From Nymphaea colorata (lineage: Eukaryota; Streptophyta; Magnoliopsida; Nymphaeales; Nymphaeaceae): DNA of 64,000 bases. Position 1 is the stretch's first letter, and the number at the start of each line of letters is the position of its first letter. Below are positions 1 through 64,000 of this stretch, in pieces. The translations under genes were made by a program, and so were the position numbers. The stretch is taken from the NCBI RefSeq assembly GCF_008831285.2, contig NC_045138.2, positions 14,706,571-14,770,570 on the forward strand, written 5' to 3'. The notes below the pieces were generated by a model that was not told where the DNA came from, ran no database searches, and saw only the letters and a list, made by a program, of their open reading frames with translations.

Positions 1-473
1 CAGGCTTTTAAATAACAACCGATTTCCTGCAGTGTAAGGAAGAGCAGTTATAGTTTTTCCTAAAATGAGAAACTATCTATCTTCTGTAAGGCCCCATCAC
101 TAAGATGCCATGGAAGCAATGTTTCCTAGTCAATATAATCAAAATTTAATAATAAAAACAGTGGAGCTCAATGTTATTAAACGATCATTTTTCTTGGTAG
201 CTGCTATTTTAACGACACCTTTCCTACCACCATGAGATTTTATTTTACAAGAAAATTCAATTTCATGATTTTTTTCTTTTTTTGAGACTGAAACATGAAA
301 AAGATATGAAAAGGAAGTATTCATCTATGCGTTTGATTCCTCGTGGATCTCAAATCCCTCGGATTTGAAACAATGATAACTACACTCCCAACGTTTCCAA
401 GACACGGCCTAATAATAACAACAGGATCAGATCTTCTCATGTTCAGACTCCGCTGAGTCATGTCCAATTCTCC
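1..473. other. intergenic, nothing recognised
   Basis: AT-rich stretch with only short ORFs and no recognisable protein similarity. I see no RNA gene and no clear transposon ends. Confidence 0.5.
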
Positions 474-1239
474 AAATCAAACGCGAACCTTTGGTTTGGC
501 ACCACTAATCTCAATTCGCCATAACTTGTGGATACCCACTCGGATCGGGTCAGCAGATTCACTACATGACTAAAATCGGTTCAATATGGTAAGGTATCGT
601 CTCACTCGCAGACTCGGTCTCCAAGAAATCACAAAATTGGCGCCAAAGATTTACTTTCCGAGGAAATAGGATTCGAAATCTATTTTAGGATTTATATCTT
701 TTGCTTTTTCTAAAAATAATTATTTTAGAATTTATACCCTCATTTAAGGATTTATATATATATTGAGTGTCTCAGCTCGCCCTATGCCCATCCGATTCAT
801 TATGATGGACGATTGAAATAAAAACAAAATGAAAAAATGGTAAATATTTTCATCATCTAACATTAAGTTCACACTTTTTTTTCCTCTTAATCGTTCATCA
901 TAATGAATCTGATGGCCGCTATAAGAGAGTTGGGTGGCTCAAGATAGCTAGAGCCATCATTTAAACACATACACTCTTTCTTTCACACACACAAGCGCAC
1001 ACTCTTATATATGTTGTTGAATATAATATAATTGTGGGATGGTTAAAATTTAAAAATGATCAGAAAAAAGGACCATAAATCGTTGTTAAAGCCACCATAA
1101 ATCATTGTCGCACCATAAACAACTGGTAATCCAAATTTGTGATTGTTTTTAGTGATAGACTTTTAAATTTTAACCATATGACAACATTTGATGCTCAGAT
1201 AAGATTATGTGTGCATATAAGAGAGAGAGAGAGCATGTA
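474..1239 (+). repeat. ~750-bp direct repeat, copy 1
   Basis: This segment recurs in the same orientation at 4565-5312 with a few small indels and scattered substitutions. Both copies open with AAATCAAACGCGAACC and close near GAGAGCATGTA. Each holds an inner inverted repeat (around ATTCATTATGATGGACGATT and its complement) and a 155-bp MITE in the same place, so the MITE was there before the duplication. There are no TG...CA ends and no coding capacity, so I do not call the pair LTRs. Confidence 0.85.
1031..1185. mobile_element. MITE, copy 1 of a local family
   Basis: A 155-bp unit with imperfect terminal inverted repeats built on GGTTAAAATTTAAAA, seen at the left end and as its complement at the right end. 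Copies lie at 5088-5242 (full length) and 7684-7762 (internally deleted). It encodes no protein. The superfamily is not clear, because the ends give no convincing target-site duplication. Confidence 0.6.
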
Positions 1240-2320
1240 TATATATATAACACGCCCCGAAATAAAGACATTCTGACAGTGTCGCAGCCTTTTTTTTCAT
1301 TATTTGCTATGTGTTGTATGAAATCTTTCCTATGAATGTGATTTTCATAACTAAAGGTTACAAGTTCATATAAAATTAAGATTTTTAAAATGTGTAACTA
1401 ATATTTTTTATGAAAGTTTAGTAACCAATTGTGAGAAATTTTCAGCTTGTAAAACTCATTTTCTATGTCAAAAAATAAAATAAATATTGTGTATATGTTT
1501 ATGAAGCGTTCACATTCAAAGGAGGTGTAAATGGTTTTGCTTTTTCGACTGTTGCAAATCCCTTTTTTCTTTTTTGTAATTACCAGATCTGATTTTCTTG
1601 CTTTTTTCACCCAATATATAAAGATTCTATTTCATGTGATGTGATTGATATCATCTTAATTTGGGCAGTGAAGTTTAAAGCACTAAGCGTTTGTGTTGGC
1701 ATGGGCGCGATATCTTTATCAATCCGTTAATCAGTAGATTTATCGTTGTTTAATCAGATGATCGTGTTCATTTAAACTAATTTATAGATCAAGGCAGGTC
1801 CATATATGTGTATTTCGCTATTTTATTTTTCTCAACATTAATATTTGGAAATCCGCAAAAATTGATATAAAATGTGGTGAATATATCGTCATACTTAATT
1901 TTTATAACTTGACTGCCATTTATGCCTCAAAATTTACATAAAATGGATAATCGGAACAGGAGTCCAGATAGTACAATAATTTGTAGTAAAATGTACATAC
2001 GAAGACAAATGGCACTTGGCCATGCTTCTCTTTGGCTCGATATGAGTACAATTACTGTCCTTTGCCAACCAACCAAACACAAGGGCGGGCTAGGCTGGTT
2101 TGTTTTGCTGAATTAAAAAGAAGGGCTTCATTTTTCTGAAATACAATTCGTGTTTTTTTTTTTTTGAAAAATAACAAAACTATGTTCGCCCTCTAAAGCC
2201 TCACTCCAGCGGCTACGGAAGGGGTATTTATTTTGTTTTAGAAAACATAGGGGTATTTTAGTCGTTTTCAAAGGCAATCTTTTCCCTATAAAGGTCTCTG
2301 TTTTTGTAGAATGTTGTGCG
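1240..2320. other. AT-rich spacer between repeats
   Basis: It lies between the first direct-repeat copy and the large palindrome. Only short, unconvincing ORFs are present and I recognise no gene or RNA. Confidence 0.5.
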
Positions 2321-3147
2321 GTGCATGGCAGAGAGGAGGGAGAGAAAGAAGACGGGGGGAGAAGTTAACTCGACTACTTTTATAGCAGAGCATTGATTGA
2401 AGTCACTAAAGAACTTTTATAGCAGAGCTTTTAATCTCAAGATCAATAACTTTTATAGCAGAACATCAATACTCTTCACTACTGATGAGAGAATTTTGTT
2501 CATTCAAACTTCATTGTCATACACAAAAACTTCATTGTCATACGCAAAGGCAGTTCAAAAGCTTACGGCACAACAGAACTTTTGCACATCGACTGAAGTC
2601 ATATAAAATGGTGAGAAATGACGTCTCAGGCCAGTGGGAAAAGTCTCTCAGTGCCAGTCAGCTTAAAAAGGAATCCTCCAAAGCACCAACTCGCGGGACG
2701 AAAAAGTGGCAGCGGTTTGTAAAATGTTAAAGTGTCTAACCCCTACCAGTCTCTCTCTCTCTTACATTCTCATTTTATCTTCTCTCTCTCTCTCTCTCTC
2801 TCTTAGAGTCCCATTTTATCGGCTCTTATATATATATGATGTTGTCGTATTAATCAGGAACAGTCTATGCCTAATGGAATATGCAAAAGTTCTGTTGTGC
2901 CGTAAGCTTTTGAACTGCCTTTGCGTATGACAATGAAGTTTTTGTGTATGACAATGAAGTTTGAATGAACAAAATTCTCTCATCAGTAGTGAAGAGTATT
3001 GATGTTCTGCTATAAAAGTTATTGATCTTGAGATTAAAAGCACTGCTATAAAAGTTCTTTAGTGACTTCAATCAATGCTCTGCTATAAAAGTAGTCGAGT
3101 TAACTTCTCCCCCCGTCTTCTTTCTCTCCCTCCTCTCTGCCATGCAC
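2321..3147. repeat. large near-perfect palindrome (266-bp arms)
   Basis: The left arm (2321-2586) and right arm (2882-3147) are reverse complements. They are equal in length, and I found one clear mismatch and no indel. The ~295-bp loop holds CT-rich runs (about 2750-2802). Inside each arm a unit with CTTTTATAGCAGA recurs three times and ACTTCATTGTCATAC twice. A transcript through the locus would fold into a very long hairpin, as seen at inverted-repeat small-RNA loci or foldback transposons. No flanking target duplication was found. Transcription cannot be judged from sequence. Confidence 0.9.
2703..2723 (+). repeat. module shared with the 43.9-kb foldback locus
   Basis: A 21-bp exact match (core GTGGCAGCGGTTTG) joins the loop of the palindrome at 2.3-3.1 kb to 43921-43941, just outside the foldback element near 43.2-43.8 kb. 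It suggests the two foldback loci share a source module. Confidence 0.65.
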
Positions 3148-3271
3148 ACACATTTGCCGCAGAAGTATCAATAGTGACTGAGCCTGTCAAGTTGCAATGA
3201 GAAAAACAAAACGGCAATAATAAGATTGAAGATATCTTTCTCATCAGTAAAAGATAAACTGAACCAACCAT

Positions 3272-3374
3272 CACTTCTGAGACTAGTTTTTCATTTTAGG
3301 AAGAATCATGTCCGTTTGCGTAGGAAAAACTAGTCTCAGAAGTGAGCTGCTCACTTCTGAGACTAGTTTTTCAT
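3272..3374. repeat. three-copy ~23-bp repeat in alternating orientation
   Basis: The unit CACTTCTGAGACTAGTTTTT occurs at about 3272-3294, inverted at about 3323-3345, and again direct at about 3351-3373. The last two copies form a hairpin with a very short loop. Confidence 0.85.
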
Positions 3375-4564
3375 GCCTTCTCCCTTAAACTGCTGACCAG
3401 ACCCACTGCCAGCCTATGTGTGTGGACTCTGTGGAGGAGTTTAATGGTTACTATATTAGTATACCAATTTATTTCTACTCTTCATGGGTGTCATAATGTG
3501 GCCGCTTTGGATCTCAGCAGTGGTAAGCGAGAACTCGCCTTCTGCAGCCAGACCCTGCCCACATTCTGATGGATTCCCTGCAGAGTAGCTGGCGTGTGGG
3601 AAGAAACTCTAGGCAGCGCACGATGTCCTGTCCGTCTGCATTCCGCATCACCGGCCACAAACGAGACGACACCGGAAAATCGTCGCCGGAAAAACTGGAT
3701 TGGCGGGTGTAGAAGCTGTATTGCATCTTCTATATGTCCGCAGAGAAGCCACCAAGAAGAATGAAGCTCAGAGGCTTCAGATTGTCATCGAAGCTAATAA
3801 GATTTGAAATTTGGATAGGCCGGCTTGGCATTCATTGATGAGTTAGAGAGACGCAGAGAGAGATAGATAGATAGAGACAAACCAAACATAGATTTTCAGG
3901 ATGTTCTTAATAACGAAGGATCAATTTCTTTTAACTTGTAAAACCAAAAATGGTAGAATCGTAAAACATAGACGCAGTTCTTACCAATAAAATCGAAGAA
4001 AGTGGCTTTCCTGTGAAATTATAGGCAAAAAGTAGCCGTTATTTGGTAGTGGTTTTCTCATAAAATGTGGTGATTCTTTTAATTACAATTGTCTTTTCTT
4101 AGTGTGGTGGACTTCTTTTAACCTTGCAATTTTTGGGGTTTTGATGTCCCCACTTTGCTTTTGCCTTTTTCTTTCTGCAATTAATTCAATAAAATAGGAC
4201 GGGCCAAGTGGGCTAAACACAATTATCTAGTTATAATTTTGACTTCTTTTTTATTTAAACTCTTAAAATTTTTGAAAATATTGTTTGGCCCATTGGAAAT
4301 TTTAAAAGTATTTTTGAAGTCACTGAAGAATTTTTTTCAACTCCATCCCCGCACTGCAGATAGTCATACTATTTTTCTTCGTTTTCAATATCTTTGCATG
4401 GATATGACATGTCTTGGCAAAAAAGACATTGAGCCACGGAAACATGACCATGAACCTTATCTTTTTTTATCCATGTCTGTGAAGTGAACGTCAGCAAAAG
4501 AAATTATCACAACAAGATGTTATATGTTTAGCGACATTTTTAAGCTGTAAAGTAAAGGAGAACA
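3375..4564. other. spacer with a GC-rich island
   Basis: Mostly AT-rich. A short GC-rich island at about 3510-3730 stands out and is open on the minus strand for 70 codons, but I recognise no protein. It could be a captured gene fragment. The rest shows nothing. Confidence 0.4.
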
Positions 4565-5312
4565 AAATCAAACGCGAACCTTTGGCATCGCAATTCGCCA
4601 TGACTTGTGGATGCCGACTCGGATCGGGTCAGCAGATTCATTACATGACCAAAATCGGTTCAATATGGTAAGGTATCGTCTCACTCGCAGACTCGGTCTC
4701 CAAGAAATCACAAAATTGGCGCCAAAGATTTACTTTCCGAGGAAATAGGATTCCAAATCTATTTTGGAATTTATATCTTTTGCTTTTTCTAAAAATAATT
4801 ATTTTAGAATTTATACCCTCATTTAAGGATTTATATATATATATTGAGTGTCTCAGCTCGTCTTATGGCCATGATGGACGATTGAAATAAAAACAAAACG
4901 ATATTTTCATCATCTAACATTAAGTTCACACTTTTTTTTCCTCTTAATCGTTCATCATAATGAATCGGATGGCCGCTATAAGAGAGTTGGGTGGCTCCAG
5001 ATAGCTAGAGCCATCATTTAAACACATACACTCTTTCTTTCACACACACAAGCGCACACACTTATATATGTTGTTGAATATAATATAATTGTGGGATGGT
5101 TAAAATTTAAAAATTATCACAAAAAAGAACCATAAATTGTTGTTAAAGCCACCATAAATCATTGTCGCACCATAAACAATTGATAATCCAAATTTGTGAT
5201 TGTTTTTAGTGATAGACTTTTAAATTTTAACCATATGACAACATTTGATGCTCAGATAAGATTAAATTATCTTATATGTGTGCATATAAGAGAGAGAGAG
5301 GGAGAGCATGTA
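4565..5312 (+). repeat. ~750-bp direct repeat, copy 2
   Basis: Second copy of the 474-1239 segment, about 4.1 kb downstream in the same orientation. It lacks some short stretches of copy 1 (near its start and around the inner inverted repeat) and has a small insertion near the end. The flanks beyond both copies are unrelated. Confidence 0.85.
5088..5242. mobile_element. MITE, copy 2 of the local family
   Basis: It has the same 155-bp length and ends as the unit at 1031-1185. It lies at the equivalent place inside the second direct repeat, so it was copied with it. Confidence 0.6.
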
Positions 5313-7683
5313 CAATTAATTAATTAAGCTGATGGCTCTTATTCTTTTGAAATGAGCGTCAAATTATAACTTTTTTCATGAATTTTTAACGATAAATGTG
5401 CTTAAAGTTTGGTGCCCGTATGCACCTTGTTTAGTCTTCCAATGCTTTGTGTAGTATTAAAATTTCACATATTCCAAATTGGGGTACACCAACGTCATTA
5501 GGCCTTTTCTTTAATGGTCTGAAAGCAGTACTCAGTAGACTCTTTACAAACGAATACTCCCTCTCTCTCTCTCTCTTTCGTCCTTTCTGTGGACAGAAGC
5601 AACTGGAGCAGTCAGTGAGCAGCCACCAAATTCATTTTAAAACAAGTAAACAACCAATGAAGGCGGTATCCATTTTTAAACTGGTGTGGAGTTTTCTTGT
5701 GTCCTATCAAGAGGAGCTGACCATTTGCAAATGAGCAACATGACCTCGGTGTTCTTCATTTGACTTCCCACACACAAGCAATGCACTGGGACGTCCTAAC
5801 ACACTATCTCATGCTAAGGCCAAACGTGTAACTTGCTCTCAGTTTCTTTACTATCTTGTTCGAAAACATCTTGACGCATTTCTCTATATATTATGAGTTT
5901 AAATACATGTCTAAAAGATATGATTCTTATGTACGTCGCCATGCATATTTCATTTTATAACGATGCAATGCACACACACACACATGTTGGAAAAATTGAA
6001 TAAAAAAAATCAAAATTTTGGATGTGAAATATCAGATATTATGGTCCAAACGACTTAAAAACAATTGATTTTTGCACCATTATACAATGGTATCCACGTC
6101 GGGTTTTCTTTTTCTTTTTCTTTTTTTCGTCTTCTAACAAAAATGTTATGGTTGAATTTGGAAAAATTTCAAGTGGGACGACCAAACCACTAAGAACGAA
6201 CTGCAAACACCGCGCCCATATGATACAGATTGGAAATACGTGTGTATGTTGGCGCCCATATTTCCGGGAAATATGTGCTCACTATTACAAGGACTATGAT
6301 AAGATGTTCCGTGAAAATTGTGGTGGCCATGGGAGAGAGAGTCTAGTCTAAAGTTCAAGCGAGTTATTGTTGGTGGTAACAGTAACATTGAAAAATGTGA
6401 GAGCAAATAATAAACCAGACTAGCAAGCCATTTTAATTTGAACTTTGTTGGACCAGGGCTTTTTTTTTTTTTTTTAATCTTAAGGAAGAGCCTGGCAGGC
6501 TAGGAATTTTTCGTTGTAGGAGCCAAAGTACAGTTTCAAAATTTTAAGATGGGGTAAAATATAATTTTTTAAATTTCTATATAGGTTAAAATATACCCCC
6601 TTTTTTAAATGAAAAAAAAGGAATTATAAAAACGTCCCATAGTGAAAGTCCATTACTAACTTAGCTGACAAAAGATGTTTTTTATTTCCAAGCGGGATAT
6701 TTTTGGTATTTTATATCAAAAATTAATGTTTTCTGTTAGTAAATAGCTCTTCGAGAATTACTCTACAAAATTGAGCTCCTAGTTTACAAATGAACAGTAA
6801 TTTGTTATTTCCCCAAGTGTTAAGCAACTTTTCTGCCATATTTTTTCTTCTAAAATTTGAAGGATCGGAATTATACATTTTTTGAGGTCATGTTCAATTG
6901 TATCTATGGTGGCAGTCAAAATGCACAAAGACAAAACCATACAAATTTAAACACTTCACCAAAGTTTCAAAAAAAAAAAAAAAAAAACCAAAAAGAACTT
7001 CCACAGATCTCTCATGACATGCAACTCATTAGATGAGATTGTAACACTATGCCTACTTATCATAGTTGTTAATGTGAGAGACATCTTATGTATGTATGAG
7101 TAAGTTGGATAAGATAAAAAATACCCTTTTTTCCAGCAGGCAGTGGGTCGAATGATGAGGTGCCATCCTGTTTCTATGCCCTCAAGATTTAGAGCAGATG
7201 ATTTATAATATAATACACTGTAACATAGTGTTTCATAAATTCTAGAAATAATATAATTGGACTTGATTAACTGAAATCTGATGAGGTTCGAGCCTTCATC
7301 TAACCAGATCTGGATCCATGTATCAATAACATAAAAAATATCCTAATGGGATTCTTCTCCAAATTCAACGGGTAAATTTATCTTGGGTAGATTTCAAATA
7401 ACATCCAACCAGTTGGCATCCTTAGAAGCATCGGAAGCTAGCAGGTGATCCGGTAATAACACAAGGAAAAGTAAATATGATTAACTATCACTTCTATGGA
7501 TCCTCTTTCAAAGTGCCAGACAACTTGAACTAACGGTCAATAATCTTGCTTTCCCCCCCAGAGTGCAACTTTTACAGAGAGAGCTTCTGGTTGGTGGCAG
7601 GTCAAATCACTTACCCTGTTTCTCATGAAAATTTAGTTTTTACATTTCAAAAAGTCAATAGTGTCATGTCCCGATTAGTTGCC
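5313..7683. other. intergenic, nothing recognised
   Basis: AT-rich DNA with poly-A/T runs (for example near 6450-6475 and 6968-6987). A pair of overlapping ORFs on opposite strands near 6146-6406 has no recognisable product. No RNA gene or clear transposon ends were seen. Confidence 0.45.
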
Positions 7684-7762
7684 GGATTGTTAAAATTCAA
7701 AAAAATGTCTTTAAAATGACTATTTTTAGTGACAAAGTTTAAATTTTAATCATCCCACAATA
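7684..7762. mobile_element. MITE, internally deleted copy 3
   Basis: The ends match the MITE copies at 1031-1185 and 5088-5242 (GTTAAAATT...AAATTTTAATCATCCCACAAT), but the unit is only 79 bp, so the middle is missing. The inner part keeps the TTTTTAGTGACAAAG stretch of the right half. Confidence 0.5.
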
Positions 7763-9434
7763 TCCACAGCAATGTTAAACAACCCCAAACACACACAATA
7801 GAAAGATGGTTTTACATTTGAGTAAATAACAGTTCAACTCTTAAAAGTGAACAAATAAGTGTTGAAACTTTTGAGAGGTCACTAATTCAGGAAATCGTCA
7901 AAAGTAGTGCTTCCATTGGTCTGAATTAGATTAGGATTAGCTTATTTGAAGAAAGAACTCTTTTCATATCTGAAATTGGTGCAATTTTCAAGGAATCGTT
8001 TGTTGGTGGAAAAACATTAACTTTTGATATCAATGACAAAATATGATTCTTTTGAAAAAAAAAAAAAGTTCTTCATTGACTATGAAGGAATGGTTCTTTA
8101 CAAGAGGCATTTTATCATTTTGCAGCGCCTGTATGTCAACGTCTAAAAGTTGAACGGTGATTTATTATTTGCTCAAACAAAGCCAGCTTTTGTAATTTTA
8201 TCGCTAGTTTAGTTCGCGGGTGGCGCATCAGTTCCAAAGAACTTGTGCAGTTACATTTTAGAAAGCCATTTCAGCAACTCATTCATGTGGCCTACATAGT
8301 ATTAAATCTAGAAGTCAAACCCCAATCCAGCATAATTTAGACTAGGTAGGATTTTGTGAGGATTCAAAATTCTACAATCTAAGTTTCAAAACTTCTAAAT
8401 TTCTGAACTTTTTAACAAATTTGAAGTAAAATAAGGGGCCTTGTATAGTTAGAAGTTTTGATCAAGAATGAAAACCCAGAATCATAATTCCCCCTCAAAC
8501 TCGAATGGAATCAAAATTTCAGGTTTCAATTTCTTAATTTCAAAAACAGAATACTCCACTTGTTTAACAAATTATAATTTCTTAATGAATGAGCATTTTT
8601 ATTTTAAAATTCCATAATTCTAGGTAGATCAAACGACCCAAAAAAGGAGAAAAAGAAAGAACCGATCCAAGCATGAATCCATGGACCTTTAATCATGTAT
8701 ATCACATTTTATTTGCCATGATTTTGAAAAAAAAAAAAAACTTAAAATTGACGTTGGATCACGTGATTCATGGTTGACATGACTAGCCGTATCAATCAAC
8801 CATTGAAGCCTGTACCATCAACACAAAGCAAATGCAGTTCAGATGTTGGGAAAGCTGGTAAATTATGGATTCAACTTGTCCATGTCAAATTTCAAATTCA
8901 TTGCTGGGAACAAGGGGGATTGTTGGGGGTTGGAAGATAATGGGGATGAATTTAAGTTCTACACACTAAGTCCTACTCAGTTAATGTACAACCACCAGTT
9001 GAAGTACCATTTAGAATGAGAGTCTCCAAGGCACCTGAATGCACTAAATTAAGAGGTGCATCAGTAACAAAATCTCCAGCCCGCAGGAATCTTTACATGT
9101 TTGCAACCATGTTGTACAATAAACAGCAGGAATTGTAAAGAACCAAAATGACCAAAGAGATATCTTGGAGATGCTAGTCTTCGGGGACTGATGTAGTAAC
9201 GATACGAAGAACTAGTGAAAAGAACACTTGATTTCACGTTTGTTTCTCATGGTGAAGTTGTCCGTGCATCTTTGGAGCCACATACAATTTCTTCATAACC
9301 AGCAGCTGCATCAAACGTTTCAAGAATATTACCATAATACCATGCAGAAAGTAGTGGAGCAGAGGAAATATGCAATAATCAGATCAAGAAGAAAATTTGT
9401 TCATAGAAGAAAACAAAATTCCACCTACATGACA

Positions 9435-9504
9435 GCCCAAAAGAGTATATATCACCTCCCAGAAAAAAAGCCCAAAAGAGTATATATCACCTCCCAGAAA
9501 AAAA
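9435..9504 (+). repeat. 35-bp tandem duplication
   Basis: Two back-to-back copies of a unit that starts GCCCAAAAGAGTATATATC and ends in a run of A. The copies are identical by eye, so this is a recent slippage or duplication. Confidence 0.85.
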
Positions 9505-12008
9505 GGAAGAAAGAAAGAACAAGGCGCCTAGCATACCAGCATGGCCCCGACATGCTCATTTCTGTCAATCTTTATTGGGTCAGCTTCTCATTTCTATTTC
9601 CTCTAGTTAGCCGATACACTTGAAAGATTCATAATCCTGACTGACACCTACTCGGATGTAAAGGTATGTTGTCCAGTGAGAAATTCTTGGAGAACTTCTA
9701 ATACCTGCACGATCCTGCTTTAGAATACCAACATCCTTAGGCAAGAATTCTTTTTCCAGGAAATTTGTTAAAGCCTAAAAGTAAGTCCAAAGTTTCTGCT
9801 CCTTTTCCTTTAGTCAACTTCCCTTGTGATCCTTCCTATGCCTAGCAGTTTCTAACTTGATCCCATCAGCGACAGAGACAGCCACTGCTGCAAGAAAATC
9901 TGGAGAACTGAAGCATTGATTTCCAGGCGCAAGAATACGAAAATGGCCAAAGGTGCAAAAGCATGACCATAGCCTGTGCTAACCACCTCTACTCTACTAT
10001 CTTCAGAAAATGACATCCACCTCAACACTGTCCCCAGTAACTGCACATTTTTAATGGTGATTCAACTCCTCCGAAATCCATAATATTGGAACGGTTCAGT
10101 CTTTCAGTCTAACTCATTGATAATGTTAGGAATGATTCAGTTTAACTCACTGATAATGTATAACCATCTACAGGCACAAGCAGAGTACCAGCGAGGGGCC
10201 CAGAACCATTTGTATGCTTCCAACTAACAACACTCCACATATCACTCGGCTAAATGCATACACGAATAAGAGGCACATGCAAACCACCTCCCATCTCAAC
10301 ATCATCTTCTTTATGCAGCTAAATGCCCCACCTCAATCTCAAAAACTGGGGTTCGGTAGACCCAAAACCAACTCCTCCTCCCTCCTCCAGAGGAGCTGGC
10401 AAACATACCAAGTGGCACTAAGGTCAATTCCATGAAAGTTACTGACAGTAGCAAGACGAACTGCAGTGAGAGCCATGAACAGTCCCAGAACCAGACTGCC
10501 TCCAGGAATCAACTACCTGTTACTATTAATGTTAATGGTAGGCACAGATATTTAAGTGCAGTTCTGAGAAACTAAATGTTAACTAGAGAACTCTTCCTAT
10601 AGAGAATTTTCAATCTTTGGTGAAAAGGAAAATAAGCACCCCAAGGTTAACTCCCGCAGCACTTTTTTTCATCATTTGTATGTCCTCCAAGTATATCTCT
10701 TGGTGTTTCACTTCCAATAAGTTCTTTTGTCTGTAAAGCTTCTTTTGATCTAACAAACCTTTATTTCACTGCAAACACTAACTCATCAAAGATTGAAATA
10801 GTATGGACCCAGATATCTGAACCTGGATTCTTGAAGTTGGTATATGGAATTGGTGTTCAACAGACAAAAAAGCTATAAGCAGCAAGTTCTAGCAATCTCT
10901 ATCTTCTGCATTTCTGTCTTATGTATTACTTTTTTCTCATCAAGCTCTGCTGATAAATACATGAGGCATAGTCATGAAACTCAAAGAGGTTTTGATGCAA
11001 AAATATATAAATGAGCACACAGAATGCAAAACCAAAAGTTAGGAGATTACAATGGAATCTAACTATTTTTCCTCGTTTGATCAGTCCAGTTGTGAGATGT
11101 CTACTGAAACAGCAGCTGGAACTGAAATCTCACTGAAAGATATCAGGCACGATAATCTGTGTTCTTATAGGATGTGTGGTCTTGGAAGTATCTCATTCCA
11201 AGACATAGAAACAAATGGAAGATAGAACGTATATAATCATTTGATGCATTGAACACACAAATGGGATAACCGTTGGTGCTGTGGTGATGTGAAAGTTTCA
11301 AGGGACATCAATCCCAAAAGCTAAGGAGGCCTGCTTGAGGCATAATTGGACTATTTGAAGCTTTTTACACTATAATACGTGTTAATAATAATAAGCTACT
11401 TAATGATTGACCCAAAACAACAACTTTTCTAATGAGGTTTTCTTCTCTTTGAATTGATGCAGGGGGCTTGAGATAAGGAACCCAACAAATTAGCACCTAT
11501 TATCTGCAGTTTTGGAAACCTTGATTTAAACCAATATTGGAGTGAAAGACCAGAAAAAAAAAAAAATCATTGTCACTTCTAAATGTAATACCAAATATAG
11601 ATCTAAGATGTAACATATTGTATATGGAAACATTAATAAATATCAAAATTGTCTACTCCAAATGACTCGCTCAAAAGGAAGTATGTAATATATAGTAAAA
11701 GGTGTCATGCTAGACATGAGAGTAGAACAAAAAGAAAATATTAGTATGAGACTCAAGATTTTGACATGTCATTATATAACTACAAGGTAAAAATAGCATT
11801 TCAGCCATGTAGCATGGACATTTGAAGGAGACTGGTGAATCCATGCCGGACCTGCACTGGGTGCTGGCCTGATTCAAATCGCCAGATGCAAATATCAGCT
11901 ACAACAAGCATGGTCAATCACACACATGTATGTTATACTAGCCTCCAGTTGGAGCATGGTATCATTAAATGAGTTACAAATTCCTAGTTCAAATCCACTC
12001 TTTTTGCT

Positions 12009-12033
12009 ATATATATATATATATATATATATA
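12009..12033. repeat. (TA)n microsatellite
   Basis: About twelve TA units in intergenic DNA. Confidence 0.9.
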
Positions 12034-14687
12034 GGCTTAGTTTTTTTAAATTTACCTCTCACCCACACCCACATCCATCTCATGGTTTTTCATCCCAAAT
12101 AACAGTTACATATAGAAACAAAAATCTACAAGTTATACGTGGCATTTAGAGAGCAGACATCCCCATGTATAATCATTACATGAAGAAAGAGCTTTTCTGC
12201 ATCTCATATATAAACAGAGAAACACACAACTAACCCTCAAAATCATGAGCCAAGGTCATCTTACATGGCTTGGCCACAGGCCACTTGACATGCCATTAAC
12301 ACTAAAACAACATTCATGATTCATCCCTTCAATATCTTGTACATGCTTTTTCTCCTTTTCACTGGTTGATCCCAATACAGTTGAAAATTATTGTTAATCT
12401 ATTCTGAGTCTCTGACAAATAACCAAATGTACTCATGATGGTCATTTTCAGAATTTTCATGCAATGTTAGTGTGTTTCGCTTGAAGGAGACAACCAACCT
12501 ACTACCACTTCAAAATCCATGCATTCGCATCTGATGGAGAAGGCTGTGTACAAACGAAAGCATTATTTAAGGATGGATCTCCAACAATCAGTTCCTTGAC
12601 ATTCAATCGTTGGCCTAGTTGAAGCCAAATATGCAGAAACCAACAACCCAAAGTTGTCCAGCTCAATAAATCATATTACAAGCACAAATGTCAAGGCTGG
12701 AACAGGTTTTTCTGATTCATACCTTCATTCCTAAGTGTTCATTTTCTTTTCAAGTATCTCCTCTGGTACACAAAGGCCTTCTCCTTTCTTTTAACATTAC
12801 AAGTGATTAGTTGTCTAACTATACAAATAACCAGTCAGGCCACAGTTGCAAGTGATGCCTCGCCTTTTTCCTTCTCCACTATGAGTGCAGCCTGATAGGT
12901 AGCAAGTCATTTCTAGTGAAGAGAGTAATGGTTCTCGAGGCTCTGCCATCTCAGGGGCTGATAAATTTGGAATTGTAGCAGATGGCTGCACTTCCTATGG
13001 TGCTCAGTTGGCGCCCAACTGCTTCCAGCACTAAGAGTATTTAATGGCCTCTTTATACAAAATGGAGACCTCTGTAATCAAAAGGGCATCTAAGCCTGCC
13101 CATGCGCTGAGCCCGTGCCTAAGGGACCTAGGTGGTCCAAACAAAAAACGTTTACTTTTTAAAAATTTAACTCTACAAATTCTAATTCTTTTGTTTGGTG
13201 GATCTAGTATATTGACTGAGGTAGAGTTTTTTCAAAACACCCATGCTGACCTTTTTCCACTATTTCTTTCTCCCTGTCTGTACCTTATCACCCCATTTTT
13301 TGTTGAATAGGACAGTTTACGCCTCTTCATGGAGTCTGCCACCTAGCACTTTTAATCACATACATGGAGATCAATAAAATAACTGAGACAGTACCATGAA
13401 GAAATAAGCATGCAGGTGCCCCATGGACAAGCTTTATCTAACTAGAACAATTTCCTTCTGGATAATATATTTTATCTTTCTCAATTTATTTATATATGGT
13501 ACACATGCCTAGATATATGCACATGAAAACAACAACAGCATTTATTCTTCAACCCCAAAACATTTTACTCTCTATGTGACTATTACTGGAAGTCTGGAAC
13601 AACTTGATTCAGAACTAACTTGCCTGCCTGGTACCAGCCCATGTCAAGATTCAAAACTGTTCCGAGCACTTGTTTTGACAAATCCTAACCTGTCCTGTGG
13701 CTGGCTTCACTTCACATCTCAAAAAGGCTACCAACGAAGACATGAGGTAGCATGAAACTCAAGTCCAAAGGTCCATCAAGTTTCCTAAAAATCATAAATA
13801 TTGGCATAAAATGTTACAATCCCACCCCCCTTTAAATGTATCCTCACGTATCAGACGCAGGTTCAAGTGTCAAACATAACTCTCATAAGTCATCTCAATT
13901 ATGACAACCAGGACCAAAACGTATGTAACGGTTCTGTCTATTATTGAATTGAGTGCCCACTCAAGCGGATGCCAGTTCGCTACTTAGCTGGCTTTAGTTA
14001 GCACCCTGGATAAGATTGCAAACTCGGGTATGAGGTAGCGAGATACAAGTACATATCACCGTCAAATTTATTGGAAACCTTAGATATCAGAACATTTGTA
14101 GGTCATCTCCACACTGGGATGTTACGGGTATCCACTCTCATGACTACTTCAATGAATCTATACCCATATCATACCAATAAGGGGAGAAAAACTAGTTCAA
14201 CTTAGAAAATTGAACAGCAATACAAGCTGACAGTCACACACTTCTAACTTTTTAACTGACAATCTCACCTACCTAACTCATCCAGGTAGTTTAAATTTCA
14301 ATTCGTAGTCTATTAAAACAAGGGCCTGATCACCAAAAGGTTGGTAGACAAAGGCAAATCAGAGTTGGTCCAACCACCGCAGTATCTCTAAAGCAGAACA
14401 AACCTAACGAATATCCCAGCATTCCAATATTGAGAACAAACTAACGAAAACAAAACGCATAATCAGCAGAACTCACTATGTTCACCAGAAAAATCTCAAA
14501 CAAACTGGCCAAAATATTAAAAATCAGGACATAAGCGAAGGTGGTGAGACCAAAATATGTACTCAATTAGTAGGGAAATGCTACAACCTATGTTAGTTCA
14601 AAATTTCAAATATAGATCAACAAACTTCGGAGAAATAGTACGATCATCAATAAAAGAGTGAAAGAAGAAGCGGATACCTTGTGTTTC

Positions 14688-15782
14688 TCATGGAACCGCG
14701 TCGATTCTAGCGTCGAATGCGAAGCCCCGGCAGAGACCATCTTTGCTCTCAGAGATTCCTGTAACCCATCTCCAAGCTCCTTTGCCCTTCTCCGAAGAAT
14801 CCCACATCGCCAATTTCCCCGCTCCCTTCCCTGAGAAGAACACCCTATCCCCCATTCCGAACACCTTGAATTTGCCCCAGCTACGGAAGCAGTCGAAGAA
14901 TTCGCCAGGCATCCTTCCGGCCTCATCCCACTCGAGATTTGCAAGGTCGAGCCGGAGGATGATGATGGTCGAGCAGACGGAATTGGTTGCGAACGAGGCC
15001 TTCAGCCCTCCCACCATCAGCAGACTGTCCCCCTTCCCCTGGATTAGCCGCGGCCGTCTCAAGATGTCGAAGATCTCTCCCCACTCCCGCCGTTCGAGTC
15101 GATCCCAGGCACGGCCTCGCCCCAATTCATCCAATTTGCAGAAGACAAGCTTCCATTGAGCCCTCCACGGAGAGCCGATGTCACAGAGGGCATAGACGGC
15201 GGATCCGACGAGCACAGGACTGCGCGGTTTCGACGATAAACCAGCGGAAAAATTCAGCCAGAGGTTCCCGTCGGCGAGATAGAGGGCGACGAACTCGTTG
15301 AGGACCAAGACGCGCAAACCAGCTGAGAGGACGGTCCCGTGTCGAAACCACGCCGATCCCAACTGAGGCAAAACCCTATATTTTCGCGTGATGGGATTGC
15401 AAATAACAAGCGAGCGGCCGGAATCCGATTCGCACCATAGATACAGGAGCCCAGAGGAGGCGGCCACGGGGATGGCGGAGTTGAAGGGGAGGAAATCGAG
15501 GGGAAAGCGAAGCCACTCATCGCTGTCAGCATCGTAGACGTGAAGAAGGGAGTCCGGCGAGGCACGACGGGATTTCCGGCAGTGCGACGGATGGACGACG
15601 AACCAGCTGAGGGCGGTACGTTGGGCCACGCGCTGGACGAAGAAGGGGCACGTTAGGGTTTGCTTGAACAGCTTGCACACGGCGCGGCAGGCGCAGATTT
15701 CCCGGACGGAAAGGCGCGTGAAGATTTGCTGAAGTGGGTCGATCGGCAACTGATAAATGGTAGTCCGACTCGTCGTCTCCAT
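14688..15782 (-). CDS. SKIP15: F-box protein SKIP15 (SCF ubiquitin-ligase subunit)
   Basis: Intronless gene of 364 codons from the preferred start. An F-box at about residues 9-50 (motif LPIDPLQQIF then VCKLFKQ) should bind the SKP1/ASK adaptor of an SCF ubiquitin ligase. The rest is the kelch/galactose-oxidase-like substrate domain. From memory, conserved stretches match Arabidopsis SKIP15 (At1g76920): PLDFLPF, VLPQLGSAW, KPRSPVLVGS, ALCDIGSPWRAQWKL, EWGEIFDI, LEWDEAGRMP and the end GLCRGFAFDA. An in-frame ATG lies seven codons upstream (15803). I chose the second because METTS... aligns with the family start and the length then fits (Arabidopsis about 370). A good donor (AAG/GTATCC) lies 10 nt past the stop, hinting at a 3'UTR intron. 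The substrate is unknown. Confidence 0.9.
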   Translation of the reverse strand: METTSRTTIYQLPIDPLQQIFTRLSVREICACRAVCKLFKQTLTCPFFVQRVAQRTALSWFVVHPSHCRKSRRASPDSLLHVYDADSDEWLRFPLDFLPFNSAIPVAASSGLLYLWCESDSGRSLVICNPITRKYRVLPQLGSAWFRHGTVLSAGLRVLVLNEFVALYLADGNLWLNFSAGLSSKPRSPVLVGSAVYALCDIGSPWRAQWKLVFCKLDELGRGRAWDRLERREWGEIFDILRRPRLIQGKGDSLLMVGGLKASFATNSVCSTIIILRLDLANLEWDEAGRMPGEFFDCFRSWGKFKVFGMGDRVFFSGKGAGKLAMWDSSEKGKGAWRWVTGISESKDGLCRGFAFDARIDAVP

Positions 15783-16250
15783 TGGCCGCCTGAAAATCGA
15801 CAACGCAAGAAAAGATGCCGCAAAAACTTTCGACCTCAGAAAAGCCGGACCCCAGCCTTCAAAGGGTTAATCTGTGGCCGGAAAAAGAAGAGAAGCTAGC
15901 TCCAGATATAGATGGCTCCGGCCATTACAGTGGCAAAACAAGCTGCCTTCTCAGAGAAGGCTTCCTCTTTGGTTCAGACATTTCATCAAACATTTTCAAC
16001 TGCCGCTCCTCATCCAATCTCATTTGTCCGCTTACCCGCCAGCGTTACATATCGTGTGCAAAATATATACGCGCGTGCTTTCCCTCCATCCTTTTTCACA
16101 TCCAGTTTTCTACAAAACCAAAATAATATTTTTTTTTAATATTTTACAAATATCGTAACAAACAAATTGGAAGAATGAAAGATGATCTTATACAAATCTA
16201 AATAGTTTAGTCGACTTTTTAGTTTTTATACACTGATATGAACTCTCGTT

Positions 16251-16478
16251 ACGTAGCTGGTTGAGTTAGGGGTCTATACTAAGGTAGGTCTCTAATTCGA
16301 TTCCCGTGGACGTTATGTTCCTGTGTCTTAAGGCGGTAGAGCGCGGCATCTAAGCTGAAGGGTGCACCGTTGCTATCGTTGACACCGACGCATCTTGCAA
16401 GACCCCGGTGGCAGGGAGAATGGGGGAGCCTTCAGACCTTTTTCGAGTGGTGGGATTAATACCCCTTGTTCACCCAAA
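16251..16478 (+). mobile_element. tRNA-derived SINE
   Basis: About 230 bp with RNA polymerase III promoter boxes. Box A-like TAGCTGGTTGAG starts at 16254 and box B-like AATTCGATTCC starts at 16294, spaced as in tRNA genes. The flanks look like a decayed target duplication: AACTCTCGTT (16241) and AACTCTCATTG (16479). The 3' part has a GC-rich body and no protein coding. It cannot fold as a functional tRNA that I can see, so a SINE is the better call. The plant SINE family was not assigned. Confidence 0.65.
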
Positions 16479-18137
16479 AACTCTCATTGTAGCTATTTTT
16501 AATAAAAAAAAAAGCTATGTAATTTTATGCAAAATATTCATTATTTAAAAAAAATGGTAGCATCTTTTTCTATGTGTTAATTGTCAACAGTTCCGCTTTT
16601 CACCTGTATTCAGAGAACCCCCGGTTGATGATGACTGGTGGAGTTAAATGGGCATGGTTTTTAAGTTTGACCAGAGTAGGTTTTTATATTGGGGATAACC
16701 TTTTTTTTTTAAGTCAACGATAAAATGAACATAAAGTCTCTTAAAAACAACCACCAAAAAGCGTTCTATACTTTCCCCAGTTGTAATAAGTGGTCCAATG
16801 AGAAGAATATTATATTTTTAGAACAGGTCTTCTTAGAACACATAATTTGAAAGCACTATCTTAGCATAAGAAACAATATGTGATTATATTGTTGCTTTTA
16901 AACCCATCAAAAATTAAATATAATAATGTATTTTGTTTAACAATAACACGAAAAGCATAACTTAAGAACATAGTGTACTTGTTATAAGAAATAGCATGTG
17001 ACTATAGATGTTGCTTTTAAACTCATCAATGAGACAGTAAACATAACCAATTTCCCTCAAACATATCGTAGAAACATGTATTCTAATTCTTCTTATCAAA
17101 TGCTATCTAAGAAGTAGATAACAACATTTCCCTTCAAAGATGCAAATGCTCAATATATGCTGGTAAGTGTCAGTACCATATCATTTAAGAAATTGACATA
17201 GATTACTTACTTCGACCATGAATCAGAATACTCAGCTTGAGTCAAACATTATAGTGCTATTGTTAATTGAATTTGGAATCAGCGTGAAACCTTTTGGTCA
17301 AATTTTGATGTGGTTTTGAATTCACTCCACGATCCACCAAAAATCCGAGTTCGTTCGGATCCATATGGTTGTGTTTGTTTCACCGTGAATTTGAGATTCG
17401 TGGTGTTTGATATGATTTTAATATCAAGATCCATGAATTTAAGGTCAGACCTTCTCCATTCGGTTATCAAACCTTAAATCCATGATTGCGAACATGTATC
17501 ATGTGTTTAAAATTCATGCTATTTATACACCTCGGATCTACCATCTTTAGCTAGACAGATGATCGAAAACTTTATTAAGATTTTGTGGATTAAAAGAATA
17601 TCCAATACTGAGATGCTTGCAAATTCAGGATGTCTAACTGGATGTGAAAAACAAATGAAGCAAGAGCAGATTTAAAAACAGGCGGTTTTTACTAAATCTG
17701 CATAGTTATCTTTCCACGTAGATCTGATACAAAAAGAAAAGACACCTTGCACTAGAATTCAGTCTTCTGACGTCACATGTTCTCTCTAAGCCCACATTTT
17801 AAACGCTTTGCGCTTCTATCAACTATCAACAACTCTTTAAGCCACATTTCTCTCCTTGCTTGCTTGAAGGGAATTGAAACCGTTAAAGTTGATTAAATTA
17901 TTTTGAGGTGGAGGTACTAAATAATTTCGTGAAGATTACTAATCTTAATTGTGAATTCCTCAAAATTAAGCCCTATAGTTAAACTAATTTTTTTTTTTGG
18001 AAATCTACCATAAATGAATGTGTTAATTACTCGGATCCCCACCCTCTTGTTTGCTTAAAAGAGATTTGAAAAGCATAGCCATCAAACAGGCTACCATAAT
18101 CAATCAATTATTATTAAACTGAATTTGTTTGTGAAAA

Positions 18138-18217
18138 CTACCAAATTCAATTAATTATTAGTACTAAGTTAAATCGACTACCAAATTCAATTAATTATTA
18201 GTACTAAGTTAAATCGA
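18138..18217 (+). repeat. 40-bp tandem duplication
   Basis: Two identical 40-bp copies starting CTACCAAATTCAATTAATTA, plus the first ~12 bp of a third copy. It lies upstream of the PHD-finger gene, within its likely promoter region. Confidence 0.9.
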
Positions 18218-18517
18218 CTACCAAATTGAAGGCTGCAACGCAAAACCTTGAAATCTTTACTGCCGTGAGCGTGAAGTCCCAAAGACATGGAAAGATAGAC
18301 GCACACGCACGAACGCTTGCTCTCTCTCTCTCTCGCATATGGTGGGGGGCCGGAAATGTTATTCGATGATTTCTCTTTCACCCTCTCTCGCTTCTTCTTC
18401 TTCTTGACAAGACGGGTCTCTCTGGTTCTCTCTCCACCTCCTCGCTTATCATTTCATCAGAAGAGGATCTTTTGTTTCAATCTCAGTGGGAAGGCCGTAT
18501 TGAACGCCCTCTTCCAC

Positions 18518-18526
18518 AAACCCTAA
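18518..18526 (+). promoter_or_regulatory. telo-box in the leader of the PHD-finger gene
   Basis: AAACCCTAA lies 21 bp before the preferred start codon. This motif is common near the transcription start of plant genes expressed in dividing cells. It sits downstream of CT-rich patches (about 18317-18420) typical of plant core promoters. Function is inferred from motif identity only. Confidence 0.5.
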
Positions 18527-18546
18527 CGTTAATTCCTACTCTCTCT

Positions 18547-20364
18547 ATGCTGGGCGGCGACCAGAATGCTGAGGAATGCCCCAGCACCGCCGCTGCCGCG
18601 GACTCCTCTCTCCCTCCCAGGAAGCGCCTCCTCGCCGGGCTGAAGCACGAGGTACCTTCCCCGCCGCCAGACTCCGCATCCTCCGTCGGGCCCGCCCTTC
18701 CGTCCGCGCGAGACCCCAACCCCAGCCGCTCTAGGGCTCGATACCTCCCCAATCTCTCCGAGTGCCACGGCTGCGGCAGGAGCGGCACCCTCACCGCAGG
18801 CCCCGGAGGCGGCCGGAAGCTCCAGATGCTCAAGAGCGGGTGGCGGGTCGTCCTCCTCTGCCGTTCCTGCGTCGCCGCCATCAACTCCAGGGAGGTATGC
18901 TCCTATTGCTTCTCGAAGCTCTCTGAACCATTGCTGGTCTTCTCTTGTGTCAATTGCCGCCGCCTTGTCCACCAGGAATGTGGGTCCCGGCAACGGAATT
19001 TTGCATCCAATTTAGAATCGCAGTCGTTTGTGTGCGTCGATTGTTGGGTGCCCAATTATCGGGTCAAGGTCAGGGCTAGGGTTAGGGTTGGTTCCAATGG
19101 CTTGAAGAATCCTTTGCCCGAATTACTACAGACCGATGAAATCAAAGTTCAAACTCCTGCTGAGCAACTGACCGCGGCTCGGTGTTGTATGACGCAGAGT
19201 CAGAGAAGGGCTCTGTCCGACGCTTGCTCGGCAAAGGGGTCGAAGAGCTCGCTGTTTAGACATACAGATCCACCGGTGAAGGAGCTTGTGAGAGAGGCGA
19301 ACTCTGAGACAGAAATGGCGGTGGCTGTGGCCACTTTTGCCAAGGGGAAGGCATTGAGGAAGACTGAGAATGCTACGGGGGCTGCTGCATTGAATGTCGT
19401 AGTGGCTCTCGCTGCTGTGGAGGACAATCCCCTGAGAAAGGGTGGTACTCCGGTTGTGGGGCATTGTAGTGGCATTGATGACGCTAAGAAAGAGGTAGAT
19501 GGCGGGATTACCGATGAGGAATTGGCTCTTCAATTGCACCGGGCAATGAATAGCTCTCCTAGGATATTGAAGAACAACTACGTCAATCGAGACCTATCAT
19601 CTTTGAGGGAAGGTAGGATGTGTACGTACCGTAAGCGTGATTCAAATTCCGTGTTAAATTCGAAGAGGGGGAGAAACATTAATGGGCTTTTGGATAAGCA
19701 GACTGTTTGGCCGAAGAATGATTCAGGCGATTCTTCAAAGTCAGAGTCTGGAAGTCACAGCATATGTGGGAGGTTTGAAGCTTGCACTGGAGATAAACTT
19801 TTTGAAAACCCAGATCGATCAGAGGCCGAGCTGTCGGTTTGTTTGGGCGCTTCTACTGGTGTACCATCGACACATGCTGACACTACTAAGGTATACGAGA
19901 TCGATCATGGGACTTGGAAGATCGATGCTGGGTGTGATGCAGGTAGAGAGATGGCTTCTGAGAGGTTCACGGAAAATGGCGTTGATAATTTTGAAGGTGA
20001 CCGTTTGAGCAGTAGGGATGTGCAGGTGAAAGAGGAGCAAGCTAGCTGTTCCAATAAACCAGCTAACTCTAGTGGAGACGATGATAGCCTGGACACGGAG
20101 TTTGAAAGTTGTCAAAACCAGAATATTGCTTTGTCCATAGGTGATGACGAATCTGTTCATTGTGGTGATGAATCATTCAACTATGGCAACAAGATATATC
20201 GGACGGCAGATGAATCCTGTTCATTGCTGGCGCAGAATAGAAGGGAACCTTCGTCCAATGAGAGCCCCAGAAAGTATAGAAGGAGATGCTTGGATGTTAA
20301 AGGAGCTCCGCACAGGAAAACTGACCCTCTTTCAGACGATCTCATGATTGAAAACCAAGCTTAA
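18547..20364 (+). CDS. PHD-finger protein with a ubiquitin-interacting-like motif
   Basis: Intronless, 605 codons from the preferred ATG; an upstream in-frame ATG at 18472 would add 25 residues of leader-like sequence. Residues 118-166 fit a C4HC3 PHD finger: C118, C121, C134, C137, H142, C145, C163, C166. An extra CxxC pair precedes it (C73/C76, C105/C108), suggesting one further zinc site. At about residues 322-337, DEELALQLHRAMNSS matches the UIM pattern (acidic run, then L-x-x-A-x-x-x-S). The C-terminal half is acidic and Ser-rich, probably disordered, and ends with a basic patch (RKYRRRC) that could be a nuclear signal. I recognise a plant protein type but no named gene. A nuclear chromatin reader that also binds ubiquitin is inference. 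Confidence 0.8.
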   Translation: MLGGDQNAEECPSTAAAADSSLPPRKRLLAGLKHEVPSPPPDSASSVGPALPSARDPNPSRSRARYLPNLSECHGCGRSGTLTAGPGGGRKLQMLKSGWRVVLLCRSCVAAINSREVCSYCFSKLSEPLLVFSCVNCRRLVHQECGSRQRNFASNLESQSFVCVDCWVPNYRVKVRARVRVGSNGLKNPLPELLQTDEIKVQTPAEQLTAARCCMTQSQRRALSDACSAKGSKSSLFRHTDPPVKELVREANSETEMAVAVATFAKGKALRKTENATGAAALNVVVALAAVEDNPLRKGGTPVVGHCSGIDDAKKEVDGGITDEELALQLHRAMNSSPRILKNNYVNRDLSSLREGRMCTYRKRDSNSVLNSKRGRNINGLLDKQTVWPKNDSGDSSKSESGSHSICGRFEACTGDKLFENPDRSEAELSVCLGASTGVPSTHADTTKVYEIDHGTWKIDAGCDAGREMASERFTENGVDNFEGDRLSSRDVQVKEEQASCSNKPANSSGDDDSLDTEFESCQNQNIALSIGDDESVHCGDESFNYGNKIYRTADESCSLLAQNRREPSSNESPRKYRRRCLDVKGAPHRKTDPLSDDLMIENQA

Positions 20365-21418
20365 CCAGATGGGAGGCAGCTATAGCTGCCAAGCTGTTGT
20401 AAGAAACTGAGACTTCATGGTGTGCAAGCCTCTACATATGCTAGTAATTTATGGTGTCATGAGTGGAGAAAGATGTGCCAGTAACACCGTAAATTTCGCA
20501 GAGGTCTGCACTGGATTTGTCCAGACTGTTAGATCATGCACAGCTTTGTATGTACTAAATGTACTTTTCAGCACCTGATTGTGCACTGTTTAGCTTATGA
20601 GCTTCCTGTTTTTGTTTTCCTCCCCTGTAGTATGAATGTCCCTATGCAGAAGCATTGTGAGAATCATGAATACACTCACTAATCCCTGAATTCACTTGCA
20701 CATGCATGGATGCGAGTAATCCATGAGGATTCTTGCACCATGGATGCAAACTAACTGAATTCGGCAGATACTTGTGCTCCCTTCAGTTGTATGAGCCTAT
20801 GTCAGACTCACAAATGTTTTTCTGGGTAGGGAGGTTCTCATGATAAATATCCTAAATCTGAGGAGAAATAAAACACTATTTAATGAAATATTGGGAAACA
20901 GTGGTATTCAGAAAAGACTGAATTAAAAATGAAAAGTGCAAGACGACCTGATATACGTGTTAATATTTGTAAATCTGCAACAAAACCAACATGCATAGGG
21001 AGGTGACTGTTTTGAAGTTGCAATATTTATGGACTTGGTCAATTTATTAATATCTTGAGACAAAACAGAAATATTTTCAAATTAGTATGATGCTCGTGGC
21101 ATATATGAGCTTTATGGCAGGTCCTTGACCATATAGCTGGGCCTACAAGCTCCTATACGATAGGCTGGTGATCTAGTAGTCTTCCCGTAGATTGAAATTT
21201 TTTTCAGTATCCATTTGGTGAAACAAGGAACCTCGTGTTTGTATCCTAGGACAATGTAAATGAAAATGTTAAAGATTAGTCAGATGCATTGAATGGGCCA
21301 GATCATGTTATATCTTATCCCATTCATTGTGTTCTTATTTTGCTGTTTGCATTAAGTTGATTATTCTATTGTCTGATGCTTGTAACTTTATTTCATGTCA
21401 TCCAGTCTCAATGTCTTT

Positions 21419-21498
21419 CTTCCCATGTGCAACTAAATTGAAAAGAAAAGAGTATTCTATCTTCCTATGTGCAACTAAATTGAAAAGAAAAGAGTAAT
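21419..21498 (+). repeat. ~43-bp tandem duplication
   Basis: Two near-identical copies containing ATGTGCAACTAAATTGAAAA and then GAAAAGAGTA. Confidence 0.85.
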
Positions 21499-21540
21499 TA
21501 CAGATACCAACATGACTTTGTCTACAACATCCTGCTTTAA

Positions 21541-22370
21541 GTAGTTTAGTCTCCCATTGAAGATTGTTAGAGATTTTCGCAAACTTTTAAAAAAAGAGGT
21601 TGTTAAATTATTGATTGTTCTGATTCTTAGTCTTTTTGAGCTGGATCTGAATCTGAGTTGGCATCTGCCGAATCAAGAGCTCAAGCCCAATGTGAGAGTG
21701 GGTCGTGGGCCTTAAGGGGGCTAGATTATAGCACTCCATTGTGAAAGTTTAGTCTTGCATCTAAGATTGTGAGGAATCTTGAGGGATTTATAAGGCGGTC
21801 AATTGAGTGATTGATTGATTGTCTTAGTTCTTAGGTTTTTTTAGGACTAGAACCGAAGTTGTTAGGGGTCGGGTTGATATAGTTGTATTAGAATCAGTTC
21901 AACACTCGAACCTGTGATACCACACGCACATTCACATATGCCTTAAGTGAGGTGGATTGTAACACCTTAGAAATTTAGTCCCTTATTGAAGATTATGAAT
22001 AATCTTCATGGGCTTATAAATGGGTCTGGTTAAGTGATTCATTGTCTTGGTTCCAAATTTTTTTTGGGCGACAACCAAAACTGCCAGGGGGGTTAGGATT
22101 GGATCTATCAAACTAGTTCCTTACATTTAATATCAGAGTCGGTGCAACACTTGGACTCGAGACTCCACCTATGCGTACACATGTACCTTGAGGGGGTGGA
22201 TTGTAATACTCTGCCTTAAGAAGTTTAGTCTCATATTAAAGATTATGAAAGATTTTCAAAGACTTATCAAAGAGATTGTCAAGTTATTGATTGTCATGGT
22301 TCCTAGTCTTTTTAGGGCTAAAATCGGAACTGCTAGGGGGTGGTTTAGGATCTGCCGAACTAGGAGCCTG
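21541..22370 (+). repeat. four diverged tandem repeats of ~190-240 bp
   Basis: Units begin near 21541, 21731, 21957 and 22200. Each carries TTTAGTC, then a variant of ATTGAAGATTATGA, a TTATAAA-like stretch, ATTGATTGTC, a TTTTTNGGGCT run and CTGCTAGGGG. The copies are clearly related but well diverged, so the array is old. The TTTAGTCCC...ATTGAAGATT block resembles a repeat I have seen near many plant genes. I cannot name its family. Confidence 0.7.
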
Positions 22371-23841
22371 TGCCCAAGCTCGGTGTGAGAGTGGCCCCGG
22401 TCATTGCATTTTCTACATGTCTCTTTTTTGTTTCAATGTTATTATTTTCTTGTTCGGAAATCACCGTAGCAGTATTGATTCATGAACAGTTGATGTTACA
22501 AAAACAAGCGATGTACTATCATCATCCTTTTGCATTGGTCGAAGGTCCAGGGGCACAAAGTTATCTTTCTAATAAAAAAAAAATGGAAGTGAAGTGCTTT
22601 GCTTAAACAATTATAGTTACAAAATTGTGTCAGATTGTGAACAACATAATATCAATATGTACTTGCATGTTTGTAAGGGCAGAGTTGTTGATGCAGTCTC
22701 GAAAGGAAATCAGTTTGTTTCTTATCATTAGTTTGAGAAAATGATAACAGAATTTTGAACTGAACCATTTTGGATTCATTATAGTCTGTGCAAGCTTGTC
22801 TTTGGGAACCACACTACTATTGGAGAAATTTCTACAAGCATGGGAAGGGTCTGTTCATGATAATGTGTTTGAGATGCCAAACCAACTCTCTTTTTTATTG
22901 CAAATGTTATCAACTAAGAACAGGTCATTTTTTTATGCTGGATCATAGCATTTTTTGGGTATTTATGAGACCCATCTATGCAAGATTTATTACATCAGCA
23001 TTAGTCAAGTAGTGCTGTTTGAACATTTTTGTTTCTTCTAGTATTGACGGCACATTAAAGCCTACAGGCTACAGCTATTCGTGGATTTCTTTTTAGTGTT
23101 TTGTGAACCTTCTTTAATTGCTTCTGTAATTTTTTCATCGCCAGGCACAGTCCTATATAGATTATAGGATTCATGCTCCTTGCCTTCCTAACCAGCAACG
23201 TATCTGTTAATAACCAGTAACAATATCTGTTAGTTTGGTAATGATTTGGGAATTTTGCACTACTCTTTGCTACCATCAGAGAAAAGAAATTCCATTTAAA
23301 GGCACATCTGTTCTCTGATATTCCAGAAAGAAACTGAAGCATTCCATTAAGAATTTCAAAGAGACTTATGAAGTATCCAGAATTGAGAGTTCAATTTTAT
23401 ACTGTATTCTGAAAAGAACAAAAACCAGTTTGTCCTTTTTAATTATGCAGTAGCTCATTGTTTACTTAGTTATCTCCAATTGATGGGAGATCCAGTGAAA
23501 ATTTTGAAAGATCTTATAGCAATGATATTTTCAAAACATCAGTTTCAAGAAGGTGGTGTCCAGGTTCCTCTCTACTTTCTCTCTGCTTGGATGAGTCTTG
23601 ATGCACAAGGCATGGTGCTCCTCATGTAGCAAGTTATCAAATTAAGTTAGCTGATATAAGAAGACATGGCTTCAGTGCATTTATTCAGCATACAGTTGCT
23701 CATCATTCTACACACAAAACAAGAGGAGAAGAGAAATAGCAAATAAAGCACAAAAGGAAAGGAGAATGAAGAATATTAGGTAACCTATGAAGCCACGTAC
23801 ATGTATCGTGTGCATTCTAGCTAATCTATGTTGAAGGCATA

Positions 23842-24290
23842 TCACTTCAGGCTTAGGTAAGGAGGTTGAAGTGGAGGAATTGATTTGTACGCTGGGGGCA
23901 GTGATGGTGTCGATCTATAGGCTGGAGGCAGTGGGAGTAAACTATAAGCAGGTGGTGAAGGTAGAAGGTTTATAAACAGGAGGTGGTGGTGGAGAGTTGT
24001 AAGTTGTAAACTGCTGGGGTTTGAGGTGGGTTGGGCTATGGAGTGGACGGCTACTGAACTGGTGTTGGTAGTGGTGGTCCCGGTCCGTATAAAGCCAGTG
24101 TTCTTGGGATGGTGAAGGAACACTGTAACCAGGAAATAGATGGTGGGGGCAGCAGGGGGCGAAGAGGAAGTTCAAGGTCAAAGAGTACCAGCTACCATTA
24201 GCTTCTGTGGCTAACATAGCGAGGACAAGGCCCCAAGGATGTTAGAGAAGAGTTTCTCTTGTATTGCACCCATGGCTGATCTCCGGCCAA
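23842..24290 (-). pseudogene. broken proline-rich (extensin-like) cell-wall protein gene
   Basis: The minus strand encodes short proline-rich units typical of cell-wall hydroxyproline-rich proteins: PPPPPVYKP, LPSPPAYS, LPPAYRS, LPPAYKS, LQPPYLSLK. They fall in two reading frames, the change lying near 23940, so the gene looks frame-shifted. Near 24190-24240 a hydrophobic run (HPWGLVLAMLATEANGSWYS) resembles the end of a signal peptide but is not joined in frame to a clear start. It could be a small intact protein in one frame, but I favour a decayed gene. The assignment rests on composition and repeats, not on a named homologue. Confidence 0.4.
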
Positions 24291-26096
24291 GTTGCAGTTT
24301 CTGGTCTGGTGGCTGTTCACCCTTTTACATATAATTCTGAGGATGCAGGCTGAAATAAGCTACGCCACCTTGCTGCGAAGTTCTTTGTCAAGAAAAAGGA
24401 AAACTACATTGGAGAACAACTGAAGTTACATGTGCCTTCTCGGTTGGTTGGAAGTCCAGAATAAAGCAACTATACAGCTCATCTGTGGAGATATTCATGA
24501 AAACAGTCGTCTGGTTTTGGCTGTTTTTCATCAGTTTAGTTTCATCAAACCCTGATCATGTACGGTGAAGTCTTCCCAGTTTCAACTTTCAAGGTTTCTT
24601 ATCTATTCTGAGTGTCAGACACTAATCGATGGTTGGGAATGTGGGTGCTCACACTGTACTGGCATCAATATTTTGTAACCCATTTTCAGGTAACGTTTCA
24701 GAAAAGAAGCTGAATGTTTGATGTTGTTAAACACACTTCATTTTTTATGCCATTAATGAAAAGCCGATATTTTGTCATTTTGACATCAAACATTAGCTAA
24801 TTGAGCTAAATTGGCCAAAATTTCCTGAAGAAGCTTTTCTCTGCCAACACTGGTCGGTGCCTTTTCTTTTTTTTGTCTCTCTTTTGCACAGATAAGTTGA
24901 AAAGTTGAAGCTGGATGGATCCTTACAGTTTATGCCAACAAAGACGGCACCATGAGTATTGATTTAGTTATTGATGTTCTTCAACCTGAAGGTCCCAAAT
25001 CCAACCCCCTAACCGGACGAAAATGGCGATTATTAGCGAAGGGTAACTTTTACGTACCTTTAATGGCAAATGAAAATTTGTGTCCTATATAAATGAAAAT
25101 TTGTGTTCTTTATACTGGAAGACCCAAGTGTTCAGCATTTACAATCATTTTGGTGACAGATGGAAGTTCGAGGACCTTTCTGATCAACATGGAAAAGGCC
25201 CAAGTGTTCACCACATGTCAAGAACTTATCCACATCTGAACATTAAAAAAACCTGAGGTGTATCTTTGACATTGTCTGTCAATATTATTGCTGAAAGTTG
25301 GCAATAGATCATGAAATCTTAAGCCACGTAAGAGCATGCGACTCTCTAATGGAGGACCCTCTGGATTTGTTCCTATTACGGAATATGCAGTTAAGCCTAC
25401 CTTTCATGAATCTACATAGTGTAGGCTTACTGTGATCAGAACTTGAATTTGGGCTATTGAGTTAATCTGCCTGCACTCCGACCCTACACTGAAACCTAGC
25501 TTAACCATGTTTTTTCTAAGTTAAGCCTGCAGCCAAATGGAGACTAGCTTCTTTTGAATTCAAAAATTGATCAAGTCCAACCGACGTCAAAAACCCATTA
25601 GCTTAATAATGAGTATGAATCCATATTGTTTGAATTGAAAATATTATCTAATTTTGAAACAAAGCATGTATTTCTACAATTTTCTATCACCTGTGCTGAT
25701 CCTTAATTAACATATTGAATATGGTAAATCAAGAAAATTTTAAAAGCCATTAATAGGCAGGAAATATTAATATTTTTTATACGGTTTCTGGGATAATACG
25801 AGATTGGTGAAATCAACGATATTCTGAAGATCTCGCCCTTATATTTATTCACGTAATATTTAGTAGGAGTCATCCGAATATTTGAAGTGCTTACAGAAGT
25901 TTTCACTGAAATCAGGACAATCGAAGCCGTGGTAGGGTCCCGCAGAAATTCTCCACCCCCTCATCTTTCCTTAGCTGTCCATCTCAATGATGGACGGTCG
26001 ATAAACCTCCATTTGATGATCATGAGACGAATACCGGAGAGAAAACCGCCATTTTGTGCAGCAGCTCGCAGATGAAAGGAGGAGAGGGCGCGAAGA

Positions 26097-28237
26097 ATGG
26101 CAATGATGAAAGTGGAAGACGGTGAGGAAGATATCTCCGGGAGGGTGGTGGGCCACTATCTGGTAATCAATAGAATTGGTGCTGGTAACAGCGCAGTGGT
26201 TTGGAGGGCAGAGCACGCGATCAGCGGCAGAAGGGTTGCGCTGAAGAGGGTGGACCTCTCCATGCTCAACAGGAGGCTCAGGGAGTCTTTGGATTGTGAG
26301 CTCGCGTTCTTGGCCAAGGTTGATCACCCGAACATCATCCGGCTGATTGAAGTCTTCGAGGTTAGACTTGTCTCTGTGCTTTCTTGTCAAATTCGAGTGC
26401 CCAGTTCTCGTTTTGTGAAGGAAGTTTGCGTTTGGGGGCTAATTCTCATGTTGGTTGTTGAGTTTTCAACCGAAATTGGAGGTTTCTTGGTGTTGATGGA
26501 TCGGAATTTGATGTTGTTGGAGGAGTGATAACTGATAAGTGGTTGTGGAGTCTTTGATGGATATTTAAGAAGGTGGAGTTCAACGTGAAATAAATGGTTG
26601 ATTTTGTTCAAGTGAACTTGGTTGTGGTGATATCTGATGGTTGAATCCTGTAATTTTCTGATGCTTTCTGTTACATCAAATTATTGATGAGATCGAATTG
26701 GGTAGTGAGTCTAGTGACCCGATTAGCTGTTTCTGCTGTTGAGGAATTGAAAGGGTTTTGTCTTGAACAGGGAATCTAATTGTGGCTGTTAAATACTTGC
26801 GAAATGTAGCTTAAATGGTGGGTTAAGTGATTATGGAACCTAGGTCAGTAACAACTTGCTGCAGTGTGGTTTTTGTGATGCAAGTAATACTTGCACCATC
26901 GGTATAGTAATTTTCTACGTGTGTTAGTGACCGTAAAATGCTATTTTATGGCATTTGATAGCCAACGAATAAATCATTTTTCGTCCTCAACGTAGCATAT
27001 TGAAGCTTCTACTCAATTTGGTGCTTGCTTCAACTTCATCAGAATATTAGTAGACGAAAATGTAAAATTGTTTGTTCTAGAAAAGAGCCTTCTATAGAAA
27101 ATATTGTTGTTCTGATACTTGATCATGGCTTTACCTTTACTTTCATGTAGGCTAGTAAATATTTGTTCCTTGTCTTGGAGTTCTGTGCTGGGGGAGACTT
27201 GTCTTCTTACATTCAGCGGAATGGCATGGTTTCAGAACAAATTGCAAGAACATTTTTACGGCAACTTGGTAATCCCTTCTCTTATATGGTGTGTGGAATA
27301 TGTTTTGTTTGATACAGACGAGCTACTGGACAGTTGGTAAAAACTGATCTGTGTTTTCCAGCTACTGGTTATGAGGTCCTACATGCTCACCACGTTATTC
27401 ACCGGGATTTGAAGCCAGAAGTATGGAAACATTTTTTCATTCAATACTTCCCTGTAGAACGATCATGTATTTGAGGTTGTGCTTGAGCAATTCTTTTCTT
27501 GTCGCAGAACATTCTCCTCTCTACACCAAATTGTGATGCTGTGCTAAAAATATCAGACTTTGGCCTGTCAAGGTTATTTAAGAAACCTCTTGGAGTTCTT
27601 TTTCAGCATTACAATTTGTCAGCAAAGAAAAAGGAATGAAACGGTTTCAACTTTCAACTGTATTACAGGACTATAGGTCCAGGTGATAATGCAGAGACTG
27701 TTTGTGGATCTCCTCTATACATGGCTCCAGAAGTCTTGCAGTTTCAAAAGTATGATGAGAAGGTATATTCTATATTTTTGCGTATTTGCTAAGTCGATTG
27801 AACGATGCATTTCAGGTTCTTGTTTTGTAGGTCGATTTGTGGAGTCTTGGTGTCATTGCCTTCGAGCTTTTAAATGGGTATCCACCCTTTAAAGGGAGAA
27901 ACAATGTTCAGGTATCTCTGCTACGCCAGCTCCTTTGTTTTCCGTCATCCAGTTCCTTTCTAACATGTATCTTTCTTGATATGACTCACTACAGCTGCTC
28001 CAGGGTATCACCAACTCTACGAGGCTTCCATTTTCAGAACTCATTCTCCCGAAGCTGCATCCTGATTGCGTGGAGATGTGTACAAGGTTACTGTGTAAAA
28101 ACCCAGGTTTGTTGATGAACTTATAAGATGATTCACATATAGAAGATCATCTTCGGACCCTGATGTGGATGACTAACTTTGCAGACAACCGGTTGTCCTT
28201 CGAAGAATTTTATCATCACAAATTCCTGAACAAATGA
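26097..28237 (+). CDS. ATG1-family Ser/Thr kinase, kinase domain only (ATG1t-like)
   Basis: Eight exons: 26097-26360, 27151-27268, 27362-27420, 27508-27572, 27669-27762, 27831-27911, 27995-28106, 28185-28237. All junctions are GT-AG and phases agree; the product is 281 aa. Kinase motifs are complete: glycine loop [11 protein letters not shown], lysine in VALKRV, helix-C glutamate in CELAFL, HRDLKPEN, SDFGLS, APE in YMAPEV. The sequence best fits ATG1/ULK kinases, which start autophagy. The protein stops right after the kinase domain ([15 protein letters not shown]), so the long linker and C-terminal ATG13-binding region of canonical ATG1 are absent, as in Arabidopsis ATG1t (At1g49180), though that protein is longer. 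The stop lies 72 bp from the stop of the convergent MEF21-like gene, so no room for a long tail is seen. Close ATG starts at 26097 and 26106 are alternatives. Confidence 0.82.
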
Positions 28238-28309
28238 GCGGTGACTACGCATGCCAGATTCAAACTTCCCTCTATGGGGCGATCAGCATGACAAATTTGA
28301 TGTAGATAC

Positions 28310-29908
28310 TCATGTAACAATGTCTGCTGCTATCCTTAGTTCCTGATCTAATAGATGAAGCGTGTTGTAAATCTCTTCTGCTTGTGGGTATGAGCCTTCT
28401 CCTGCTACAAACTCCTGAACCAAATTATTGACCTCAATCAAGCTGCAACCTGGTGATCTATTCGTCTTCTTACTCCTCATCAATTTTCTGATTCGCGAAA
28501 CATCATCCCATTGGCGTTCAGCTGCATAAATATTGGACAACAATACATAGTTTCCCATGTCTTCTGGTTCAAGTTGGACAAGGTGCTCCATTGCTGTTAT
28601 TGCGATTCTAACATTTCCGTGAATCTTGCAAGCACTGAGCAGCGAGCCCCATATGGCTGCATCTGGTTCTATTGGCATGTCCTGTATGAATTCAAGAGCA
28701 GAATCAAGTTGGCCATTACGTCCAAGAAGGTCAACGAGACATCCATAATGTTCAACCTTAGGATTGATACGATGGTCCTTCATCATGGACTCAAAATAAT
28801 GTAGTCCGTCATAAAGAAGTCCACCATGAACACAGGCAGAGAGAACGCCAAGGAACGTAATACTGTTGGGTTCCACCCCAGCTACTTTCATTTCATGAAA
28901 GAGTTGGATGGCTACTTGGCTTTGGCTATGGTGTGCAAAGCCATTAATTATGGTGCTCCATGAGATGACATCTCTTTCAGGCATTTGAACAAACAATTCG
29001 CCCGCTTCCTCGATTCTTCCACATTTTACGTACATCTCAATCAGTGCATTACATATGCAAATATTACGTAGGAAATTGTGCCTATCCGCATAGACATGTA
29101 TCCATCTTCCAAGTTCAAGGGCACCTGACTGTGCACAAGCTGGTAGCACAGAAACAATGCTGGTCTCATCAGGTTTTAGTTCAGCAAGCTGCATTTGATG
29201 AAACACCTGCAACGCTTCGCGATAATAGTTGCTTCTTGCATAGCCAGATACCATCGCGGTCCAAGAGATTATCGTTCTCTCCGGCATTGTGGCAAAGACT
29301 TCTTTGGCCTTGCTCATATTTCCCGTTCCAGCATATCCGGAAAGAAGGGTATTCCAGGAGACAGTATCTCTGTGAGACATTTCAACAAACGCTTGCTGTG
29401 CAGCGTCTAGGCTGCCACATTTTGCATACATGTCTAAGAGAGCGTTTTGGACATAAGAATGCTTTGCAAGACCCAATTTGCAGATATGGCCATGAATCTG
29501 GTTGCCGAGATGGAGGTGTAGAAGACCAGCAGAGGACTTAAGTGCGAAGGGGAAGGTGAATCTGTCTGGCAAGATTGGTCTTCCATTTTGTGAGTCTGCG
29601 AGCATCTGCTTATAGACTGAAATGGCTTCACTGAAAAATCTGTTGTTGCTGTAAACTCTGATCATGGCATTATACAAGAAGATATTTGGTGCTAGTACTT
29701 GCTTGAAGATCAAGGATGCATAGTCGGTGCCGTCATTGGTGTCACAAAAGTCTAATATTTTGGTCATTAAGAAGTTGCTCTGGGAGAGACCTATCTTAAC
29801 GATATGGGCATGGGTCTGCTTCAGATGCTTAATGTCTCTGCAGCTCTGTAATATGGGTGCAACTTGATTTTCCAAGTCTCGGACAACAGAAATGAAACAG
29901 TTTCTCAT
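28310..29908 (-). CDS. MEF21: PLS-class PPR protein, mitochondrial editing factor 21-like
   Basis: Intronless, 532 aa from the preferred start, against about 534 for Arabidopsis MEF21 (At2g20540). Tandem PPR motifs of P, L and S type run through the protein (for example YNAMIRVYSNNRFFSEAISV, ISWTAMVSGYARSNYYREAL). They are followed by an E/E+ region (GNYVLLSNIYAAERQWDDVS, CSLIEVNNLVQEFVAGE) and no DYW domain. The start VVRDLENQVAPILQSC and EPEDMGNYVLLSNIYA are strongly MEF21-like. The family directs C-to-U RNA editing in mitochondria by binding a site and recruiting a DYW deaminase. The ORF is open upstream to an ATG at 30004, but that lies inside the divergent PPR gene and the extra 32 residues have no counterpart. 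The start codon is 8 bp from that gene's start. The edited site in this plant is not known. Confidence 0.9.
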   Translation of the reverse strand: MRNCFISVVRDLENQVAPILQSCRDIKHLKQTHAHIVKIGLSQSNFLMTKILDFCDTNDGTDYASLIFKQVLAPNIFLYNAMIRVYSNNRFFSEAISVYKQMLADSQNGRPILPDRFTFPFALKSSAGLLHLHLGNQIHGHICKLGLAKHSYVQNALLDMYAKCGSLDAAQQAFVEMSHRDTVSWNTLLSGYAGTGNMSKAKEVFATMPERTIISWTAMVSGYARSNYYREALQVFHQMQLAELKPDETSIVSVLPACAQSGALELGRWIHVYADRHNFLRNICICNALIEMYVKCGRIEEAGELFVQMPERDVISWSTIINGFAHHSQSQVAIQLFHEMKVAGVEPNSITFLGVLSACVHGGLLYDGLHYFESMMKDHRINPKVEHYGCLVDLLGRNGQLDSALEFIQDMPIEPDAAIWGSLLSACKIHGNVRIAITAMEHLVQLEPEDMGNYVLLSNIYAAERQWDDVSRIRKLMRSKKTNRSPGCSLIEVNNLVQEFVAGEGSYPQAEEIYNTLHLLDQELRIAADIVT

Positions 29909-29916
29909 CGACAGCG
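29909..29916. promoter_or_regulatory. 8-bp gap between divergent PPR start codons
   Basis: CGACAGCG is all that separates the ATG of the minus PPR gene (29906-29908) from the ATG of the plus PPR gene (29917-29919). Unless both mRNAs lack leaders, each promoter and leader must lie inside the other gene's coding region, so the two transcripts overlap in antisense. Confidence 0.7.
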
Positions 29917-31965
29917 ATGGCGGAAGAGAACAAGAGATTCGCGCCGCTTCTGAGGTCCTGCGCAAAATTGGGGCTGCTAGCTCAAGGAATGCAGATCCAT
30001 GCAATGCTCCTGAAGCTGAGAAATGAGTTTGATCTTGTAATGAACAACACGCTGGTGGATATGTATGCTAAATGCCGGAAACCAGATGTTGCACAAAAGG
30101 TGTTTGATATGATGCCTGAGAGAAATGTGGTCTCCTGGACTGTCCTCATCAATGGATATTTGCAACAAGGAAGGCCTTGTGGTTCACTTTCTCTGTTTTC
30201 TGATATGAGTGTTGCAGGGGTCAGACCAAATGAATTCACATTTTCGTTAAACCTGAAAGCCTGTGCATCCCTCGGTCTTCCTGCTCATGGCATGCAGATA
30301 CATGATCTGTGCGTGAAGACTGGCTTCGAAGGGTACGCAGTTGTGAGCAATGCACTTATTGATATGTATGCCAAAACTGGTGTTCTTCAGGATGCGGTAA
30401 AAGTGTTTGAGAAAATGCGAATGCGAAATCTCATTTCTTGGAATACCATGATTGCAGCATATGTACATTGTGGCCAGGAGAAGAATTCCTTTTCAGCATT
30501 CAGAGAGATGCAAAAGGAAGGCGAGATACCGGACGAGTTTACATTATCAAGCCTCTTGAAGGCTAGCGGCAGTCTTGGCTCCCTTGAAAGGGGACTGCGG
30601 ATCCATGCCGCTGTAATCACATTAGGGTTTTCAAAGAGTACAATATTGGCTAGTGCACTCATCGATCTCTATGTTAAGTGCCGGTCCCTCACTGAAGCAC
30701 GTAGTGTTTTTGAGGCGAGCCCGCAAAAGAACGTAGTTTCATGGACAGCAATGCTTGTTGGCTATGCTCAAGAAGCACGGATGATGGAGGCAATGGAGTT
30801 GTTTAGCCGACTTCGGCGAAGTGAAATCCAGATAGATAATTTTGTCATCTCTAGCTTGGTTGGGTCATTTGCAGATTTTGCGTTGGTAGAACTTGGCAAA
30901 CAATTCCACGGGTATACCATCAAGAACCTTTCTGGTTCAGATGTTTCTGTGATCAATTCCATTGTCGATATGTATATCAAATGTGGCATGATACCTGAAG
31001 CAGAACAGTTATTCAATGAAATGCCTGAAAAGAATGTAATCTCATGGACTGTGATGATTACAGGCTACGGGAAACATGGCCATGGCAAGAAGGCAATCGG
31101 TCTGTTTAATGAAATGGAAGCGCAAGGAACCAAGCCAGACGAAGTCACCTTCTTGGCAGTCCTCTCAGCCTGCGGTCATGCTGGGCTCCTGGAAGAAGGT
31201 CGAATGTACTTCACAAAATTAACGGAACAGTTTGGTTTCCAAGCCAAGCAAGAGCATTATGCATGTATGGTGGATCTGCTTGGCCGGGCCGGATGTTTAA
31301 AGGAAGCAAAGAATTTGATACACAGTATGCCAGTTGAACCAAGCTGCGCTGTGTGGCAGACATTGCTTGGAGCTTGCAGGATTCATAGGGATGTGGACTT
31401 GGGTAAAGAAGTGGGAGAAATTCTATTAATGTTGGACAGCAGGAATCCTGTGAATTATGTGGTTTTGTCCAATCTTTACGCTGAGGTAGGTCTGTGGAAG
31501 GAATGTGAAATTATAAGGGAAAAGATGAAGATAAAGGGGCTGAAAAAGGAAGCAGGCTGGAGCTGGATAGAAATTGGCAAGGAGGTACATTTCTTCTATG
31601 GAGGGGATGACTCACACCCTCTATTCAAAGAAATCCATGAGGCCTTGACTGAGGTGACAGGAAAGATAAAGGAAATGGGTTACATTGTAGGAGTGAGGTT
31701 TTCTTTACATGATGTAGATGCAGAGTCCAAGGAAGAAAACCTAAAGCTGCACAGCGAGAAGCTAGCCATTGGGCTGGGGATTGTGCTTGGGTTTGGTGGG
31801 ACAGGAGAAGTTATTAGGGTTTTCAAGAACTTGAGGGTTTGTGGGGATTGCCATGAGTTCTTGAAGGGAGTTTCAAGAATATTGGGGAGAGAAATACTGG
31901 TAAGAGATGCCAACAGGTTCCATAGTTTTTATAACGGAGCATGCAGTTGTGGTGACTATTGGTGA
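29917..31965 (+). CDS. DYW-class PPR protein (At3g15130-like)
   Basis: Intronless, 682 aa, against about 689 for Arabidopsis At3g15130 (PCMP-H86), which it resembles along its length: RNVVSWTVLINGYL, PNEFTFSLNLKAC, VDMYIKCGMIPEAE, VISWTVMITGYGKHG, GLKKEAGWSWIEI. PPR motifs fill about residues 5-500. Then come E/E+ motifs and a complete DYW cytidine-deaminase domain, with the zinc/catalytic HSEKLAIGLG, the CGDC pair and the ending HSFYNGACSCGDYW. The family performs C-to-U RNA editing in mitochondria or plastids. I see no obvious transit peptide at the chosen start, yet there is no room for a longer one without running into the divergent MEF21-like gene. The plus frame upstream was not examined further. 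Confidence 0.9.
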   Translation: MAEENKRFAPLLRSCAKLGLLAQGMQIHAMLLKLRNEFDLVMNNTLVDMYAKCRKPDVAQKVFDMMPERNVVSWTVLINGYLQQGRPCGSLSLFSDMSVAGVRPNEFTFSLNLKACASLGLPAHGMQIHDLCVKTGFEGYAVVSNALIDMYAKTGVLQDAVKVFEKMRMRNLISWNTMIAAYVHCGQEKNSFSAFREMQKEGEIPDEFTLSSLLKASGSLGSLERGLRIHAAVITLGFSKSTILASALIDLYVKCRSLTEARSVFEASPQKNVVSWTAMLVGYAQEARMMEAMELFSRLRRSEIQIDNFVISSLVGSFADFALVELGKQFHGYTIKNLSGSDVSVINSIVDMYIKCGMIPEAEQLFNEMPEKNVISWTVMITGYGKHGHGKKAIGLFNEMEAQGTKPDEVTFLAVLSACGHAGLLEEGRMYFTKLTEQFGFQAKQEHYACMVDLLGRAGCLKEAKNLIHSMPVEPSCAVWQTLLGACRIHRDVDLGKEVGEILLMLDSRNPVNYVVLSNLYAEVGLWKECEIIREKMKIKGLKKEAGWSWIEIGKEVHFFYGGDDSHPLFKEIHEALTEVTGKIKEMGYIVGVRFSLHDVDAESKEENLKLHSEKLAIGLGIVLGFGGTGEVIRVFKNLRVCGDCHEFLKGVSRILGREILVRDANRFHSFYNGACSCGDYW

Positions 31966-32421
31966 CCTACTACAGGCTTGGATCTTGCGTTTATCACCAA
32001 AAGCTTTCCTCCTCGACCTTTATCTTGTACACCCGTTGTATTGGCTTGTGCAAGGAGTGATATATAATTTAAACTATTATCGCCCACCTGACAGCGAAGG
32101 CCTACCTCCAACGTCAACCGCTTTGAGTCTCGTCTTAGTGCGACATCTATTCTAGCTTTTAGTGGAAGAGAACCATGTGTATCACCAAGTACGTTGTTGA
32201 CATAAAACCTTCTCTCTCTCTCTCTGTGCTCATATTAAACTTTGCGTTGAGGAAGAACCCTGGCAGTAAAACTAATATTAGAGAACATTGAGCCTAATGT
32301 TTATACCAAAAATTAGAGAACAATGAGTGGCCAAAAGCTACAGCAGACCCTGAAAATGATCAGCAAAGGATAAAAACAAAGTGGGTCCAAAGATATGCAG
32401 ACAATCTCGCCAACTTTCACC
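31966..32421. other. shared 3' region of convergent DYW-PPR and NSR-like genes
   Basis: A 456-bp gap between two convergent stop codons, so it must hold both 3'UTRs. It contains a short CT run near 32210-32225. No gene was seen. Confidence 0.6.
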
Positions 32422-35400
32422 TCATCGCCCGCTGCGGGGGCCCATGCCACTGCCAGATCTTGGTCCAGGATGCCGTGCAAACTGCATCCTTAGAACTGGT
32501 GAATTTTGATCTTGTTCATCCATTTTGTAACCTGAGTTGAAAGATAAAAACCTATTATGCTCGTATTGTCCAGAAAGGGGAAATATTCAATACAGGCTCT
32601 TCCCTCAGGAAAGTTTCACCGAACAACATTTCAATTTTTCTGAAAGAAAACTCAAAAAATATCTACAGTGGCATGAATAATCGTATCTATAATTCAAAGA
32701 AAAAAACCACAGCCACAGCCCTGTTGTTGGATTGAAAAGATTAAGCCCTAACAAATTCCTACTTTCATTTGTCAATGTTTTCTGTCCAAAATATCCTACT
32801 CGTTTTTTCATAATTAAGCTCAAACATACCACATTTTGCAACAAGAATATCACATCGTGGAGAAAAAATTCCTGGTTCTGCTCAGGTCATTTCACCATAA
32901 TTACAATTCATCCTTCCAACCGCATAACAATTTTCCCACAACACATGTTCATCATCTAGCTTCCTCTTCCTCCAGTGAAAGAATCCCAAACCATGCATGC
33001 CACATCTAGTGGGAGGAAAGGGAAGCAGCAGCCTATATTTGGCCAGAAAAGGTTTGTCTATACTAGTAAAGTGCGCAGGTCAAAAATGAATAATGGATGC
33101 CTTTACCTAATTCATAGAGGACAGATTACAGAGGAGAAAATACTTATTTGGCTAACCAGAAACAGGCTTCAAATTCATACTCTACTGCTTCCAACTTTGA
33201 AATGACGTTACCTATTCTGTGAACGAGCTAGATCAATATAGGTCTACACTCTAGAGCTGAAAACTTATTCAACTTTGAGAGAGAGAGAGTTCTGTTGAAA
33301 ACAATGCAGCATTTAATGAGCTCAAGCTACGGCAGCACGAGATGAACAGCTCAAGCTAAGCTAGTGTGTTCTTTTCACAAAGGTAATTGAGAAAGGAATC
33401 TCACCGTGTAAGACACCCAGCGCAGTTGCAGCACAGTTAGCATTTACAAAGTCCACAAAACATAGAACAACAGGATTGCCGCCAGGCTGCAAGAACAAAG
33501 AAGCAGATATATAAGTCAAAAGTCAAACGGAAGCTAGGTACACATAAATCATGTTGAAAAGGTTAAACCACGACAACAACAGATAGGACTACAAATAAAT
33601 AAAAGCATGAACGAAATCCACATCATAAGTTCCTCAAATGAAAAAAGTAAATCATGTCAAATCTACCCCTCCTAATGACTAATCAAACACGTTGTCTGCA
33701 CTCTGCACTAATGGTGAGGCAACCTGATGTAGGAGCTGAACCCAAGGGGGCCCCAAGATCCATTTGGACCTAATCGTGTTAGGATTAGAATTGTCTTCTT
33801 AGATTATGAATGCACTTCTTTTCTCGTCAATAAATAGATCATAGCTTCATTTCAATGGCAGTCCAGGTTTGATGAATGAAGATCTATTTGGGTTTTCTTG
33901 TTTCCTCTTCATTTGTTGTTTTTCAGGATAATTTTAGACAGTCGTACAGCTTAGCCTAGCTGATAGCCTGACAGTTTTGTTCCAAAAATCAGCTGTCCAT
34001 TTGATCATAACCAAACGACTCACTTAAGCATCTGTATTCTTTTCTCTTCACAGACATCTTCATATAGGATGTGCTTGACTATGCATTGACTGTACGCCAA
34101 ACAAGAGGACTCAATTCATTGCAACAACTGTAGAACATTTTGATTATATTTTAACCATCTAAAAGTATGTCTCATGCACAAATTACTAGCGTGGTCTATG
34201 ATTCTATTGTACATGTAAATATCTATTTCACAATGAGTACAATTATCCTGACATGTGCAACACTGTCCTAGACTTCTAGCATAAAAAGAAAAAATCCCAT
34301 TTTTAGCACCTACATTTCTTGGGTTCTTGGTCACAAGTCTCACTTCCTTGTAGCCGAGAAATGGCCTAAATATATCTACAACCTAGAGTCAAGGATGCAC
34401 ATATCCAGGAATCTAAGAAGTTTCTCGTTAGACCAAGAGACAAAAAGTAATAAAAAACAATTGATATACAAATCAAAGAACTGAAAGGATACGAGCAACT
34501 TCTCGCTGTGTGGAGTCAGATGGAAGGCCCTCAACGAAAAGAGTGCTAGAAGCATCTGGAGGAAGACGAACTTCTCGCTCAGGCCTTGCCACTAGATCGA
34601 CAGGAGGTTGGTTGTTGAACCCCATGTTTCTACTGTTTGCAGCAATGTCTGGAAGAACAAGACCTGAACCAAACATCATAACAGGATTGGCAGTAAGAGG
34701 CCCAGCCACCCCTTGACCACCAAAACCAGCAGCAGGCATATTTCTGGGTTCTCCAGACCCATGAGTAGAAATTGCCTGCAAAACAGAATCACAGTAAACA
34801 TTGCGGAAAAAACTAGAGATATACCATGACAAGGACGCCAAAAAAAATTTGGCATGGTACCCCATTCTGCAGATAACGGTCATATGATTCCATAATGGAT
34901 CTAGTATCTTTGACAACGTGAGCTGCAGCACGATTATCTTCACGTGCCAGATAACCAGACACCTCCTGACCACCAATTCCCATTTGGGTTCCGCCTCCAG
35001 GAGGTACAAAATCTAAAATCCATAAGCATGGATAAAACAAGTCAGTTCCTTTCAATAGGAAAATAAAAAGTATGGGAGAGAGAGAGAGGGAGGACAAGTG
35101 AATAGTACACTAGCAGCATCGCAAGGATTTGAAGAGACTAATGGCATAGTCACAAGAAGAAAAAAATGATGGAGTTCGCCAGTATTTAACTGACGAACAG
35201 GTCCCAAAGAAGGATTTTCTTTTGAAAAGAACCTCACAAAGGAAAAGGAAAATTCGTGATTGGAAGCCTGCACATTTTTTTTTAGTGGCCATACAAAAGC
35301 AAGCGTATTCCAGTTAGATTCGCGTAGGCAACCTAAATTCGTTTCAGCAATAACCAAGTTAATTAGAAAGACATCTTTTTGCCAGAAATCAGATTGTTAT

Positions 35401-36608
35401 GCTCGCTATTCTAACCATCGTGCTCGGATCATGCATAATCTCCCCTGTCAAACTTTCTTTTTATGGAGTTAAGGGGGCATGAGTTGGAAAAATTCTCTAG
35501 GCAATCCATATGGAAATCCAACTAACAACAACAAAGGCCATGTTAACAACATCCATGCTCATGGCACATCCATCTCCTTAAATAGTAGACGACATCATTC
35601 ATCCAGAAAAAAGGAATTGGAGAACTGCGTGTCTCACAGCTCATACCTGTTTTCTGGACAATGCTTCCAACCGCGTAGAAATTCCGCCAGACATGAATTT
35701 ACCATCAAAGTCGACGAGAATGTAGACCAAATAATTAATAAATATCTCAGAAAATTTGATGAAGATTAAAACTATTATCAGTAGACACTACCATAAAACC
35801 AATAAGATGCCAATTCTTGAACTGTTAAGCTAAAATCGCAGCCCCTGTATGTCTAAACTCTAAACCGCTCGTAAGCAAAATAAGCAGTTAGGAACGGAAA
35901 CAAGTATTTACTAGCTTAAAAGATCGAACACCAAAGAGTTACAATATTTTCAGCAATTGAATAGTGAGTGCAATTTATTGGTCATTATGTTTTCCTAGTT
36001 TAAGAAATATGTTTGCTCTCTAAAGTATGTTTTTTATCCAGCTTAACCATCAGGTGTAATTTCGAGAAATTCTAATTTTACCTAATTCCACTAAAAGCTT
36101 GAGTTCCATCCCATATAAACCTAATTGCGAGCAAAATCACGAAATCTCGTACTCCTCATAAACCCTGCTTTCACAGACAAAAACATGACTCTGCGTCTAG
36201 TATCAATTCTAACCTTTCTTTCACCATGCCTGGCTTTTCTTCTTCTCAAATCATGCTTCGCGACAAAATGTCTAGCTCCGGGTTCTTACTCTGAGCTTAC
36301 GGTACAGTTCACTTCTAAAATATACGCACTTCATCCAAGATTTCAAGAGTCCAAAACACAGAGCCTCCACACCAGAGTCAAGAAGTGCAGTCAACTTACA
36401 TACCGAAAACAACAAAAAAGAAGCAGCAAACGGAACAAGAGCCACCAAGTTCTCAAATAACCAAAAAAGTAAAAGATGCAAGCGATAAAAGATATTGGTA
36501 CTACAACAACAATAAGGGCACAAAGGAGGCATTCATACCGTATGCAGGTCTCGGCCTTTTCCCTGCGGGCGCAGACGGATCCCCGGGCTGCCAGTAGGGT
36601 TCCGCCAT
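32422..36608 (-). CDS. RRM RNA-binding protein, nuclear-speckle (NSR) type
   Basis: Six exons in order: 36608-36539, 35012-34861, 34775-34493, 34375-34314, 33486-33405, 32531-32422. All junctions are GT-AG with matching phase, giving 252 aa. The N-terminal half is low-complexity (MAEPYWQPGDPSAPAGKRPR, PPGGGTQMGIGG) with REDNRAAAHVVKDT. A single RRM fills the C-terminal third: RNP2 TLFVEGL, then IFRPFLGYKEVRLV, RNP1-like VLCFVDF, ending MQFARHPGPRSGSGMGPRSG. The layout and the HIFRPF.GYKEVRLV block match plant NSRa/NSRb and related one-RRM proteins that modulate alternative splicing in speckles. Intron 1 is 1.5 kb. The exact orthologue is uncertain because several plant paralogues share this domain. 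Confidence 0.85.
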
Positions 36609-38421
36609 CTCCAGAGAGGCGCCGCCGGATTTCCGACGATCGACAAATATCTGGAAAACTTTAAATGCCGGAAATACAAACCCTGGCTTCGTCGTATTCC
36701 TCCACTCCTCCCTCCGTCTGTTGAACTCTCCCCCCGTAAAATGGCTCGGATTCGACTCGGAAATTGAAGAGACTCGGTCGGACCCTGGTTCCCTCTTGAA
36801 AAGACGGACGATTCTTCACCAGCGACGTATCAATCGGATCGGGTTAGCATCCGATTGGATTCGCGATTAATCGAGTCGGAAACAATGCGGATCATGCATT
36901 GCTTGTGGCACAGAGAAGCCTGGGAAACAAAGCAGCATAAATTTGGATCGAACCACACCAAATCAATTGGGTAAAGATAATGCTTTCAAATTCGAACAAG
37001 TTCACGTCGGATTTGGATTTAGGAAACGGAATTTGATTGAATGCGGACTCGAGTTTGGTTTCGCAAAGATGTCCAATTGAACTATGGACATTTACCTTAA
37101 GATGCTAGCCGGACTCTCCGAATATCCATATCTAATTCTCCTTTTGAAATGAGATCTGAACTTCATTAGCAAATGCATACATCTACTTCCAAGAGAAATT
37201 TCCGATTGGATTTGGTTGCAGTGTTCTCGAGAACTGGATTCAGATGTGATCTGGACTTTTGTTCGTTCAAATTTAAATATGAAGATGTAACTACCCAGTT
37301 CACTGGATTTGGGAGATGATACAACTGGACAATTGACGTCCCCCTCAGGGTCCAAATCTTGGACGAGAATCCGAGAAAACTGCAGTAAACCACTTGTGTA
37401 TACTCCTCAACCCCAAGTCTATGCCCAAAACACATGAAAGTAGTTTGATTAAATGGAGCGAAACACATTGTCACAACATGCAATAATCTGTTCTGCCGTT
37501 CGATCAATCTAGTTGGACGTTTGACACTGCCTTGTTTGGTACCCGTTACTGCGTGAGGCAATGACTGCCTTCAACCAGAACAAGATCTGCTAAAAACCTG
37601 AAATTGTAAAGATTGAATCTCATTGAAGATATACAACTTGAGAAATAGCATTTCAGTTGATACAACCCGTAGGACGGCTACAAGGGATGCATTTTGTATC
37701 GTGCTTAGGCTTCAAAAAGGGATTAATTGCAAGAACTTGCATGGTTGGCTTGATAAGAATCCACCATACAGCCGAAACTCATTCGATGTAAAATTATTTA
37801 AATTACAATTATTGCTGCATTTTCATGATTTGCTGTTCCAAAAGGTAGTAGAGATACTTCCGACAGTTTGAATTTTGGTTCCACACATCACACTTAGATC
37901 ATCAATGACATGTAATTCCGTCTGTTTTGTTCCTCTCTCATTCTGCTTCTTTATTCATCTAAACCATCTTGAATAATTGAGATAATAAAAGGATCTCCAC
38001 AAAGAAAAGATGTTATTTTCCTGTCAGAGTAAGCTTTTTTGCAAAAAAACAACAAGTGTCTTGGCTAGGTGTAGCGAACAACGTCCCACGGAAAATAGGG
38101 GGAAGCCAGGATTAATAAAAGCCCATTTCATGGGATCATATATCTATTGGGCAATTTATGTTTGAGTTCAAATCATTAGCTCTTACCTCCCAGACACGCA
38201 GACGTCAATCAAGAATCTTTCCATCGTGACAAACAAAAAACGTTCCTTTCTCTGATATCCATGGCTAAGCATCTAGCTTATTCAGATAGATTGACACTGC
38301 ACTACAACACATAAAAAGAACATCAGAAGGGAAATATCCTTTAATCTGTGAAAAGTCATCTGGTATCATATAATGAGGCTCGACTGCCGTAGCATGAAAC
38401 CGACGCTGGAATTGACTAAAA
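36609..38421. other. intergenic, nothing recognised
   Basis: It holds the promoter of the NSR-like gene at its left end and the 3'UTR of bS6m at its right end. The middle has short ORFs of no recognisable family and no repeat I can define. Confidence 0.5.
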
Positions 38422-41400
38422 CTACTTGTCAGTAGTCTCTTCCACCACATAATCATCTTCATCATCATCGTCATCATCATCTTCATCCTCTTCATTGTAT
38501 AAGAAGTTACGCTGGTACTTGCTGAAATCACCTCTTAGGCCTTCGTCATTAACAAAGTCTAAGCCATACTTAGTGTCCCTGTGTTTGACTAGAAGCCAAC
38601 GCAGCAAGCGACTTTCTTTGTTCAGGTAGTGGAGCTCCTTATTCAAGTTAGGAGTAGTCATCATCGTCAACTGCATCAGCTGGCCCTGCACAAGCATGCA
38701 CAGATATCGTTGAAGTTCAACTTCACATCTGAGCCATCCGTAGGCGTATGCAATACCTTAAAAAGAAAAGAATAGAAAAAAACCAGGGAAATCCACCTAA
38801 GCCATGCAATTTGGCATGAGACTTAGGCTGATGACTAAAACACTACTTGTACAGAAAGAAGGCGAATGAATAAAAAATTTACGCCAACAGGTGCTCCAGA
38901 TGATATGACATACAGAAAAGATAATGAAAGCTTAACAAAAAATATTTTCTACTGTGAGAATATGTCCAAATGCCTAATACTGAATAGGCAACAGGCATAA
39001 AAGAATCTTTTACAGCTTTGCCATTTTAGGCCCAATTTTTTACTCCTTTCAGAGTTATGACACGGCATCCAACTCCATTCATGTTTGGTCCCTTTAAATC
39101 ACCATGTTCTTCCCACACAAGGATCCCACTTTTGTTCAATTTTCCAAGAACCATTAGATTGTCAAAAGTATAGTCACAAATAACATTTCGGAGTTTTAAC
39201 CGGCAAAGTTTTTCTCGGGTATAATACGGCTAGTTTGAAAAAAAAGAGAAATATATGATAAATTTTTTAAAATTAAAAAAAAACTAAAATAAGTGAGAAA
39301 CTAATAACACAAACATCAAAAAACTAAATAGATTTGCAACAAATAAAAAATAAAAAATGAAAAAAAAAACCGTTTGGCATTAAAAAAATATGAAAAAAAT
39401 GAAAACGCGAAAAAAACACTTTAAAAACATGCTACGTGTTTTTTTCGTTTTTAACGTTCTTTTTTTTCCTAAAAAAAAAGTTTTAAACGGCAATTTAATT
39501 TATCATGTTTTTTTTTTTGCGTTTTTTGTGACACTGGTCAAAACAATAAAAAAGGAAACCTGAAGTGAATATCAGCTTTATAACATTCAAGAAAGAAGCT
39601 CCAGCAGATTAATGCAGCAGTAGCACATTGCTGATGAGTGTAACCGGTCTTAGTTCGCTATTCACAGTTTTTTAAGATGGCACGGTACAAAGAAAAGATT
39701 GTCATGCCAAGCCACATGCATCAAAAAATGGATGGTCAAGTTGCATGTGAAACCCAAACACAAAATAAGCTCAAATACCATCAAACATATGAAAACATGC
39801 AATTACCAATAACATCACATATGTTTTAAAAAGTGATTAAATTGATGGAATTTGGTACAATTTCCATGAGAATGATAATTTCAAATCTTCTGCTTGGAAG
39901 ACATTAGAACCTCATAAAGAACTGCTTGCCAACATTTGGAGTGAGACTTAGGATTCTTTGATAGAGAATATGCTTGCAGAATTCCAGGTATTGAATAATA
40001 GTACTTCTCATAAAGTTTGATTTGGTCTGAATCCTAGTGCTTAGTAGTTTATCTTCATTTATATCTTCAATTCGAGTAGAATTAATTACAGAATATCCTT
40101 TGTAGTTGTTTTCTGATTTTGGCTTTAACAAACATAAAATGAACAGGTGCAACACAGATGCTTAAAACTCCACAACATTCATAGGCCAATAAACAATTTT
40201 TTGATGCAATTTGCTATTTTGTTTATTTTATGTGTATTGGCCTATATTATGTTCCACATATATACATAGACATATTTTTATTGTTCCTGTCACTATCATT
40301 GTTTGGAAAGGTAGCTGGACCTATACCTGCATCCAATAAGACACAAGCATAGAGGTCCTATTGCTCTTACTTCCTTAGGAACTACTATTTTGTACATATA
40401 TTTTGTTTGTCCATCAGGCACCTTGTTTCAAAAGCCACAGGAAGACTTGGAACACTCTACCTGTATATATGCTACAGAAATGCTCTCCCTGCACTGTACC
40501 CTAGAGGGCCTAGACATTGTCTAAATTGGGTTGAAGCAGGAAATGGGTCGACCTGGAAGAGCGCCTTCTCTATTTCAATCCGCTAAAAGCTACTCTTCAC
40601 AGTCAAAGTCAGGCTAAGGCAAATTGCTAGCCTCAGCTACTCTTGCTTGATACTTGCCAGCCACCAACTAGCACATTGGTCAGTTATGATCATTACTTCC
40701 CAGTCTAATCCATCTAACGCAGCTGAAGGGGTTTCAAACGATCAGAATCCAGTAAACTTAGCAAATGATCAGCTAAATAATTGTTGGGTCGAGATTCATG
40801 TAGGCTATAACCACCCAAGTGACGGTATTTATGTCTGAACGTTCCTATTTCCTTCTCCCTACGTTGGCATTTTCCATTTCCGTCTTCGTACATTGGCATT
40901 ACCTATGCCAATGGATGAAACCAGGATAACCGGCCATTTGCGCCTTAAGCAGTTCACAGACAAACATTAGCAATGCACAACACTGATCTATTACCAAGAT
41001 CAACTCAATAACAATCACAGGCAAATAAAAAAAATGCTTAATGTGCTTTTGAGTGGAAAGTGATTAATGTTTTTCTGCAGCTGAAGAAAAGGCAAATAAA
41101 CCCAATGAAACAAGAAACTGATTCTCCTCACTTTCCTGTACCAAAGCACGCCCATAAGAAAAACTGAAAATCCATGCTAATAACCACACAAAGAACAGCA
41201 GAGATGCCCCCGACAAAGTAAAGCATGAAAAGCATTAAGAACAGCAAAAGTACCCAATAGACAAGGCACTGATCGATCTACACAAAAAGGAAAAACTCAA
41301 GAAAGGAAGAACAAAGAAATCCCTATCCGGAAACAATAAAAAAAAAACCGAAAGAGAAGTGAAACAATAAAACATATATATATCCAAGATAAGAAAAGAA

Positions 41401-41698
41401 GTAAATTCATCATGTTGAACAAAATCTACACAAATTCACCACCAAACGTCAAACCGTGAATCCAAAGGGGAAAAAACACGCATACACTCTGAAGTAACAA
41501 AGAAGATTGGTGTACCTGGTAGTGTCTGCCATCTAACTTCTTGATCCCATACCCCAAATGAATCTTCCCGAACGACTTGATATCCGTGACGACTCCATTT
41601 CTCTTGTACACATGATTCCCAACTCTGGCTACCAGATCAATTAGGCTTGCCTTCTCTATGTGGGGCTTGAAAAGAAGCATACAGTCATAGAGCGGCAT
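38422..41698 (-). CDS. mitochondrial small-subunit ribosomal protein bS6m
   Basis: Two exons, 41698-41516 and 38685-38422, in phase 0 across a 2.83-kb intron, giving 148 aa. Exon 1 (MPLYDCMLLFKPHIEKASLI, GVVTDIKSFGKIHLGYGIKK) and exon 2 (GQLMQLTMMTTPNLNKELHY, LLRWLLVKHRD) match plant nuclear bS6 proteins such as Arabidopsis At3g18760. bS6 sits on the platform of the small subunit. The C-terminus carries a run of Glu/Asp (about residues 129-145), commonly seen in plant versions. No cleavable targeting peptide is visible, also as in the family. A 129-bp 5'UTR intron is likely (41830-41702: donor AAG/GTACAC, acceptor GAAAG/GC just before the ATG). Confidence 0.9.
39240..39540. repeat. A/T-rich imperfect palindrome in the bS6m intron
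   Basis: Poly-A-rich DNA on the left and poly-T-rich DNA on the right form an imperfect inverted repeat. CCGTTTGGCATTAAAAA and GAAAACGCGAAAAAA face their near-complements TTTAAACGGCAATTTAAT and TTTTTGCGTTTTTTG around about 39430. It may be a degraded foldback MITE. Confidence 0.45.
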
Positions 41699-42176
41699 TG
41701 CCTTTCAGAAGTATCGCCTCAAAATTCGAAGACCAACAAGACGGAAAACCAAGGCCGATCAAATATAGAGAAACCAAAAAAAAGTGGAAGAACTATCTTC
41801 GCATGAGAGAGAGAGAGAGAGTGTGTGTACCTTGACTCGTTCTCGGTCCTACTGCCAGAAGGAGGAAAGAATCATTCGTCAACGCAGCTGTAGCACAGGA
41901 AGGAGGTAGACAGCGAGAGGAGAAGGAGCAGCGGAGAGAGAAGATGGGGGAAAAGGGAGGGACAAGAACCAGCCGGAGAGAGAAGGGTACCCTGACACCG
42001 CGAGAGCTCGAAATAGAAGGGGGCGGTAGAGGGAGAGCCGATAAAATAGGGATGCAGGGACTATAAGTCCCTAGATACAAAAACGAGAGAGAGAAAGAGA
42101 GAGAGAAGGGTAGCGCCCCTTGCACAAGACAGCCGCTTTTCGGCCTAATAATTTCGTAAAGGTTGCAAAGACTCAT
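41699..42176 (-). promoter_or_regulatory. bS6m leader and promoter region
   Basis: Purine/pyrimidine-rich DNA with GA runs at 41805-41820 and 42084-42110 (CT runs on the gene strand), typical of plant 5' leaders. The probable 5'UTR intron is 41830-41702. The transcription start is not defined by sequence. Confidence 0.5.
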
Positions 42177-43232
42177 TAACCATCATCTTCTATCACTAAA
42201 TTGTTATATTCTTACTATTTAAGCCGTTGTATTTGTCTCTTCCTCAAGTTTACTTCTTGTTCTTATTTGGCGATTCTTTTGAAAAGTATAATATTTATGT
42301 TAAAATCGTAAAAAGTGATCTTCTTTGTGATACGGAAAGAGGCAGGGAAGACCCAGCTTCATGAGTGACTTTAGCAATAGAGGTTTCTAAGAAAGCAAAC
42401 GTTTTGGTTTTGGATATGTTCGGGGTGCCCTTTCTAATGGGCATGTTTCAATGCTTTCTTTAATGGCAGCCAAACCAAACCAATTGTATGCTTTATTTCT
42501 TTCTCTCCCAACTGTTATTGTTCACCACCACCCCTTTATAGAGGTTTAGATGGTGCAATTTCGGCCATGAGGTTCCTTCCTTCAGCTTCTAAGGAAAATG
42601 ATCATCAGTCTTCCAAAACAGTATAGTGCCCGTGAGGACGTTTATGCTCAGGGGCTTGCTTATTCCTCCGAGGGATTAGCGGGACCGATGATGAACCCGC
42701 TAATGCTAGGCACCAGCATTACACAGACACCTTACCCTTTCACGTGGCTCTTAAATCAAAATCTGAAATTCCACATCAGATCTTTCCTGCTTATGTTGGA
42801 TCGGATCTGATTCAAATCCAATTTCTCTATGCAGTTATTGGATGTAGGTAAGGGTGAGCATCAGGTACCCGTAACAGGCCCCAGCTCTCGACTCGCAGGT
42901 ACCTTGTTTTTAGAGCCTTTTCTTTGAACTCAACTCTTGGCTTAGCCTTAGCATATAAAGAAAGCTGGGACGCCAATGTGGATCGCGATCCTAAATCCAA
43001 CAAAGCTTGTGCTTGCTGGTAAAAGTTTTGAGACCAATCGGAATGGTATTCATTCATGATCGAGCCTTGGGATTCGGCCCCCCAAAAAACATTTGGGTCT
43101 AGAAACTGGTTAGCCATTAACAGAAAACGGGATTATTTTAGAGATACAGATATTTCAAGTAAACAAGCGCCCACTCAAACCGGGGATGCTTCACTGCAGA
43201 TTAATTATTAATAAAGGGAGCAGAAAATATCA
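42177..43232. other. intergenic, nothing recognised
   Basis: It holds two unrecognised ORFs, 42598-42810 (+) and 42827-43117 (-, product starts MANQFLDPNVFWGAES). Neither has a family I know, codon support or visible regulatory context. Confidence 0.4.
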
Positions 43233-43804
43233 GAGAGTCCAAAAGGAGCGGGTATTATAAAAGTGAGTAGGTCTGCGACTGCATCCTCAATGAGAGGAGA
43301 AGATGGTTTTGGAGTGCCTCACCATGTTTTTTATTGTGTTACCAATTTGTCTTCTGGATAACTGGTCAGAATCAAAGGAGATGAAGTACCGAGCACTAAA
43401 ACCATGGTTACTGTCTTTATGCGCTTTATGTCAGTAACCATGGTTTTAGTGCTCGGTACTTCATCTCCTTTGATTCTGACCAGTTATCCAGGGAGACAAA
43501 TTGGTAACACAACAAAAAACATGCTGAGGCTACAAATGGATTTTCACTTGGAAAAGGATGCCCGGAGAGAGCATTCTGCAATTTTATTTCACACCATTGT
43601 CAGATCATACATACAATGAAAGAATGGATCGCTATGTGCAATATACCAGGCCCGCAGACGACAGCCTCAAGACCCAAGCAGACGGGGCTGTCAGGCAAGA
43701 TACTAACAATTCAATTCAATTCTGTGCACTCCAAAACCATCTTCTCCTCTCATTGAGGATGCAGGCCTACTCACTTTTATAATACCCGATCTTTTTGGAC
43801 TCTC
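43233..43804. mobile_element. nested foldback element (copy A)
   Basis: Outer arms 43233-43317 and 43726-43804 are inverted repeats. Inside them an inner pair, 43323-43413 and 43432-43523, forms a hairpin of ~91-bp arms with an 18-nt loop (TCTTTATGCGCTTTATGT). Each pair shows about one small indel. Between the inner right arm and the outer right arm lies a ~200-bp unique stretch, open for about 45 codons on the plus strand (includes KNMLRLQMDFHLEKDA), product unknown. The inner right arm plus this stretch recurs at 57408-57687. No transposase was seen. Confidence 0.8.
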
Positions 43805-43920
43805 TCGACCGAAGCCGTTTTTTTTTTCTAAAACTGGGAAAAGGCGACTCACTCCCCTACCCAGACGTTTTACAGACGAAAGCCCTTTTCCTCTTCGCAA
43901 TTGGAAAAAAGGTTTAGAAG

Positions 43921-43941
43921 AAAGTGGCAGCGGTTTGTAAA
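43921..43941 (+). repeat. module shared with the 2.7-kb palindrome loop
   Basis: Exact 21-bp match to 2703-2723 (core GTGGCAGCGGTTTG), lying ~115 bp past the right arm of the foldback element. The intervening DNA includes GGGAAAAGGCGACTC, which also occurs next to copy B near 57371-57385. Confidence 0.65.
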
Positions 43942-46792
43942 GCTCCGGATTGGAAGAAATTTGAAAAAGAACATGATATTCTCGTGAGCATCTTGTAGGA
44001 TATCAGGAAATTTGTCAATATAGTGCCGAGGAGTTCAAGTTTTTTCATCAGAGGACATGATTTGACGTGTTAATATAAAATATACTTTTTATTGTCACTT
44101 GTCACACGTTGATCTGAAACTGACGTTTAGATCCGTTTCTATCACATAACTTGTAGTATTGAACACTCTTTTAGTTATTTGATATCCTCAGCAATATAAT
44201 ATATATTTTGTGTGCATCAGATATATACGGTCGGCCATATCCAGTTGCATGATTTGGGTTGGTGATGAGGTCAGGGTCCGGACCCGAACCATTGATTCAC
44301 GATCCAGGGTCGTAGTTGATGGGGTATTCCTAATTTTCAAATTGATATTTACTGCTTAATATCTTTGGAATCAATGATCCAATTACTTCTCATGAAAGTC
44401 TGGTATATGAGAGTGTGGTAGCTACTTGGTTTCCTACGTATATGCATAACTTCACCATGTGGAGAGATTCTTACAGGTATACTTTCAGTATATGTAAATG
44501 ATAGGTTTCTTTTCTCAAAAAGAATATGCTAAGTCAGCAAAAGCAGGGAAGGAGTCTGATATTAAAATCCTCTGCTGCAAACATGAGAAATTGTGTAAGA
44601 GAGAGAGAGAGAACTATAGCTAGCAAAACAGGTGGCTTCATTTCTTAGGAAAAGTGACTCGCCCACTTAACTAATTTACATGAGAAAGTTTTTCCATTAC
44701 TTTTTTCCTAGGTAAGAGCATTCCCACACTTAAGAGAATCCAGTTTACCTAAGAAAGCTGCAAACTAACTTGTCCGAGCTTCTGGGGTTGTCTTCTGTAC
44801 GCGAATTCTGCACACCTGCTGGGTGGTCTGCTCGCTAGTTCAACCAGTCGCAGTTGGTCATGTTTGAGTTCAAAAAATTATTGTAAATCTGTCCATGTTA
44901 CTGTTGATGCATAGACCCACAAAAGAAAATGACATGCTTTAGAAAATAGAAGCCGAGGTAGGGAACCATATATATTGCTGGAATTATTGTGCCTAAAATT
45001 AGGTAAGCTTATAGTCCTTTGGATAAGCAAGCAGCATGCGAACTCTTCGACGTGTTTGCGAAGAGTTTGGAATGAAAATGTCATGTGCCTCTGTATTTTT
45101 AAGGATTTGAGAAAATTATTTTTCTCAAAATTTAAAAAAAAAACGCTTATTCAAGATTTTGCTTGTACGTCAAAAGAACATAAAAAGATGTATTGAAAAT
45201 TCGTTAGCATTAGGGGCGGAGCAAGGGGTTGGCAGGAGCCATCATATTTTAAAATTTACAAGTTTGAATTTTTTGAAATTAGTGTATTGGTATTGGTAAT
45301 TCTTGGATGCTAGTGAGAAGAGCAGCAAACCTGCTAATTTGCTTCATTAGTAAAAGCAAACATGTTTTGTTTGTGATAAGGAAAGAGAGATCCAATTGAA
45401 GGGCAAAGGAGTGATTGACATACCTTCTGACATACGTCTCAAGTGAGAAAGTATTTGCCCGTAGGATTACACATATAAAGAAATCTTAATTTGCTCAGCA
45501 TAGAGCCAAAGCTCCCACTCAACCCCTTGTGCCATTAAGGTAAAAGATCTTACCCCCACTTCAAGTAAATAGTAATTGAGAGCCCTTGTTTCAAGAAAAA
45601 AGGATTTGAAAGCCAGAACAAAAGATCTTTCCTTGAAAGACATTCCCTTGAAACACTTTCCATAATAGTTGAACATAAGTGAAGACAACAACAACAACAA
45701 CAACAATGGTTGTGCTACCATTTTTCATTTGTACTTTTCTTTCTGCCTTACATTAGTTACTGTGCTATAACCATATTTTCTATCTCACTTGCAAATTTCT
45801 AGGCTAATTTTCTTGCGCCTGCTTCTCATATCACTGCCCTCACCTTTTCATAGGATGGTAGTTGTGGCCTTGAGTATGCATAAAATGAAGCAATTTCCTT
45901 GACAATAAAAGCATCCAAACACATGCAATTGCAAACCAATTATACTTGTCAGGTCTAAGTCAGATTCATCTTTTCCTTCTACTCTTGGGAGAGCTTCATC
46001 CACAAAGTTTTTTAGCATATAAATGGCCCTTTTATATTTTTGTTAAAACTTCTTTATCAATAAATACCATACCAACAGAGAAAACATTATTTGCTTTTGA
46101 GTTGAGCTAGCAGTATGTCTCATTCATTGAGCTGGTTGAGCCTTAATGCAACCTTCTTTCTCGTATATGAGTCTTAATCAAGTGCAACACACTACAGAAA
46201 ATTCCTCTCAAATATTGATGGTCACTCATTCATAGTCATGAGATAAAGCTGATACATATTGATCTATGTATTAACAATATGTCCCTTAAAGTCTCTACAA
46301 GAGGTTGTTTGGTAATAATAACTGTTACTATTTCATGAATCTCCATAGAAAAATAGGATAAATTCATGAAATACTGCAACATACTATTTAATGGATCTGT
46401 AGAATAAATTCATGGAATAATAACACTATGTTACTAATGTGAAACATTCATATGCCTTGATGGATCCCTTTTTAACAAAGTTTTTACATTGTCCACATTA
46501 TGGATCTCCAAATCTTGATTAGCTAGGATTGATTTGAAGGATACAATGACACGTAATGGACTCTTGACCTCTTTCATCTGGAAGGTGAAAACGTAATTAT
46601 GTTATGTCTTGAGAACTTGTTCTAACATAACAGTAATTATTTTTTTGTTTTTTGTTTTTTTTTTTAATTTAAGCTCCTCATTTGATTGGTTAAAAGTATT
46701 AAGTATAGAACAATTTACATGGTAACTGTAACATAGACCCTAGGAGATGGATCAATCTGCGGCTACATCAAAAAATTTGGAGGAAATGAATG

Positions 46793-46837
<45 letters not shown>

Positions 46838-47860
46838 CGTAAACAAAACTAAGTTATATCCTAGACAGATCTAATCTTAAACAATTAACGAAGACATTGG
46901 CATAATATAAATACATATTGCGCTCAATAATTCTTACTTTTACGATCCATGCATGATCTAGAGAAATCATAATAAAAGCAACATTTAAATAAACAAGTCA
47001 TATAAATAAAATAGTACATGTTAATGACCAATAACTATAACAATAGGGCCAAAACTGAGTTACAAACAAACTAAAACAAGTAAAAGAAATGGTGGAACAA
47101 TTTTGGTCCAAATTACTTGTAAGATCCAATCCAAGATTGACCTGAGTTCTTGAGTTCTGGGTATACCCTATAAAATTGAATACATATAAAGAAAAAGCTC
47201 CTTTGCTTGTTGGTTGGATCCAAACAAGCATATTTTACACCTAATATTGGAAACTTCAACTATCTGCCCCTCAAATAAACTCCTTCAAAAACCTGCCCTC
47301 GTGTAGAGTATCAAGTTATTGAAAACTAATTTCCAACTCATGTGTTCGATTTGAATAGTTTAATTCTCCTGGTAGAAAGACATATAACATGATGTTCAAA
47401 ACCACAAGATAACGGATGTAGGAATTCTCTAAGGACAGGAAAATGATACTGAATAAGAAATTTAACGTACTCATACATGAAAGAAAAAGATTTGTTGACA
47501 AGTATAAGATGTTCAACTATTTGTCATGGTGGTCCATTAGCTCTGTTCTTATGCATAAATAAGTTATCTATAACAAAAAAAATTTGGTTCTACTTCTGCC
47601 ATTGTTTGTGGTCATTGACTCCTTGAAAATAGTAATGTGAGGATATAGGGATGTCAATTACGATATCTGACCGAACCATTCTAAAAACTAGCTAGCTTTC
47701 TACAACACAACCTATGAATCAAGCTTACGGACCGCCAATGTCTGCCATTGAACCGGTCCATCCATTCCAAGGACTTCTGTCGGTTCTGGCTAAGGCACGG
47801 GCAGATTCAAGCACATGGCGCGAACTCTCACCCACACACTCGCACTCTCTCTTTCTATTA
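43942..47860. other. intergenic, AT-rich
   Basis: About 3.9 kb with no recognisable exon or RNA gene. A (TA)n run lies at 46793-46835. Around 46285-46460 short inverted stretches (AATAATAACTGTTACTATTTC...) may be a degraded MITE, but no firm ends are visible. Confidence 0.45.
46793..46835. repeat. (TA)n microsatellite
   Basis: About twenty uninterrupted TA units. Confidence 0.9.
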
Positions 47861-49578
47861 GGGGGCATTTGATGAACAGGAAATACACTGTTCATCGAGA
47901 AATAAAATTCAAAAATTTAAATTTTTTCCACTTAATCAAACGGAGAAATATTTATTCGACCGTTGAGCTTGATTCCCGAAAATTTTTTCCGGAAAAAATT
48001 TTCCACCTGAAGAGACGGAAAATTTTTTCCGGAAATAAATTTTTGACCGTTGAACGCGAGCGCTCCCTTTTCGCGTCTTCCTTCCTGTGCCGCAGCCGCT
48101 CCCTCTTCTTTCTCGTCGTCCCACAGCCGCGTCGTCTCACAGCCGCTCCCTCCACTCCACCCGAGTAGTGCAGCCGCGAGCCTCCCGTTCCTCTCTTTCT
48201 CACATGGTAGTGTCTCTCTCTCTCTCTCATTCTCTCTCTTGTTCCCCTCTCCCTCTCACTCTCACTTCTGTCGCCCTTTTCTACTGCGTGTGAATGACAT
48301 GGACACATAGCGGAGGCAGCAGCAAACGGGAGGGGAACTCTGTCTCGGGTGCCCCTTTCTCCCTCTCCGGCGAATGCCGGCTGCGCTCTCACTCTCTGGC
48401 CAGCCCAGATTTCTAATGAATGACCAAATTAGCTGCTGTTTCATTTCTGTTTTTCATATGACCAGTGATGTTTCCATTTGGTTCTTAGATCGGTTTGATG
48501 TTCAGTGGATGAACCTTGAGGGTCGTCAGATTTTGGTATGGAGAAGAAAAAGGGGGTTGCTTTCTAATGCTTTAAAACAAAGAAGTTGCTTTCTTAACCA
48601 TTGTTCTCACTCAATCTGAGGATCTTTTTCAAACTAAACAAAGAAAGGATAGTTGTACTTTGTTTTAGTGCAGAGATTATACCTTTTGTTTTATTTCCCC
48701 CTTTTTGCTTCAACCAAAGTTTTGGATGTCCAGGCAATTACAGTGAACGGTGGGTTACAGGAAACTGATGTCATGTTTATTCACAAGCATGGACGAAGAA
48801 CTGTCTCATCTCTTAACATTATCTGCTCTACAGCAGTAAAAGGACTAGCCTACAAGTCTGGCACTGTATGCTTATTTTGTAGAATTGTAGAAGCTGGATT
48901 TAGGGTCATTGCATAAAAAATCCGATGTTCAGTCATCCAGGACTAGCCTACTCTTAATTTTGTGCTTCATTTCTGTTTAAATACATAATGTGGTCCGTTT
49001 TACTATCATTTGTTGATCATTATTTGAGGATCCAATCATGTTCAAGCTGAGTATAATGTTTTTTAGGTTTAGTGGCATTTCGTTCCTGCCACATGCCACA
49101 TAGGCTAGGTCTAATGTTAGATTGAGCAATCTGGGTCGGCTTGAAGGCAGAGGATCTCAGAGTGCTACAACACTGGGCTACCGGATCTGCACTCCATTCA
49201 GGGGCATATTCAGTGATTTCTTTTCTGATGGAGGCCTTGCCAACTAATGTCAGATCAGAGATGCACCTTCTCTTGAGGTTTTAGTTTGATGAGTACTTAT
49301 GGAACTTCACCAAGCCATTTGCTCAGGAAGGGCACAGAGCCCATTTTCTGCAAGGCGACAAATGCATTCCTGTATGACATCCAGATAACTTCCCTGATTG
49401 TTGGGTTCCACGATTGCAAGCTTAGTTCCTTGATTGTTTCTTTAAGATTGTGGTTGTGTCTTGTTTGGGAACTGTCTTAAGATTTCCTGTAAAACTCACA
49501 CAATTTCCTGATTGTGTAAGATCTAACTATTTTCAGATTTTCTGTGTGGTAATCCATTTTGCTTCACTTTTTTGGCAG

Positions 49579-49886
49579 GAAATAAGAGCTCTATTTCCTT
49601 CTGACTACAACCCATTTTATGCTGGATTTGGGAACAGAGACACTGATGAGCTCAGCTACAGGAAGATTGGTATACCAAAAGGAAAAATATTTATTATAAA
49701 TCCCAAGGTTAGATCCCTGATTTGCCAGCTGCTAATATGTTTCTATTTTTGTTTAATTCTAAATGATCTTCTCATGTTGAATTTGAGCAGGGTGAAGTGG
49801 CCATTGATAATTGCGTTGATTCAAGGTCATATTGTTCTTTGCATACGCTAGTGAATGATATGTTCCCCCCAACGTCTCCGGAGCAG
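49579..49886 (+). pseudogene. phosphatidate phosphatase (PAH/lipin) fragment, two exons
   Basis: Two exon-like blocks with intact splice signals, 49579-49707 (43 codons) and 49791-49886 (32 codons). They encode [40 protein letters not shown] and, after the intron, GEVAID...[17 protein letters not shown]. This is the C-terminal part of the lipin LNS2 domain of plant PAH1/PAH2, which turns phosphatidic acid into diacylglycerol. The upstream exons with the catalytic DxDxT motif are missing, as is the last exon, so it cannot be a working enzyme. Where PAH proteins have NRRVD it reads DNCVD. The introns are kept, so the copy came through DNA, not mRNA. Both blocks are still open, so it is young or incorporated in a chimeric transcript. 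Confidence 0.85.
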
Positions 49887-50077
49887 GTTTGTTTCTCTCC
49901 ACTTTTCCTTTTCTTTGCCCTGTTTTGGGTTATGTGCTTGCTTTCTGGCTGCCTATAAACAGTGGAATTGATGGTCAGATTAGTGTTGATAAAGTTGTTA
50001 ATGATAATGATTGGTTGTTGGATTAGTGTTGATAAAATTTTTAGGCTTGTTGCTGTGAATCGATTTTGCAACTTGTC

Positions 50078-50265
50078 TTAGCGGAAATAGCTTTCATGGG
50101 TAATGTTGAATGATCTTATGCATTATATCATGTTGAACTTGGTTTTTCTTGTATATTTCTTAATCAGCGTGCTCTATATATTTCTTAGCGGAAACAGCTT
50201 TCATGTATATTTCTTAATCAGCGTGCTTGTATAGTTTTTCTTGTTAGATCATGTTGAACTTGGTT
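50078..50265 (+). repeat. local interspersed duplications inside the Harbinger-like element
   Basis: Three short sequences each occur twice within 190 bp: TCTTAGCGGAAANAGCTTTC, GTATATTTCTTAATCAGCGT and ATCATGTTGAACTTGGTT. They point to repeated slippage or gap repair inside the element. Confidence 0.75.
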
Positions 50266-50520
50266 CCTCTTCCTTGTGTACGTGGTTTAAATCTAAAAAA
50301 ATATTTCCTTATTATCAAACCAAGAATTAATTTTATGAAAATCTAGAAATATATTTCTTTTTCATCAAACATAGAAATATATTTCTGGAAACATATTTCC
50401 AAATCATCACACACACATCAAAATTGGAATCGGAAAACTTTTTCCCATTCCATTTTTCCATTTCCTATATTTCCGGAAATATATTTCCAGAAATATATTT
50501 ACAGGCCATCAAACGGCCCC

Positions 50521-52422
50521 TTATATAAATAATATGGATTTCTCCAAGTGTAAGAAGAATCCATCTCACACATGCAGCCCAATGTATTTTTTTTGTTTGG
50601 GTTGTGTTAATGAGGTGGTATATATATATTGAAAATCATTTTAATGTATAGAATTTACAGATTTCTCCAATCTAAGTTTAGACTGAAAATCTTTAATCCT
50701 CAGCACACCACTCGATACAATGTACATGTACACTCATTTTCTCTTTTTGACTAGTGTACAAACAAGGCAAGTGTAAAACAAATTTAATAGCCCATGCTTA
50801 AGAAAATTAGAATAATAACAGTACATCTATTAATTTTCCAACCAGCCACTCACCCCTAACTTCCAAAATAAAAATGCAAAATAAAATTTATTTTGACTTT
50901 AAAAATAAAAAAATGAAAAAAGAGAGAAAGGATTTCTAATTTCACTCAAAATTTTTAGACTAAAAGTAAAGGAACATCAATGGCTCAGCTTGCCCCCCTA
51001 ATAAAATCAGTTAGAGGTGCTTCTTTTCCTTTATTTTGCTCAAGCAAACTACACTATAAACTAAAGTTGTCTGACAATTATGTGTGCTAAAATTAAAATA
51101 TGAAAAAGAATACATTCTTTTTTTCCTTTTAATTTAGCAAGCCACCACCAATGGAGCCGATGCCTCCATCATATCATCGAGTTGTCATAGCCAGCCTATC
51201 AATTAAAAGTAGAAGACTTTAGAAGAAAAAACAAAAAAAAGATAAAAAGAGTAACTCAACACTGATGAAGAAGAGGTAATCTAGATAGGCAAGTATAGTT
51301 CCATATATATTTCCTCAACCTACAAGTCATTTCTTTGCTATTGAAATGAGAGTGTGTGAAGGACAAGAAATCATAAACAACTTTTAACAAACAAACATGA
51401 GAAAATGCACCACATGGTTTTAAGCCTGACGTTTAAGTTCTCAGCAGCTCGAATATGCATCCCAATGTAATCACTTTTATTCGTTAACACGTTTGTTGTC
51501 AAATTCCAATTCAGATGAGTAGGCTCTCATGAATGGATTTTGTTCACATTTATTCCCAGATTTTCCTTTTTCAATTTCACATTTTTGGTGCAATCAATAA
51601 AAACTTTTCTAGATTCTTAGGCCAACTACCTAAAATCTCATTCCATTCCCTATGTTTATATATCAGGCTCCTACAAACCGATCATTTGTGTATAGAGATT
51701 ATTATTATTATTATGCATGTAAAAAAAAACAAAATATAAAAGATGGTGCACCCTAAAAAATCCAATATACTTTCTACTTCTGTTAGGACACTGAATTTCT
51801 TCTGTTAGGTTAAATAATCATCTTCAAACCTGCGATTGGTGGTAACAGAGTCACAAGCCTCATACGGTCAAATCTCCATCAACAACAGTCACATGCATAA
51901 GAAAGCATTACTTTCATAAAGACGTTTGTCACATGTCACACATTTTTGTTATATAACTGGTGATCTATTTGTCTTGAGTGACGATCAACACCTAAAAAAA
52001 TCACACAACTTCAAAAATGTTGTGGTCAAAGCAAAGGTGTAATGTCATAATCACCCCAAAAGAGATCGCACACTTTTAGTCGTTCTTATTCATTCTCTCC
52101 TCATCAATGCAAAAAGCAAAGAAAAATGATTCACGTTATTAGTGATGTATGAAAGAATTCTCATAGAGTTCAAAATTAAAAAGAAAAAATAAACTAAGTT
52201 CATACAACACAAATGCTGCTTGGAATTAGTCGAAGCAAATCACAATTGCTGAGTATGGATTAAGAGAGGGAAAAAAAAGAGTTAACCTAGTTTGTTTCTT
52301 TTTGACGAGTTGATGATCGACTAGTTGATGATCGACTAGTTGAGATTCTGACATTTTAAGGTCAATGTTCAAGCTAGTAAATCTCAACGTCTTAGTCAAT
52401 AGTCATTTGGCAGTAGAGATAC
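50521..52422. other. intergenic, AT-rich
   Basis: No recognisable coding exon, RNA gene or transposon ends in 1.9 kb of AT-rich DNA. It begins with the TTA target copy of the Harbinger-like element. Confidence 0.5.
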
Positions 52423-52510
52423 TCTCATGAAACAGTCCCAACGAATGAACCATGTTCATGAGATAATTAAACGTGAACTTACTCATTCGTTGGGACAGAT
52501 TCACGAGACA
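52423..52510. repeat. short foldback repeat (~88 bp)
   Basis: GTCCCAACGAATGA on the left faces its exact complement TCATTCGTTGGGAC on the right. The pairing extends outward imperfectly (TCTCATGAAACA against TCTCGTGAATCT), so the whole unit can fold. It is probably a tiny MITE remnant. Confidence 0.65.
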
Positions 52511-52839
52511 TTGATAAAGTGTTTTTGTTGCCAAACAACATTTCAAGTTTCAATATATAACTAATTAAGTCATTAATTTTGATTTATATGTACGTTGAAC
52601 ATTATTTTTGGCCAGCCAGTACTCCAATGCACTTAGATGCAGAATTGAGCTAGGTCTCCTGATCAAATATTATTGGTACGGATCAAGATGTTGGCTGCGT
52701 TTGACCAGACTGACTTACGGCACTGTAGCCGTTGTCGGGTTTGACAAAACAGACTGGCTAAGAAGGCAAGCAGTAGATGGAAGGACATTAGAAAGTAGCC
52801 AGGCTGTCTGTTTATTCTCCTCTTTCTCTATAATTCGCT
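52511..52839. other. intergenic, nothing recognised
   Basis: This stretch leads up to the GDSL pseudogene. No recognisable feature. Confidence 0.4.
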
Positions 52840-53205
52840 TCTTTATAGCGTGTTTAAAGGGAGTAGTTGCCCATTTGAACACTCAGATCGATTTGTATGA
52901 GCAGCAGATCCAGTGTAGGGTGTAAAAAGCTTGGTGGTCAACCAGAAGGCGGTGAACCTGAAAAGGATCCTGGGATTGGGGTTGCAGAAGGTGGGGGTGA
53001 TGGGGCTGCCGCCGGTGGGCTGCATCTCCCTGAGTACGGCCAACTCATCCTACACTCGCTACGATGCCTCCGGCAATAGGCTTGTCACCTATCACAATAG
53101 CCTACTGCAGAAGGCCATCGACGCCATCAAGGTGCCCTCAGCCGCCCATCCGCCATCGCCGTTCTTGATCTCTACGCTCCCTTCACCTCCGCGCTACAGG
53201 GTTTG
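52840..53205 (+). pseudogene. GDSL esterase/lipase gene fragment, disrupted
   Basis: Three pieces in order resemble plant GDSL esterases of the At5g03610 type: VVAHLNTQIDLYEQQI (about 52865-52912); then NLKRILGLGLQKVGVMGLPP and VGCISLSTANSSY...YHNSLLQKAIDAIK (about 52955-53134); then, in another frame, SAIAVLDLYAPFTSALQ (about 53153-53203). Block III-like GLPPVGC is kept. The frame changes between the pieces and a stop follows the first. The N-terminal catalytic Ser block (GDS) and the C-terminal DxxH block are not found nearby, so this is a truncated, frame-broken remnant. Reading it as one exon with sequencing errors is possible, but the missing ends argue against a gene. Confidence 0.7.
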
Positions 53206-55632
53206 CATCCTTTCCCCCTTCCCCTGCTTTCTTGATTCGTCTTTCTGATCTGTTGATTATACAAAATTTAACAACTGACCTAACTGGCCCCCCTCTCCTC
53301 CATACATTACATCGACTGATGACGCAACCAACTCCTATGTTGACACCAAAACTGCTACTGTCTATGCATTTGGAGAAAGAAAGGGAATCCAACCGACTCC
53401 CCACAAAACTTGGATTCAGGCTTCGGGTGGGACCCACTACAAGAATTTGACATGGTGGTGTTCCCTGTTTTTCTTCTTAAAAGTTTTTTTTTTTTTGGTT
53501 GGAAATATTCAAATGAAAAATAGTTGAAAAAAAAAAGATTTACTCATTTGAGCTTTATCTCGCTGCCACGACCACGATTGAATTGAATAGGAAACTTTAG
53601 CTTCATCCTTAGCTTTTTCTTTTCCGAAATGAAAGTATAAAGTTGCATCGTCCATTCAAGTGGAATCAGACAATAACGGATGCATCGGTCGTCGGTACTC
53701 GGTAGAACCCCGAAGCTGATGCCCTTATCATAATCTATTGAAGTTCATGTTAGCGGCAACACCTTTCTTTCTTCTTCCCCTTCCTCTGCTAGCATACATG
53801 ATTGAACGTTGATCTGCTCCAAAAGGTATTGGGAACACTACATGATTAACATTTATGTGAAGATCGGAATCTGACAGTCGCCAAAATTGATTCACCTTTT
53901 CCTGTAACTGCGAAACAATTGTGGCCTCTGCATATTTCTATGGTTTTTGAACCCATGGTTGTATTTGGGATTGCACTAAAACTTGCTTCCATGTATTAAT
54001 TCATCCATATGTCAAATCCTAATGCCATGTTAAGGCTATACATTGCCCAACTAGGACCCGGACTCAGCATCATGAGGTACCTGCCATGCCATGGCCGAGT
54101 CAGGCAACCTGCCTGCACAGACAAGCCCGGTTCAGCTTTATATTGTTCAACATATGACCAGGTCAAAGTCAGGCTGACAATTTTCAAGGTGGGTGCCATG
54201 GGCGGCCCCAGCAGCGGCATGCCATAAGGTTAAAATTTTCATGAGGGTGAGCAGAAATTTGAGCATAGGAATGATTTGACATGACCCAAAACGTCATGTT
54301 GAACCCAATCTCTAAGATGATACATTACCAACCAAAGATTACAATTTTTTGAAGTTTCTACTTGTGAACACAACAGTTAACTCGACATAGTTCGTTACCA
54401 AAAATGATCATGAACCCCATCGATTATTACGTAAAAAATGGATCCGACAGCAATTAAAACTAATAACTACATTTTATTGGAGTACGGCCTAAAGTTATGG
54501 TTCACCTCGGACATCCAAGTGCAATAAATTTATGATTCATCTTAAAAGATATTCCTTAATTGAAAGCCAAAGGTATTCCTTAAAAGATATGCAGCTCAAC
54601 CAACTATTATTCAGTTTATTAGCTCACCAACTGGGATTTGTTTGGGTACATGAATGGCGGAGCAAACCAAAGTTTAATATGTTACATTTGCCTTAAAATC
54701 GTCAGATCACCAATTCCAGCGTGATGTCATATTGAAGATCTTGCTTTTTTCTATTTTTCAAATTCACTTGATCAGCATATCAGATATGTTCATAATAAAA
54801 ATGATTTTATGCATGTATCTAAACGCAACCAAAGTTCAGAGCTTGGTTCACGAAGCGATCAAGTGTTTTTGCTTTCTTGAATGTAGGTTAGATGTATGTT
54901 TGTCAGGCAGAATTTCGAAGAAACACAAGGCAGTGCAAGAATAGTTCTAACTTCAAATTTCCAAACTTCGTACGCACATTTTGAAGAGGCTAAGTTGAAA
55001 TTTTGTTTAGTACCAAAATGAAGGCATCAAAACAAGGAGCCGGATAACAAGGAAAAGGAACCAAGTGCCCATGCCACATCCCATGAAATGTACTTTGTAA
55101 AAGGAAGGTCCTTTTCTATGTGTAATTGCCAGATGTAAGTGCAAGCTTTTAGAAAATTAGAAAAAGCTTTCAAGAAACTTGTTGCTGTGACAAAAGCTTT
55201 CTGCAAGCGCCACTGCGTAGTTCGATTAACGGTGTCAGAGATGGGACTGGGTTTTCAGAAGCAATCGCGTCAGTTCCAAGAGTCCCATGGATCATTTGAT
55301 TGCTGCGATGGTCTCTCGCAACTTGCCAGCAATAACTTGTTGATACCCTTCACGAAGCAGAAGCTGCTTTTCCTTCTGCAATCAACAATTTTCTCTCAGA
55401 AGCACCTTTCATTTTGATGACCCATATATGGGCAACTTTGCACTTGCCCTGCTCGAACAAACTGCAAAAAACTCGGAGCAGAGAAGCCCATTCTAGAACT
55501 GCTGATGGCGAATGCCGATCTACTTTTTTTTTTTTTGCTAATAATGGGACAGCATTCCATCACTAGGATCCCCTGTTGTTTGCTAAATTGAGATGGACCA
55601 CACCAAGGATAAGAATATCCGCTACTAAAAAG

Positions 55633-55700
<68 letters not shown>

Positions 55701-56628
55701 TGTGTCATTGTGTGTGTATGAATTCAGAGAACTACAAATATGACTGCAATTACCGTAGGTATGCCGTCCAAATAGAATAGCATGAGGACCAAGTCAATTA
55801 CCTCCGCACGCGACATAGGTGCCATACACCACATTTTTCTACACCCCGTGGCGGTTAAGTCAAGAAAACAAACAGTTTTTCCGCTACGAAGAAATCCATG
55901 ATAGAAAATAATGGGCATAGGCAGACCTAAGCGGTTGTCACAGTGGGGCTCTGCCACGCATGGAAGATCAAGATTAATTCGATTCTCATAAGCTATAGAT
56001 GTACCAATCTAAGGTCAAGAAAGTACGTCCAACGGGTTAACTATGGTTATTTTCAGGAGGAGCTCACCTCTCTAGTTACTGTCACGTATATTCAGGCCAG
56101 TACAATAAAGGTGCATAAGAAATGGAGGGGGGTTTTAGTGATCTCCTGCCTACCGCAGCTTACTGTTGCAAAAATTAGCTGGTTATGGCAGCTTTAGCCA
56201 TCATTCTCAACATCATGAACGGAGGGAACAGCCACCCTTAAGAAATTAACTCGGAATTGGTACGTTTCCAACTGTTGATATCATTTTTGGACAGTTTGTT
56301 TGGCCCACCGGATCAACGCACATAGGAGAAAGCTGCTAATCAATATTTGAGCAAAAAGCAGACTGGTTCATTTTGCAATATATGTTGCTATGCATATCGT
56401 ATCACGCTGATGATCGTATTCACTGTAAGGGGGCAAAAATTGGTAGCATAATTTCTACGGTGTTGCTGCGGAGGTATCACCACCAATCTCATCATAGAGG
56501 TATACGTGCATCGTTGCAGTTAACTTTGTCGACTGTCACTTGCAGATGCAAAAATCGATCATCATGTGTCATGGTTACCACCATCAAAGTGCATGGGTTT
56601 TCTTGTGATGCTGAAGGTACCATGAAAC
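53206..56628. other. intergenic with a long (TA)n run
   Basis: No recognisable coding exon. Overlapping open frames on both strands near 53996-54227 have balanced composition but no family I know. A long TA microsatellite sits at 55637-55699. Confidence 0.45.
55637..55699. repeat. (TA)n microsatellite
   Basis: About 31 uninterrupted TA units, the longest simple repeat in the window. It is likely polymorphic. Confidence 0.95.
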
Positions 56629-57687
56629 GTAACCATGGTTTTAGTGCTCATGAGTTGAAACTTCACTATCATCCCCACTACTCATGAGCTCAATTGCTCT
56701 CTTCTTCTCACCTTTTCCATTAATAGAGGAGCAAATTGTGATCCCTATCCTTGAAGATGCGTCTGATGGTTCATTTTCTTTCCATGAACTTGAACACCAT
56801 TTTTTCCTTCCAAACTTTCTCATTTCAACATCATTGTCAACCTCTATAATCTTACCTTCCTGCATATTTGAACTCTTCATTCTTGTCTTGAGCTTCTCTG
56901 TGTGATCACTGCCCTCCTCCTCTTCGCTCAAAAGAATGACTTCTTTGGTTCTTTTGCATTTTTTACTACTTGAACAATGGAGAACTCTTGCATTAGGAGG
57001 AAGAGACATTTAGTGGGACAGTGCAACAAGAGAAAACAGTTCAGGAGGATGGATGGAGAGAGAAAGAGAGAGTTTCTGCTGGTATGGAATAACGTGCTTC
57101 AGCTGGCCTCCAATGAGAGAGTATCTGCTGGCAAGATGGAAAAAAAAAAGTGAAGAGAAATTTAGCGGGAGAAAGGGAGAGAGTTTTTGTAAGAGAAGAA
57201 AAATGGAATAGCGTGAAATCGAACAAAAGAAGAAAAAGAAAAAAAATGGAATAACGTGAGAGTGACACGTTTGACGCCTTCCCAGCTGCCCCGCACAGGA
57301 CAACACGCAACTAAACGTCTGATAGTTGAGGAGGAAGAAACTCAACGTATGAGAGAAGAAGAAGAAGACCGGGAAAAGGCGACTCCCTTAATAAAGCGCA
57401 TAAAAGACAGTAACCATGGTTTTAGTCCTCGGTACTTCATCTCCTTTGATTCTGACCAGTTATCCAGAAGACAAATTGGTAACACAATAAAAAACATGCT
57501 GAGGCTACAAATGGATTTTCACTTGGAAAAGGATGCCCGGAGAGAGCATTCTGCAATTTTATTTCACACCATTGTCAGATTATACATACAATGAAAGAAT
57601 GAATCGCTATGCGCAATATACCAGGCCAGCAGACGACAGCCTCAAGACCCAAACAGACGGGGCTGTCAGGAAAGATACTAACAATTA
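56629..57687. mobile_element. foldback-element relative (copy B) with an inserted ORF segment
   Basis: The right part, 57408-57687, is ~95% identical to 43431-43711 of copy A (inner right arm plus the unique stretch). The arm's first 21 bases (GTAACCATGGTTTTAGTNCTC) also occur at 56629-56649, so two direct repeats bracket 56650-57409. Just left of 57410 are AAAGCGCATAAAAGACA, matching copy A's hairpin loop, and GGGAAAAGGCGACTC, matching 43841 onward. This copy therefore lacks the left arms of copy A and has a different ~760-bp body. It ends 50 bp before the ATG2 stop codon. Confidence 0.7.
56641..57009 (-). CDS. unknown 122-aa ORF with SUMO-interaction-like motifs
   Basis: It starts MSLPPNARVLHC and is Lys/Glu/Ser-rich and hydrophilic. 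Three short stretches fit the hydrophobic-core-plus-acidic pattern of SUMO-interaction motifs: VILLSEEEEGSD (about residues 24-35), IIEVDNDVE (about 54-62) and AIELMSSGDDSE (about 105-116). I recognise no named family. It lies inside the repeat-derived segment between two direct repeats, so it may be a captured gene fragment or an exon of something larger. Expression is unknown, and the motifs are short enough to arise by chance. Confidence 0.35.
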   Translation of the reverse strand: MSLPPNARVLHCSSSKKCKRTKEVILLSEEEEGSDHTEKLKTRMKSSNMQEGKIIEVDNDVEMRKFGRKKWCSSSWKENEPSDASSRIGITICSSINGKGEKKRAIELMSSGDDSEVSTHEH

Positions 57688-57736
57688 GGTAACTTCCAAA
57701 GCTGCCTCCTCACATATTTACACTTTGTACATCATC

Positions 57737-60700
57737 CTATTCTTCAAGCAAAGAATTGTTGGAACTGTACACCTGCACGCACCAAACTGAGTTAACACAA
57801 CACATACAACGAAAATAGCGAAATGAGGAGAGAATACAATAAGAGGCTATGCTTTTCTAAGAATGGCTAACTTACATAATACAAGCTGTTATCAGCCATA
57901 AAACAAATATATGAAGCACTTCTACCTCTGCACAGAGAAAATGTAGGATCAGAAACAGGTGTAGCAAATACTAATGTAATGGCTGACAAACATGGAGTAT
58001 TAAATATGCTATATCAAGAGAGAAGGAAAAGAAGTTACAGAAAAAAGTATAATACCATGGGTTTATGATGCAGACTAGAGGGACCAGAATACTTCTCCAT
58101 AGATTCTCTCTTGCGCTCTGGATCGAGGCTGAAACATAAAAATGATTTATTGGACACCAAAAGTACAGGATCCATATGAAGAATCCAAAAATATGCTTAC
58201 CTGTTTCTTACACCGAGGAGAGCACAATGTATTGCACCAACTGCTGCAGTAGCAGGAGCCACAGCAGCAGCAGGGGCAGACTTGGCAGCACTTGCCAGAG
58301 CTGATCCAGCACTCGCACCACGGTTGTATGACTTCATGGGATTTCCAACCAACGCAGATGCAGACTTTCCAAAACCATGAGCAAGGGTTTTGTATGCCTG
58401 TCAATTTCAAGAGGAATGAAAACTATCACTTGGAACAAACTGAGCATATCTGAGATTAACAAAATCTAATAGCTGACAGTCAATGGTGGTTTCACACAGT
58501 AACAAAATTGTAAATAATGCCTGTTTTCCAGATTTAGAAACATGCTTTTACTGCAGGAAAGGATGTAACTAGTAAAACCAGATAGAAGACTCGGCACAAT
58601 TACCTGTTGTACTCCTTCTTGTGCATTATTTGGCTGATTGACTCGCACAGCAGCATCTTCTCTGTCTCTAGAAGCTGTGTGTACTGAAGGTGGCACATTT
58701 TGAAGAATATACTCTGTCTGAAGAAGCATATCATGGGCTCCACCAGCCAAGTGTACACCTAAAGCAACCGCTTCAAGTGATACACTCCTAAGAAATGTAA
58801 TGGCACCTGAGGATCATGACGCTTATCATTAACATAAAACACAGCCACGTCCAACATTAAAGCAGTACTAGTAGTAAACAAAGTAGAAAATACAAATTTA
58901 CTGTCATCCACAAACCATATAATCATAATAGTCAGAATGGTTGAGTAACGTCAAATTTTCATCCATTGTTCTTTAACTGTGCTTTTAGACCCAGAATTTA
59001 AAAAAAAAAATTGGTTCTTCCCAGGTTTTCTCTCTTACCTCTCCTCTCCTCCCCTCTCCTCTCCTGGACCTCATCCTCTTGTTTGATCTCTTTCTTTATC
59101 TCTTATTTCTTAAATTGCCATTACGCTGTCTCAAAAGTGACCAAACTTTTACTGATCTTATTATTTCCTAAATCACCATTATGCTGCTTAGAGGAGTGAC
59201 CAACTTTCATGGATCTTGCAAATAATCAATATGTGTTTTGTGTACATAGGCCTCACCAAGATCGATAGTAAGCAACAGATCCTATTGGATCCTCAGGGAA
59301 AGGAAAGCTTTGTGGATGCAAGTTTGCCACAAAATAGATAAGCAGCGTCCATCCATTGGATTATACCTCTTTGTAAACCCTTGAGCAGCTTGTGGTCCTT
59401 CCTGTAGTTTGTAACCGGTAATGATATCAACTTAGCAGCCCCAGAGCCAACAGAACACAAGGACCTAACTGGAACCAACCCTTTAATTAACTCACGGACC
59501 TGCAAAATAGTATATGTGTCTACATAAGGGGAAGCAACAGTAAAATTGAAACTAATGAACTACCTATTTCATACTTTCTCTAAGCATAAAAGGTTCAACA
59601 AACCTGATTATGAGAGATATCTTCCAACCATTCACCAATTACTGTTTCACAAACACTATTCCATCCATAAATGCCAGCAGCATGGACATACTTGAGTCGT
59701 AACTCAATTCCCTGAATAAAATATTCAGCACCAACCATTAGTCAACATGAACTAGTCTACTGAAAACACCTATACAGATGCATAAGTCCTAAGAACTGGT
59801 ATCCTGATGCAGTAATGCGAGGTCCTCACTCTAATTCCCAGGAAATGCAAATCAAAGAGGACTAGAAAGCAAACTGAATGAACGAAAGAAAAGAAGAGAA
59901 CTTAAAAAAAATAAAATTAGGGTTTAAAATTGATCAATCTACAATATTCCTCTCAAAGAACAATCATGTCTTAAATAGCACAGTTTAACAATTTTGATTT
60001 TGGATCCAAGTTAGAAAATAAAAGTGTGCTAGGAATAACTCAAATAGAACCAATTAAAAAGCAGATCCAACTTTCAGTCTAATCCAAAAGATCAGCTCTG
60101 TGTCACACCCTCAAACTGCAAATGAAGCATGAAAAAGAACAAAAAAGGGAATTGGTCAAGAAGAATACAGTGAAGACCTACAATTCAACTTTTGGCTGCA
60201 GTTTGCTATTAAGAGATCTGTCTGATAAGATTGTCAAACCATGGCCGAGGAAAAGAATACAGAGGAGATTCCAAAATAAAGAAAAAAGAGGGAGAAGAAG
60301 AGGAGGTGGCAGGTGCAGAAGACTATAGAATGTAATGGACCAGAATTGCCACCCTTTCATATCCTTATGAAGAAGAACTGGGCTGAATGCTGAACTCATA
60401 CTGAATACATAACATAGAACCTCTGCACCTTTGACAAAACATGAATAAATCTTAATATTAACTGTCTGGCAGCAACTATCCCAATGGTTGCCCTCAGACA
60501 AAACCCACCCTTTAAACTAGGAACACAAAGTGCTTTGTACTTGAACCAGTAATGTCTCATTCTCTTACAAATTGGATGTAGAGGCATGTCTCTTTTTTCC
60601 TATTGAAAGTAAAAGTCATAATTCTTCTGAAAGTGATTGCAATCTAAGTTGCATTGCACCTCCAGATTGACAACCGCCATTACAGAAGAAATAAAACAAT

Positions 60701-63700
60701 TCCACAAGTTCAAACATAGAGAGCAGCATCACCTTCCAAGGAACCAGATTAAGAAGCTCAACATAGTTACCCCCACCAAGTGCTGCCAAATCAACATGTT
60801 GAGGGATGTAATCCACACGCAGAATACTTGGATAGATGTCACATTTCTGAAAAAATAAATGTGAGTAAAAATACTGTAATTAAAATAGTTATAATGACCA
60901 GCTGAACAAAATCCTGGGCACTTCTCTAACAGTGTAAGAAACAATCACATTCACCATGCCAAAGAAGTTTGAAAGTGAAACAAAGAATACATGACAATAA
61001 ATCAGAGAATATTTGTATAGAGGAAAGGCTAAAAGGTACACAGCACACCAAGATGAACTAAGAAATTGATGGGCTTAGATAGCTAAGTTTGCAAAATTAA
61101 TTTCAGAATACTACTAGGTCCCGTTCAGGAAAACATTTTAAACAAGGTAAACTAAAGAAACCAACTGAGTACCTGAAAAAAAGGAAGCAATGCCTCCTCA
61201 ACGACATTAAGTTGACTAACACTGGTTGCAAATGTACAAGGCCTACCCAGGTCATTGGGAACAGAAGAAAATTGGTCACTGGAAGGATGTCCATGTGAAA
61301 AGAACGAAACTAAGAAATCAACTTGACTTTGATGCAGATGTAGCCGTAAAGGAAGCAATGAAAGTTTCAGCCTGCAGACAATAGAAATAACCAGATTAGT
61401 TGGTTTAAGGCTAGAAATATTTTTTAAGATGCAAATGATCAAAAATTTGTTTCCATTTTTATGCTTTGAAGAAAGAACTACTTTTGACAACTCAAACGAC
61501 AAACCTTTGCAGTGATGGAGAAGAAAACCAAATGAGTTCTTAAAGCAATAGGTACAGTTGTAAAAGTCCTATGGTTAAAAAATTGAACAAACTCAAGGCA
61601 AATAGCTACGATTACTTGACAGTGGAGACCAGTTGTAACTTCTAAATAGCAAACAGTTTTTCTCTCATCAAATGGGTTAACTGGATAAAGCAAGAGTATG
61701 ATCAATTGCATCAGCAATGATGCTTGTTATAGAAGCAAAAGGGAGGTCCAACCTGGACCTTTTTCATGACCAAAGATGTATTCTCTTCACACTAGACTTG
61801 CGTTCAAGAAAACAAAAGAAAGAGAAACAAAATACGAGCATTCCTCTTAAGATAATAGTGAAAAGATAATGTATAATATGTCTGCAAGTGAAGATCTAAC
61901 CTGTATTCTTCAAGAGGTATCAGCGGATCTGGCTTAACAGTCTCTAAAATCAAATCTACTGCTTTTGCATGGCTCTCTCTAGGATGAAGTTTAGAATGAT
62001 AGTATCCCAGAATCTTCAAAATGCACAAAATAGATGAATTTGTCATTTTGCCAGTTTAATGTGCTCAGGAAAACTCAAGAACAATGGAATTTCAAAAAAC
62101 CAACAAAATAAAGGTTTAATCAGGCAGTGTAAAAATGTACCATCTTCCATGGGGCCTCTTTACTGCTATCATATACATGGACATCCTGAATAGATATCGA
62201 GAGATTTGATACATTAAGTTTCCCATTAGGGAAAATATCATATTTAATGTTCATCCCCAACAATGACAGCTCTAGGCACTTGGCAGTGTCACGTCCAATT
62301 GTTTTTGAGACCTCTGAACCGTTGCACGAAGAGCTGGACCAATCAGATCCTGCAAACATTGCCCATGTAACATTGACATTTTCAAGAATAATCCTTCCTT
62401 TGCTCTTTAACTCCTCTGCAACTGAAGCAAAAGAACTAAAGGAGTACTCAGAACTGGCTGAATCTATACATCCTTCATGATGGTTCACAATGGGGACATG
62501 ATTTTCAACAATACAGAACGAGCCATCTTCATACCATCCACTCTTCCCATTATCCACATTATTTGCAGAACCAGTAGCCCTAGATGAAGGACCTGCGTCA
62601 CTGTGTTTGTGATACCCACCAGGATTTTGTGCAGAAAATGTATCTAGCACATAGTAGTCATCTATAAATTCTGGCAAGCAATTGGGAGAGGGTTTACTGA
62701 GATTTCCTTGTTCAGGCTGATGCAGTAAATTACTTGAGGCATTTAGTGGAGCATTACCATTTTTAGACGTATGTAGGAAGCATTTGTTATCTGAAACAGT
62801 TTCACTGGATGGAGGATGATTGCTCAAAGATTCAGATGGGCCCAAAGATTGGGCTGCTTCCTCACGAAAGACATCATCTAGTATCTCATCCATTAGACCA
62901 AGTGGTGACGAGTTATTATCCTCGTCTGTAACCTGCACAATAAGAGGAGATTTAGATGTATCCCCACCAAAAGCTTTTGTTTCATCTCTGTCATTGTTGG
63001 CTTGCATGACAATATTCCATCGAGTCTGTAAGTGCAGCACAGATTCTGTTAAATCAGGTGCAAAAAGCTGCTGAAGCTGGTTGCCTAAGCAAATCAAACC
63101 AGCCATAGTATCATGGCATGTATTGATTTTGACATGACAACCAGAGCAGGTTAGTTGCCAAGTGCCATCGTCCGAGTCGGTCTCCAAAATCACTTCCACT
63201 AATGTCTCCCCAGCAACTTTAACATAGTTGTTTGCACGGAGATGCCTTACATCATAATCTACCAAATTCCACAAAGCAGGAAGATCAGAAAGAAGAAGGC
63301 CAATATCTTGAATCCCGATCTTATAATCACTAGATGTTGCACCATCAGAGTTTCTACTCGAAACATATAATGAAGCTGCAGCAAGAAGACATGCCACACC
63401 TTGCTCTCCAATCTTGCCAGTGCATTTCATGGGATCTGGACACGCAGATTTAAGCCCCTCTTTACCAGCCTTAACTCCCTTTTGGTAAGGCTCGTAACTC
63501 AAAGCAACATCCACAAGTTCCAGAAAAAAGGATGATTCATAGACCTTTTCCTTCTGAGAAAATTTTTTTTGCCTATCAGCGTCAGAACTGCATGCACCAT
63601 CACCAGCAGGAACACAAAAGAAGGATGATAAAGCCGCTAACCAATCCAAACGACCACCTGGAGCAACAAGGGTCCCACATTTGAGAGTTATTGAGGTTGA

Positions 63701-64000
63701 CATTTGCATATCTGGATAACTGAGATGTACAATGGAAGTACCAGCAAATCCAGATGATAAAGCATTGGCACCACCTCCATCACCCCGACGCATCGCAGAA
63801 TTCCTGGCACAGACAAGCATTATATCCTCACTTGTTCCTGCAACCTCTCCAGCTGTCTTAACAATGGAACCCCAAAGCTCACCTTCACCATGGCTTACCC
63901 ATAGAATGCTTGAGCTAGGCATGCCACCAATATTTGAACCAGAAAGCAATTCAAAATTCTGAACCGTCAGACATGTACTAGCCCAAGAACCTGGAAGCTC
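57737..64000 (-). CDS. ATG2: autophagy-related protein 2 (ATG2), C-terminal part
   Basis: Ten exons: >64000-62141, 62013-61901, 61371-61173, 60846-60733, 59711-59604, 59499-59367, 58806-58604, 58397-58201, 58128-58056, 57772-57737. All have GT-AG borders and matching phase. They encode 1011 residues and a stop; the N-terminal part (chorein lipid-transfer end) lies beyond the window. ATG2 is a bridge-like lipid-transfer protein linking ER to the growing autophagosome with ATG18 and ATG9. Matches to Arabidopsis ATG2 (At3g19190) include [90 protein letters not shown] and [11 protein letters not shown]. The large exon has a variable Ser-rich middle. The last exon ([11 protein letters not shown]) is the least certain: if its intron is retained, the frame ends after a few codons. 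The 3' end abuts a foldback-element copy, which probably lies in the 3'UTR. Confidence 0.93.

Follow-up and report, generated by a model that had tools for sequence, protein, structure and literature searches.

Two uninterrupted reading frames for PPR proteins lie head to head in the window, the 64,000-nt stretch of Nymphaea colorata DNA that was analysed (NC_045138.2, positions 14,706,571 to 14,770,570 of the forward strand). According to the ORF list and to direct reading, the frame on the minus strand (28310-29908, 532 aa) opens with the ATG at 29908-29906 and that on the plus strand (29917-31965, 682 aa) with the ATG at 29917-29919. The spacing of 8 bp between these start codons, as given in the initial annotation, proved exact. 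Since both frames are long and motif-complete, the gene pair exceeds what chance would produce. The features of the locus are as follows.

28310-29908, minus strand: E-type PLS PPR gene, MEF21-like, 532 aa, uninterrupted frame (ORF, Pfam, alignment, PPR code)
29917-31965, plus strand: DYW-class PLS PPR gene, 682 aa, uninterrupted frame (ORF, Pfam, PDB matches, alignment)
29909-29916, no strand: 8-bp gap between the two start codons (direct reading)
29909-29999, minus strand: possible leader of the minus gene, 91 nt without an upstream ATG, nearly all within codons 1-28 of the plus gene (uATG scan)
29893-29916, plus strand: stretch of 24 nt that opens with the in-frame stop TGA (29893-29895) and ends just before the plus ATG; any longer plus leader would contain a uATG (frame reading, uATG scan)
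29892-30026, plus strand: uORF (44 codons and a stop) that runs out of frame into the beginning of the plus coding sequence (direct reading and uATG scan)
29847-30008, no strand: local CpG peak spanning the divergence point (at least 7 CpG per 100-bp window)

Judged by its translation, the plus gene is a PLS-DYW editing factor. Pfam finds PPR repeats, an E motif (E_motif, 5.9e-17) and a DYW deaminase domain (DYW_deaminase, 8.2e-32) covering profile positions 1-93 of 93; an Eplus match (6.8e-4) stays below the Pfam curated cut-off (19.8 vs 24 bits). Hand segmentation yields 14 contiguous PLS motifs, and the protein contains HSE and CGDCH, which we take to be the HxE and CxxC deaminase signatures, and ends in DYW. 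We regard it as At3g15130-like, given that 366 of 681 aligned residues are identical to the presumed sequence of At3g15130; a literature search for At3g15130 together with PPR found no paper. Matches in the PDB are a synthetic PPR-DYW protein and the DYW domain of At3g63370 (7o4e). The prokaryote and viral collections gave 22 and 8 pattern matches to the plus protein, respectively, none of which was confirmed as a relative.

The minus protein combines PPR repeats with an E motif at residues 430-492 (E_motif, 5.2e-21), and at a threshold of 1e-3 Pfam reports neither a DYW_deaminase nor an Eplus match. Aligned with the presumed sequence of Arabidopsis MEF21, it is identical at 276 of 520 residues and similar in length. 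The initial annotation stated that both proteins agree in length with their Arabidopsis counterparts only if these starts are used, and the presumed sequences of the counterparts accord with this. The PPR code of the minus protein ranks cox3-257 first among 244 candidate positions in COX3 codons 1-124: all 6 of the 6 informative positions fit, and this is the sole site of the 244 with zero mismatches. As a control, the fingerprint of the plus protein has 3 mismatches at cox3-257, but at COX3 positions 246 and 288 all of its 5/5 informative positions fit. This is moderate evidence that cox3-257 may be the target of the minus protein, obtained with an assumed code table, motifs cut by hand, prior knowledge of cox3-257, and C and U taken as interchangeable wherever the codon permits U. 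Overall, the two gene identities proposed earlier are supported. Passages of two published reports link MEF21 to cox3-257 (PMC5877523) or tabulate it with this site in the context of DYW2 and E+ factors (PMC7076377).

Both annotated start codons look real. The first PLS motif begins at residue 6 of the plus protein and at residue 15 of the minus protein (hand segmentation), the next in-frame methionines are residues 25 and 48, respectively, and downstream starts were rejected for both genes because the first repeat would be broken or removed. Furthermore, the plus frame is closed by a TGA 24 nt before the ATG (29893-29895), with no in-frame ATG between. AlphaFold models were built from single sequences without an alignment and are of moderate-to-low confidence (mean pLDDT 64.4 and 61.8); what we took from them is limited to helices 2-18 and 21-33 of the plus model, the first two, which form the first repeat (block pLDDT 65-73). 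Residues 1-96 of the minus model lie below 50 and were left out. With its first repeat at residue 6, the plus protein leaves no space for a classical presequence. The minus ATG stands in a weak context (T at -3, A at +4), and upstream of it the frame continues for another 53 codons without a stop, on the strand antisense to the DYW gene; a non-ATG N-terminal extension of the minus protein is thus conceivable, if improbable. The plus start reads ATGGCGG, which we take to be part of the TISU motif; as a TISU short-leader element it was rejected, the preceding positions fitting poorly.

Because the two ATGs are 8 bp apart, any unspliced leader longer than 8 nt falls within the coding sequence of the partner, as had been proposed at the outset. 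The symmetric picture drawn there is nevertheless too simple, for the scan of upstream ATGs leaves the minus gene a clean leader of 91 nt and the plus gene none of the kind. On the plus strand an out-of-frame uATG, with G at -3 and A at +4, lies 25 nt upstream of the start codon (29892), and its uORF overlaps the beginning of the coding sequence. A plus leader of more than 24 nt would include this uATG, and its overlap with the coding sequence and its purine at -3 would be awkward for a functional gene.

Motif scans of the 600 nt upstream of either start found no TATAWA, site II, telo-box or G-box. A CCAAT is present 63 nt upstream of the minus ATG (29971) and another 444 nt upstream of the plus ATG. 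Pyrimidine patches of at least 8 nt occur within this distance on the minus side only (22, 217, 266 and 577 nt upstream), the nearest (29930-29922) being inside the possible leader; the 600 nt on the plus side have none. The CpG peak over the divergence point is matched by 4.4% of all 100-bp windows, and a CpG island as a promoter mark was discarded, since synonymous shuffling of the first 90 nt of the plus coding sequence (P = 0.207) indicates that codon choice can explain the peak. Over the 30 opening codons, GC3 shows only a weak rise in the plus gene (P = 0.083) and none in the minus gene (P = 0.35).

The sequence shows the genes, their starts and spacing, the uATG layout and the lack of TATAWA; the promoter, transcription starts, co-expression and editing targets of the pair are what we infer. 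We consider it fairly probable that the locus is a divergent pair of functional nuclear PPR genes with one compact TATA-less control region and with 5′ ends that overlap or nearly abut, as starts near or inside the partner would entail. A region centred on both start codons would drive both genes. The minus mRNA would most likely begin within about 91 nt of its ATG, in codons 1-28 of the DYW gene, and the plus mRNA within about 24 nt of its own, giving a very short leader. Alternatively, the plus mRNA might begin further back in the MEF21-like coding sequence, in which case the 44-codon overlapping uORF would damp translation. Weak co-expression would be the usual outcome for such a pair. The MEF21-type factor would direct C-to-U editing at cox3-257 with a deaminase supplied in trans, while the plus factor, which has its own deaminase domain, would edit a different site, one expected to match Y A N Y U N A G N Y G at -16 to -6. 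A shared regulatory unit for two PPR genes is plausible but unproven.

A more daring proposal is that each start region serves both genes: codons 1-30 of the DYW gene would also be promoter and leader for the MEF21-like gene, and vice versa. Translation of the DYW gene would then proceed via an ultra-short leader or under the control of the uORF that starts 25 nt upstream, and a small shift of the DYW start site would act as an on/off switch tying cox3-257 editing to a second editing event. We hold this to be improbable.

As for origin, the arrangement may be an accident of PPR gene mobility, in which one copy inserted directly upstream of its neighbour and took over the promoter there, shared regulation never having been selected. 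We rate this as possible, if short of probable. PMC1892557 describes PPR gene positions as highly variable among related plant genomes and proposes birth-and-death evolution that involves transposition. Between the two proteins identity is only 32% (171/529), and 29400-30400 holds no inverted repeat of at least 14 nt, which speaks against a recent inverted duplication and leaves that route to the pair unsupported. On the other hand, leaders within the coding sequence of the partner would be needed under this account as well, and both frames are intact, each gene presumably having a working promoter. Taken as a statement of origin only, this account is compatible with a shared promoter.

A 5′ leader intron in one or both mRNAs would change the geometry itself: the promoter would be distant, the coding exon would open just before the ATG, and nothing would oblige a promoter to adjoin the start codons within the coding sequence of the partner. 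The initial annotation, which had held that promoters or leaders must lie there, did not mention this solution. A crude home-made score, applied to 7,906 AG sites of the window, places the AG at 29914 (plus strand) among the best 15% and that at 29843 among the best 6.3%, although the latter precedes the uATG at 29892; the AG at 30010 (minus strand) ranks among the best 0.5%. An acceptor at 29914 would also remove the troublesome uATG and resolve the uORF problem. However, only one donor-like site (at least 6/8) is found in 28310-29850 on the plus strand and one in 29980-31965 on the minus strand, where the plus strand of the whole window has 1.7 per kb, and a donor beyond the partner gene implies an intron longer than roughly 1.6 or 2 kb. 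PLS PPR genes are, moreover, mostly intronless. The splice sites thus lend a leader intron weak but not nil support, and we judge it unlikely.

Mutually exclusive expression had also been suggested; sense-antisense silencing via overlapping 5′ ends would be a related form of regulation. Leaders of more than 8 nt on both sides would indeed yield complementary 5′ sequence, but the PPR codes of the two proteins differ, so that exclusion would have no evident purpose. In addition, the Arabidopsis data in passages of PMC2851598 show ordinary abundance for 5′-overlapping pairs and a positive mean co-expression (0.140 vs 0.014 for random pairs; n=23, not significant, P = 0.142). Such regulation is therefore unsupported and, in our estimation, very unlikely. 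An assembly misjoin that put the two genes head to head is likewise very unlikely, as the false join would need to hit the 8 bp next to two intact start codons, in a window without any N and at a junction where no inverted repeat was found.

Should this geometry prove correct, the control sequence shared by two nuclear editing factors would also be coding. The locus would then offer a natural test of promoter and leader function written inside protein-coding DNA, of plant translation from a leader of at most 24 nt or through an overlapping uORF, and of a possible co-regulation of two editing events. Arrangements of this type are already known; the mechanism put forward here is a proposal.

Each gene has its counterpart among known factors. 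Like Arabidopsis MEF21 (At2g20540), the minus gene has an E motif without a DYW domain and a fingerprint fitting cox3-257; unlike it, the minus gene has a head-to-head PPR neighbour, which MEF21 is not known to have. The plus gene resembles the PLS-DYW factors At3g15130 and At3g63370 (PDB 7o4e) in its PLS tract, E motif and DYW deaminase with terminal DYW, and differs from them in that the first repeat starts at residue 6.

As to the pair, passages of two genome surveys list 23 5′-overlapping opposite-strand pairs against 6,077 non-overlapping divergent pairs in Arabidopsis (PMC2851598), with raised co-expression (0.152) for divergent pairs less than 400 bp apart, and a predicted 5′ overlap for 67 of 2,471 head-to-head pairs (PMC2648788). 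By these counts, which rest on annotated transcript ends and not on ATG distances and serve only as a guide, an 8-bp spacing would be rare. The second survey also names one Arabidopsis head-to-head pair with a PPR gene, AT3G11450/AT3G11460, 773 bp apart and under its score threshold (PMC2648788). In soybean, a PPR gene is named as a member of a natural antisense pair (PMC3710604). A non-exhaustive literature search on PPR head-to-head or divergent genes, bidirectional promoters and MEF21 found no description of the present pair. With the plant pairs that overlap at their 5′ ends (PMC2648788, PMC2851598), as far as those passages describe them, it has in common opposite strands, presumably adjacent 5′ ends and the expectation of a shared compact promoter. 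Bidirectional promoter pairs are defined by transcription starts on opposite strands within 1000 bp, and their two genes are usually co-expressed. In contrast to them, the 8 bp between its ATGs place leader and promoter in coding sequence unless spliced, and both partners belong to the same protein family and process. The arrangement is of a known kind, and the pair is unusual in its spacing and shared function.

Direct reading confirmed the pair of head-to-head genes, and the coordinates first assigned to both open reading frames (ORFs), their start codons and the gap between them proved exact:

28310-29908, minus strand: ORF of the MEF21-like E-type PLS PPR gene (minus gene), 532 aa, ATG at 29908-29906
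29917-31965, plus strand: ORF of the At3g15130-like DYW-class PLS PPR gene (plus gene), 682 aa, ATG at 29917-29919
29909-29916: gap between the two ATGs, 8 bp

The gene identities proposed in the initial annotation are right as far as Pfam domains and Protein Data Bank matches can test them. By Pfam, both proteins carry PPR repeats and an E motif, and the plus protein has in addition a DYW deaminase domain, matched over its full length. Residues 70-682 and 547-682 of the plus protein match a synthetic PPR-DYW protein and the DYW domain of At3g63370, respectively (Protein Data Bank). Scans of prokaryote and viral collections, made with the plus protein only, found no relatives. In a comparison with Arabidopsis MEF21 and At3g15130, used only as a lead, the minus protein is identical to the former at 276 of 520 aligned residues (53%) and the plus protein to the latter at 366 of 681 (54%); identities in the crossed pairings are 33 and 35%.

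The editing site cox3-257 has been linked to MEF21 (PMC5877523; PMC7076377). Targets were predicted from the contiguous PLS motifs, cut by hand (12 in the minus and 14 in the plus protein), by translating the code-residue pair of every P and S motif through a PPR code table. The target was the back-translated first 124 codons of plant COX3 (chain 7jro_c), in which, because of editing, C was accepted wherever U is allowed. On this stretch, the only part of the mitochondrial transcriptome scanned and one whose cox3-257 site was known in advance, the minus protein fits nucleotide 257 at 6/6 informative positions, which ranks first among 244 candidate positions and is the only one without a mismatch. 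As a control, the plus protein gives 5 matches and 3 mismatches there; however, it fits positions 246 and 288 (each 5/5 informative), so that such fits arise without known meaning. Its S2 motif (31249-31344, residues 445-476), the last PLS motif ahead of the E domain, has a code pair (A, S) absent from the table used, and its nucleotide preference is unreadable.

As to how the pair arose, PPR gene locations differ between related genomes (PMC1892557), which makes an accident of placement a serious explanation. Such an origin does not compete with a shared promoter, which would describe the pair as it stands now. A motif scan of the 600 nt preceding each start detected no TATAWA, site II, telo-box or G-box. 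The minus ATG is preceded by a pyrimidine patch at a distance of 22 nt and by a CCAAT at 63 nt; the plus ATG has no pyrimidine patch ahead of it in this range, and its sole CCAAT is 444 nt away. A CpG-rich stretch spans 29847-30008, at a level that 4.4% of the 100-bp windows across the whole 64 kb attain; as a promoter mark it was rejected, since it does not exceed what codon choice yields (P = 0.207).

Regarding the start codons, the plus frame has a TGA 24 nt upstream of its ATG and no in-frame ATG between them, so this ORF cannot be extended to an upstream ATG without splicing. The PLS tract of the plus protein opens with an L motif at residue 6, and Met 25, the next one in frame, falls in the middle of that motif; the minus protein has its first motif from residue 15, with Met 48, the next one, beyond it. 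Together with helices 2-18 and 21-33 placed at the extreme N-terminus of the plus protein by a single-sequence AlphaFold model, these positions indicate that downstream starts would damage the first repeat. The ATG context is strong for the plus gene (G at -3, G at +4) and weak for the minus gene (T at -3, A at +4). Upstream of the minus ATG, the frame stays open for 53 codons without an ATG (29909-30067), antisense to the plus-gene start, and a non-ATG N-terminal extension of the minus protein is therefore conceivable. The part of this frame nearest the ATG is Arg/Ser/Ala-rich by eye.

It had been proposed that the leaders lie within the partner's coding sequence. This is sound from the geometry, as any minus leader longer than 8 nt falls within the plus coding sequence and vice versa, with the exception of leader introns. 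An intron in one or both leaders is possible on crude splice-site scores: acceptor-like AGs occur at 29914 and 29843 for the plus gene (best 15% and 6.3% of 7,906) and at 30010 for the minus gene (best 0.5% of 7,906), but each partner-coding stretch examined holds just one donor-like site, a lower density than on the plus strand of the window as a whole (1.7 per kb). The two sides are also unlike in their upstream ATGs (uATGs). The minus gene has 91 nt upstream without any ATG, and its first uATG, at 92 nt, opens a 7-codon ORF that closes ahead of the start. In contrast, the nearest uATG of the plus gene is just 25 nt from its start codon and has G at -3; an out-of-frame uORF of 44 codons begins there and crosses the start. 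Owing to this uATG, the plus mRNA is predicted to start no more than 24 nt from the ATG, to carry an inhibitory overlapping uORF, or to lose a leader intron by splicing.

Other open frames were seen in the window. One at 26076-26528 (+) covers the beginning of a protein kinase domain (Pfam Pkinase, 1.3e-9) and is a likely first exon, of a gene oriented towards the MEF21-like gene and facing its 3' end. A 392-codon F-box frame lies in a GC-rich stretch at 14688-15866 (-), with a KIB1-4 beta-propeller match under Pfam's cut-off. The 664-codon frame at 18370-20364 (+) has no Pfam match at 1e-3, and within its first third a Cys-rich segment is zinc-finger-like by eye. Finally, 49426-49851 (+), a likely exon, matches the LNS2 (lipin) domain (Pfam, 1.3e-15).

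Among the head-to-head pairs of Arabidopsis, a survey of 2,471 predicts 5'-end overlap for 67 (PMC2648788), and another set comprises 23 5'-overlapping against 6,077 non-overlapping divergent pairs (PMC2851598). The mean co-expression of these 23 pairs is 0.140 versus 0.014 for random pairs, a difference that is not significant (P = 0.142); compared with 3'-overlapping pairs, their co-expression is significantly higher (P = 0.031). Their abundance is ordinary (PMC2851598). Co-expression and ordinary abundance in these pairs argue against exclusion or silencing as a default. The mutually exclusive expression suggested in the initial annotation finds no support, as 5'-overlapping Arabidopsis pairs lean to positive co-expression (PMC2851598); coupled expression, its other suggestion, is plausible. 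The pair is a tight member of an already known type of arrangement.
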